NCBI RefSeq assembly: GCF_009730915.1
Contig: NC_052490.1
Coordinates: forward strand, 31,930,625 to 31,994,624
Reading direction: 5' to 3'
Source: Dioscorea cayenensis subsp. rotundata
Taxonomy: Eukaryota > Streptophyta > Magnoliopsida > Dioscoreales > Dioscoreaceae
Length of the DNA stretch: 64,000 nucleotides
This document shows, piece by piece, positions 1-64,000 of the stretch (positions are counted from its first letter, which is position 1; each line of letters opens with the position of its first letter). A program made the position numbers and the translations under genes. Under the pieces are notes generated by a model. The model was not told where the DNA came from and did no database searches. It saw only the letters and a program-made list of their open reading frames with translations.

Positions 1-1156
1 ATGCTTTCAAATTAAGTTCTGCTCTATTGTCGACTGTCCAGCAAGACATTATTTCATAGTCGAGAAGAATTAATATACATGATGCTATGCAAAAATGAAG
101 GACGGACATGTTCATGTAACTCAAAAGGCAGATGTAGTAGTTTTACCCATATATATATATATATATATAGATATACACATACATATTAAAAAAATAATGA
201 CTCTGCACGCAAAACAGGGCTGGACAAAAAAACAGAATAAGGACTAGTTTGGTATGAAATAAAAATACAGTGAAAATGCATGCAAGTCATTTTGAAGCAT
301 TTGTGCTTTAGACCAAAGTTTATTTTGTGCAATGCAAATCATTTTGATACGTCTTTTTTCTTTTTGGTATGGTGTCCGTTAAAATCCAACATTTTGCTGT
401 ATTATATGTTTGTGTTATGATCACTAATCTAAGCAGAGTTAAGGTTAGCCCTCGCTATTTTTAACTACCAACTTCTAGACATTTGTTATCACCAAAAAAA
501 TTTTAATAATCATTTTTTTTATATTATAGACTCTAATTATCAACTCATTAAATTTAAAAAAAAAAGAATCCTTTACATAAATACACCTTCAAAAACTTGA
601 GTTTCACATACACCCGGGACTCAAATGAAAAATTGAAAAGGCTTTCACTATTTTATCTAATTTATAATATTCTTCAGGATTTATGTGCAAAATTTCAACA
701 ATGGTTTGTTAAGATGTCCGCTCGTTATTTTAGCACCTAAGCTTTTTTACATTTCACATATAGAATTATTATCATAATAAATGGTGTAAAGCCCAGGGGT
801 ATACATACAAAGGCCACATTTCAGGGGGTTTATTTACATGACAAGTGAGAAGACCACTTACACTAATGTACGGTGAGGTAATGAACCAGCAGCTAACTTG
901 GCTGCAAGTTGTTTTGTTATATTATAGGGTCTAGATGCAACTGAACTTACACAGCAAGTAGTGGCTTGCATGTTATCAAAAACTCAAAAGAAGCCACATG
1001 TATGCATAGTTCACTTCCAATACACCTACTTACTCAGTTACTCCACATACCAAACATGCCCTAAATGAACCTAGGTTTGACAATACAATATCAAATAGGA
1101 AAAATCAATAAAAAATATTATCAAAATTGTTGACCTAGAAAGATAAAGGAACTTAC
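1..1156 (-). other. Intron of the ADNT1-like gene running off the left edge
   Basis: The last visible exon of the carrier gene ends at 1157 with a good GTAAGT donor on the minus strand. I found no exon encoding the expected following segment of the carrier in 1-1156, so this stretch is read as the 5' part of a long intron. It is AT-rich, with a TA microsatellite near 152-172, and shows no other coding signal. Confidence 0.6.
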
Positions 1157-4100
1157 AACTCCTATAACTGAAGGAAGCCAGCCTTTGTACAAAGCACGAA
1201 AGCCTTCTTCCCGAAAGACTGTCCGTAAGGCGTGAAACATACCACTATACTGATAAGGAGACTTCTCGGTCTGTATTATTAAAAATATGACAAAAGCAAA
1301 ACAGAAATCAAAAAGATGATTTAGGCAAATAGTCTTAAAACTATATATCTGGGTAAACACAGATCAGAACATACCTGAACAGTTATCCTGCCCCGTACCA
1401 TATCCATAGGATAAGTGGCAGACATTGCAATAATTCCAGCACACGCTCCAGCCCCAAGACGCAATACAGGTGTAAGCTGAGCATCCTCTGAATAAATCAA
1501 CACATAAGTTAGAAGAAATAATTCTAAGTTGTTCTTATATTAGAACCGTAATATACAACAGTGCATACAAATTTGGATGTTCACTTATGTCCAGTCTAAG
1601 TCCAGCCAGATCCCTTACTATAACCACATGGAGCTCTGCACTATAGTTAACATGGCATATTAACAACACCATTCAATTTCCTTTCAAATCTTTTGTTATG
1701 AGCAAGAAAAAAAAATCAAAGCTTTTTAAACACAGCAGATGGATGAACACAGGCATAAGCATGGAAAGTGGTATTACTTGCTATCTTTTCAAACACTGAA
1801 AAGCAATCAGTGAAGGAGATTGTTGCTCATTAGCTTGATGTTTTATGTAAAGGGCAGCCAATGAATAAGGCACTGGAGAGTATGAGTACTAGAAAGGGCC
1901 CAAATTCTAATGTAGACAGGTTCATCCTTGCTTTTGCAAATGTGCAGACAGGTTTTACAATATTTGCTCTGGATTAAACACGCTTCAGCAAAATAGAATA
2001 TAAATTGACGTAGTACAAACTTATCAGGGGAGATTAAGCCTTACCATTGCCAGTCTGCTGACGGTAAAGCCATAAAATCCCGCTGTTGAAAACAAAAGGA
2101 AATTTTGAAATGAGGAAATAAATCATATTAAGTATATACCTGTAATTATTTTCTTACATTCACAAACAAACTCAAGTTAAGCCACAATTATAATTATTAA
2201 GCAGGTGTAATTTATTATAGAATCATTTTAATTACTTAATTGATTCAAACAAATTCCAGTCATTATCACACAGTCGTTGTGCAATAGATTATCCAAATGA
2301 AAGGAATGTTCAAAGAAATCTAAATAAATAAATAGAACAGCATATATGTGAAACACATCATATATGTGAATATATATTATTATAATGCATGAGCTCTATT
2401 CCACACCCAAACATTCAAGCTAGCAAACAAGGACACATGTAACCCATAACACCTGATGATCCTTAACTTCAAGGTAAATTTCTAAGGAATAAGCTAAAAA
2501 ATATTACAAATTAAAACTAAATTCCTTGAAAAACAGGCTGCCAATGTCGCTATTAATTAAAAAACAAAAAAAATCAAGAGAATTGTTCCATTTAAATCGA
2601 GGATTACTTTAATATTCAAAGCAAAACAAAAATTGTCCACAACCCTTTATATACCAGTATGCTACATAGCTACTCATGTAAAATAACAGAAAATTGAAGA
2701 TGGTGTCCATGTAACAATTAACAAGATCTTATAATGTACACAAATAGAAACAAACTTATATCTCATATGTTGCTTTTGTCTAGTTATATGAAATTTAATG
2801 AACAGAAGAAAAGGAAACCTGGAGGCACGCTCATAACTAAAGAATTTCACAGCTGAATTTGGAACTATTCGTGCACAGTTGGTACCATTGCCTTTGAATA
2901 ATCCAGTAAAACCTTCAGTTCTCCAAATATACTTGAGGCCTTGCATGGTTCCACTATACTTGATGCTATGAGGATTTTGGACCTGTATTTGGCATAGGCA
3001 AGAAACATAGTGCAGTTCAGGTAACAGCTTCCATGAAGCAAGACTTCTGTACTTCCAGCAAAGGCAAAGGAAATGAACCACAACAAAATCTCGGTTTCTT
3101 TTTTCTCAAATAAAACCCCATAAAGGATCAAAGTTATGCAACTGTTTCATTATAAGGAATAGGTAGGATTGGGGACACAGACATTATGGAAAGTATCACG
3201 CTGTGTGAAACCACATCAACAATTAAAGTACATGAATACATCAGCAAACAATTAAAGGCAATTTGGATCTAAAATCTGATAAATATGCCATTCTCAATCA
3301 CCATTGCCACTTATCAACAGAAGTGTAATGAAGGTGTGTCCATGAATCCAATCCTTGACAGCAAAAGATGCCACCGCATCAATGATGCTAGGATAAGGAC
3401 ATGGGTACCAACTACAAAGTATGGGAGAGTATTAGATAATTGAATTTAATAAAAAACCAAATAAGTGACCATAAAGATATATTACTTAAGAATTAATTTA
3501 TAGAAATAAAAAAAATATTAAAAATAAATTATGAAGGTTATCACGGTGAAAAAGTGATGATGTAAATTTTTAAAAAAAAAAATACAGAGGGATCAAATTG
3601 AAAAAACTAAGATGGAGTCGAGAATGGAAAGGAGATAAAATGAAACCACAACCCTCTAGTTCAAATATACTAAAGTAGGATCATGTGATTCAATGTGTAC
3701 CCACTGAAAAGATACAACATGTAGCAACAAAACAAAGGATTTGCTATATTTTGATGCAAACTATTAATTGACAGTAGACTTCCAGAATGAGCTGAGAAAG
3801 AAACATATCTTTTACAGCATTATATATTTATATGAGAACAAGTGGAAAACTATGGCTGAAATGTAGCAGTAAATAAGCTGAATTCACTCAAAATCAAGTA
3901 ACAGGCATCTACCTGAAGCAAGATTTTTAACCTCTCAAGTGGGGCAACAGCAGTCCGCGACCTGAAAGACGGGTGGATCAGAAATTTTTTAGATCACATA
4001 GGAAGAAGCAGATAAAAACCAATTTTGCATGTTGCATTTACACACTGGTTATCAAAGATTCAAAATCCAAAACTTCCTTGATTAACCCTCCTTAACTTTT

Positions 4101-4983
4101 GAACACTACTCCCATACAGTTCTTTGGATACAAAATTTTTTTTATTGTTTTCATAAATTATGATACAGATAGTCCTGTACAAAATGATCATTAAATTCCA
4201 GATGAAACTAAATAGAGATTAATTTCTATCCTACTACATTTGAAATGTTGGAATTTTGGTCTCGTTTTCCACGTTTGGTACCAAGAATTAAGACTTCTCC
4301 ATTTTAGGGTAAACTAAAAGCATTCTCATTAGATCAAGAGAAAAAAGCGAAATAAATAAACCAGAAAAACTAATCACAACAATAAAAATCAGAGAAAGTG
4401 ATCGCAATAATCTATAGATGTAAAAAGATAAAGAAAAAAACAATCTTTATGACTTATTCATCAGTTTTCCTCACAGCACCCAAACAGGCCCCAAACAACT
4501 CTTTAAGAAACGTGAAAAAAAGATTCCCAACACCAAATTATAAACCCGGACTTATACCAAGAAAAAAAAAAATCCCAATCTTGATGTTCAAACAATGAAT
4601 AAAGTCACTAGTTACCATCTTCAGAAGCAAACCATGATTACAATAACAATCTTACAATAAAGTAACGCCAATAACCACTCACCAACAAACAGTCTAGCAA
4701 CACGACACCAACTACAATAATAAATCTCGATAATTTCACAGTATTAAACCATTCGAACAAAAAAAACAGATAAAAAAGAATCATTAATCAAACAAATGTA
4801 AGGATATAGGGCTCACACTCCGCCAGCGACACCACCAGCGATGAGCGACCTGAGAACGCTCGCGATCGCATACTGAGGAGCCTTAACATTCTCTCTAGCA
4901 AGCTTCGCCTCCTCAGCAAGGTTCACGATCGTGTTCACCGCCGACTCCCCCGTGCTCTTCCCCACAACGTCCTCGGACGCCAT
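1157..4983 (-). CDS. ADNT1: Mitochondrial adenine nucleotide transporter (ADNT1-like), 5' six exons, 3' partial
   Basis: Mitochondrial carrier family protein of the inner membrane. Arabidopsis ADNT1 exchanges AMP/ADP/ATP. Exons on the minus strand: 4983-4817, 3961-3913, 2982-2819, 2082-2045, 1487-1375 and 1270-1157. All have GT-AG borders, and together they give exactly 215 codons. The ATG at 4983 begins MASEDVVGK, as in ADNT1. The first carrier signature is APLERLK and the second is TYPMDMVRGR. GNGTNCARIVPNSAVKFFSYE and LRLGAGACAGIIAMSATYPM match the ADNT1 clade very closely. About 215 of roughly 350 residues are present, so the third carrier repeat is missing because the gene leaves the window, not because it is broken. 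Splice sites were read by eye and the product is assigned by recalled similarity. Confidence 0.9.
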
Positions 4984-5212
4984 AGAAACCCTAGAAACAA
5001 AAAAAACACCGAATTCGCAACCCTAGATGACAGAACCCAATCAATCCCAGCAGCTCCGAGGGGCGATCAGGCCAAGGCGGCCATTTCCTCTCCTCGTCGA
5101 GTTCCTCGTCGGCGGCGGCGTCGGCGGAGACGGAGGTGGGAAGTCGAGAGGGAAATCCAAAGGGGAAGCGAGAAAGAGAAGTCGGGGAACTGGGGTTTAG
5201 TGGCGGCGTTGG

Positions 5213-5224
5213 CTATTTATATAG
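5213..5224 (-). promoter_or_regulatory. Putative TATA box of the ADNT1-like gene
   Basis: On the minus strand this reads CTATATAAATAG, about 230 bases upstream of the start codon and just before a GC-rich leader. The position would place transcription start near 5180-5190, with a 5'UTR of about 200 bases. This is inference from sequence alone. Confidence 0.45.
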
Positions 5225-8200
5225 AGAGGTAGTGGCCTAAAGCTCAATGACATCCAATAAAACGTACATCGAATTGACATCCTTACGTGGAATTCCACGT
5301 AGGATAATTGACGCTGTTTCACGACCTTGTTTTGAGTGGGTTGAATTAAAGGTCGAGTTTTTGGGTCGAACTAACAAAAATTTATTTTTCTTAACGGAAA
5401 CCTAGATCCGTCCCGCGTTAACCGCTAACGCACGGCCTTTTGGTTGGGCTAATCGCCGGACTAGTAATATTATGTTTTAGTCCTTGGATGTTGACAATAT
5501 TTATATTTTTTAAGTAAAATTTTTATTTAGTCCTTGGAGGTTGTAATATTTATATTTACTTAAATTATTTATTAACTTGATGAAGTAATTCATATTTTAA
5601 ATGTTAAGAAGAAAAGTTTCATTTGTGTTGGTATTTCAAATTATTTAATTTAGTAATAAATAATTAATATTTAAAAATTATATTATTGCTTGGTTTTCAA
5701 GAAAAATAAAAGAATCTCTAAAAATGTGAAGTTGCTTTCTGATTGGGAAATAGCATATATGCCTAGACAAGAAGCCCAAATTAAATAAATTAAGAAATAA
5801 AAATGTTCTAATATTTGGATTAATGGATAAAATGAAAAAAATAGGAAAATGAAAATTATAATGTTGGGCCATGACTTGGTAGTTAGTGCTAAAAAGAAAA
5901 ATATATAAAATTAATCATCTCATATTTGCATGAAAAATCTCAACCATAGAAAATCCTAATTTCGGAAAAGTTTTTATTTAAAAAAAAATTATGTGATTTA
6001 TATTGACCATTGAGTTGATGAAGTGGGCCAGCATATTTAATATTATTATAAGAACCAATATCTTTGGCTCCATTTTTTTCAATATTAATTTCAAAGTTTA
6101 AAAACATACATTAGTTAAAAATCACCATGCTTGTTTATTTTCCGTGAATTGTTTATTGGGTTCTCAATGCTCTAAAACACTATTTATTTACTATCTATCA
6201 TATTCTAATATAGATCCCTTGTGAAAGTAATCATATTCTCCATTCCTTCAAAATTACAAGACAAAAAAATTTATATTTTTGACACATATAGCAGACTTGT
6301 ATTGACTATTGATCCATATGTTAACATTTCTCACAAATTAAATTCTTAAAAGATCATTGAACCACCGTAATTTATCCACTTCGGTACTTGTCCGCTTAAC
6401 AATGCTTGTCATCTTTGTCAAAATATATATATATTATTATAAAAATTTTAGTATTCTATGTTTTAATTGTTTTATACAAGTATTTAAGTTCATTTTTTCC
6501 TTTTTCTACCACAAAGACTTTGTGTTTATTTATCATGTTGTTATTCTATCTTTTTCTTTCTATCTTTGTCACAAATTTTAGATATGTCTTCCAATAACTA
6601 ATGGCCACAAGATTGAAACTATATATGAATATATAAATAAATATATATATATATATATATACTTAATGTGTAAACAAAGTGGGTTGGGCTTGGAAGTTGG
6701 ACTTAATCTAATTCAAAACTCACATGAACATAAACATAATTAATGGATGAAAAAATAAAAAGACAATTACTGTTAAAATTTGAATTTTGTTGCAATTTTC
6801 AACATTTGACCCTCGAAACAAACCAGCTTAATGACTACCTTAACAAATTGCATATATTTTTTTATGAATTTTTCATTAATGTTTATATCCTTACCAAGCT
6901 CCTAATACCGAGATGAACTATTAATCAAGCACAATCATGTTTTCACAAAAAACGTTCTAGTTTGTCTAATTAATCAATTAGTATATCCTTTTCATGTTCT
7001 TTTTATTTATCAGTTTTTTTTATGTTAAAAATTTTAATAGATCTAGCATGACATCTACGTTTTTATTGAATGGATAATATATGAAAGGATATATTTTTTC
7101 AACCACAACAATTCGAATAAGTAAAATGTTAGATGTCTAATCTCACCTTTGAAGATTAAAATAGTTTAATCTCAACATTTTAAGACTAGAACAATACTTC
7201 TACCCTTCAAATGTCAAGATTAGTCTATTTTGATTTTTTAATAATTTTTTGGTATCTTAATTGTAGGTTTGTGTTAGATATAAACTTGGTTATTATTTTA
7301 TTTATTATATGTAAATTATTATTTTTTATAAATTAAATAATTTTACATACAATCAAAAAAAAAAAAATTGTTGCTATAGTTAACTCCACTAAAGCCGATC
7401 AATATCTGAAACATCAACCATAAATAACACATAAAAAAAAATTATCAACAACAATAGTTGATTTACATCTACAACAATTGCTTCACACCTAAACCGAAAT
7501 CAATCTTATTCTTAAATTGATTAAAAATAGAATTCAAATTAATATTTTAAATCAAAACTTAAGAAAAATATTGAATATTTAAAAAAATCTCATGCCACTC
7601 ACATTCTCCACGAATCATTTAAGATAAACAAATTATTAGTAAAAAAAAAGAATCCATGATCTCCTTTTATGATCATGATATCTTCTTGCAAGCCTTGATA
7701 TTAATTATCAAATATGGAAAATTCTTAGTACATTCTATAAAAAAGTGACCACTTGGAAGGATGAAAAGGAGTTAGACAACCACTATAAACAGCACACATA
7801 CACATTCACTCTATAAATGATTTAAGTTCAAAAGTAATCCCACTTCCAACCAATTCTAGTATTCCACTTTTTAAATATTTAATCTAATTTTTGGATATAT
7901 ATATATATATATCTTTGATTAAATAGACTCCACATTATAATAATATCCATTAATTAAGTCATGTCACCGACGAAATATATTTGATATGTTAATATATCTG
8001 TGTCAGTATTAAAATGTACTTGATATTTTATAATACCACCAAAAGAAAATGTTATTATTAAAACAATACTTTGTATTTAGTGATGATAGTTTGCGGTGGA
8101 ACACTGTGATATTTGAGTTTGTTTAATATATTATTTTTTCTCTCACTCCCCCATAAAGCATAATTATTTCTCTCAAACATAATTTTTTTTACAAAACAAC

Positions 8201-11200
8201 AAATCCCTTCTCAAAAAAAATTATCGAGAGACGGATAAGTGGAATAATACACTAATTATAATAACTTATTAATTATCTAAAAACTTATTAATAAAATCAG
8301 ATGTTAAATAAGGTGATGAAATACTCACCACATGCACATGCAAGAGATTTTTAAAAACCAAACAAAACTCATAAATTTATCATTCCATTTAATTTTAAAA
8401 ATAAATGATATAATATCTCAAACAAAGGACCACTAAATTTATTTAAAACAATATCGTACATAATATTTGGATCCATAACAATATGTGAATAGTATTACTA
8501 CAGTCATGTAATTTATGGCAAATAGTTTTTACCTTGCAATTTTTCCCATCTACTTCGATCATGTGAATCATATGATTAGTGGTCGTCAAACACACTAATT
8601 TATAAAATGAAAAACTTCACCCACGTAATTTAGAATTTTAGAGGATCGTTGGGAGAATCCCAATAAATTTTATCTAATAACTTTATTTTAAGTGATATAT
8701 TCATATTTTTTTATTGACTACAGTAATAATTAGGGGGTGATACAGTGAGAGCTAATTAAAGTTTATTTGGATTGATTAGTTTTGTTTTTATTTTTAAAAT
8801 GATTGTTGTAGGTCTAGTTTAAATAGGATTAGACAGTTCAGATTTTTAAGATACTGTGCTGAAATTGATTGGACGGTTCAGATCATAATACTATATATTC
8901 TACTTTTTACTATGCTATTATTTATAAATACAGTAAAATTTTATATAGCGCACAACCGTTGAATCGAAATCTAACGATTGATATGAACATTCATAGAAGA
9001 TCGGTGCATATATATATACGTTTGTGTGTGCGCGCTCGTACACACGCGTAGCCTAGTGGACTGTTGTATTATTTGAGTTGATATATTCTTTTGTTTTTTT
9101 AATATGATAATTATATTTTAGCCACATAAAAGTAATAAAGATAAATAATTTTTAATTTTTTTCTAAAATTTCACCACTAAAATTCCATGATCATGACTTT
9201 AATATGTTTTTTTTTTCTTTTTTAAAATTTATATAAAAGTTATATTAGAGAAGCATGAAGAAAAGACTTCTTGGATGTCAAATTCATGAATTCCATATCA
9301 AGGAAAACCAGTGGCAATGAATGATTCAAAGTTGGATAAGGAATGAATGAAAGGTTGGAAAATTATTCCTCTTGATTATTCATTGTTTATCTTAGGAAAA
9401 TATAATATATATATATATATATATATGAAGCCAAAAATATAAAGGTGGTAAAAACTTTATGGGATTTAACTTTTATAAAATTCTTGAAATGAGGAAAACA
9501 AACAGGCAAGAAAATCAGGACTAAGGAAAAAATCAGTTGATTGACAACAATGAATCCCACTCATAGATTCTAATTTCGTTTAGTGCCATTTGCATGAAAA
9601 CCCTTAAAAGGTTTAAAATTGCACTTGCATACCCAAGAATAATTTATTTACTTACATTCCCTGATATGTACACCTTATGTGTCTATAGTATGTTTTTCAA
9701 AATTTTAGAACCAATAAAGTCAATTTTGGTATTTATTCCAATAATGATTAAGTTACCATGTATAACCATATTGTTTCCCCATTTTTTTTTAAAGGTATAT
9801 AAGCAAAAAAATTCCCTTTTTTATTTTGCAACTTTGAAAATTTCCATTTGTGATTTCCTGCTTTGATTCATTAAATAATGAAAAATGTTATGGTATACAA
9901 AGAAGTGAGGTATTTGCTGATAAGATAAAATAAAGTTAAGGTTTTTTTTTTTAGTTTTATCTATCTATCTTTAATTAATTGATTTTATTATAACTCTAGC
10001 CCTAATAAGTACTGACTAGATTGATCTCGGTTGTAAAGACTTAATTAGGTCGTTTGAGCGAGTGGTTTCAAATTCAAATAGTTGTTTATAAAAAAATAAA
10101 AAAATAACTCATAGGGAGGGTTTTATCCTCTTAAAACTTTCAATATATTTTTAAATTTATTTTAGAGTTCATGGGTCATAGAAGACCAATGAGTCAAAAA
10201 TAAAAATAATTATAATAAATAATAATAATAAGTTTTTTTTTCCTTCCAATTTTTTTTGATATGGTTATAAGATGATAAGTATAAAACTTTTATTTCAATA
10301 ACTTTTAATTGATTTTTTTTATGTCCTTGTAACATTAACTTTTCATAATTTTTACAAAATCTCTTCGATTTTCTATACCATATATATATAGTACATATAT
10401 AGACTTGATGATCTTTGAATTTATTATAATGGTGGTAGTGGTGGTTTCTCTTTAAGGTTTAATTAATTAGAAGCTAATTAACCACAAAAAGACATGTGAG
10501 TAACCCCAACTAATTAATGATTTGTTCTTCACTCATAAAAACAATTATTAAGCAAGATAGAACCTAACACTTAGATAAAGCAAACATTATTATAGGAGAA
10601 ATAATTAAATATATTAAATTAGTGTTAGTTAGCCACCACTAATTAAAGGTTTAAAACATGATTAGTTTTTAATAAATGATCAAATGTCATGATCTTCTTT
10701 TTTTATACTTATGAAATTTAAGCTAAGTCATGTTGAGCTCAACTTGTTTAAACAAAAAAAAAAAAATTATAATGTCATATATTACCATGCAAATGTTTAA
10801 AATAGCAATTGTACCTATGTATGTGCTATAATTACAATTATATATACATATATATCGACAAATAAGTATTAAGTGTCTCATTTTAAAAAAATGAGGGACA
10901 TGCACAATGTTTGATTTCATGTCCTTAAAACGAATATCATATGTGATAATAGAGCAATAAGTCATTGCCACCTACAATAATTGTATAAAAAAATCAATTA
11001 TTAATTTTTGCTGAAATACACAAAGAAAAATGAACAATAAATGATAAATCAAGAAATTTTTTATTAATTTAAGTTAAAATAGTAAGTATTTTATTTAATA
11101 TTACTATGTTTTAAATGCAAATCAAACTTTAACCACCCAACTCATTAATTTATTATTTGACATCTATTACATCGTAGTCCTCTATAGAGCTCAATTCTAG

Positions 11201-11301
11201 AAGAGGACAATTGACAATTAATACTACAGAAGAAAATGATCCAATAGTATCTGTTTTAAAATATGGGGATTGAAATTATGGTTAGATCTGTGAAACCTCA
11301 A

Positions 11302-11346
<45 letters not shown>

Positions 11347-11640
11347 GACAATGTAGGCAAGCTACCAAACATATGTCCTATTTATGTCTTAACCATGCCA
11401 ATATAGGAGTCCAACATTTTAATCACCAAGTTGTTCTATATAACTTGTTTAAAATTATTTTTTTTACATATTCGAACCCACATCTTTCATAATTTCATAT
11501 TCTTTCATTACTTATACTTTAAATGCGGGAAATCAAACCACAGTTAAAAAACCCCAAGATCTTAACTATATATTGCACCATTTCATATAATTCGTACAAA
11601 ATTAAGTTTTTAATATTTGAACTTGTACCTTTATTAAAGA
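5225..11640. other. Gene-poor AT-rich intergenic DNA
   Basis: No ORF here resembles a protein I know. The sequence is AT-rich, with poly-A/T runs, TA tracts (6640-6660, 7896-7912, 9404-9425) and an (ATT)n microsatellite at 11302-11346. The piece at 8820-9030 contains phrases such as GGACGGTTCAGATC that are typical of decayed plant MITEs, but I could not define its ends. Open frames such as 9594-9866 and 10723-10971 are low-complexity and judged spurious. Confidence 0.6.
11302..11346. repeat. (ATT)n microsatellite
   Basis: An uninterrupted run of about fourteen ATT/TTA units. No gene is adjacent. Confidence 0.9.
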
Positions 11641-11644
11641 TAAT

Positions 11645-14239
11645 TTTTAAAAATTTTGCTCATATTTCTTCCTTGCATGTCCATCTTCATTATCTATTCA
11701 GTTAGAGTCATGAGTTGTTCAGTATAATCCATTTTTGTTATGCCACTAACACATATTTATTATTTTGCTAATCATATTTCTTTTTCTTTAATTAGAGCAA
11801 TTAGCTATTTCAATCCATCATTGTCATATCCATTAGCTTATCAGACTCATTCTCATTTCTTTTCTTTCATCCTTCTAGCCATTTTAACTTATGAAAAAAA
11901 TAACAACGTTTAATGGAGTGTTATAATGAAAATTAAGAAAAAGAGGAAAACAATGAACAAAAGAGAAAATAAAATACTACAATACAAGAAGAGAAAAAGA
12001 TGATTAATAAAAGAAGCACATGTATATATATATAAGAAACATTTAAAATTAAAAGGGGAAAAAAGAAAGTAAAGGATAAAAGAAAAAGACAAACAAAAAG
12101 ATAAAATAAGAACAATAAAAAAAATTAATTTGAAGTCTGCTCTTGATTGAATTATAAGTAAAAATTGGTGGCATTTTTGATCATTGCAAAAATGTCCAAA
12201 GACCTTTATTGCACTTTTTCTATAAAATAACAATAATATTAGTAGTGGTATCAGTTAATTTGAAAATTTTAAAGAGTTTTTCTGGTCAATGTGCAAATGT
12301 GGTTGACAAGACCCAAAGGCCAGAATTCACATGGATCAACTTGACCAAGTTCACTAATGAAATACACTGGCAGTGTTGTTATTATTATTATTATTATTAT
12401 TATTTTATGTTATTTTAAATTAATCTTTGGTCCAATCTGACCAACGTGCATGATTAGTCATTTGCTCCTTTTCAAAGTCTACTATTAATACAATTCCAAC
12501 TCTTCTTTTGTCATCTACTCACTATTATTAGTTTTTCTAAAGTCATTGTCTCTAAGATATGCTTTCTCCCTTATTTTCTCCTGCATCTTTTCCTTTCATA
12601 TTAACCCTTGTAAACTTTATAATTAACAATAACTATTTGCACAACAAATATTCGTAACCTATTGACATCTGTTGTTCCTTTGAGGCGAGTGAAAAACAAA
12701 AAGTTTGAATCTACTGCACATATCAAAATGAGGGCAAGATCACAAGCTGGACATTTAGAAAGTTCATATACCTGATTTTAAATACAATTCTTTCCCCGAC
12801 TTGCTTTTATTTTTCTTTTTCTATCACACGATTTCACTTCCTGACCTAGGGTCAGATTGGTTTATAACGAATCGAGCTTTATCTATTTACATGTAACTTA
12901 TATATAAAATACAATCATCTATGATATTAGAAAATTTTATTCTATAAGGGAGTTTCCAAATCATCTATTTTTTATTTATAATTCACAAGAGACTTATTCT
13001 ACATGTATATAATTCATTAAAAACCTTTGATATAATGGGACATATATGAGTAACTTTTCACCCAGATAACCCCAATTACCTCACAAGACTTTAATCACAT
13101 TCCACAATTTAATATTCTAGATTAAAATAAAAGGTCATTAGGTTGGATAGCATGCACCAAAAGATTAGGTCAATAACCATAATAATTCATTAAGAAATCA
13201 GTGAACATGCAAAGCATTCCAAAAGATAACACTCTCGAAAGATGTCAAAAGATAAAATCAAAATTCGAAATAAACAAAGATACTAAAATCATGCATCGTC
13301 CACTACATAAAAGCCATACAAGACTTAATTAATTACTTAAATATATTAATGATTAATTAGATCAGCACATATTGGTATCCTCAAAATACATATTATATAA
13401 AAAGCAGCAGTACACTTTGCAGGAACTGAAGTTTTGATACAAACCTACATCAAATTAATACGAAAAGTATAAGGATCAAGCATGAAAATTGCATGTTTTG
13501 ACTTTAAAAGTTATCGATATTTTAAAATCTTGCACAGTTATATATATTTTTATCTAGAAATTTCTACTTCTAATTAAATGTTGAGATGTATGTTGTGATA
13601 AAGCTATTGACATCCAAAATGATTTTGGAACTATCACATTGAATAGACATACCTTGGAAATCTATCTATAGGCCTACGTGTATTAATTTTGAGATGTTTG
13701 GCGGGATGTAAATATAGGTGTATTAGTATAATAATAACGAGGCACTAATATTAATTAATTATACTACAAAATAACAAGAATGATCACAAGATAATGGAGT
13801 AGTTTGAGTTGGCAATCCTTCCCATTAATTCATGGTGGTGCCTATCCCGTCATACAACCATTATCAAGTCACTAGTGCCAAATTCACCCAGTAAATGACT
13901 CAATCTAGCCAAACAAGTCCACTCATCTAATTTGATTTTTGTTATATTTATCTCTATATATAGTATATATATATATATATACGAGAACTTGATTATCTGG
14001 TGACGTCCTGTGATTTCAAATCTGTAGACGTTCCATAGATTTACCCACGAAAATCACGGGCCTATCATTACGTAATAAAGAAAAACCGGTTTGAAGAAAA
14101 CAGACAGCTATCAGCTAATGTGAAAAAGACGTTTAAATTTATATAATCAATCAAATCCATCTAATGTACGACCCAATCATTAGAGTTTAAAAAATATCCC
14201 TCAGATTCAAATCTTGCACGCCCTAGATGTGATGCTTTT

Positions 14240-14275
<36 letters not shown>

Positions 14276-14496
14276 TTCTTTATAATTTTTTATATTCTAT
14301 ATGAAGTTTCTAGATTATGGTTAGCTGTTGGTTAAAATAACTGAAAATGATACTCTAGTCAGCTACCAACATCTAATTAAATAATTTATACTATAAATTT
14401 AAAGAGTTTTAAATACATTGAAATTATTTTTAATATTTTATTGATTTTTGGGGTGCTACCTTGATATATAAATAATTGCAAGGTTTTGTAAATTAT
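11645..14496. repeat. Direct repeat copy A, ending at the assembly gap
   Basis: This stretch matches 15515-18368 in the same order and orientation over its whole length. Examples are GAGTTGTTCAGTATAATCC near 11712 and 15567, and the block around ATGGATCAACTTGACCA near 12331 and 16195. Differences are mostly one- to few-base indels and local scrambles. Copy A stops at the first N, exactly where its counterpart continues past 18368 into unique sequence. It holds no gene. The minus-strand ORF at 11910-12233 is an AT-rich shadow that recurs in copy B. Confidence 0.9.
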
Positions 14497-15496
14497 NNNN
14501 NNNNNNNNNNNNNNNNNNNNNNNNNNNNNNNNNNNNNNNNNNNNNNNNNNNNNNNNNNNNNNNNNNNNNNNNNNNNNNNNNNNNNNNNNNNNNNNNNNNN
14601 NNNNNNNNNNNNNNNNNNNNNNNNNNNNNNNNNNNNNNNNNNNNNNNNNNNNNNNNNNNNNNNNNNNNNNNNNNNNNNNNNNNNNNNNNNNNNNNNNNNN
14701 NNNNNNNNNNNNNNNNNNNNNNNNNNNNNNNNNNNNNNNNNNNNNNNNNNNNNNNNNNNNNNNNNNNNNNNNNNNNNNNNNNNNNNNNNNNNNNNNNNNN
14801 NNNNNNNNNNNNNNNNNNNNNNNNNNNNNNNNNNNNNNNNNNNNNNNNNNNNNNNNNNNNNNNNNNNNNNNNNNNNNNNNNNNNNNNNNNNNNNNNNNNN
14901 NNNNNNNNNNNNNNNNNNNNNNNNNNNNNNNNNNNNNNNNNNNNNNNNNNNNNNNNNNNNNNNNNNNNNNNNNNNNNNNNNNNNNNNNNNNNNNNNNNNN
15001 NNNNNNNNNNNNNNNNNNNNNNNNNNNNNNNNNNNNNNNNNNNNNNNNNNNNNNNNNNNNNNNNNNNNNNNNNNNNNNNNNNNNNNNNNNNNNNNNNNNN
15101 NNNNNNNNNNNNNNNNNNNNNNNNNNNNNNNNNNNNNNNNNNNNNNNNNNNNNNNNNNNNNNNNNNNNNNNNNNNNNNNNNNNNNNNNNNNNNNNNNNNN
15201 NNNNNNNNNNNNNNNNNNNNNNNNNNNNNNNNNNNNNNNNNNNNNNNNNNNNNNNNNNNNNNNNNNNNNNNNNNNNNNNNNNNNNNNNNNNNNNNNNNNN
15301 NNNNNNNNNNNNNNNNNNNNNNNNNNNNNNNNNNNNNNNNNNNNNNNNNNNNNNNNNNNNNNNNNNNNNNNNNNNNNNNNNNNNNNNNNNNNNNNNNNNN
15401 NNNNNNNNNNNNNNNNNNNNNNNNNNNNNNNNNNNNNNNNNNNNNNNNNNNNNNNNNNNNNNNNNNNNNNNNNNNNNNNNNNNNNNNNNNNNNNNN
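14497..15496. other. Assembly gap of 1,000 N
   Basis: A run of unspecified bases of round length, which usually marks a scaffold join of arbitrary size. The ORF that spans it is meaningless. Confidence 0.98.
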
Positions 15497-15514
15497 TCAG
15501 TTACGCATGTTGCT

Positions 15515-18118
15515 CATATTTCTTCCTTGCTGTCCATCTTTCATTATCTATCTAGTTAGAGTCATGAGTTGTTCAGTATAATCCATTTTATGCCACTCAA
15601 CACATATTTATTATTTTATTAATCATATTTCTTTTTCTTTAATTAGAGCAATTAGCTATTTCCAATCCATCATTGTCATATCCATTAGCTTATCAGACTC
15701 ATTCTCATTTCTTTTCTTTCATCCTTCTAGCCATTTTAACTTATGAAAAAAATAACAACGTTTAATGGAGTGTTATAATGAAAATTAAGAAAAAGAGGAA
15801 AACAATGAACAAAAGAGAAAATAAAATACTACAATACAAGAAGAGAAAAAGATGATTAATAAAAAGAAGCACATGTATATATATATAAGAAACATTTAAA
15901 ATTAAAAAGGGGAAAAAGAAAAGTAAAAGGATAAAAGAAAAAGACAAACAAAAAGATAAAATAAGAACAATAAAAAAAATTAATTTGAAGTCTGCTCTTG
16001 ATTGTAAAAAAAAAAAAAAATTATAAGTAAAATTGGTGGCATTTTGATCATTGCAAATGTCCAAAGACCTTTATTGCATTTTCTCTATAAATAACAATAA
16101 TATTAGTAGTGGTATCAGTTAATTTGAAAATTTTTAAAGAGTTTTCTGGTCAATGTGCAAATGTGGTTGACAAGACCCAAGGCCAGAATTCACATGGATC
16201 AACTTGACCAAGTTCACTAATGAAATACATCATGTTGTTATTATTATTATTATTATTATTATTTTATGTTATTTTAAAATTAACTTTGGTCCAATCTGAC
16301 CAACGTGCATGATTAGTCATTTGCCTCCTTTCAAAGTCTACTATTAATACAATTCCAACTCTTCTTTGTCATCTACTCATTATTATTAGTTTTTCTAAAG
16401 TCATTGTCTCTAAGATATGCATGCTTTCTCCCTTATTTTCTCCTCACATCTTTTCCTTTCATATTAACCCTTGCAAAACTTTATAATTAACAATAACTAT
16501 TTGGCCAACAATATTCGTAACCTATTGACATCTGTTGTTCCTTTGAGTGCGAGTGAAAACAAAAAGTTGAATCTACTTCGCTACATCAAAATGAGGGCAA
16601 GATCACAAGTGGTACATTTAGAAAGTCCACACACGGTTTTAACATATGAATTTTCTCTCTCTCTATTGTTTTTATTTCTTTTCATTGTTTTTTATCGAGT
16701 TTCACTTCTGGTGACCTAGTTTCTGTATTTTGTTTATTTTTTTTAATGAATCAGTAGTTTATCTATTTAAAAAAACATGTAACTTATAAGAAAATAAAAA
16801 TACAATCATCTATGATATTAGAAAATTTTATTCTATAAGGGAGTTTCCAAATCATCTATTTTTTATTTATAATTCACAAGAGACTTATTCTACATGTATA
16901 TAATTCATTAAAAAAAACCTTGGATATAATGGGATATATATGAGTAACTTTTCACCCATATAAATCTCAATTACTCTCACAAGACTTTAATCATATCTCC
17001 ACAATTTAATATTCATTAAATAAAAGGTCATTAGGTTGGATAGCATGCACAAAGATTAGGTCAACCATAATAACTAATAAAACAGTGAACATGCAAAGCA
17101 TTCAAAGATAAACAAATTTTTTTTTTTTTTTTTCGAAAGACAAAGATAAACAAATTAAATAAACAAAGATACCAAATTTTTCATGCACGTCCAACAACAA
17201 AAGCCATACAAGACTTAATTAATTACTTAAATATATTAATGATTAATTAGATCAAAGACATATTGGTATCCTCAAAATAAATATTATATAAAAAAGTAAA
17301 GTATTAATTGCGGAACTGTTTTGATACAAATCACATAATTAATACGGAAAAGTATATGATCACATGAAAATTGCATGTTTTGACTTAAAGTTATTGATAT
17401 TTTAAAATCTTGCACAGTTAAAAATATTTTTTATCTAGAATTTTACTTAATTAATGTTGAGATGTATGTTGTGATAAATATTGATCAAAATGATTTGGAA
17501 CTATCACATGAATAGACATATACCTTGAAATCTATCTATATATCACGTGTATTAATTTTGAGATGTTTATGGATAAATATAGGTGTATTAGTGTATAATA
17601 ATAATGTGATAAGACTAATATTAATTAATTATATTTAACAAATAACAAGAATGATCACAAGATAATGGAGTAGTTTGAGTTGGCAATCCTTTTCCCATTA
17701 ATTCATGGTGGGTGCCTATCCTGGTCATACAACCATTATCAAGTCACTAGTGCCAACCACCCAAAGTAAATGACTCAATCTAGCCAAACAAGTCCACCAT
17801 TCCAATTTGATTTTTGTTATATTTATCTCTATATATAAGAAATATATATATATATATATATGAGAACCCATCATCTAGGGACGTCCCTAGATTTCAAATC
17901 TAGAGATGTCCATAGTAGCCATCGGATGAAAATCTGACGGCTCTTATCATTATGAACAGTAAAAACCGTGTTCTACAGTGTTGTACAGTTATCATGAACA
18001 GTAAAAAAGATGTACAATGTTTATATAATCAATCAACCATCGGATGATGATCCAACGGCTTAGATTTAAAAACATCCCTAGATTTGAAATCTAGGGATGT
18101 CCTAGATGATGTTTTCCC

Positions 18119-18149
<31 letters not shown>

Positions 18150-18368
18150 TTTTATAATTTTTTTTATATTCTATATGAAGTTTCTAGATTATGGTTATTG
18201 TTGGTTAGTAACAACTGAAAATGATACTCTAGTTTAGCCACTAAATATCTAATTAAATAATTTATACTATAAATTTAAAGAGTTTAAATAATATTGAATT
18301 ATTTTAATATTTTATTGATTTTTTTGGGGGGTTTTGGATATATAAATAATTGCAATATTTTGTAATTA
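15515..18368. repeat. Direct repeat copy B, starting at the assembly gap
   Basis: Second copy of 11645-14496. It begins within about 20 bases of the end of the N run and continues beyond 18368 into sequence absent from copy A. It reads as the better-quality version: the MITE inside it (17861-18120) has near-perfect inverted ends, while the equivalent part of copy A (about 13981-14250) is corrupted. Confidence 0.9.
17861..18120. mobile_element. MITE with ~42 bp terminal inverted repeats inside TA tracts
   Basis: The left end reads TGAGAACCCATCATCTAGGG and continues to about 17903. The reverse complement of the right end (18078-18120) reads TGGGAAAACATCATCTAGGA and continues in the same way. 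The ends also contain small palindromes such as AGGGACGTCCCT. The element lies between two (TA)n tracts, consistent with insertion at TA. It has no coding capacity and is about 260 bp. A degraded counterpart is present in copy A at about 13981-14250. The family is probably Tc1/mariner-like or Mutator-like, and I cannot decide which. Confidence 0.75.
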
Positions 18369-20740
18369 TATTTCTAGGTGTATAATATGACAAAATAGAT
18401 TGCTTGTAGTTGTGGCCATATATGGTTTTATATAAAATTAATAAAAATAAATATATTATTTAGAGAAAAAATTATATATTTTTATTTTTATATTTTATTC
18501 TATAATTATAAATTAATCAATTTATATTAGGTTTTTTTCTATTCAAACAAGCAAGAAAGGTGTGAATTACAAAGACTACGTGCAAGTTAAGTGCACCATC
18601 ATCATCATCGTAATTGCATGAATTAAATTAATCTCTTAGAACATATAAAACAAAAAAAATATCATGATATAGATCTATATTTGTCTGTGGTTTAGAACAA
18701 AGTCTAATGTTTTATTGTCACATTAAAAATATATATAATTTTTCAAATTCCACTATTGCCTTTAAATTCTCAATAATAGCAAAAATAATAGTAAGTCATC
18801 TTTCTAAACTTCAAAGTTTTAATAATCAAGTCTCTGAAGCTTCTTTATTTATATATACACATAAAAACACAATAATTCATATAAGTAATATTTATAAATT
18901 ATTTTTACTATTTAAGATTCCATTAAATAAAAAGGTGAAAAATAATAAAAAAAAATAAGTAAATCACAAGGGACAATTAGGTTAAGAATTATGGAGGGAA
19001 ACATTGGAGTAAATGAGACATGGTTTTTCACCAATGTTTATTTGGGCACATGAACATGTCCCGACCAAAGTCCGACGAAAGTTATTCATGTTCATTGAAT
19101 CATTGCAATTTGTTCCACATCACAAAATGTCAATAATTTTAAAAATAATGAATTCCAAACATCTCTCTCTAATATTAAAAAAAAAAGAAAGTTGCCTAAT
19201 AAATAAATAAATAAGCAAATCACATGTCCCTTTAATATTTACAATAATCAAATTTGATTTTACATGAATTCTTCTATGCCTTCCTTTTTAAACATCAAAT
19301 TAATATTTTTAATTTTGTAATATTTTTTGACACTAGACGACAAGCACCCCTATTTAAAGTTAACAGTCATAGATATGCACTGATGTGGAACGCATTCACA
19401 AGCTTAACGAACATCATACTCTCATCATGCGAGACTCAGAAAACAAAAACCTTACATAAAAGATCCCGTATCAATAGGTCAAAAGGTCTTTGATTAATTT
19501 TGTAATATCAAAATTACTCATATTGTGCGAATGTTATTGTTTTGCATGTTTTTCTTCTTTAACTTATTTTTTCATCTAATGTTTTTTTTATAGTCGTTTC
19601 GTTTTTTTCTTCTCGTAGTCAAACATCTCTCCTCTTCTCTTTTTTTATGTTTCTTCTCGACATCTTCTTTATTTATATTTATTGTAGAACTCCCTTGAAT
19701 ATATATATATATATATATTTCAATTTTTTCAATGAGTTAAAATGTCAAAAAAAAATTAAAAAATAAAATAACAAGACTGATTTTGGAATAACTTAAAAAT
19801 TAATAGTTTGGAGAGGAAGAAGAAGGAAAAGATCAAATGGAAGTGAATTTATAATACTTTGGTGTTATTAATAAATAATGAATCATGGCTAGCTCAGACA
19901 CATCTATTACACAAACTGTACTATTACTTACTTTTTTACTTATTTAAAATCTAGAAATTGTAAGTAAATTTTACTTATTTAGAACTTCCACTACTTGATT
20001 AACTGAGAGGTGAATTCATTTTCATTTTCATTTTCATTTTCAAGTTACCTGCATAGAGATATCCACTACTACTCACTCAAATTACAAGTATACCTACTTA
20101 GAATTTAATCATGGATTATGTACCACTAAGAGTACAAATTAAATATAAAAAAAATTAAATTTCAACCATAATAAATGAGATAACCTGATGGTTAAGAAGT
20201 TCAGTTTCATTTTGGAAGTATGGTTAAAATCCAAGCACCAATAAATAAATAAATAAATAAATAAATGGAGACCTTACATCATAAATAAATCAATGTTATT
20301 ACATGAGATTCCACTAGCAAAACCAACTAACCAAGTACATCCGAAGGGATATTTACTTCGACCCCCCTGAAAATACTGAAATTACTTGTCAGTTCTTGAC
20401 AAATATTTAATAATCAAAAGACTGACTTTTCAACATCTCTCACCTAAAGAAAATTAATAATAATAGTTAGTAAATTCCAAAATTTCACTTCACTGTTTTT
20501 TTTTAATTTTTTGAAAAAAAGGATTTGAGTTTATTGCTTTATAGCAAACATTTGGTTCAATGATCAAATAATAAACCTGAGGTTCAGATATTTAATAAGG
20601 GTGTTTTTGCTAAAAAAATAAATAAAGGGGGTAAAATGTAAAAGATTAAATTTGGAGCTTATAAGATGATGAAGCTTCCCTCCTCAATGGCATCACTGAA
20701 AACAAACATTATAATAAAAAAAAAAAATATATAAAATATA
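18369..20740. other. AT-rich intergenic DNA upstream of the GH3 gene
   Basis: No supported gene. Several short plus-strand open frames (18707-18958, 19013-19210, 19254-19493) are low-complexity and lack family resemblance. There is a tetranucleotide run of AAAT type at about 20241-20264 and a short TTTTCA repeat at about 20020-20041. Confidence 0.55.
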
Positions 20741-20757
20741 TATATATATATTTATAG
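20741..20757 (+). promoter_or_regulatory. Putative TATA region of the GH3 gene
   Basis: A TA-rich tract ending in TATATTTATAGAGAG lies just before a purine-rich, leader-like segment (GAAGAGAAGAGAAGAGACAG at about 20780). The start codon at 21180 is about 420 bases downstream. Part of that distance is probably a 5'UTR intron running from GTAAATCC at 20945 to TGCTGCAG ending at 21168. Confidence 0.35.
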
Positions 20758-21179
20758 AGAGAAGAATAAAAATCCCACAAAGAAGAGAAGAGAAGAGACA
20801 GAGAGATCATAGAATATTCGTCGTTTTCATTGTTTTCTTTAGCTTGGAGACTTTGTTGTTCGAAGGAATCCATATCCAACTGCTTTCTCTCATTTCAGAC
20901 CTTGCCTTGCAGATCCAGCAGAGTTTCAGTTGCTCTTTTTGTTGGGTAAATCCTCGGAGAATTTATTTATTTTTTTGATGTTTAAATGACTTTTATGAGC
21001 TAAAGATTGAATCTTTTTGGCTGTTTTTGAGAAAGAGGTTGTCGCTTCTATTGGAGCTATTTGCTGGTCAAAGTCATGGAAAAACTGCTTCTTTGATACA
21101 TTGTATCTAGGATTTCTGGATTTAGAGAGGTGCCTTTGAATAAAAATCCAACCTTTGTTGTGCTGCAGAATTGGGGAAG

Positions 21180-23895
21180 ATGGGAGTTTTCAGCTTAGAA
21201 AGCGTAATTGAGGCCTTTGAAGCCTCCACCAAGGATGCTGCTCAGGTTCAGAGAGAGACTCTGAGATGGATTCTGGAAGAGAACTCTGAGGCTGAGTACT
21301 TGCAAAGCTTGGGTCTTGCAGGGAGGACTGATCCTGAGAGTTTCAAGGCTTGTGTTCCATTGGTAACTCACAAGGATTTGGAGCCTTATGTTCAGAGGAT
21401 TGCTGATGGAGATTTCTCTCCTGTTCTCACTGGGAGTCCAATCACTTCATTGTCTTTGAGGTGTGTTCTGACTTCTTGCCTCTGTATTGTTTGTTGAAAT
21501 GATCATGGGTTGAGGTTACTGAGTTTTCTGTTTGTTTCTCTGTGTGTGTGTGTGTGTTTTGCAGCTCTGGTACTACACAAGGGAGACCCAAACTTGTGCC
21601 TTTCAATGAAGAATTGGTGAAGTCCACTATGCAGATATATAGGACTTCCTATGCTTTCAGAAATAAGTATGGAACTCATCTGTTTTTGATTGATTGCTTG
21701 ATTGAGTTTCTTTGATATCATTTGGGGGACTTTCAGTATCAATTTCTATTATGAGATCTGTCTGTGCTGCCTTTCACTTTCTTTGGTATTGAATGCCCAT
21801 CAAGTTGCTTTTTTTCTTTATGAATTATGATCTTTACTTCATATGGCACCTGCTTTTAGGAACTTTGCATGAATTAACCATTATTATCTCTTTCCTTTCC
21901 CTTTTTGTTGATTATCCCCAGTGCCTTTTCTGTTGCTGATGTTTGGTTTTTCTTGTTCTATATTCATCATTTGTAGCTATTTTAAATTTGGTACATGATA
22001 AGTTCTTATGCTCATGATTTATTAGTTAGTAACTAAGAAGTTGTTCTGCTAATTTTGATGTTCAAATGGTATTCAATTAATAATCACAGAGAGTTCCCCA
22101 CCATGAATGGAAAAGCACTGCAATTCATCTACGGCAGCAAGCAATTTATGACGAAGGGAGGCCTTACTGCAACGACAGCTACAACAAACGTCTATCGTAG
22201 TGAACAATTCAAACACACAATGAAGGATATCCAGTCTCAGTGTTGTAGCCCTGATGAAGTTATATTCGGTTCAGACTTTCACCAGTCCCTGTATTGCCAC
22301 CTCCTATGCGGCCTAATCTTCTCTGAGGAAGTGCAGCTTATATCATCTACATTTGCGCACAGTCTTGTCCACGCATTTCGAACATTTGAGCAGGTGTGGG
22401 AAGAACTATGTGATGATATCAGAGAAGGAGTTCTCTCTGACAGAATCACTATGCCCGCAATGAGAGATGCTGTGTCTAAAATTCTGAAACCCAACCCGGA
22501 GTTGGCCGATACCATACGTGACAAATGTGAGGGTTTAAGTAACTGGTATGGTGTGATTCCAGTGCTTTGGCCTAATGCCAAGTATGTTTATGGAATCATG
22601 ACTGGATCGATGGAACCATATTTGAAGAAGTTGAGGCATTACACAGGAAGCTTACCATTGATGTCTGCTGATTATGGATCTTCGGAAGGATGGGTTGGGG
22701 CTAATATCAACCCTTCATTGGCTCCTGAGTCTGCAACTTTTGCCGTGCTTCCAGATATCGCTTATTTCGAATTCATTCCTCTCAGCGAGAATTCAGAAGA
22801 TCAAGAGTTAGAGCAGAGTTCTTCTACCTCTCATAACACAGAATTAGAGCCAGTTGGATTGACAGAAGTTGAGGTTGGCAAAGAGTATGAGATTTTGTTC
22901 ACTAATGTTGCAGGTAATTGTGAAAAGTCACTAATTGTTTCTTGTTGCTTCCTTTTTCAACTAACATTTAGTCGTAGGGATTAGGGATTATCTCTTTTGG
23001 TGTTAAGCTGCTGATCAAGTTGATAGCGAATTAGCAGTTAACACCGGTAAGGAACGCGTTTTGGTTAAGGACAGAGACTTTGGCTCTCTAGTCTTTGTTG
23101 ATTTCCTCTTTCACCTAACCTCCCTGATTAAATTTCATATAGAAAGCGACAAATCATAGATTAATGCTCATTAGATGTAACTTCAACTGCTGATAGATGA
23201 AGAAACCAGCTGAGGCATGCCCTGTATTAAAGTTTTGGTGCTCATGTTGTTCCTTTTAGTACCGGAAATTATTCTTACAGCTTCTGTATTCATATGTGAT
23301 TATCAAATTAATATGTTCTAATAACAATCTCTGGTCTTCATTCCAAATGGCAGGTCTATATCGTTATCGTCTCGGGGATGTTGTGAAGGTTGCTGGCTTT
23401 CATAACTCGACACCGGAACTCAGGTTTGTTCGCAGAAGAAGCCTTCTTTTAACCATAAACATTGACAAGAACACAGAGAAGGATCTCCAACTGGCTGTTG
23501 AAGAAGCCACCAAGCTCTTAGCAGCTGAAAAACTTGAAGTTGTGGATTTCTCGAGCCATGTTGATGTTTCTACAGACCCTGGACACTATGTGATCTTCTG
23601 GGAGCTGAGCGGGAATGCCCGAGAGGATGTCTTGAGCAATTGCTGTGACTGCTTAGACCGTGCCTTTATCGACGCAGGCTATGTTAGTTCAAGGAAAGTT
23701 CGTTCCATCGGACCTCTTGAACTCCGGATTGTTAAAAGAGGCACCTTCCAGAAGATCCTTGACCACTTCCTGTCTCTCGGCGCGGCCGTGAGCCAGTTCA
23801 AGACTCCACGCTGTGTCGGTCAGTCAAACAGCAAAGTCTTGCAGATACTTGATGATAATGTCATGGACAACTACTTTAGCTCTGCATACGATTAA
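21180..23895 (+). CDS. JAR1: Group I GH3 acyl-acid amido synthetase, jasmonoyl-isoleucine synthetase-like
   Basis: ATP-dependent acyl-adenylate/amido transferase. The JAR1 clade makes jasmonoyl-isoleucine in the cytosol, the active ligand of the COI1-JAZ receptor. Exons 21180-21460, 21565-21666, 22090-22913 and 23354-23895 give 582 residues, the usual GH3 length (JAR1 is about 575). Nucleotide-binding motifs are visible: SSGTTQGRPK across the exon 1/2 junction, YGSSEGWVG, and LYRYRLGDVVKVAGF at the start of exon 4. TNVYRSEQFK, HAFRTFEQVWEE and VDVSTDPGHYVIFWEL follow JAR1 closely. The ATG at 21180 gives MGVFSLESVIEAFEAS. An acidic and serine-rich insert (about ENSEDQELEQSSSTSH) is variable in the family. 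Substrate preference cannot be read from sequence, and the paralogous GH3.10 type is the main alternative. Confidence 0.92.
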
Positions 23896-24083
23896 AACTA
23901 GCAATACTTTGAGCTCTTGTAATGATGCTATAACTCTTGTATTATCTGCTTACGTATTTCTAATGCAATATGAGTTTGATTTAAGAGAAACTTATTTTGA
24001 ATTTCAAACAGGAATTACACAGAATCAAACACAGTTTATTTATTGGTTTAACAAGAAAACATTCAAAAACAGAAACATATAAA

Positions 24084-24398
24084 TCAATCTTTCCTCAGGA
24101 AAGCAATGAAGTTGCAGAGATTGAGTAGCATGTTCTTCGGTTTTTTGTCCTTCATCTTGCCTAGCACCACCATCTTCTCCATCCCTCTGACAACTTCGCC
24201 GGACTTCTCATCGGACAATGGCAACACTGTCAAATGCCGTTCAATAAGGTTGCAAAGAGAGACAAACTCAAAGGTGTCATACAGAGGACTGCCACAGTCC
24301 CATATGGACACCTCTTCTTTCATTTTGATCTCAAGGGACAGTATGTAAGTATTGTTTTTTGCATTTAGTTTTGTCCTCCTCATTGTTGGCAAAACCAT
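24084..24398 (-). CDS. Small plant-specific protein with an IWDCGSPLYD motif
   Basis: Single-exon open frame of up to 104 residues. It reads IWDCGSPLYDTFEFVSLCNLIERHL, then a basic stretch (GKMKDKKPKN), then LLNLCNFIAFLRKD. I recall a family of small uncharacterised plant proteins with a conserved WDCGSPLYDSFEL-type block followed by a short hydrophobic helix, and this fits. Start codons are possible at 24398, 24383 and 24323. The last (MKEEVSIWDCG, 79 residues) begins just before the conserved block and is equally plausible. The gene is convergent with the GH3 gene, with about 190 bases between the two stop codons. Function is unknown. Confidence 0.6.
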   Translation of the reverse strand: MVLPTMRRTKLNAKNNTYILSLEIKMKEEVSIWDCGSPLYDTFEFVSLCNLIERHLTVLPLSDEKSGEVVRGMEKMVVLGKMKDKKPKNMLLNLCNFIAFLRKD

Positions 24399-25514
24399 CA
24401 ATTTTTATATCTTTTGATACAATGCTTTAAACAATATCTGAATATAGTCTTCATATGATCTATATTGTATCCATTTATTTAAGAACTTCAAAAGATTAAG
24501 TTCATGTGGTCCATGAGATCAATTTTCTGATTCTAAATTTATTAAATTGTCATAAAAGTCAATAACTGCGGTAATTTTTAATATATAGGATTCTGCATAT
24601 TTGCTTTAAATCATACGTGTGCCTTTTTTTTCTCCATAATTGTACCTAAAAGATCCTTATTCTGCAAACATCATTTCATTATTTTCATAAAAAATCATTC
24701 AGACACAGATACATCAATTCATAATGAACCTTTTCCAGTGTTTGGTTCTATAAAAGAAAAGAATCAAGTCCAACAAAAAAAAATTTAACAACCACTTTAC
24801 TCTCTGATTTCTCCAATGAATCCAAAGTTTCAGATAAAAGACAGCAATGTGAATTGGTGATACTTTTAAGTTAACCTAAGTGATGCAAAATTCACGTTCA
24901 AAAGAAGCTGTTAAGATAGCAACGTTTGCCATGCAAAAGTTATGGTACAGTGAAGTACAGTGAAGTTCAATTATTGATGCACCAGCTCACAATGTTTGTC
25001 TAAATTTTGGTTATGTTCACAGCCATGTTGGCTTATGAAATTTTTCTTGTGATTTATTTGTCTAGTTTCAAGGATTGAGTTGTCTCTGATTTTCCTTTAT
25101 TTTTCTCCCCCCTCACCCCCACCAAAAAAAAAAAAACCACAAAACACAAAAATAATCCATATCTTATCATTCATTACATCTGAATTATTATTGTTATTAT
25201 TATTGAAAAATTCCAATTTGTCATTAAAGTTTTTTTGTTTTTCCCTTAAAAAAAATGATGAGAATCACATGTCACTCCACCAGACAAGCAAACAAAATAA
25301 AGATGCAAGCTTGAAGAGGGAGAAGCATCCAAAGCCACAAATTTTCAGAATCCAATACAAAGAAACAAGCTTTCCTAGTATAAGACCATGGCAACCCTTT
25401 GCTTTTCCATTCCCATTGGTGTAAATCATTGTTTTTACCTTTGTTTTTCTTCTTCTTCTTCTTCTTCTTCTTCTTCTTTGGTTTTGTATTGAGCTCTGTG
25501 AGGGGGAGACATTG
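24399..25514. other. Intergenic DNA between two divergent genes
   Basis: Holds the presumed promoters of the small minus-strand gene and the TBL gene. It is AT-rich, with C-rich and poly-A patches near 25108-25140. A (CTT)n run at 25447-25478 lies in the probable 5'UTR of the TBL gene. Confidence 0.5.
25447..25478 (+). repeat. (CTT)n microsatellite in the TBL leader
   Basis: About ten CTT units, starting 68 bases before the start codon at 25515. Pyrimidine-rich CT repeats are common in plant 5'UTRs. The minus-strand polyarginine ORF over it is a shadow. Confidence 0.85.
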
Positions 25515-27560
25515 ATGGCTAATGAGGAAATGGTGGACTGGGAGGCATTGCCTGGTGCACAGGGGGAGAGGAATGGTAGCACTGGTAAGCAGCTCTTGAA
25601 GTTCTTAGCTGCTGTTCTCTTGGTTGGTTTCTGTTTTCATTTCCTCTTCACTGAATTCATTCTTTGGGAGCCAGATTCCACCAAAGGTACCATGGAGTTC
25701 ATTTGTTTTGTTTTTATTTATTTTGTTAGGGTTTCATTGGATAGATGTAGATGAGGGTTTCTGGACAATGATTTGCATTTCTGTTTGTCCATAGTGTTTT
25801 CTGAAAACATTAGGGTTTTTAGAGGGGTTTGCTCTTTTCAATAATGTAATTGAATTCAAGAGATGTAGAAGTAAATTGTTTGCTAGTTCAAGCAATGGAA
25901 TGTGAGAGATTTGTATTTGAGAGATTAATGGAGGAAATTGAATCAAATGATAGAAAAAGGAACAGAAAAAAAAAACAAGGGGGAATTTTTATGCTTATAA
26001 ATCTCTGTTTGTTTTTCTGTATTTGGATTATCTTTTGTTAGAATGAACTAAAAGGTCTGCTGGTTCAAAGAATGAAATGTAAATAATGGAAAAAGGAACA
26101 GAAAAAGGGTACTTTTATACTCAGAAATCTCAAAAACTTTCTGTTCTGCTTGGATTATCTTTGTTCAAATTGTGGAATGTGAATTGCTTATCCTGCTGTT
26201 TTCAAAATTACACTTTGCATAGAATAGTTTTTGGAATTGGAAAACAAACAAAGATGCATGCATGATTTGCAATGCAGCAGGATGCACTCTTTTTCAAGGG
26301 GAATGGATTCTAGACAATGAAGGACCAGCTTACACCAATGAAACCTGCCATTTCATAGAACCTTATCAGAACTGTATGAGAAACGAAAGGCCCGACACTG
26401 GTTATCTTTACTGGAGATGGAAGCCAAAGAACTGTGATTTAGCTCGATTTGATGCAGATAAATTTCTGAATGCAATGAGGAACAAATCATGGGCACTAAT
26501 CGGTGATTCGATCTTTCGTAACCATATGCAGTCTTTGATTTGCCTACTCTCCAAGGTCTGTACAACAGTCACCTTTAAATCTTTTGATTTGTTGTTGATA
26601 CTTCATTTCTACTTCCATCTTATACATCGAGATACGAGAAATTTCTATACATGATCACTGCTTAGATCGGTTTATATTGGTTGTATGATATTTCTTGATC
26701 AATGATACCATGTCTTGCTAATAGACATGCGCTGATCAAGATTGTTAGTGTTTCTTCTGCAGATAGATGAACCTGTTGATATTTATCATGAAATGAATTA
26801 TAAAACCCGAACATGGTACTTCTCCTCCTACAACTTCACTCTTGCAGTAATCTGGGCTCCATTTCTAGTTCGCTACGATACTTTTGAAGGCCATAACACA
26901 TTGGCAGAGCCAAATTTAGAGCTTCATCTTGACATTCTTGATACAAAATGGACTACTGAATATCACAAGTACGACTACGTTGTGATTTCCGGCGGCCAAT
27001 GGTTCTACAAATCAGCAATTATGTGGGAGAACAACAGAGTCATCGGCTGCCATAATTGTCCTGATGATAACTTGAAAGAACTTGGAGTTACAGAGCCTTA
27101 CCGAAAGGCCCTGCGATTGGCATTCCATTTCGTGTCAACAAATGATCACAAGCCCTTTGTTGTCTTCCGAACCTGGACACCTGATCACTTTGAGTACGGA
27201 AAATGGTACAATGGAGGAGTTTGCAACAGAACACAACCATATAAAGAAGGAGAATACGACGGTGATCCAACCGACCATGCAATGAGGAGGGCTGAGATTG
27301 AAGAGTTTGAACATGCAGCTAAAATCGGAGTGAAGAATGGAATGCAGATGAAACTCTTAGACACATACCATCTTTCCTTGTTGAGACCAGATGGTCATCC
27401 CGGGCCTTACCGAACATACCCGCCAATCAATGATAAGAACAAGAAAGTTCAGAATGACTGCCTGCATTGGTGCTTGCCTGGTCCTATTGATACTTGGAAT
27501 GAGTTACTGATGAAGATGGTGATCGATGATGACGATAATTTGGGGCATGCATCGGCTTAG
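25515..27560 (+). CDS. Trichome birefringence-like (TBL/DUF231) polysaccharide O-acetyltransferase
   Basis: Golgi type II membrane enzyme that acetylates cell-wall polysaccharides. Exons 25515-25686, 26281-26555 and 26763-27560 encode 414 residues. There is a short cytosolic N-terminus, then one membrane anchor at about residues 26-46 (LLKFLAAVLLVGFCFHFLF). The TBL domain begins CTLFQGEWILDNEGPAY. The GDS catalytic motif is at residues 132-134 in ALIGDSIFRNHMQSL. The C-terminal DxxH motif is DCLHWCLPGPIDTWNE, with D381 and H384. The sequence most resembles the Arabidopsis TBL19-26 group, which includes mannan and xyloglucan acetyltransferases, so the exact polymer is uncertain. The acidic tail (IDDDDN) is unremarkable. 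Both introns are GT-AG. Confidence 0.9.
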
Positions 27561-28054
27561 AATTCGGAGTCTTTTCTTTCGATTTCTTCTGTAATTCAAT
27601 GTATACTCTGTACTATTGTGAAATAAGATGTTCACTTGTTGTGTACCATGTTTGTAATTTAATCTTATGAACTTGTAATTTATTGGTAACTTCTTTGTAA
27701 TTTCTCATCATTAAAACTTTCAAAGGAATGAGAAACAGGGAAATTTATTTCATGGCTTGGTTTGTTCTTTTAATTATATATATGTATATATATACAGAGG
27801 CCAGTCATTTATGAACGTTCTTAGATAACAAATCTAAAGATATCTAAGGACGTTCGTAAATCAACCATTGAATTCAAATTAAACTGGACATCTTCTCTAA
27901 AGTGTCTAATGTGATAGACAATGTGATAGACAATGTTGTATGATGAACAATACCTACACCCACACAGTGATGCATTCACAATTATTAGATCAACATCGAA
28001 ATAGTACAAATTTAATATTGATCGTTCAATGACATTTATACCCCACAAAAAAAT
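27561..28054. other. TBL 3' flank with a MITE-like hairpin fragment
   Basis: The first ~150 bases look like 3'UTR. From about 27775 a TA tract is followed by GAACGTTCTTAGAT at 27814 and its near reverse complement ATCTAAGGACGTTC ending at 27857. This arrangement echoes the ends of the MITE at 17861. I could not find the opposite terminus, so it may be a truncated relative. Confidence 0.4.
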
Positions 28055-28339
28055 TACTCCCTTCCTTCTTTTTTATCTGTCTAGTTAACTAAATCTCAAA
28101 ACCTAACAAAAAAAATTCTGTTATTTCATAAAATTTTATAAAAAATTAGTTATCTTTTCAAAATCACCCTTAATTTATATCTTCACATTTCTCTCTCATA
28201 TTTAATTCCAAGAAGAGAGATGTAAAAAGTGTTAAGGATTGTTTTGGGAAAAAAAAATAATAAATACTTCTTGATATTAGAAAACAACAAATAAAAAAGA
28301 ATATGGATTTGTGACAGATAAAAAAGAACGGAGGGAGTA
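28055..28339. mobile_element. Stowaway-type MITE, 285 bp
   Basis: The left end reads TACTCCCTTCCTTCTTTTTT. The reverse complement of the right end reads TACTCCCTCCGTTCTTTTTT. Similarity continues through TATCTGTC, giving about 27 bp of inverted repeat with two mismatches. The CTCCCTCCGT terminus and flanking TA are classic for plant Stowaway elements (Tc1/mariner-derived). There is no coding capacity. Confidence 0.85.
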
Positions 28340-29269
28340 TAAATAAAAAATAAACCTCACCTAACCCATTCCCGCAAAAAACCGTGAGACAATATAGTTC
28401 ATTACCCAATTCATTTCTTTTGTGTTTGTTTCTCTTTTATATTCTCTTTCTTGTTTTTTTTTCTCTCTGGATGTTAGTAGAATGTCCATAGTCGATGTTT
28501 TATATATACTCTAATGATTAGTGAAAGGTACATGAACACAAGTATTTTTCGCATTTTATGCATAAATATGATTTATATACTTATTTTCCACTCCAACAAT
28601 TAATTTTTAAAATAAAACTACAATGTAAAGTTGAATTTGTTTACAAGAGTTATCAAAGATTAGCAAATTTTTTTTTTTATATACACATGCTAAAACTAAT
28701 GTTGGCAAAAAAACCTTTTTTTTTTTTTAAAATAAATGTGGATAAATCACAGTTTTATTGAATAAAAAGAGACAGTGAACACAAAATCTTTTCTTTTTAT
28801 CCATATTTTTTAAAATACAAATTCAATGTCTAATGAAGAAAATATTATATATATATATATATATATATAAACTAATTGATGTGGACATTGAGATGAAAAA
28901 AACACTTGATATGATATATACACGTCATTTTTCATTTTAGTAGAAATAAAATGGAGTATAGTGTGGTTGAGAAAATTACAGTTGAAGGGAGTTTATTTGA
29001 CTTTTCCCAAATCAAAATCAAAGCTTAAATTATTATAATTTAGATCATGAAAACCCCATAAATTCTAAGGATTTGTATGGCAAAGATTTGTTTTAAAAGG
29101 ATAAACCATCATAATTTATTAAAAAAAAAAAAACATATGCATCTTGATCAGAACACAATGAAACTTGATGAGATATTAAATGCGCATTCAATCACATAAT
29201 TAAAGATTAGACAACCCTACAAAGAGCATGGTAAAGAGGTAAAAAATATATATACAAGAGGCCCGTAAG
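28340..29269. other. AT-rich intergenic DNA
   Basis: No supported gene. Poly-T runs and a TA tract at about 28848-28869 are the only visible structure. Confidence 0.5.
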
Positions 29270-29805
29270 GGTGATGTGTAGTGCTTCTAAAAAATAATAA
29301 TGTGTAAGGGTCATCTATTTCTAGTTGTTCTCTTACTCAGTCTCAAGTATACCAAAGATTTAACTTCATTGGTAAAATGCCTAAATTACCCTTTATATAT
29401 ATATTCATACAAAATCTCCAAATAATGAAAAAACAAAGTTTGAGTAATAATTTCCTTTTTACTAATATTTAACCATTATTAAATTATTAAAATAATTTAT
29501 TTTTTACAAAAATATAAACAAACCACATCAATATATAAAAGGTGATGTGTAGTGCTTCTAAAAGATAATAATGTGTAAGGGTCATCTATTTATAGTTGTT
29601 CTCTTACTCTCAGTCTCAGGTATACCAAAGATTTAACTTCATTGGTAAAATACCTAAATTACCCTTTATATATATTCATACAAAATCTCCAAATAATGAA
29701 AAAACAAAGTTTGAGTAATAATTTCCTTTTTACTAACATTTAACCATTATTAAATTATTAAAATAATTTATTTTTTACAAAAATATAAACAAACCACATC
29801 AATAT
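29270..29805. repeat. Tandem direct duplication, two ~266 bp units
   Basis: Unit 1 (29270-29535) and unit 2 (29540-29805) both start GGTGATGTGTAGTGCTTCTA or near it and end AACCACATCAATAT. They differ at only a few bases and short indels. The units are noncoding. High identity points to a recent duplication. Confidence 0.9.
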
Positions 29806-30019
29806 CATACCAGCTACCCAATATCAATCGATCAAGTAATTGTCTGCATTAAAATAAAATAAATAATACACATAAACATATTTTTAATCTTATTTTTTAA
29901 GAAAAAATAACCCAAACCGAACCGCCTGCATACAAATTTCTCCCTAACAATAATACTAATACTAATTATTATTATTATTATTATACAAATAAACCAAATT
30001 TTTAAATAAAACCCCAAAA

Positions 30020-30266
30020 TATTTATTTATTTATTTTTTTGACAAACTCGACAAGCGACAAAGCAAAGGACAAGTGGGTACGGAGGTGCACCAGTTACGG
30101 TGGCTTGAATGACCTCCTGAGAATAATCTCCATGCCATGCAATCCTGGATGGGAGAACGAGAGATAATCCTCACACAGAACTCCCACATGGGACCTTAAA
30201 TATGAATTGTAAATCTCTCACTTACAACTATGGGTAGTTACCATTGGGCTAGCCCAAGATTTCTTA
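30020..30266 (-). mobile_element. Probable tRNA-derived SINE
   Basis: Read on the minus strand, the unit begins CTTGGGCTAGCCCAATGGTA, which resembles a pol III A box (TAGCNNARTGG). It is about 245 bases long and ends in an AAAT-type simple repeat (AAAAAAATAAATAAATAAAT). A convincing B box and target-site duplication were not seen, because both flanks are also ATTT-rich. Classification is therefore tentative. Confidence 0.45.
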
Positions 30267-30501
30267 TTTATTTATTCATTTATTTATTTGTTGAAATATA
30301 GTAAATATTTGAAAAAATATTAATTTAAAAAAAGATCCCATCCAGACGGCGGGGAAGAATAACTGCACTGGTACTGAGTCTGTTGGCCAGCATCACCACC
30401 TCCATAAACATCGCCGTCCCTCTTCAACCCTAACCTTTTTATCCTTTTCCCATTCATCTACTTCTCTCTCCCATCTCCATGCCATCATCCCCTTCCTCTC
30501 C

Positions 30502-32984
30502 ATGGACCTCCACCACCACCCCTCCTCCTCCTCCTCTTCCCCTTCCAAACCCCTCCCCACCCTCGACGCCGGCGCCGCCTTGGTTCTCAAATCCAAAGGT
30601 CCCACCTTTTTTTCACCTTCTTTTTCTTTTTGCTATATTTCATCCTGTTTCTTTGTTTGATGGATCATGATGATGGACGTGATGATCAGGGACTTGGTGG
30701 CATGCTGGGTGTCACCTCACCACCGCCATTGTTGGCCCAACAATCCTCACGCTGCCTTATGCTCTGCGTGGCCTTGGCTGGGGTTTGGGGCTGGTTTTGC
30801 TCTCTGTGATGGCGTCTGTCACTTTCTATGCTTATCTTCTCATGTCTAGGGTTCTTGAGCATTGTGAGAGGGGAGGACGTCGGCATATTAGGTTCCGGGA
30901 GCTCGCCGCTGATGTTTTGGGTATTATTGTTTTGATTGATGAATCCTTTGATTAGATTAATGGTTTTAAATTTCAATTGAAAGTGATTTTTGATGAATTT
31001 TGCTGGGGATTTGGTGTGTAGGGTCTGGATGGATGCTCTACTTTGTGGTTTGCATACAGGGAGCAATCAATACGGGAATTGGGATTGGTACCATTCTGCT
31101 TGCAGCTGACTGTCTTCAGGTTGGTTTGTTCATTGATCATCAATGCTATTTATTCCTTTTGCCTAACATTCCATCCTTGATTAATTTCTATCATAAATGT
31201 TATTGATGTATGAGTGAATGCTTTCCTTTCAAAACCCAAATATAGGAAGGTATGAATGAATTAATGCTTTCCTTTCAAAACCCAATTAATATAGGAGGAT
31301 TAGGAAATGTATACGAATCAAAATGCCAAATGAGATGAGAAGAGAATGGATTTAGAGACTCATTTGATTAATTATTCACTTGTTTAAGTAAATTGTAGAA
31401 GTATCTAATCGATATCTTACTAATGATTGCATTTCTGTAATTGACACTGTGAATTTTTCTTTTTAATTTGTTCTTTTCGTGTTTGCTACTTGCTTGGATT
31501 TGAGAAGATTATGTACTCGGCTGCCAGTCCCAATGGTCCTCTGAAGCTATACCATTTCATTATTATTGTGACGGTGGTGCTAATAATCTTCTCTCAGCTT
31601 CCTTCTTTCCATTCACTTCGCCATATCAACCTTGCCTCGCTGCTTATGATAATTGGTTACGCTGTCGTTGTGGTTGCTGGATGCCTTAATGCAGGTCTTA
31701 GTATTGCTTTCACTTCATTAATTTCCTAAATTTTTTCGAAGATTATAATAACTGTTTAATAAGAAGGTTTTGCGCTTGTTTTCTCTATTTTAGTATCTGT
31801 CTTTTGTTTCATGTCCTGTCCGCCTAATCCTTGATATATTCACCATTTGGAAACAAGTTGTGCAGGCCGGTCCAAACTAGAATTTCTCTTGTAATTTATT
31901 AGATTTATGCACAATTTTGTCTTTTCAAATCAAAAAGAGAAAAAGAAAAGATAGGTCTTACCAAACTTCCATTTAATAGCTACTATATATTAGAAGAGTT
32001 TACATTTGGAGGAAGTAATTGAAGAGAAACTAACAATTAATCTGTCTTTCAATGTTTACAGGTTTTTCAAAAAACCCTCCTCCAAGGAAATACTCACTGG
32101 ATTCTTCCAAGTCCAATCGATCTTTCAACGCATTCACTTCCATCTCCATATTAGCTTCAATTTTTGGCAATGGAATATTACCGGAAATTCAAGTATAATT
32201 AAGCATTCCACATACTGCATATTAATTGTTCTGATACACATCCATGATCATTTAGTTAATTTCATGATTCATTAATCAGGCAACTGTGGCTCCTCCAGTT
32301 GCTGGCAAGATGCTGAAGGCGCTCTTGCTCTGCTACTCAGTCATCTTTGTCACCTTCTACCCGGTTGCAATCTCCGGGTATTGGGTATTTGGTAATGAAG
32401 TGAACTCAAATGTTCTCCAGAGTTTAATGCCGGATTCCGGTCCTTCTTTAGCTCCAACATGGCTACTAGGTCTTGCAGTAGTCTTCATACTCCTCCAATT
32501 GGTTGCAATTGGCTTGGTAAGTAATTAGCATAATTCAGTGAATCTCCTACTGATGATTACATCAAACCAACACCAAAATGCAAAAACTACACAGGTTTAC
32601 TCGCAAGTCGCCTATGAAATAATGGAGAAGAACTCCGCCGATGTGAATCAAGGAACTTTTTCAAAAAGAAATCTTATTCCAAGAATAATTCTAAGGACTC
32701 TTTATATGATATTTTGCGGTTTTGTGGCTGCAATGTTACCATTCTTCGGTGATGTAATTGGTGTTGTTGGAGCCATTGGTTTCATTCCACTGGATTTCAT
32801 TCTCCCCATGCTCTTGTACAACATGGCTATCAAACCTCCAACAAGATCAGTTATGTTCATGCTTAACATGTTCATCATGGTGGTCTTCACTGGTGTAGGG
32901 ATCATGGGTGCTTTCTCCTCTATTAGGAAGCTTGTCCTTGATGCTAATGAGTTCAGTCTCTTCAGTGATAATGTTGTTAATTGA
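30502..32984 (+). CDS. Amino acid/GABA transporter (AAAP family, probable GABA transporter 2-like)
   Basis: Multi-spanning proton-coupled amino acid permease of the plasma or an internal membrane. Seven exons: 30502-30598, 30690-30920, 31022-31119, 31508-31694, 32062-32192, 32280-32516 and 32595-32984. They give 456 residues. Exon 2 encodes [20 protein letters not shown], and exon 3 encodes [19 protein letters not shown]. Exon 4 carries [13 protein letters not shown] and exon 5 [11 protein letters not shown]. Exon 6 carries [12 protein letters not shown] and exon 7 [15 protein letters not shown] and [20 protein letters not shown]. These match the Arabidopsis protein annotated as probable GABA transporter 2 throughout, including the end [18 protein letters not shown]. 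The ATG at 30502 ([13 protein letters not shown]) is in a different frame from the longer open frame over it. True substrates are unknown. Confidence 0.9.
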
Positions 32985-33550
32985 TCATTGAGATATGTAT
33001 GTTATGAGATGCAGAACATACAGTACTCCAGTGTAAAATTTCATGCCTTTTTCCTTTCTTCTGATTCTTTTTTATGCCAACTGTTTTAAGCTTGTTCTTG
33101 ATGCTAATTATTTGATCATTGAGATATGTATTTTATGAGATGTAGAACATACACTCCAATGTAAAATTTCATGCTTTTTTTTTTCGCTTTTATGCCAACT
33201 GTTTGAAGCTTGCATGTTCTTGATGCTAATGAGTTCAGACTCTTAAGTGATAATGTTATTAATTGACCAATGAGATATGTGTATATATATATATATATGT
33301 TATGAGATGTTGAACAAACACTCCAGTTTAAAATTTGATCCTTTTTTTCTGTTTCATTTATATATATACCAAATATTTGAAGCTTGTTCTTGATGCTAAT
33401 GAGTTCAAACTGATCTTTAGTTATAATGTTATTAATTAATTGTTCAATTATATGTATGTTGTGGGATGTAGAACATACACTCCAGTGTAAAATTACATCC
33501 TTTTTGTTTTTCTTCTGTTTCATTAATTTGTACGGCGCCAAATGTTTCAA
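32928..33550 (+). repeat. Four tandem copies of the transporter's last coding bases plus 3'UTR
   Basis: Units begin with AAGCTTGTTCTTGATGCTAA or a close variant at 32928, 33088, 33206 and 33380. Each runs through TGAGATATGTATGTTATGAG, a motif like AACATACACTCCAGTGTAAA and a T-rich end. Copy 1 contains the real final 18 codons and stop. Copies 2-4 are downstream and noncoding. Copy 2 lacks the block between GATGCTAAT and TTGATCATTGAG. Copy 3 carries a TA microsatellite. The minus-strand ORF 33116-33550 is a shadow of these repeats. Confidence 0.85.
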
Positions 33551-34474
33551 GATTTTAATCTATACCTTTTTGTTCTATTTCATTTTAAAATTTTTGGCTT
33601 TATGAACGCTTTAGTTTTTGTAATCTTTTAAACTATCAAATAGTCTAGTTATCAGCTTTACAACCAATCTATTAATCTCTATTTCACTTCTCAATCAATC
33701 ACCAAAACAAACCCCCTTCCTCGTTCCTTCTCTGCATGCATGCATGCATGCAACGTAAGTCACTCTCTTGACTCAAATGGCTTATTATTGTGTGTTAATC
33801 GATCTTGATATTAGTTGGGGATAAAAACTTATGTTTGATAATAAATTATTCTTGTTATTTAAAAAATATCTAATATATATAAAAGTGTGAGTATCTATCA
33901 TAATATATTTTGGTTTAATTATTAGAATACATTGTTTTTTTTTTTTTATTTTCTAATATAGCTTTGATAGAAGATTATTTCAAAAATATTCAATATTCAT
34001 CTACGTTTGATCCCAAAAAAAAGGCCCTTCGCTCCCAAATGAGTGACTTGTGACTCCATATTAATAAAAAAAAAGAAACAAAAAAAAGAGTTTATTAATT
34101 TATATTGTGTTTTATTATTGAAGATGACATAATTATGTTCATTTATATTTATAGAACACATTAATTAAATTTAAAATTAAATTAAATTTTTCTTCAGAAT
34201 AACCTTAATCCCATCCAAAAAGATGTGAAAAAAATTTGGAGTAAACATGATGCAGTTAACTGGGGTTCTATAGTACTTCAAAATTAATTTGGTTGGTGTG
34301 GAAATTATAATACAAGCCCAACACTCATCTGGCGTAGCACTACCCTCTAATGGTAAGAAACAAAATAAAATAATTCAATATCCAAAAAATTTTAAAAAAT
34401 AAGAAAATTGAATCAAAGGGAAAATGATAGAAAGGAGAAAAAAATGGAAGATATGTCTTTATCCCATTTGCAAA
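33551..34474. other. AT-rich intergenic DNA
   Basis: No gene seen. It contains a GCATGCAT microsatellite at about 33734-33751 and poly-A/T tracts. Confidence 0.5.
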
Positions 34475-34741
34475 TACTCCCTCCTCCATCTCATAGTAAC
34501 TCTCATATTGATTTTTTTTTTTTTTTTCAAATTATTTGTCAGTACTTTTGAGAGTTCTGTAAATCTTAATTATCTTTTTTTTCTAAATTTACTTTTGTTT
34601 TCATTCAGAGATAGGTGTGTTCAAGTAAATAGCTCTAATGAAAATAAAATATCTTATTATAATTTTTTTAGATTTTAAAATAAAAATCTTAATAATTATG
34701 CAAAACACAAATTTAACACTTAGTATGAAACAAAGGGAGTA
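34475..34741. mobile_element. Stowaway-like MITE, 267 bp, moderately decayed
   Basis: The left end reads TACTCCCTCCTCCATCTCAT. The reverse complement of the right end reads TACTCCCTTTGTTTCATACT. The ends are inverted with several mismatches and TA lies at both ends. The interior is AT-rich and noncoding. Confidence 0.7.
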
Positions 34742-35409
34742 CTTTTTATTTATTTTTTTAATTTTTTCTTTAATTATTGAGTAAAAAAATTTTGCTAAAT
34801 AATTTAGAACTGCCATGTTGTTTAATAATTTTTTTTAAATTACCATTGAATCAATAATTTGATCCAAATCACTGATTTCTTTCAAATTAATATGAAATTA
34901 TATTTATCCAAATTAAAAAAAAAAGATTAAACTAATTAAAAGAATTTAAATATTATTCCAAAAAGGAAAAAAAATCTTATTTCTCTCTTATTCTATCTCG
35001 AGGACAATTGTTAATAAATGAGCATTCATTCACGCCCTCTATTAAAAAAAATAAATGATGAAACTTTGTAGAATCATCTTAAAAATAGTATAAATTGGAA
35101 TAAATAGGTAATTCAAGAATCATGCTATAAATGAGACAAGCCCCCCACCAACCTCTTATTCAAGATCTAAATCCTCATCAATGCCCAAATGTTCTTAAAT
35201 GCACAACATATTTATTTCTCCATTAATGGGCACTTTAATGAAAATTCACTTAATTCTTATAAATATCTAATCTAATTAGGTGCATTGATGTATGCATGAT
35301 AAAGTTCATGCAAATATTTAAATTAATGAATTAAAAAAAAGGTTAACTTATTAAAAATCAAAGATCATCCTTCTAAACATTTTAGTTTATTTATAAATTT
35401 TATAAATAA

Positions 35410-35785
35410 TACTCCCTCCCTTTCCATATAAATGTCCCATTCCAATGTTACTTTTTATTTACCCTTTTATCTTTTTATTATATAAAAAAATATTTATTAT
35501 ATCTTTTTAAAATTATTTTTTAAATAAAATAGGCATTAAATATGTTAAAAAATAAAAATAGAGAGATTGAAGGTACGTCGCCAACTTCATAATAGCTGAA
35601 TGATCAAGATTTTGATTCTGAGTTAAAATGTAAATAAAATGTATTTATTGTGGTCGGTCCACATTATAAAATATTGATAAATTTGAAAAGTGAAATAAAA
35701 TTTTATTAAATTTTGGAAATCAATTAAGTTTTTTAATCAAAGAGATAATGTGATTTGAGACATTTGTACAGAAACGGAGGGAGTA
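35410..35785. mobile_element. Stowaway-like MITE, 376 bp
   Basis: The left end reads TACTCCCTCCCTTTCCATAT and the reverse complement of the right end reads TACTCCCTCCGTTTCTGTAC. Both then continue AAATGTC, giving about 28 bp of inverted repeat. Termini and the TA flank are typical of Stowaway. At 376 bp it is longer than most, suggesting an insertion or internal expansion. Confidence 0.8.
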
Positions 35786-36046
35786 ACTCTTAAATTTTTT
35801 GTCGGCATGCATGATATGCAATTATTTAAAGAGTAGTAAAATAAGATAGAGCTAGCCATATAGAACAAGAATGTCACCACTTCATGAGTGGGGGGACCAA
35901 AGACACAATGCTTAGAGTCCTACCAAGGTCCCTGTCCCACAAAGATCTTGCTAATAATCTAAGACATTAATCAAACATTTAATTCAACCTTATAAAGATA
36001 ATATATTTCTCACAACAAAGAGATGCATGCATGCAAAAATAGTAGA

Positions 36047-36284
36047 TACTCTCCCTATGTACCTTATATACATAAACTCAATCTCTTATATTAAAACATC
36101 AGTTTAATTTTAAATTTTAATAAGAATTTAATTTTACTTTTTAAAATTACTCTTAAACTCTTTCCCCAACTCAAAAGAGTTGAAAGTAAAACGAATAGTA
36201 AATTTGATATATATATGATTTTTTTTTTTTTTATGTAATAAAAGGAATGCTTGAAGGAGACATTATACTGAGACAGAAGGAATA
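36047..36284. mobile_element. Possible decayed Stowaway-like MITE, 238 bp
   Basis: The left end reads TACTCTCCCTATGTACCTTA and the reverse complement of the right end reads TATTCCTTCTGTCTCAGTAT. The resemblance to the neighbouring elements is clear but weak, so this is a lower-confidence member of the cluster. Confidence 0.45.
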
Positions 36285-37367
36285 AACTCTCACGAAATTC
36301 TAAACTAAGGGAATAATTAACATGTAATTCACCATTATAAAGATTAAAATTCTCATGATGATCATTAAACATTGCATGTATGCAATGCAAAGATAGATTA
36401 AGATTATCAAACTATTTTTTATTTTTGGTTAAAGAAGTTATATAGTAACTATTATTAGATTAAATAAAACTTACGCAGATGTAAAATTCAATTAATTAAC
36501 ATAGCTTTGATTAAAACCAAAATCCAGCAAGCTTACTAACCTTCATCATGATCTATTCAAGGAGTTCTATTCTTCTATAAATTAGTGATAATTTATCAAC
36601 CAATTTAATCTCCAATAAAATTCAAACGGAGCCAAGGAGGTGAAAGAGGCATGATCTCTTGATTTTTTTTTTTAATATAAATTAATACTTATAATATAAA
36701 AACAAAATTACATTTATAAAATATTTATAAAAATTATACTTTTGTCCCTCTGAGGCTTTGTACAAATTAATACACACATATAATAAAATTATATATATAT
36801 ATATATAAAATATTTACAAATTTTTTAAGAAAATTATTATTATTATTATTATTATTATTGTTATTTATTAAAAAAATTCTAGCTCAGTAGTGGGTACGGA
36901 TAATGAAACAAAAACATTTCGCCCATAATTATTGGGGGAGATGTCTTTCATGAAACATTCAAAAATGAGAAATGAGTTTGTATGTAGATGCATGTCTGTG
37001 GAGCAGTGCAGTGACCACCACTATTTCTATTTCATACCTCTTTCGTGGTGCCATTTAATGCCCCTCTGAATCACCATTTAAGCCTTTGGCTCTGAGGTTA
37101 CATGAGTCATTAATGAAGCCTCACAGAAAGAGAGTTAACTCGGAGAGAGAAATATATACACCAATATATATATATATATATAAAGGCTGCTTTGATTGAT
37201 TGGCTATTTATTTCTCTGAGTTTTTTTGTGTTTTTTTCCTGACCATTATTTATTGCTCTCTTTGTATAAAGCTGACTTTGGTGGCCTCCATTTTTTATAC
37301 GGAAAATGACATTGATTTTTTTTTATTTTTATTTTTCATGCTACATTTAATAAAAAAATATTTTTTT
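36285..37367. other. AT-rich intergenic DNA
   Basis: No gene supported. It has an (ATT)n run at about 36835-36861 and TA tracts at about 36791-36805 and 37164-37180. Confidence 0.5.
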
Positions 37368-37627
37368 ATTAAATTCAAGAACAAACAAGTTCATTATTAA
37401 TTTTGGACTCAAGCTCAAATTTAAACTCACTCTATTAAAGATAAAAAAATAATTTAATAAATATTAATTTAAATTTTAAATACTTTTTTTAAATCATTTT
37501 ATTAAATTCAAGAACAAACAAGTTCATTATTAATTTTGGACTCAAGCTCAAATTTAAACTCACTCTATTAAAGATAAAAAAATAATTTAATAAATATTAA
37601 TTTAAATTTAAAATACTTTTTTTAAAT
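37368..37627. repeat. Tandem direct duplication, two ~130 bp units
   Basis: Unit 1 starts ATTAAATTCAAGAACAAACA at 37368 and unit 2 starts with the same bases at 37501. They are nearly identical through AAATACTTTTTTTAAATC. The repeat is noncoding, and its low divergence suggests a recent event. Confidence 0.9.
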
Positions 37628-39329
37628 CCAAGCACTAATTAATAATAGTGCTTGTTCATTATTAGAGGGATTAAATAAATGAACAGAAAATAGAATGGGA
37701 ATTACTGTTTTGTCATTTAGTAATAATCAAGGGTTTATGATGATCTACAGAACTTGCTTTGAATTTTGGTGCACAGCCTTCAGGTAACAGTACCACGGAT
37801 GCTTTGAATAACTTCACATGAAAAATGATTTTAAATTTAACTATATATATAAAATCTAAATAGTGAGGTTATTTTCATTATTTCATGTATTCTTGTTAAC
37901 ATATTTAACAGAGAAGATTTTCTGTAATAAAAATATATACTAATTTATCATTCAACATTAATAACATAAGTGTTAAATTAAACTCTACAATTTATTCATG
38001 AGTTCATGTATCAGATGAGAAAATTCATAGAGTGATCATCATGAACAACAGTAATTAATTCATGCAATGAACACTCCTCTCAAGTCTTCTTCCCAAACAT
38101 ATATCATCATATCTTTCTGTCCCTTTTTTATTTTTTTTTAGTTTTTCACTTATATTAATATTTAAATATTTAAATTCTCCCACTTGCCATGCATATAATT
38201 AAACAAGACATGCAGATGCCATTGCCATGTCTTGTACCAATTTATTTCTCTCTGGAAAACTTAAAGTCTATATATATATACATGCATGCATGGGATGGGA
38301 ATCATCAGTGATTATATAGTTATCACAAGTAGTTGAAATAAAACAAGACATAGATGGATCATAAGGGTACCCTGCACTTGTTGAAATGGCAAATCAATGT
38401 GCAGGCCTGAGATACATATAAAGAGAGAGCAGTGAGTAGTGTTTGAATGAGTATCAAAAGAAGAAGATGAGTTACATGAATGAGTTGTCGTTCTGACCTC
38501 GCAGTGTAGCAGTGTATAGTGTGTGTTTAATTAAGTATCATTCATGGCTGTTTTGAGCTCTTTGTTAATTAAATGCGAAAGGAATAGTTTAAATATGGGG
38601 CCACATATGCATGAATGAATTACAATTAAGCTTATATATATATATATGTATGTATGTATTTATTTATTTATTTTTGCAGATTAAATTTAATGAAGCCTAT
38701 TGAATTCGAATCTATTGATATGCTTTGGATGAGAATGTTTTGCTCAAATTAATTAATCTATATGGTTCAACTTTTGCAGTTGCAGTAGAATTTTTGAGAA
38801 TTATGTATTCAGCATGCATGGGTGAGAACTGAACACATTAAGTTAATTTCCTCAGTTAAATTTTTATATGCTCATTTGTGCATAACTCATTGCATTCTCA
38901 TAAGAAAAAAAAAAAGATTTTTTTTTTTTTCAAACATTAAACATTATCTTTAGATTAGAATAGTTTTAAAATTAATTACCTTTTATTGAGAAAATGTAAA
39001 CTAGCCAGTATATATATATATATATATATATCCGTATGGTTATCACATATTTATTGACATATTTAATTTTTTCAACATAAATCACAAATCAAGATTCATT
39101 TCTTTTAAAGATTCAAGTTGAAAAAAAAACTATTAAATAGTTTTTTTTGTCTTAAAATAAGCAATAAAAAAAACATAGTATTGCACATCAATAATTTATC
39201 CATAAAGAAAAATTATAAAAACATAGAAGATATAAAAAAAAAAATGTAAACACAAAGAAATATTATTCATATTTTTATGTACTATCCTCTTTCTCACATT
39301 ATTTTGTGTCCTATTTATTTTGTGAAAAA
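37628..39329. other. AT-rich intergenic DNA
   Basis: No coding gene recognised. ATACATATAAAGAGAGAGCA at about 38413 could be a TATA element followed by a purine-rich leader, but no ORF of merit follows. TA tracts occur at about 38636-38647 and 39010-39031. Confidence 0.45.
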
Positions 39330-41680
39330 ATATTTTTTAGTCCTTGAAAGTTTCAAAACATTTTGGACAGTTCCGCTGATATTTGAATTTGACTGACAAT
39401 CCCTCATTTTTTATTTTACTTACGATTTGGTCCCTGGTTGTAACTTTGTCAGTTAATTTTATGCAAAATTCCAACTCTACCCTGCTTTTTGGGGGGGAAA
39501 GTAGCGTCATGCCATGCCTACTTTTTGAGAAAAATATGGATTTCAACTTTGAGCCATATTGTAACTTAAATTATGTAATTTCTATGCATTTTTAACCCAA
39601 ACTGGCTTTCTTCTTCTTCCATCACCCACCCCTTATGTTGTTTTTTGGTCTCCATATACGCAGGATAGAGTTGGTTTTTCTTGCACGCTGGTTGTAACCT
39701 TTTTCTTCGCTTGGGAGATAATCAATATGAGTTTTTGTCCTGTCTTGTGGTAAAGTGTTTTATGGTCATGCAATTATTGACCATGTTTGAAGAAATATGT
39801 TAGAGATGGGGCCTTGACGTTTCCAGTGCAAAGTGAAGTTTGTCACACCCGATGCACACCGAAAAATTTGTCCCATTGATTCTGAGATTGACTTTCAGCA
39901 TATGTGCTATATATATATCATATGCTAAATAGTGCTACCATTGACCTTATTCTTGATACATATCCAAATACAGTGGATGCGTGCTTGTGTTCTTCACTCC
40001 TGTCGTATATATCATTTGTTTGCTTAATGTGCAGTCATTTTATTTTTGTCTTCCCCTTGAATGCATTAACCAACTGGTCATTGCGCTACATATGTCCTCG
40101 TTTTAAATTGATATTTCCCATTTAGGATATAGAGTTATCATTTATCATTTGCGCTTTTCGTTTAATTTCTGGCGTTATCATTCAGTATTACTAGTTTTTG
40201 TTTAACATTATCACTTTCCGCTTAAAGTTATCAGTTTCCACTTAATGTTACCAGTTTTCGATTAGTTTATGAAGTTACCGTGTAACATTATAGTTTTCTG
40301 GTTATAAATTATTGTTCTAATCTTACTTATGGTGTACACTACAAATAACAACTATTTATTTTTGGAGAGTATATCGATCAAAGGTGAGAGATGGGGAGAG
40401 CTGTACTCTAATGTGCTGGAGCCGTTTAATGGCTGGATAAAAAAGGCATGCATCTCCTCGTAACAAACAAGGTAGACTCGATAAGCTATGCATGATTCCG
40501 CTCACTTAATCTATTTGGTATTTATTATATGTACATAATGTTTATTATAGACCGTTATTGTTTATTCTAACATATTTTCGCTTAATATCTTTCGTTTCGC
40601 TTAATATCATTAGTTTCCATTTAAGTTATGGCGTTTTCATTTAAAATAACACGTTCTACTTTAATATTTCTTGCACTGTCTTGTGTACAAAGGTTTAAGT
40701 TGAATATGACTATGCCAAGGAATATGATGATGCAATGAATGCCCCCACTAGTCGCATCAACAGACGAACATCGTTGGTTACTTTATAAATCCGATTTCTT
40801 TCACTGGTTAACCTATTTTATTCAAAGGGGATATGGGGCCAAATATTTTCCAACGTTGCAAAGATATTCAATGATTGAATCAAGGAGTGTTGCCATTTAC
40901 CTGAGACAGACATGTGGACTCAATAAGACAAGTACCTATCTCTGTAAACTAGCAAAGTTTTGTATTTTATCCACTTACTCTATCAGCTTTCCACTTAAAA
41001 ATATGGGGTTTCACGTAATCTAATTAATTTCCACTTAATATATCGGGTTTTCATTTAACTTTACATCTTCTTGCTTATATTTTCTTGTTCTTGCTTATTA
41101 TATTATGTTTCTGTTTAAAAAGGAAAATGTAAGTCATATATAACAATTATTACCATCTCGTTAACTTTTGCATTATATGCAACTCTTAGACGATTAGCAG
41201 TGCATGCTCTTGAATAAGTGAAAACATGAGATAATAAACATAAATAAAGCTTAATAAGCAGGAGGATATATCAATAAATGGAATTTGTACAAGTAGCACT
41301 TTTTGTTGACAAGGTTGTTTGCCATATTTTTATAACCTACAACATGAGCAACAACATATTACACAATTTTCAAACACATTTAAACGAAAACTGGGATGTT
41401 AATAAATGGAAACTTCTTCAATGTTTCTGTAAGAAAGTAAAGTGGTGAAGAGAATGAGAAATGAGCACAAAAAATGTTGCTATGCACTTCCTCGGGATTA
41501 GTAATCATTAAACTCTAAAGTTCACGTGGCGCCAAAGTCAAATTTTGTGGGCAAAGTACTTCTAACAACGCGTTCATGCGTTTTTTTAGGGTTGGGGGCA
41601 TTTTGTCAAATATTACGGGGATTTTTTATGGATAACCAAATTTGAGAGGGACTTTTTGTTCATTAACCATTTATTTTATT
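39330..41680. mobile_element. Decayed transposon-like block with a dispersed TTTCCRCTTAA motif
   Basis: Base composition is less AT-rich than the surroundings. The block carries gene-like fragments without an intact frame. One is around 39820-40000, readable as KVKFVTPDAHRK and then a Cys/Tyr-rich stretch. Another is at 40739-41023, readable as DEHRWLLYKSDFFHWLTYF. Between them, about 20-base variants of GTTATCAGTTTCCACTTAAT recur (40131-40300, 40560-40680, 40975-41120). The edges (AGTCCTTGAAAGTTTCAAAA at 39340 and GAGAGGGACTTTTTGTTCAT at 41644) are only loosely inverted. A Mutator-like or similar DNA transposon relic is my best reading, without a diagnostic transposase motif. Confidence 0.35.
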
Positions 41681-42239
41681 ATGTTTAATGAATTAAAAAA
41701 ATTCCCATTAAATAATATTGAACCATGGAATCATGGATTAGTTCTTATCCACTTTTGTAAAGAAAAATATTTGTTGATTACTCTGTTTATCTGTTTTTTT
41801 ATTACATTTTGGTGATCTATTCAATTTTGTACAAAATCTCTTAAAAAAATTAATATATTTACTGAATAAAAATAAACAGAAAAAAAAACATAAAGCAACT
41901 TACAATAGTACCAATATTCTCAATTGTTTTCTTGCAGCTTTTTTTTTAAATTTTTTATATAAATAGATAAAACACAAGTTTATTAATTAAAAAATTTTAT
42001 AAAAATAATATAAAAATATAACAAAATAACACAATGATAAAAAAATTAGAATAGATCACCAACAACAATTAATATTCCTAACAAAACAGTTAAAAAAATT
42101 AGAGTCAGACAAATAGAAATCTATTCGATGATGATTTCTGCTACTTTACTTCTTTTAAACTTAAATTATATTTTTAGTTTATTTTATTTAATCATATCAA
42201 TGTTTTTAATCACATATAATTCTCTAAAACAACAACAAC

Positions 42240-42281
<42 letters not shown>

Positions 42282-42736
42282 CATAAAACAAAAATCCACT
42301 TCAGCAAACATAAAAGGTGACCACATCAACAACACAAACCCAAACCCAAACACAAACACAAGTGAAAGGAGGAGCCAGTACACGTGCTTTGGTAATTGTG
42401 CTCTGATCCACACACACACTCACCTTCATGTACTACCCCTTCATTTAAGTCCCATGCACTCACTCCTACTTTTTCTTCTCCTCTCCTTCCTATCATCACA
42501 CTCCTCTCTTAGTTTTTCCTTCAACTAACATTGTCTCCATTTGCTTCCCTTATTTACTCCTCTCCTTCCAACTTGCTTCCTTCCCAACGGTCCTTTCCCC
42601 TTCCTTTCCAATCAATCAAACTTTCATTCATTCATTCATGCATGCATGCATGAATTGAAAACTTAGTCTTTTCTATCATTTGATCATTCACACCTTTCCA
42701 TTCAAGAAATTAAAACAAAAAAAATATTTAGTCAAC
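41681..42736. other. Upstream region and leader of the SPCH gene
   Basis: AT-rich DNA with an (AAT)n microsatellite at 42241-42281. It is followed by a strongly CT-rich stretch at about 42470-42620, plausibly promoter and 5'UTR, and short ATTC and GCAT runs just before the start codon. Confidence 0.5.
42241..42281. repeat. (AAT)n microsatellite
   Basis: About thirteen AAT units preceded by an AAC run, about 450 bases upstream of the SPCH start codon. Confidence 0.9.
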
Positions 42737-44036
42737 ATGCCTGAAAGCTTATCAGACCTCTTCAATGACACACAAGACTTCAGTTCCGGTGGCTTGAGTG
42801 GCGCTGCCTCACCAGAGAATCTCTTCACACTGCTTGAGAATCTTGATGACTATTATGCTACCACTAAAGATTCCACCACTCTTCTTCCTTTCACTCCATT
42901 TGAAGACACTGACTTGAGCAGTCCTACTACAGATCTTGATCATGAACCACCTTCTCAAGTTTCCAACAAAGCCGGCAATATTCGATCTCTTGAAGTACCT
43001 GAAACCGATGAAGATGAAGCATCGCTTGCTCGAAAGAAGCTCAAGTTCTCAAACACAGTCACAGTTGATGGCATGAATAGGATGTCACACATCACGGTTG
43101 AGCGAAACCGACGAAAACAAATGAACGATAATCTCTCGGTTCTTCGATCTCTCATGCCGTGTTTCTATGTCAAGAGAGTATATAAATATATCCATATTCA
43201 TATATATTTCTGCAACTAGCCAGCTTGTTTAATTTGATTACATAATTTTATGGTAGTTTAATTGAGAGTATGTTTATTAATTTATTGGTTGCATGTGTTT
43301 AATTTGTAGGGAGATCAAGCATCAATAATTGGAGGAGTTGTGGATTACATCAAGGAGTTGCAGCAAGTGTTGCAGAGTTTAGAGGCAAAGAAACAAAGGA
43401 AGGTATACAATGAAGTGTTAAGTCCTAGGCCAGTTTCAAGTCCAAGGCCATCACAATTGAGTCCTAGACCACCACCACCACCACCACCAGTGAGTCCAAG
43501 AGTGAGCTTGCCTATAAGTCCAAGAACACCACAACCAACCAGCCCATACAAGCCAAGGATGCAGTATTCATGCCTTAATCCCACTCTTGTCTTACCTTCT
43601 CTTGACTCATCTTCCTCATTAGAACCATCCATGGAACTTGCTGCTAATTCTAAGTCCCCGGTGGCCGACGTTGAGGTGAAGTTCTCCGGCCCCAACGTGC
43701 TTTTAAAGACGGTATCTCATCGTATTCCCGGCCAACCTTTGAAGATCATCACTGCTCTTGAGGGCCTTGCACTTGAAATCCTCCATGTTAGCATCAGTGC
43801 CATTGATGATCATACCATGCTCAACTCCTTCACCATCAAGGTATGCATGTATACTCTTTAATTAATTATTGCTTTCAGTGTTTGCACCATATTTAGTTAA
43901 GTACTAATTAAATAATTAATACTGTAACAATGTTTCATTGTTATTTTTTTGGTTTAATGGTTAGATTGGAATTGAGTGTGAGCTTAGTGCTGAAGAACTG
44001 GCTCAAGAGATTCAGCAAACATTCTCACAAAACTAA
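42737..44036 (+). CDS. SPCH: SPEECHLESS-type bHLH transcription factor
   Basis: Nuclear master regulator that starts the stomatal lineage and pairs with ICE/SCRM bHLH proteins. Exons 42737-43177, 43310-43840 and 43965-44036 encode 347 residues. The bHLH starts near residue 116. MSHITVERNRRKQMN supplies the H-E-R residues for E-box binding. MPCFYVKR then joins GDQASIIGGVVDYIKEL across intron 1, inside the loop. Next comes the SPCH-specific MAP-kinase target region, about residues 184-226, with six Ser-Pro sites (S185, S191, S198, S209, S217, S225), T220-Pro and a run of seven prolines. The C-terminal ACT-like domain (EVKFSGPNVLLKTVSHRIPG, then IGIECELSAEELAQEIQQTF) is highly conserved. The Ser-Pro region separates it from MUTE and FAMA. 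The acidic N-terminus is divergent. Confidence 0.95.
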
Positions 44037-44366
44037 GGAATGGAGGAGCACTGGTAGTATTAACCCTAACACTTCATCTTGGCTTGCTCTCTTTTTCCAC
44101 TGCTTCAATGGCAAAAGTTGCAGTAACATAGAGAATGTTGGGAGGCACCTCAAATCAAGTCCAACTCTACTTAATTTTCATGATGTATTACTAGATTAGT
44201 TCTAGATTTTTTTTTTTTTTAATGTTTTACTTGTAATTTTTCACTTTATTTCACTCTTTAATGTCAAATTATGTTCTTGCATGATTAATATTGTGTTTTA
44301 TGAGGAATGAATTTTCTCTTTATTCTAGTTTTCATGGAACGGAACATTGTTGTAATATTTTTGTTG
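44037..44366. other. SPCH 3' flank
   Basis: Probable 3'UTR. The open frame over exon 3 and beyond (43930-44199) is in another frame and is not considered a gene. Confidence 0.5.
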
Positions 44367-44737
44367 GGTAAATTTTTTAGTAATTCATTAAATTTTGACT
44401 CATTTTCATTTTGATCATCAAACTTCAATTTACATTAATTTGGTCATTCAATTTTAATTTGATTTCACTAGGTAATAATTCAAAGATTTCAACCCCCCAA
44501 TTGATTACATAGCCGTCTAAAAATTAGAGTCAATCCTCCCCATGACACATTATTAAGTCTATTGGAGTTGTCCGTATCATTGAAAAAGAACCATATCATT
44601 CATTTGAGAGACAAAATCTTTTGATTTGTTATCAAGTAAAATCAAATTAAAATTGAGTGACCAAATTAATACAAATTGAATATTAATGATAAAAATAAGA
44701 ATGAGCCAAAATTTAATAATCTACTAAAAAATTTACC
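44367..44737. mobile_element. Long-TIR MITE (~371 bp, TIRs ~100 bp)
   Basis: The left arm begins GGTAAATTTTTTAGTAATTC. The reverse complement of the right arm begins GGTAAATTTTTTAGTAGATT. The match continues with scattered mismatches for about 100 bases, including ATTAATTTGGTCA and CAATTTTAATTTGATTT in both arms. The flanks contain the similar 9-mers TATTTTTGT and TATTTTTAT, suggesting a roughly 9-bp target duplication and hence a Mutator-like origin. It is noncoding and lies between SPCH and SEH1. Confidence 0.75.
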
Positions 44738-45072
44738 TTATTTTTATGTGACGATGGTTAAATTATTAAAACAAATAATTAACTACAAAAAAAGAGAAGC
44801 AATTTAAATGATTTATTAATGCACTACAATTTGAAATCCAAGAAACAAAATTTCCACTTTTTTTTCCTATTAATAAATAAGAGAGGATTGAAATTTGGAC
44901 CCAAATTTAATTATCTACTTCATTAATATTCAATATCATTATTTACATTTTTATATAATGTAATTAAACAAAATTTTAAATAAAATTAATAAATAAAATT
45001 TTAATTTATAAGGGGGGAAAAAGTAAAATAAATACAAAAAGAACCTTCTCTCTTCGCACCAAAAGAGAGGTC
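44738..45072. other. SEH1 upstream region
   Basis: AT-rich promoter DNA. The short leader immediately before 45073 reads GCACCAAAAGAGAGGTC. No distinct TATA box was chosen. Confidence 0.4.
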
Positions 45073-48000
45073 ATGGAGCGGGTGGTGGCGACGCTGGAGA
45101 AAGGCGCGCAGTGCTGCGGCTGGAGCCACGGTGGCCGGCGCTTGGCCGCCGGCTACGCTGACGGTGCTGTCTCCGTTCACGACTCCGCCGACCCCTCCGC
45201 TCGCTACTCCTCCAGATGGATGGTCAGTGCTTTCGCAAATGCCTATCCATCTCTGCAAACGTCTAATTCGTGCTCGATTTCCTTTGTAGGCACACTCATG
45301 TGGCGTTGTTAATGTTGTTTGGGTCCCTCCGGAGTTCGGTGAAGCCATTGCTTGCATTTGCGCCGATGGGACATTGTCTTTGTGGGAAGAAATTGGGCAA
45401 GGTCTCAGTTTTCGTGGTTCTCTGTTTGGTATTTTTGAAACTTGTGGTTGATTAGGGCTTATGCTGTTTGTTCTTTTTGTTGGTTTGATTCAGATGCGCA
45501 AGCTGTTAGTTGGAAGCTGTGCAAGCTCTTTGAAGGCACTGGCACTCAAGTGGTTGATGTTCAGTTTGGGGTTTCTTTGACGACCCTGAAATTGGTGTGT
45601 TTTTAAATCTTTATTTTTGATTTTTCTAGATAGGTTTTCTCAATCTATGAATTGTTTGATATTCTACTCTTGTTTCCATTTAGGATGCCTGATAAGTTTG
45701 AGATTAGCTTGGTCTACTGAAATTGGGAAACTGTCGTAGACTTGCAATTTTGCTGCCATTTTTTATGTTCTTAAGTCTTTGTTGCTGATTTTTGTTGATA
45801 GGGTTTCTCTCAATCTTAGAATTGTTCAATATTCTATTGCTATTTGTGTTTAGGATGCCTGTTAAGTATGAGTTTACGTTCGAGATTAGCTTGGTCTTGT
45901 GAAGATTGGACAACTGTGGCAGACTTTTAATTTTGCAGCAACTTTCATGTTCTTAAGAGCCCCGGGTGAGATATTGATCCATTGCAACCCTAAAAGTGTT
46001 TTCTGGTTTCAAATTGTACAGGATAATGCATATGTACCTTGCAAAGAGTTATAAGTAATTGTAACAGAGAGGTTAAATTTAGTGTGCTACTTAAGTCTTT
46101 TTGTGGTAAGAATGACAAATGTGAACTTTTTGTATGTGTTGGAACTGATAACTCACTTGCATAGCTTTTGACTTATGAAAGTTATTCTGATTTTGGTTTT
46201 TTTTTCTTCTTTTTTCCTAGTGTTGGGCTATAGGCTTGTGCCTTTGTTTCCTATAAATTGTGTTTGATTTTAAATATTCTTGACATTCTCAAAAGTTCTG
46301 TTAACTAGTACCATAATTTGGCATACTGTCATTTATCCCTCTGATGTATGAGTTTTTTTGTAGGTTGCTGCATATTCAGATGGCTATGTGAAGGTCTATG
46401 AGTCATTGGACCCGTTAGAATTGAACAAGTGGCAATTGCAGGTTTCTCAGTTGTAAATCTTATGAAGTGAAACTTTATCTTTCCTTTTTGGTCTTGAGCA
46501 TTCAATTTTATATATACTTTCTAGAGGAAATTTTGTGTAACTGCATATCCACTCAAAAGTATTTAGAGCATTAATCTTGAGCCTTGAATTGTTTATATGC
46601 TTTCTAATGGAAATATTTACATAACTTCAATAACAGTGCAATGGAAGAGCTATCGAGTTCCTTCTTTAATCTTTAGAGCAATGAACTATGATTTCCATTT
46701 TCTTAAAGCTTCTTCTTTGTTATTTTATATCCTGAGAATAACTTGGCTATGCCCAACTTTTCTAGAGAAGAAAAAAAGAATGGTTTCATTCATATCCCTT
46801 AGAACATTGGTCATTTATGACTCATTGCTCTGATGAAAGATATTTTCAGTCAAGCTAGGAAAGACCTGCTCAGACTTGAGTGATACTTGTGAAATGGAAT
46901 CAAAATGATTTTGTTGGTGCTAAAGAGAAAGGATGAGAGAGAAGATTCTTTGGATTTACGAATATATAGTTTTGATACGTATGTATAATAATTACAGTTT
47001 GGTAAATTACTCTTTGCAGGCAGAGTTCCAAAATGTGATTGATTCAGTCTCCAGATTTGGAAAGCCATCATGTATGTCTGCTTCCATTGCATGGAGTCCA
47101 CGCAGAGGTGAAAGCCAGCAGTCGAGTTTTGTCCTAGGTTACAACTCTGATCTTTCACAGTTTAACTCTCCCAAGGTTTGTTGGGTTATTCCATGCATTC
47201 GTCTTTCCACAACTTTGTTCTTGTATGGTCCAATAATAGTATTCTAGTCCAATATAATGCTAAAACAAGAAGGCCCGGAAACTAACTTATAGTTGATTTG
47301 AGTGATTTTCCTCTCTAGTGTGATGGGATCCATTTTTCATTGTTGGCATCTGAACTTGAAGTAGTCTTTACTTAATCATATAACCTATTTTCCCCCAGGA
47401 CAAATAATAAGCCGTGAAAGTATTAAAGCACTTCATTTTTCATATTTATGCCTTTCGAAACTTCTATGTTTATATACATCAACTTGAAATCATGAAATAT
47501 TTCCCTATCATCATTGTACTCAGTTATCTATGCAAGTATTTGTGATTCAAAAGGCAAACAATGCTTTATTTCTTGGATGATATTGCATCAGGTCTGGGAG
47601 TTTGAGGAAGCCCATCAACGGTGGGTTCCAGTGGCTGAGCTGGCTTTACCTGGAGACAAGGGTGATAGGGTTCATGCAGTAGCCTGGGCACCAAACATAG
47701 GCAGGTATGGTATCTTAGGTTTCGCCTTGACAACTTGGCTTGTGTGTACTTGTAATTGCATTGGACTTGAACTATCTTCTTCCTTTCTCACATTTTATTA
47801 CATATATACACATATCATATATGTTAAAATTTCAAGCATTCCATTCATCATTCCTTGTTTTGAATCTTACTCTGCATAGTGTTTTTTTGGCATAAGCAAA
47901 ATATCCAGTATTAAATCCACCATTAGCATTCTTCATGCCTTCGTCTATGCTTTTTTATATATGAGAAACTATCAAATTTTTTCCAGGCCTTACGAAGTTG

Positions 48001-48535
48001 TAGCTGTTGCTACCTGCAAAGGAATCGCAATATGGCATGTGGGACTAAACCCTGAGTCTGATGGAAGACTTTCAGCAGAGAAAGTTGCTCTACTTGCAGG
48101 CCATGACGGCGAGGTATGAAGACATACTTAAACTTCCATATTTCCATTTTAACCTTTATTCTTGGCATGCTTAATTATCCTCGTTAGTATGACGTGAGCA
48201 AGATGGCATACTAAAACCTTTTCCTGAAATCACCAAAAAACATTTTCTTTCAAACCTTTAATGAATATGAACTACATGTTAATACTGAGATTTGCCTGAA
48301 ATTAAGATTTTAAACTCTAGCTACCAAACTTAATCTCTTTATTTACTATAATCTGCTATCTTGCCCCTATGTCCTTACTGGTAGTATTCAATAGGTGTGG
48401 CAATTGGATTGGGACATGAGTGGCATGACATTAGCATCAACTGGAGGTGATGGAATGGTGAGGCTATGGCAATCAAATCTAAATGGTGTATGGCATGAAC
48501 AAGCAGCTCTTGAATGCAATGCAGTGCAACACTAG
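45073..48535 (+). CDS. SEH1: Nucleoporin SEH1 (WD40 beta-propeller)
   Basis: Scaffold subunit of the Nup107-160 complex of the nuclear pore, and in other eukaryotes also of the GATOR/SEA complex. Eight exons: 45073-45222, 45290-45401, 45494-45594, 46364-46441, 47020-47175, 47592-47704, 47987-48113 and 48395-48535. They encode 325 residues, against about 326 in Arabidopsis SEH1. Key segments are CADGTLSLWEEIGQDAQAVSW, VAAYSDGYVKVYESLDPLEL, AEFQNVIDSVSRFGKPS, WEFEEAHQRWVPVAELALP, WAPNIGRPYEVVAVAT and VWQLDWDMSGMTLASTGGDG. Exon 1 is markedly GC-rich relative to the rest, a common 5' gradient in monocot genes. All junctions are GT-AG and the frame is continuous. Confidence 0.95.
45610..45960 (+). 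repeat. Imperfect tandem duplication inside SEH1 intron 3
   Basis: Two units of about 172 bases start near 45614 and 45786. Shared phrases are GATTTTT plus ATAGG, TTTAGGATGCCTG, GAGATTAGCTTGGTCT and ATGTTCTTAAG. They differ by many substitutions, so the duplication is old. It has no effect on the reading frame. Confidence 0.7.
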
Positions 48536-49037
48536 AATTTTTCCCTTAAATCTACTGAGCCCTTTATTCTTCGGATGATCGGCGACATTATTAAAAAATC
48601 ATTAAAATATATGCCACATGGTATATATTCAACAAGTCGACGAAATGCACCCGGTGTATATTTATTTTCTTCTCCGAATTATTAACCTCGCTCTCGCAAG
48701 ATATGTCGCTATTTTCTACAAATAATATTCATTTCCTTTTGGCACAGGGTATTACATGTTTACAGTATCTTATATTTTTGCCAATTGCTTAACTATGGAT
48801 GCATTTTAAAATATGAAATAATTTGTTTGAGTAAGTTAAACATGTGCAAACAGGAAGAAGATTTCTGACTTAAAAAAAAGGAATTAAGAAAACAGAAGAT
48901 CAGAGCCGTCCATTTTTGAAGCGGCAATCTCAAGGATAAATTGATGGCTGTGATGACTCCATCTACCTATCTCCCAGTTCCCAGTCTTCAACCACACAAC
49001 AATAACCAGAAGAAAATTGCCTCCATTTTCTCACAAC
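48536..49037. other. Intergenic DNA and leader of the DUF3593 gene
   Basis: SEH1 3'UTR followed by the promoter of the next gene. An upstream ATG at 48944 opens a 68-codon frame (48944-49150) that overlaps the main start in another frame. Confidence 0.5.
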
Positions 49038-50257
49038 ATGATCTCCACTGGATCCCTCTTGCAATCTCCATGCAAAACCCTAATCTTTTCCATTGGCAAT
49101 GGCAATGGCCATGGCTTCCTAGCATGCACGCCATTCTCTACAAGGCTTAGGACCAGCAGCAGCTTCTCCCAGACTAGCAGCAGTAGAAGGCTTCGATCTC
49201 ATGGAGTTGTGTGTGGGCTCTTGCCTGTGGATCCATGGGCACCATCCATTGATTCACAGAGCATAGCCTCCCAGCTCTTTGCTTTCTCTCTCTTCCCATA
49301 CCTTGGCTTCCTCTACTTCATCACCAAGTCCAAGACAACCCCTGGACTAACCCTCTTTGGATTCTACTTCCTCCTCGCCTTTGTTGGTGCTACAAGTAAT
49401 TCAATCTCTTCCTTCTTCTTCCTGTTTTTTTAAAAAAAATCTATTTTGTGCATTGTTTGTTTGTTTGCTTGTCATAGTGGATTATTTTGCTTTTGGATGT
49501 GGGGAGTTAGTGGGTGAAAGAGTATTAATTGAACAAGTGGAATGTTCTTGGAGTTGATGTTCTTGTGGGACCTTGGTTGATATCTATTATTATTATTATT
49601 ATTATTTTTTTTTGGTGGAATTTGAAGTATAGTTGGAGTAATTTAATGAACAATTATTTAGGAAATGGGTATTGGAATTATTGATTCAAAGACAGAGCTC
49701 TTGAGGATTAGGATTTGTCTCCTTGTTTGTAGGTTATTCTGTGATATGCTTCTTTTTAGTGTTCTATCGCTCTTCATTAAAATCATGGGTTTTCTTGAAT
49801 TGAGTATAGATATGTAGATGTTTAACATATATGATTAAAATCAGTGATATGAGTTAAAGTGATTGTATGTTTCTCATTGGTCGAGATTTCTAAAGATTTG
49901 GGTTATTAACTTCTTTTCCTTTTTTTTTTCTTGTGTTCTATGGCTTTGGTTCTTCAAACAGTACCGGCCGGGATTTATGGTAATTTCTATCTCACATTAC
50001 TTTGTTTTTGTCCGATAAGTACTGGATATGTAAGTTTCGAACTGATGAAGTTAATATATGTAATTGCAGCAAAAGTGCATTATGGAACATCCCTGTCTAA
50101 TGTTGATTGGTTGCACGGTGGTGCTGAATCTTTGTTGACTCTTACCAACCTGTTCATTGTACTGGGATTGAGGAACGCTTTGAGGAAGATCAAGAATGAG
50201 AAGAAGATAGCATCTGAAGTTGTTTCAGAGGTTCAAGAGCAGCAGACTTCTGTTTAG
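49038..50257 (+). CDS. Plastid DUF3593 membrane protein
   Basis: Protein of the plant and cyanobacterial DUF3593 family, whose function is unknown to me. Exons 49038-49395, 49962-49979 and 50070-50257 encode 187 residues. The N-terminal ~60 residues are rich in Ser, Arg and small residues and lack acidic residues, as in a chloroplast transit peptide (RTSSSFSQTSSSRRLRSHG). The conserved region begins PVDPWAPSIDSQSIASQLFA. Hydrophobic segments follow (LFPYLGFLYFI and LTLFGFYFLLAFVGAT), then YGTSLSNVDWLHGGAESLL and LTNLFIVLGLRNAL. The tail is charged. Exon 2 is an 18-nt microexon encoding the IPAGIY segment. Without it the conserved protein is interrupted. Confidence 0.85.
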
Positions 50258-52091
50258 GTACCTTCATTATCTTTTGTTAAACAACAGTTGGATTCTCTAT
50301 TCATCATGAGTTTGCTGCTTTGTTAGTCAAGCTCTGTTATGACAAGACTGAGAGTGGTTTTGATGATGTTTATGTAGTTCTAGAATTATTTTTGTATGAT
50401 CGTCCAATAGTTGTTCAAAGATTATGTATTAATCTTCTTCTGTCTTTTCTCTAAGATGTGCATCATGGATTTCACAATTCCTTTTGTGCAAAATGAAAAC
50501 TTTTAATATTATGACCGGTTTGCAAATTAAAGACAGAACTTGGGATGAAGTTTCCAATATTGGACTCCCCCACTACACGCTCTCCTTCTAGTATTAATGC
50601 CCACAGATATTTCCGTTTTGCATCTTTCTCTGATTTCACCACCTAACATTATAATGGGAAATCGAAGAAAAGCTTTTGAGAAGAATTTTTGGTAGTATTC
50701 TTTTCTTATGTTTTAATAAGTCAACTGCATGAAGGAAAACACCATTACGTCTACTTTTATTTTTTTTTTTCGTATGCCTTACTTCGAACTAAAATGTGCC
50801 TCAAAATTAGTTCTTGCTGTAAAAATTATTTTGTTTACAGAGTGGTAGTTTATGATCTATTTGATTCACTAGGTCTGCTTTCCCTATTCACTTCTATAAA
50901 ATTTGACTTGACTTCTACTATTACAATTATATTTCGTTTCTTTCATGTTTGTTTATTGATCCTGATAGACAGTTTAAAGAATAGAATTCCCTTCTCTTCC
51001 TTGGTCTCTTGGCAAAGGCTGTATGAATATAAGTTGTCCCCTCTGGATACATGTGATATATAACCACTGTTGGTAGTTAGCTGACCATTAATTAGTAAAT
51101 TCTCTATTAAGATTCTTCCCAGTCAAAAAAGGATTAAAGTTAATGAACTTTCTTTTGGTAATGGGGAAGCCCACATGAAGCAATGGACAGATGCAGTTCT
51201 AAGATGCTTTCTAGTCAAAAAGGACTTTAGTGTCTAGATCCATAATATGACTGTTTATGGGTATATTAGATTTAGATGCTAGCACTTATTGAATTGAAGG
51301 CCATTGAGATTAAGTTAATTCTTAGTAGGGTATGTCTTATTTGAATATTAATTGTGGCCAAAGACATGCATGCATTTGATCCCTCGCTGATGGTACTGAG
51401 GTTGTATTACAAAGACCTTCGAATTCATCAAGATGAATGCACATAATGTTGAATAATATTTTCATAATTTATTGGCTTGATGTTGAATAAAATTTTCATA
51501 ATTTATTGGCCTTTTCTCTTGATGTATGGTTTAGAAGTTCATCGGTGAAGATACGTGAATCAGAATTGCAGTTTTGAGGAAATGGTTTATGTATTGAGGT
51601 TGGGATTTATAAACGTACTTCTCTTGAATGATATACATAAAAATTTAGCTCTCAGGATCAGTGTCATTCAACATACCAGTAATTTTAGTCATTAGTCCAA
51701 CAAGATTGTGCCCAAGTTACTATCTTGACGTTATCAAAATGGTTTAAAATATTAAGAGTTGATGACGGTAGCCACCAAAATGATGTTCATAGTGATAAAG
51801 CGATGAGCAAGGAGTATAACGCTTTAGAGGTTTGATTGACAATTGGCAAAACACAATGTTTCTTGATTTCTTTTGTGGTTCTAAAGACAAGGACACTGTT
51901 GATGGACCTTGATTTTATTGATCATTTCACACTCTAATAACAGTTACAGTTACATGATGTGAAGTTGCACACTGAAGTAATCTTATGCTTCTACCTACAT
52001 TAGTCTGAGAACAGATTCACTTAACCATGTCAGAAGGAGAGGTAATTCTCTCTGGTACAATAGCCTGGAATAAAGATAATAACACAGTACC
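50258..52091. other. Intergenic DNA between convergent genes
   Basis: No supported gene. The plus-strand frame 50689-51063 is rich in Phe, Tyr and Leu from T-rich DNA and resembles nothing I know. A 34-base near-tandem repeat (TTGAATAATATTTTCATAAT and TTGAATAAAATTTTCATAAT) lies at about 51449-51510. Confidence 0.5.
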
Positions 52092-53181
52092 TTATGACAA
52101 GAAGTTGGAATCATCAAATGAGAAATTGGGGTCGAGCAAGAAGTCCATATCAACCGTTAAGGGGTTTGTAGTTGAAGTTGCAGTAGATATAACCTCTGTG
52201 AGCTCAGTCTCTGATGTTCGTAGGTTTTTCCCCTTGTTAAGGTAATTCTTTAACTCAGAGGTTTGAGAAACAAATGTAGGAGATGAGCTTTCTGTTATAC
52301 GAGTGTCAATCGTTGAAGCCGAGAAGAGATGAATTCCAGGCTGTGCTTGGCTGAGAGGCGCTGACAGGAACGAGAAAGACGAGCTCATTTGATCTTGTGC
52401 TTTAAGTTCAGTTTGGAAGCTCAAGAGGTGGTGTTGTTCATGAGAATTCTCTGAATCAAACCGGTCCTGTTGCTGCTCATGTGTGGGGATCTTCTGGTGG
52501 CATGTATGATGTCCATAATAGGTGATATTAAGTACCGTTGGATTGGTGTCGGCCTTCTGCATTTGCTTTGTGGCCGAACATCCATAAGTATTACGATGAG
52601 TACATCGGTAGTAGCTTCTGCAATAGAAATAACACTCAACTATTATCAAGAGGAGCAAAGAATGAAAACAAGAAAAAGGTAAACAATATGTATGCTATAT
52701 ACCTTGGATGTTTAGCCCCTAGAATTCCCTTCTGTCCATACTTCCGCCAGTGATAGCCATCATCCATTGAGCTTACCTCACCCTCTGCAGTCAATTGTAT
52801 TTGTCGTGTCATCGTAGGCAATGATTTCCTGCATAACAAACACACACACACAACATATAGTTTCATACCAAAGAATAAACATCCAATCAATCAAAACATC
52901 AAGCACAAATTCCGGCACCTCTTCCTTGACATATCTCTCAGGTCTTGTTCGTTTTCGCTTTGCAAACTTCCACTGGTAGACCGCTTCTCCTGATCACTGA
53001 AACAACTCAATTTCGCCAAGCTGAAAGCTTTCTCTATCGAACACATTAGCTCTCTTGCCGATGTTCCATATGACTCACTAGTCGAAAGATGCTCAAGATG
53101 CACTGTGAGTTGCCTCATTAGTTCTCGAGCTCGGCTTAATTCATCAAGTAACATCTTTTGATCACTCTTATCCCCCTCCAT
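52092..53181 (-). CDS. Group III WRKY transcription factor
   Basis: Nuclear W-box-binding regulator. Group III members (Arabidopsis WRKY30/41/46/53/70 type) commonly act in defence and senescence. Exons on the minus strand: 53181-52919, 52828-52703 and 52617-52092, encoding 304 residues. The WRKYGQK core starts at W115. The zinc finger is C-x7-C-x23-H-x-C (CTHRNTYGC, ending GHHTC), which defines group III. The intron interrupts the domain after GAKHPR, the conserved position for this group. The N-terminus has a leucine-containing helix (DELSRARELMRQLTVHLEHL), often seen in these proteins. Start MEGDKSDQK at 53181 was chosen over an in-frame ATG at 53289, because a TATA-like element lies only about 25 bases before the latter. 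Confidence 0.92.
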
Positions 53182-53310
53182 CTTCACCTTCTCACTTAGC
53201 TTTACTTGTTTGAAGTTTGAAGTCTGTTCTATGTGATGTGTTGTTTTGTTTCTTGGGTGGTTTATGGTCTTAATGGAAATGCTGACCATTTCTTTGTGCT
53301 CTTCTTCATA

Positions 53311-53320
53311 TGTTTATAAT
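53311..53320 (-). promoter_or_regulatory. Putative TATA box of the WRKY gene
   Basis: Reads ATTATAAACA on the minus strand, about 130 bases upstream of the chosen start codon. A W-box core (TTTGACCAC on the minus strand) lies near 53370-53378. WRKY promoters often carry W boxes for self- or cross-regulation. Confidence 0.35.
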
Positions 53321-54345
53321 CAAAGGTTTTTCTCAAAGTCCCTTTCAGGTTAAGTATGAAGGGAGGGTGGTGGTCAAAGAAGAAGATGCTTGGAACTGAC
53401 CAAAAATCCACAGGCCCTCTTGACACGAAATTGAGTTAGTGATTGATGACGTTGAGGTATGTGACCTCATTTCATGCTTCCATGCTTGCATATATATGTT
53501 GTTCTGTTTCTTTTGCATATAATGTTTACATATTTGATATTTCTCCATCAAACCTATTAAGTTCAGAGATCAAATATATTTTTACTTTTAAAACTCGTTG
53601 GAAGCAATAATAATAATGGGACATTAGTTGTGGGAGCGGGTTCACAGCCAAAACTGCTTAGTCCCGGCCGAGACTAAACGGGTTGGACGATTAATTCTTA
53701 GTCCATTTATAGCACCTGATGTATGTATTTCTTGTTGCTTTCGTCCAAAAAAAATTTACTTGAGAAGAGACCAAAATGATCCTTTTTTTAAAGGACACCA
53801 ATGGTTTTATTTGTTTGGTTATATATATATATTTTTTAAATTATATCACTGAGTGTGCAATGAGTTTTGTTTCAGTTTTAATTTCGGAGAAATTATAAGG
53901 AGATTATGGAAGTTGATTAACATTAGTAAACTTATTTGTTGGTCTTGTGGAACATGTCATGCCAGTTACTGATCTTTCAACAAAGGCTTTGAAATCATCA
54001 TGTTTGAATTCAAATATATTATGGCTCTTTAATCAGGGAACAACGACAAGTGTGGGATCCAATGGAAGCCTTCAAGTTTGATGCAATCCTTTTCAAGGGC
54101 TTTCCATTCCTTTATTATTTTGACTGATTCCACTAATGAAAGTTAAGGGTCTCATGTATCATTGCAGGGATTTGGTAGTCATTTGGTTAATTTCTTAGAA
54201 ATTCATGTTTTTTTTGCTTTATTAAGTTTATTTTTTCCATCTCTGACCCCACCTATTTCCTGCAATCGGATAATGGTAGATCTTTTTTATCGGGTGTTTT
54301 TACATATGCAAATATTCAAACTCGAAATATATTTAATTTTATAAA

Positions 54346-54376
<31 letters not shown>

Positions 54377-56037
54377 TTTTGAATAAATTTTATATCTGTG
54401 CATACTTTTTTAACTTAATGAACTTAAATTTTTTTATTTAAAGAAAAAAAAAGGCCGAACTGTCCTCTGCTCTGGGAAGGGCAATTAAATTAATAAATAG
54501 AAGGGATATATATTTATACATATTAAAAAATATTTAAATATGCTTTCAATTATTTTTGTCAAAGAAAAAACAAGGAATGTTACAGGTTCACATTAGCATT
54601 TATTATTATTTATAATAATAACAAGACATTATAAATTATAATAATAACATGATATGCAGTTTAAGTGATGTCACTCAACCATAAAATAAAAGCTTATTTA
54701 TTTATTTATTTATTTTTATCTAGGTACATTTATTTTTTAATATAATTGAAGAGAAAAGACAACCTATACCTATCCATGTTGTTTTATGAATTAGTGATTG
54801 ATTAAAACAATATTGACTGACTAAATATTCATAAAAAGAAAGCAAAACATATCACGTTTTCTTGGCTGCTTATTATTCATGAATTCAATTTAACTTTTAC
54901 ATTTTATACGATAAGTTTGAGATTTTTTAAATATATAAATGACCCATTAAATTAATATTTTTTATGTTATGTTGCTCAAATTATGTATACAAGCTATTTG
55001 TGTGTATATATATTTGTATACTTATAATCTTTATATTTAAAATTTTATATATTATTCTGTTTTTTTATGAAAATAGATAAACTATTATTTTTAGAAAAAA
55101 ATTACAAAATACGAGATAAATTTTAAAAAAAATTAACTGCAATACATAGTTTGGATATACTAGATAGGACGTAGTAAGGTAAATCTATCCACTAGTACGA
55201 CATGGTGTAACTTCAAAGAAATGATTGTCAGATAGTGAATCACTAAGATGCATTAAAATTGAGAATGTTAGGTGTTGTAATAAGAGCCGACTCACTAGAA
55301 ACAATAGTGAAAGGATTGTAAAAAATTGAGGCTCTATTCAATTGTTGATGTAAAAATAACTCCTCTAACTTATATATTTTTTATTTTATGCATAAAAAAA
55401 AATACTTATTAAAATTACTATTTTTTTATGTTATATTACTCAAATTATACATATGAGTTATTTTATACATATGAATTTTTATATTTACATATTCTGTATA
55501 TTTATAACCTTGGCATCATTTTATTTAGAGAATAAGAAATATATTTATTCATTAAAATATAATTCATAATTTTGAGATCAGGAATAGCCCCCATCAACCC
55601 AAAAAACTCTCACCACCAAAAAAATAAAATAAAAATAAATAAATAAAAATTAAAAAGAGTAACCATCTCTAAAAGCACATCTGGTCACATAATCATCTAC
55701 GTGGTGAGTCACACACCCAAACACTATTTAGGGCCCCACCAATACACACATTTCATCCAACTAATACCATCCAGACACGTGTCACCATCTTACCCACCAA
55801 TCTCTCTCCTCCACACTCCCTCCACGTCATCCCCCAATCTCCACCGTCCAATCTCCCCGAATCTCAACGCCTTATCTTGTGGCTACTAGTCCTCCCAATC
55901 ACTCATAAAAATCTCTACCATTTCCCCGCCAATAGAAACAGCTCCTTCACTGACGAGGGTCTTCGTATCTTGAACTCTCGTCCGTCCATTCTGCATCGAG
56001 ATTCGTGCGTATCTGCGTTGAGATTCGTTCTCTTGGC
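53321..56037. other. Intergenic DNA between the WRKY and SIG5 genes
   Basis: AT-rich, with TA (54351-54375) and ATTT (about 54695-54715) tracts and no supported gene. The last ~400 bases are C-rich and probably hold the SIG5 promoter and leader. Open frames at 55701-55889 and 55877-56230 are composition shadows. Confidence 0.5.
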
Positions 56038-59000
56038 ATGGACGTTGCCATTGTCCATAGCTCGGCTTCTCAGACACCGTTCGCCGGACTCTCCGCCGCT
56101 CGATCGCCGTCGATCCGCCGCCCCTTCCCGTTCTCCTTCTCCTCCTCACTCTGCACCAGGTGCTCGGCCGTTGTCAAGCCTCAGCGCGCCGTCGGCACGA
56201 AGATCGTCGTCCCATCCGATGCTGCCGTAGACCCCAAGATCACAGTTAAGAAGCAACGGAGACCTAGACCGAAGGCGGTCGCTTCGTCGGGATCCTGTGC
56301 CGTGGAACCGGACTACAACGAGGTCGCCGCCGCGCTTGAGAATATCTACAAGCTTAGCCCAGTGGAGGTCTCCGATGTGGAGGATTTCAATGGGGAGTTC
56401 CCCAGAAGGCGCATTTCGAAGGGGAAAGAATCTAGGGTTGTGGTCAGGAATAGGAAGAGGGGCGTTAGGAGGTTGAGCCTTGAGAAGCGGGTGGAGATGA
56501 GAAAGAGGGGGAAGGAGCGTGATGAGGAGGATGTGAAGAAGCTAATCAGGGAGTACTCGGTTTCTGTGGATTTGGTGAGCTTGGATTGGAAGAAGATGAA
56601 GATCCCTCCGGTTCTCAAATCCGCAGAGCAATCCAAGCTTTTCAAGCTGATGCAGCCCATGAAGGTGAAATTTCATGCTCTTCATCTTCTTCTTCACTTG
56701 TTTTGATGATTTCTTTGTTACTTTCTATCACAATTTCAAAGGAATCATGTAGTTTTTCGTTAAAAATTTTACCTTTATTTGGTGATTGATAAAAACTTTG
56801 TTTGAGGATGAAAAATCTAGTTGCATAGTCATTGAGGATGTTCAACATAACAAAAAGATCCACTTCTAATGTTCTCCTGATTCAGTGATTATTCAGTCAA
56901 GTTATTACTTATAAATTGGAAATTCTCTGCTCTTTGAATGTCAATTACACTGGATGAATTACATTGCATCATTTTCTTAATGGTTTATATGTTCATTCCG
57001 CATCTTATATTCCAGCTATTTCATTTTGTCTCTGTCTTCGTTCTATGTGTCATGTTCTAGTTGTATAATGATGGTTATTCTTACCTTCGCTTGGCTTAAA
57101 TTTAGGCAATCAATCAAGTGAAGGCTGCTTTGCATAAGGAGCTAAACAGATATCCCACAGATGCTGCATTGGCTGCTGCAGTGAATATGACTGTGACACA
57201 AATGAGGGGGCATTTAGAGGTTGGCCAAGCAGCAAGAAACAAGCTAATCAAGGTATTCACTATCCAGAGTTCATAGGATTATATATATATATATATATAT
57301 AATATTATGATCTGCTAATCTATAAGAATATATTTTTGTATGTGTGACCATGTTTGATGGCATCAGTGATCAATATCTGATACTGAGATGACTTCAATGG
57401 ATAAACTTCCATAACTTATAAATGTGCAAGCATCTTCTTCTTCTTTTTTATTTGTCTCTAAAGTTTGCCTTGAAAATGCTTCACCAGGTGCGCATCATGA
57501 TTTGCATTTTGGGTTTATTAAGCTTACTTTTGTTCAAAGTATGTTTTGGTCTAAAGTTGGACAACTTTACAGAAAGCCTATGTCTATGGTATTGTGAATT
57601 ATGAACTGCTTTGGACCTTCCTTTTTTTTCCTTTATTTTTTTGGTGGTTGTTGAGAATAAGTCCTGTGGCAATCTTGATGCAAGTATTCTCTCATATCCT
57701 AGTTAAAGAGACAGCTTTCCAAAGGCATGCTATAGCTATTTGTAAATAAGTATCATATGACATATTGGACTCATGCTGTTTTAAATTCAAATATGTGAAG
57801 AGGAACTATTGGTTTCCCTTATCAAGTGATTCAGTTTATTTGTTATTAATTTGCTAGGTTTACTGCACTAGTAGTTTCCTTTATAATTCTTGTTTTCTGA
57901 AAGGAATTTATATCTCCATTCTTTAAAAATTTATGGTGTAGAATTAACAATGAGTTTAAATTAACACAGCACAACCTACGGCTAGTTTTGTTTGTCATCA
58001 ACAAGCATTATCAAGAACTTGCTACTGGGACAAAGTTCCAGGACCTTTGCCAAGCAGGTGTGAAGGGTCTGGTCACAGCCATTGACCGCTTTGAACCAAA
58101 ACGTGGTTTTCGCTTATCTACATATGGTCTATTCTGGATCCGACATTCTATACTTCGGTCGCTCACACAATCAAGCTTCACTCGTGTTCCCTTTGGCATT
58201 GAATCGGTATGTCGTGATATTTTCTTACTCAATGCTTGTTAATTGCTGCTTCTTGAGTGTTCTGACAGAAGACTCTATTATCAGCAACCTACTGGCAGAA
58301 CTAAAATTGTGAATTAGAGTTACATAGACAATTATGAAATTAATACCATACCGTTATATTAAAATTAATGATCTTTGTGAAATTTTATGCTTTACAACTC
58401 CAGTGAAAGTTATTTCTCGCACATTTTGTAACTATCTGAACGTGCAGGTCAGACAAGAGATCCAGAAAGCCAAGTTAGAGCTGACATTAGAGCTCCAGAG
58501 ATCACCAACAGATGAAGAGATCATTGCCAGAGCAGGAATCACTCCTGAAAGGTATCATGATGTAATGAAGGCCTCCAAACCAGTTCTTTCACTCAATGCG
58601 AAACATCTTACTACACAAGAAGAGTTCATTAATGGGATTACTGACATTGATGGCGCGGGAGGTGATGACCGAAGACAACCTGCACTCCTCCGCCTTGCTC
58701 TTGATGATGTGGTGAGTCTCTTCCTTAACATTACAATCATTTTTGACAAACTTTCAAGTTCAAGATCAAGCACCACAACAAGCAGAACTTAATCCACCAA
58801 TCATTCTCGCACAAATACTTGAATCGCCTTAGAACTTTTCCATTGGCTGTGACTTTGAATTGCAATACCAAGTGCTTCAACAAGAAGAATTTGACAGTAT
58901 GAATATTTTTATTTCTTTAGGAAACACCTTGCCGATTGTTTGAGTAGTCTTAGAACTCTTCTGTTTGATTGTAACTTTGAATTCCAAGTTCAATGATGAT

Positions 59001-59222
59001 TCAAACATTTTCCTCTTTTTCTAGCTGGACTCACTGAGACCGAAAGAAAGCCTGGTGATCAGACAGAGGTTCGGCCTTGATGGAAAAGGGGATCGAACTC
59101 TAGGAGAGATTGCTGGCAACCTCAGCATCTCAAGGGAGATGGTTAGAAAGCATGAAATGAAGGCATTGATGAAGCTTAAACACCCGGCTCGTGTTGACTA
59201 TCTCCGACAATACATCGTCTGA
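56038..59222 (+). CDS. SIG5: Plastid RNA polymerase sigma factor SIG5 (SIGE)
   Basis: Nuclear-encoded sigma-70 factor that directs the plastid-encoded polymerase. Arabidopsis SIG5 is light- and stress-induced and drives the psbD blue-light promoter. Exons 56038-56664, 57106-57252, 57970-58206, 58448-58711 and 59025-59222 encode 490 residues. The N-terminus ([20 protein letters not shown], then Ser/Arg-rich) fits a transit peptide. Region 2 carries [37 protein letters not shown] and [18 protein letters not shown]. Region 3 follows with [20 protein letters not shown]. Region 4 carries [40 protein letters not shown] and ends [35 protein letters not shown] is a SIG5-type hallmark. The start at 56038 is the first ATG, and upstream in-frame sequence has none. 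Confidence 0.93.
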
Positions 59223-60485
59223 CTTCTCCCTTAGATTGTATAACCTGTATATATCTATATATACACACAGCATACTGCTGCATTGCACACTATTAGCTCA
59301 GTACATTTCATCCAAACATGAAGTTCTGTATCATAGCTTGAAGTGATACCAATTTATTATATACACTTGAGATATCAATCCAATATCAAATGAGTGAGTT
59401 TGCTGAAGCTGTGTCTCTGTAATTACTTGTATACATAAAGAGTTATCAAAATCAAAGAGTCAGTCAAGCAGTTCAATCTCCCTGTAAAAATTGTTTGTTC
59501 TTTTTGCTTGGAAGTAGAAGAGAGAATTATTTATTTGTGTTTGGTTTAAAACTTTAAATTGGTTGGATTTTCTCTTGCATTCCAACCTTGTTCTCTTTTT
59601 ACCCTCTATTAGCATGTGATTATTTTATTCAGTTAATTTTTACGTCATCATAGTTTATTTTATTTAGCTAATCTAATCTCATCTCATCACCATGTTTGAT
59701 TTTGTTAATATTTATCTGGTCTAGATATTACCCAAAAAAAAAAAAATACATGTAATTATTGAAGAGTTCCCCTAAAAAGTCATCTTTAAAAAATAGATAT
59801 TCTGAAAAACATAAATAAATCTAAAATCAACCAACCCCATAAAAAAGTTGACAACGTTTCATCATCTTCCATTAATTAACCATATAATTTTTTTTAATTT
59901 TTTTTTTTTAAATCTCTTAAATGTATCACAAACGTAACTTCACCATCATAATAAGACAAGGTTCACTCTCTGAGGATATACATCACAACACCTATCCTTC
60001 CTACCATTTGTCCCACACTGACTTTATCCATAAGTCTTAATCCGGTGCATTGCCACTCTGGCATATTTCTTTCTATAATTGGTTAGAACATCAGAACTGC
60101 ATGTAACTATATAAATATACAGACCCATTCTGGCTAAAAAAAAAAAATTCAAACTATGCATGCAAAGGCAATCAAAGAACAAATGTTTCAATAATGATAC
60201 CCCTCAAAGGTAGGTGGTTAATTATTCACTTTCACTCTCTCAACATGTGACAACTTAAATCAGCTAAAACAGGACAAGACATAATGCCAACAGACAAGAA
60301 TGTCTGCAAATGCCAAAAAGAGATGCCCATGACAGTATAGGTTGTGAGTTGAAGAATGGCAGCACTGCCCAAAAACTCAGACAACTACTCTTCAAACCAA
60401 CCATCTTCTTTTTCTGTTGGTTCCTTCCCACCAGCCATTCTCACTCACATCTGTTTCTTATCCATTTCCTCTTTAAACCTCTTTG

Positions 60486-60520
<35 letters not shown>

Positions 60521-60573
60521 AGATCAGCATCAATAATTTACTCAAGTGTCTACTCAAAAATCAAGTTGAAGCT
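59223..60573. other. SIG5 3' flank and CPC-like MYB upstream region
   Basis: No gene seen. A (CA)n run at 60487-60516 lies in the likely 5'UTR of the MYB gene. A short ORF at 60356-60595 overlapping it is considered spurious. Confidence 0.5.
60487..60516 (+). repeat. (CA)n microsatellite in the MYB leader
   Basis: Fifteen CA units followed by GAGAGA, ending 57 bases before the MYB start codon. Confidence 0.9.
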
Positions 60574-61733
60574 ATGGATAAGCGTCAACGGGTGAAGAAG
60601 TCTACAAATGCGAAGCAGGACACTGGAGGTCTTTGCTCACCTGTTTTTGTTGTTCTTCTTTATGTTTGTCTTTAATTTGGTAGGAACTTGATTGGCAGAG
60701 GTCAGTAGTATTGAGTGGGAGTTCATCAACATGACAGACCAGGAGGAGGACCTCATCTATCGTATGTATCGGCTCGTCGGTGCCAAGTAAGATCCTGCAA
60801 CTCATTGCATAATGTTATTTCCACATTGATAGATTTGAGCTTAGAGTGATAGGTAGTAACTTGACAAATTATTTCACCAAGGAAATAAATTTCGATTGAT
60901 TTCCAGAGTGATACATACCTTTCCTTCCTTGTAGTTTAGTAAGCCGTGTTATCAATGTATAGACAGAAACTCATGTTCAGCTGATAACAAATTTGCTTTG
61001 CAACAACAAGCATAACAACAAGTGGGGATTTTTCTTTGTTTTTTATGGCCTGTAACTACTAACTAGTGCTTATGATTGTCATCTCAAGGCCTCCAAAAGA
61101 ACCGATAGAAACCAGTCAGGTATCTTGATCCCATGGCTTGTCAAAACAAAAGAGAATCATACAAGTTTGCATGATTAATCTTGGATGGTTGACAATGGTA
61201 CAACAGATCCACACTGACTTCAAAAACACACACCCTGAGATTTATTATTTGTTCAATCATCACAACCTACTTGGAACATGGGCTTATCACTTTCTAACAC
61301 TAGACCTAACAATACAAATGGAACCTTACTAAGACTCTTTACCATAGATGATTTCCGGTTTTAACACATAACCTAACTTTTTGAAGTCACACAAGCTTTT
61401 AATGAAGTAAACGAAACCTTTGAATCAGATTTTACTAGTGTTATACAAATATAGCTAAGTTTGAATCAGCACTCTTTATCAAAACATATAAGTTTATCGA
61501 TGTCTATTAAACTAACAACCCAATCATGAAAATTTAAAACGACTGTTTTTTGCTACTGATAATGAATGCCCTCCCTGTTATAGCTATCTATTAGTCATAT
61601 ATGTGGTCTGGTGTTTTGCAGTTGGGTTTTGATAGCAGGGCGTATACCAGGACGGAAAGCAGAGGAAATAGAGAGGTTCTGGTTAATGAGGCACGACCAG
61701 GCTTTTGCCGAGAGAAGAAACCAGAGAAACTAA
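60574..61733 (+). CDS. CPC: Single-repeat R3-MYB of the CAPRICE/TRIPTYCHON family
   Basis: Small nuclear protein that competes with R2R3-MYBs for bHLH partners and so controls trichome and root-hair patterning. It is missed by simple ORF calling because it is split into 60574-60628, 60699-60786 and 61622-61733, giving 84 residues, the usual size. Exon 2 encodes SSIEWEFINMTDQEEDLIYR, the CPC/TRY hallmark. The bHLH-binding motif DLx2Rx3Lx6Lx3R is intact (DLIYRMYRLVGANWVLIAGR). Exon 3 ends with RIPGRKAEEIERFWLMRH and a short basic tail. There is no activation domain. Unusual residues: the junction reads GANWVLIAGR where most members have a basic residue before W and D after it. The exact paralogue (CPC, TRY, ETC or TCL) is not decided. 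Confidence 0.92.
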
Positions 61734-62853
61734 GGCTGGAGAACCAGTGCTTCTTTACTTGGGTCTGATGCAGTTTTAGGTGATTAGTAATTTGTGAAGT
61801 GGATTCAGTGTGTGCTAAGATGATGTTTAGTCAGCATTTACTTTTCAAGCAAAATTCTTTTGTGTTGGTCCATGTGGAAAGATCTATTCTAGTATTGACA
61901 ATCTATGATTTTATATATATATATGAGAGCATTAGCTAATGAGGCAGCACAAGAACCAGTAAAAAAATGATTTAAAGGTAAAATGGTTATGGCTGCTGTA
62001 TATGTCAAGGCAAGTGCCTTTGATCTACCTTGCTTGGATCTATGTTAATGAATAGCAAAAGGCCATGGCCATATTGACAGCACAAAAAGAAATCCATACT
62101 TACTCGAGACCCATAGTTTTAGCAAAAAAACAAACAAAAGAACCTGAGGATTCTCTCTTACAAAAATCAACTCTCTTGTACACTCATTTTTAGTACATAA
62201 ACTTTAACAAGCAGCAATATAAACACTTAAATGTATCCAAGTACTTAAAAACAATTAAATCACTTTCTAGTAGTTCTAGAAAAGGGATCATATGTGAGAT
62301 TTCATTGGTGTTCTATCCACATGAAGTGCAATCTACTTGAGGTTTCTAACACTTCCAAGTATTGAACTACACAATGCATGCTAAGTTATCGATCTCAGAC
62401 ATAGGCACTGCATTTCCCTTCACGTGTCTAGAAACTAATGGTAATGCAAAATAAAAAGTTCAGAAGGTCCAACTAGTCACAACATTGGACATCATGGAAT
62501 AAGTGTCATATATCAACAGTGCCACAATTGAAATGAATAAAAGCATCCTAGATAATAAATCAGCAACTTACGACAGAAACAAACCAATTATCCATCCTCA
62601 AAAGCTGTGAAACATAAGGCATGATATCTTCCCATTTTTTTCAACATTCTAAAATTATCTATGGAACATAGTGACAGAGGAAATTTAAAAGATGGTGATG
62701 ATATCAATATCTTTGCTCGTGTTATAACATACCATTTCATGGCAAATGAACACAGCTATAAATCCACAATGACAATTGCAAGCTAGTTTGTAAAGAACTA
62801 AGTATGGTCATCCTCATGAAGCATTGAATAAATGAAGGACACCTCAGCTACTT
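61734..62853. other. Intergenic DNA between convergent genes
   Basis: Contains the 3'UTRs of the MYB and PORR genes. No ORF, RNA gene or repeat was recognised apart from a short TA tract near 61910-61923. Confidence 0.5.
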
Positions 62854-64000
62854 CTACCATCGTTCTCTTGGTCTGCCGTCAGGAAACACTGGTACAAGAA
62901 CCTTATCTTCCTTCGGTGTCGAGGCATTTTGGTTCTGTAATTTACCTGCTTCAAAACTAATTCCCTCACCATCACTGAAATCAGGCGGCAGGTCCTCCTC
63001 TTCGTCACTCCAATCATCATCCTCATCATCCTCATCATCCTCATCATCAAACTCACTGTCCATCCCACTAGGCCTGAAATTATCAACATCAGACCATTCT
63101 TCATCACCTTCTGCCCCACTACCTTCTTCCAAAGCCTCTTCATCTCCACTGGCAGTAACAGCATTCTTCACACCTCTCCTTGGAAACCTCGGTACCGCCA
63201 CAAGTGACCTGAGCTTCTCCTTAAGGATCAACAGCTTATTCTTCTCAATCAACTGAGAATCCCGATAAGCTTCACGGAGAAACACTGAATCCCTTTCCCC
63301 TTTCAATGACACATAGAAAATATCTGGATGTCTGATGAGCATCCCCCTCAGTTGCTGTGAGAACCGAAACTCCTCCCTAAAGTGTGTGAGGTGATCCACC
63401 AATGTCCTCTTCTCAAGGGTAAGGCTGAGTATCTCATGAACAACAGCGCAAGCATGCCTCTCCTTCTCAACACTCCCAGACCTCAGTTCAGAGAAATCAG
63501 AGTACGGAGAGATGTAAGGAATGTCCCTAAACTGCGAAATCCTTCTCATCTCTCCCTTGGAGAGATTCAAACCTTTCGGCAGCCTCACTCTTTTGAATTT
63601 GAGAGGCCTATCAATGATCAAATCCCTCTCTTCCATCTCTCTGATCCTGTTTTCCTCTTCTGCCACCTCTGCGGCCGAAACTGCGAGCTCAGGGTCCCAA
63701 TGCGTCAGCTCCAGGGCTGGCCCCCGGTCGGTGGACACCACTTTGAAGTACTGAGGATATCGATGGCAAATAGTGGTCCAGAAGTCCGATGGGAGCCCCA
63801 AATCCGTCTTCAAATGCGCAATCTTTTCCAAAAGAATGCGCTTTTCCAGCGACATCATCAAGAGCTTCCTCAGCTTCACCACAACCAACTGCTCCATCTC
63901 GTTCCGCACCCTCATCTCCTCCAAATACAGCCTCTCGGCTTCCGGCGTGAGCCTGAACTTCAAAGAGTAGACGCCCTCCTCCACGATATCAAAAACCGCC
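62854..64000 (-). CDS. WTF1: PORR-domain organelle RNA-binding protein (WTF1-like), 5' partial
   Basis: Plant organelle RNA recognition protein. Maize and Arabidopsis WTF1 bind chloroplast group II introns and act with RNC1 in splicing. The open frame continues to the right edge without a stop (AVFDIVEEGVYSLKFRLTPE at the edge), so the start codon and transit peptide lie outside. The visible 381 residues form one exon. Conserved blocks are KLRKLLMMSLEKRILLEKIA, DFWTTICHRYPQYFKVV, GPALELTHWDPELAVSAAE, LTHFREEFRFSQQLRGMLIR, HPDIFYVSLKGERDSVFLRE and VPRFPRRG. The C-terminal ~80 residues are very acidic (DDEDDEDDEDDDWSDEEEDL), partly encoded by a GAT/GAG-rich repeat at about 63016-63050, and are probably disordered. 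Confidence 0.9.
   Translation of the reverse strand, partial: AVFDIVEEGVYSLKFRLTPEAERLYLEEMRVRNEMEQLVVVKLRKLLMMSLEKRILLEKIAHLKTDLGLPSDFWTTICHRYPQYFKVVSTDRGPALELTHWDPELAVSAAEVAEEENRIREMEERDLIIDRPLKFKRVRLPKGLNLSKGEMRRISQFRDIPYISPYSDFSELRSGSVEKERHACAVVHEILSLTLEKRTLVDHLTHFREEFRFSQQLRGMLIRHPDIFYVSLKGERDSVFLREAYRDSQLIEKNKLLILKEKLRSLVAVPRFPRRGVKNAVTASGDEEALEEGSGAEGDEEWSDVDNFRPSGMDSEFDDEDDEDDEDDDWSDEEEDLPPDFSDGEGISFEAGKLQNQNASTPKEDKVLVPVFPDGRPRERW

Follow-up and report, generated by a model that had tools for sequence, protein, structure and literature searches.

We found that a stretch of approximately 2.85 kb, which stands twice around a gap in the window (the whole 64,000-nucleotide stretch of DNA that was analysed), is very probably a single genomic stretch written twice by overlapping contig ends that were left unmerged, that is, an artefact of assembly rather than a biological feature, as judged from the assembled sequence. 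This explanation had been proposed in the initial annotation and is now supported by an adapter remnant at the start of the second copy (copy B), by the indel spectrum of the differences between the copies, and by an outgroup comparison pointing to the first copy (copy A). We propose that the left contig would have ended in low-quality nanopore consensus, which is copy A, and that the right contig, opening on a leftover read adapter, would have started 2.85 kb earlier on the genome, giving copy B. The overlap would have stayed unmerged, probably owing to the error load of copy A, and a scaffolder may have ordered both contigs with a fixed 1,000-N spacer, a size that recurs in the assembly. Most likely, the plant has a single copy of the stretch, in which case 11653-15506 (~3.85 kb, Ns counted) is surplus and copy B should be preferred as the reading of it.

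The window contains exactly 1,000 Ns in a single run at 14497-15496, an unstranded scaffold gap of presumably arbitrary size, other gaps also being exactly 1,000 N. Self-BLASTN of the window aligned 11653-14496 (copy A) with 15507-18369 (copy B), both on the plus strand, at 86.7% identity over 2,971 columns, with 161 mismatches, 163 gap openings and a bit score of 3075, while the second-ranking self-repeat of the window reached a bit score of only 440. Chance can be set aside as a source for so long a match. Copy A, 2.84 kb on the 5′ side of the gap, was delimited by the self-BLAST and binned differences as the error-rich end of the left contig, chiefly from ~12653 onwards. Copy B, 2.86 kb on the 3′ side, forms the start of the right contig and is mostly good consensus according to BLAST, alignment and the outgroup; judged by eye, its opening ~60 bases may hold a few errors. 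The match extends to the final base of copy A before the Ns and begins at the 11th base of copy B. The gap between two ~2.85 kb copies that the initial annotation had described was therefore seen, and the alignment it had proposed was run and recovered the 86.7% match. Its coordinates were right to one base at the ends and off by 8 bases at the starts (11645 in place of 11653, and 15515 in place of 15507), and the abutment of the copies on the gap was confirmed, with copy A running to 14496 and copy B matching from 15507 after 10 adapter-like bases. As expected of a false duplication, a gap of 1,000 N separates the duplicated pair on one scaffold, and both copies stop at contig ends, so that a single copy would connect the unique sequence on either side.

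A query of 2,670 bases of copy B was then compared with the 584 Mb assembly (2,249 contigs), in which the window lies at C20:31930625-31994624. Among the matches listed (40 of 749 candidates), copies A and B were the only full-length ones and no third full-length place was found, the remaining listed matches covering only an internal dispersed element of ~300 bp.

The differences between the copies are dominated by small indels. Global alignment of copy A with copy B gave 2,594 matches, 101 mismatches and 166 gap events in 3,012 columns; 99 of the gap events were single-base and 59 were homopolymer changes. When only isolated differences were counted, defined by 8 identical bases flanking the difference on each side, we identified 30 indels and 5 substitutions. 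In contrast, copy B differed from six other copies of the dispersed element by 7-12 mismatches and 3-5 gap openings each. Indel-dominated differences are typical of uncorrected long reads, and the differences between A and B look like long-read error. Summed over bins, 42 difference events fell within the first 1,000 bases of copy A and 225 within the remaining 1,844, a spread that fits decay toward the end of the left contig. The errors of copy A are also patchy, with perfect long runs (e.g. 11812-12008) next to garbled ones, and polishing could be the cause, if short reads attach only to the accurate parts of the draft. The many small indels that had been ascribed to copy A are thus borne out by the 166 gap events and by the tested part, described below, where nearly all departures lie in A. 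Two causes had been suggested for them, of which poor consensus is upheld by the outgroup and the indels. The alternate haplotype can have contributed little at most, given only 5 isolated substitutions compared with 30 isolated indels.

The dispersed element inside the copies made it possible to ask which copy departs from normal sequence. In copy B, this MITE-like element lies at 17842-18138 (plus strand), as delimited by BLAST, genome search and outgroup alignment; its terminal inverted repeats are 91% alike, TA repeats flank it on both sides, it matches its own reverse complement at 70% over its length, and it occurs at 90-96% identity in at least 39 further genome places. The version in copy A, garbled and with limits taken from the alignment, lies at 13963-14264 (plus strand). 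Six members oriented alike (L003-L008), out of the 39 listed places, were used as the outgroup. Copy A departed from the family in 114 of 315 agreed columns, a count whose substitutions are inflated by the MAFFT columns in garbled stretches, and copy B in 8 of 315. The members themselves, each compared with the other five, departed in 10/323 (L003), 14/324 (L004), 8/318 (L005), 6/316 (L006), 14/323 (L007) and 20/322 (L008) columns. Where A and B disagreed and at least five of the six members agreed, the odd one was A in 109 columns, B in 3 and both in 2, with 7 columns omitted from this count as the family was split. True duplicates or alleles should share the departures about evenly, yet A holds nearly all of them, indicating that A is the wrong copy. 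Measured against its element family, copy A is shown to be erroneous in the part tested, which spans ~300 of 2,850 bases (about a tenth) and is among the worst parts of the copy.

We further examined the boundary between the gap and copy B. The 10 bases directly after the last N have no counterpart in copy A and are adapter-like. At 15497-15514 (plus strand), the Oxford Nanopore ligation adapter, whose sequence is printed in PMC7490894, appears to have left a remnant of its tail. In this remnant, the 9 leading bases are exact, followed by two inserted bases and one mismatch, and the last ~5 bases could equally be plant DNA. Free local alignment was equivocal: 75 of 20,000 shuffles of the first 30 bases of copy B scored at least as high as the real sequence, and a site near 20311-20345 (minus strand) outscored the copy B start (29 vs 22), although that site does not carry the exact 9-base adapter word present at the copy B start. 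Exact 9-base adapter words were found at two additional sites in the window. In the anchored alignment, in which the first base is set against the adapter end, the copy B start scored 22, whereas no score above 15 was reached at any of 12,000 sites sampled from the window (6,000 positions, both strands). This anchored test was devised after the free local result; it is the sole clean adapter test and the basis of the adapter claim. At the end of copy A, no adapter was seen (free local score 9). Since copy B opens with what appears to be an adapter tail, its left edge would be a read start, not a genomic junction or breakpoint.

Adapter tails of this kind were also found elsewhere in the assembly. 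A genome-wide pattern scan with 18 adapter bases, allowing at most one mismatch, gave 30 matches (18 plus, 12 minus), while the reversed pattern used as a control gave 0; the remnant at copy B falls outside these 30, its inserted bases exceeding the one-mismatch limit. Thirteen of the 30 matches adjoin gaps at no more than 6 bases and three more at approximately 100 bases or less, and all 16 of these gaps are exactly 1,000 N. The 13 gaps with an adapter no farther than 6 bases from either edge of the N run are L019, L021-L025, L027-L031, L033 and L034, indicating that untrimmed adapters persist in the assembly. The orientation of the adapter fits a read end at the contig end in 14 of the 16 gaps and is reversed in L012 and L022. 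On unplaced contigs, five of the 30 matches are no more than 50 bases from an end (three oriented as expected, L018 and L037 the opposite way), and one is 389 bases from an end. Because adapter tails recur at contig ends of the assembly, the start of copy B fits that pattern.

The other 8 of the 30 matches lie within contigs (L009, L010, L013, L014, L015, L020, L026 and L032). No N run was found within ~1.4 kb of these internal tails, the nearest at L032 being ~1,450 bases off, and no repeat or inverted repeat joined the two sides of any of the eight sites within 1.5 kb per side. By eye, about six of the eight show an end-adapter-like remnant immediately before the start adapter, as if two molecules had been read as one. 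These eight sites are probable false joins inside chromosomes.

We then asked how the other adapter-marked gaps compare. With 9,999 bases taken from each side, a comparison beyond whose reach an overlap above 10 kb would lie, none of eight other gaps showed an end-to-start overlap; two of the eight had other matches, which were non-terminal. Unmerged overlaps are thus not the rule in the assembly. The remaining eight of the 16 gaps were compared with flanks of 0.5 kb against 1.5 kb: six were without a match, L029 had a match of 33 bases, and L031 (on C19) had a longer one, in which left positions 275-779 matched right positions 1-500 at 88%. The L031 match, which had looked like a second overlap, was dropped as evidence because it falls in a dispersed repeat, found at 87-94% in no fewer than 39 further places among the matches listed (40 of 6,933). 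Since the literature search found no paper for 1000 Ns with LACHESIS, we leave the scaffolder unnamed.

Among the alternatives, a heterotype false duplication, in which two divergent haplotypes of one locus are assembled side by side, would be improbable here. This kind was the main source of false duplication in three vertebrate species (PMC9516828), and in the first, cleaner kilobase of copy A, a handful of differences, e.g. 4-base insertions, could be allelic. However, isolated indels exceed isolated substitutions six to one in raw counts of 30 and 5, and the departures in the element belong to A (109 columns against 3 for B), whereas both alleles should look normal. The element of copy A stands far off its family when compared with copy B and the six members, so that the two copies do not both read as real allelic sequence. 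The opposite pattern, with errors confined to one copy, is what the indel-rich spectrum and the family departures point to, the latter within ~300 of 2,850 bases.

A real tandem duplication at which the assembler broke is very unlikely. Repeats can break assemblies at their edges, which would also place both boundaries at the gap. However, the boundary of a real duplication should be a genomic junction, and here an apparent adapter remnant precedes copy B, so that the left boundary of the repeat would have to fall on an adapter-marked read start by coincidence. Moreover, copy A deviates from normal sequence where it was tested, and 2.85 kb is short relative to nanopore reads, which counts against a tandem repeat having broken the assembly. 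We give just as little credence to the variant in which a genuine recent tandem duplication lies upstream of the neighbouring GH3 gene and its first copy was badly sequenced. Direct repeats a few kilobases long with a gap in between could also represent the two ends of an LTR retrotransposon with its body inside the gap, but this is the least probable reading of all and can almost be dismissed. Both repeats would need to have a boundary precisely at the edge of the Ns, and the places listed beyond copies A and B (40 of 749) match the ~300 bp element only; with no long-copy family among them, the search argues against retrotransposon ends. The longest N-free ORFs, of 114 aa in copy A and 102 aa in copy B, carry little weight, as terminal repeats would look alike in this respect.

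One stretch written twice by unmerged contig ends would be an instance of a phenomenon that is already known, and the pair appears to fit the published class of homotype false duplications. As described in PMC9516828, this kind arises from accumulated read errors, and gaps between duplicated pairs on one scaffold are listed there as a sign of false duplication; the pair here likewise lies on one scaffold, with a gap between its members and read-error-like differences. However, that study decides by read depth and k-mers, whereas the homotype here was judged from the assembled sequence alone. The false segmental duplications of PMC2864568 are similar in being apparent recent duplicates made by assembly software, but that account concerns polymorphic regions of diploid genomes, whereas here error outweighs allelic difference. 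Similarly, haplotypic duplication in primary assemblies, as treated in PMC7203741, shares a region present twice and a break in contiguity; its cause there is haplotype divergence, whereas the present pair lies within one scaffold and differs by errors.

Copies A and B sit between two divergently transcribed, plant-like genes, both outlined from ORFs only. The left neighbour, at 1121-5022 (minus strand), is mitochondrial-carrier-like: of four scanned ORFs, three carried Pfam PF00153 and the fourth (4816-5022) matched no Pfam family, and the 5′ part at 4813-5022 was assigned by eye. The right neighbour, at 21180-23895 (plus strand), belongs to the GH3 family (Pfam PF03321, PF23571 and PF23572), and its start codon was chosen by eye within the ORF. 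Farther to the right, PC-Esterase, HLH, DUF3593, WRKY and sigma-70-region-3 domains were identified, with three of the ten ORFs scanned giving no family. Taken between ORF limits, the carrier-GH3 spacing would be overstated, at ~16.2 kb in place of ~12.3 kb, and studies of promoters, repeats or duplications at this locus would include a spurious duplicate in their counts; the relevance is one of quality control only. Beyond this locus, the adapter remnants point to additional contig ends in the assembly and to joins that are probably false.

The window also carries other, smaller repeats. Two head-to-tail duplications were observed, one of ~272 bases at 29267-29809 (96% identical) and one of 132 bases at 37364-37628 (99% identical). 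An inverted repeat with arms of ~124 bases, 86% alike, lies at 44367-44737, and a cluster of diverged direct repeats, 77-84% alike, occupies 32927-33521.
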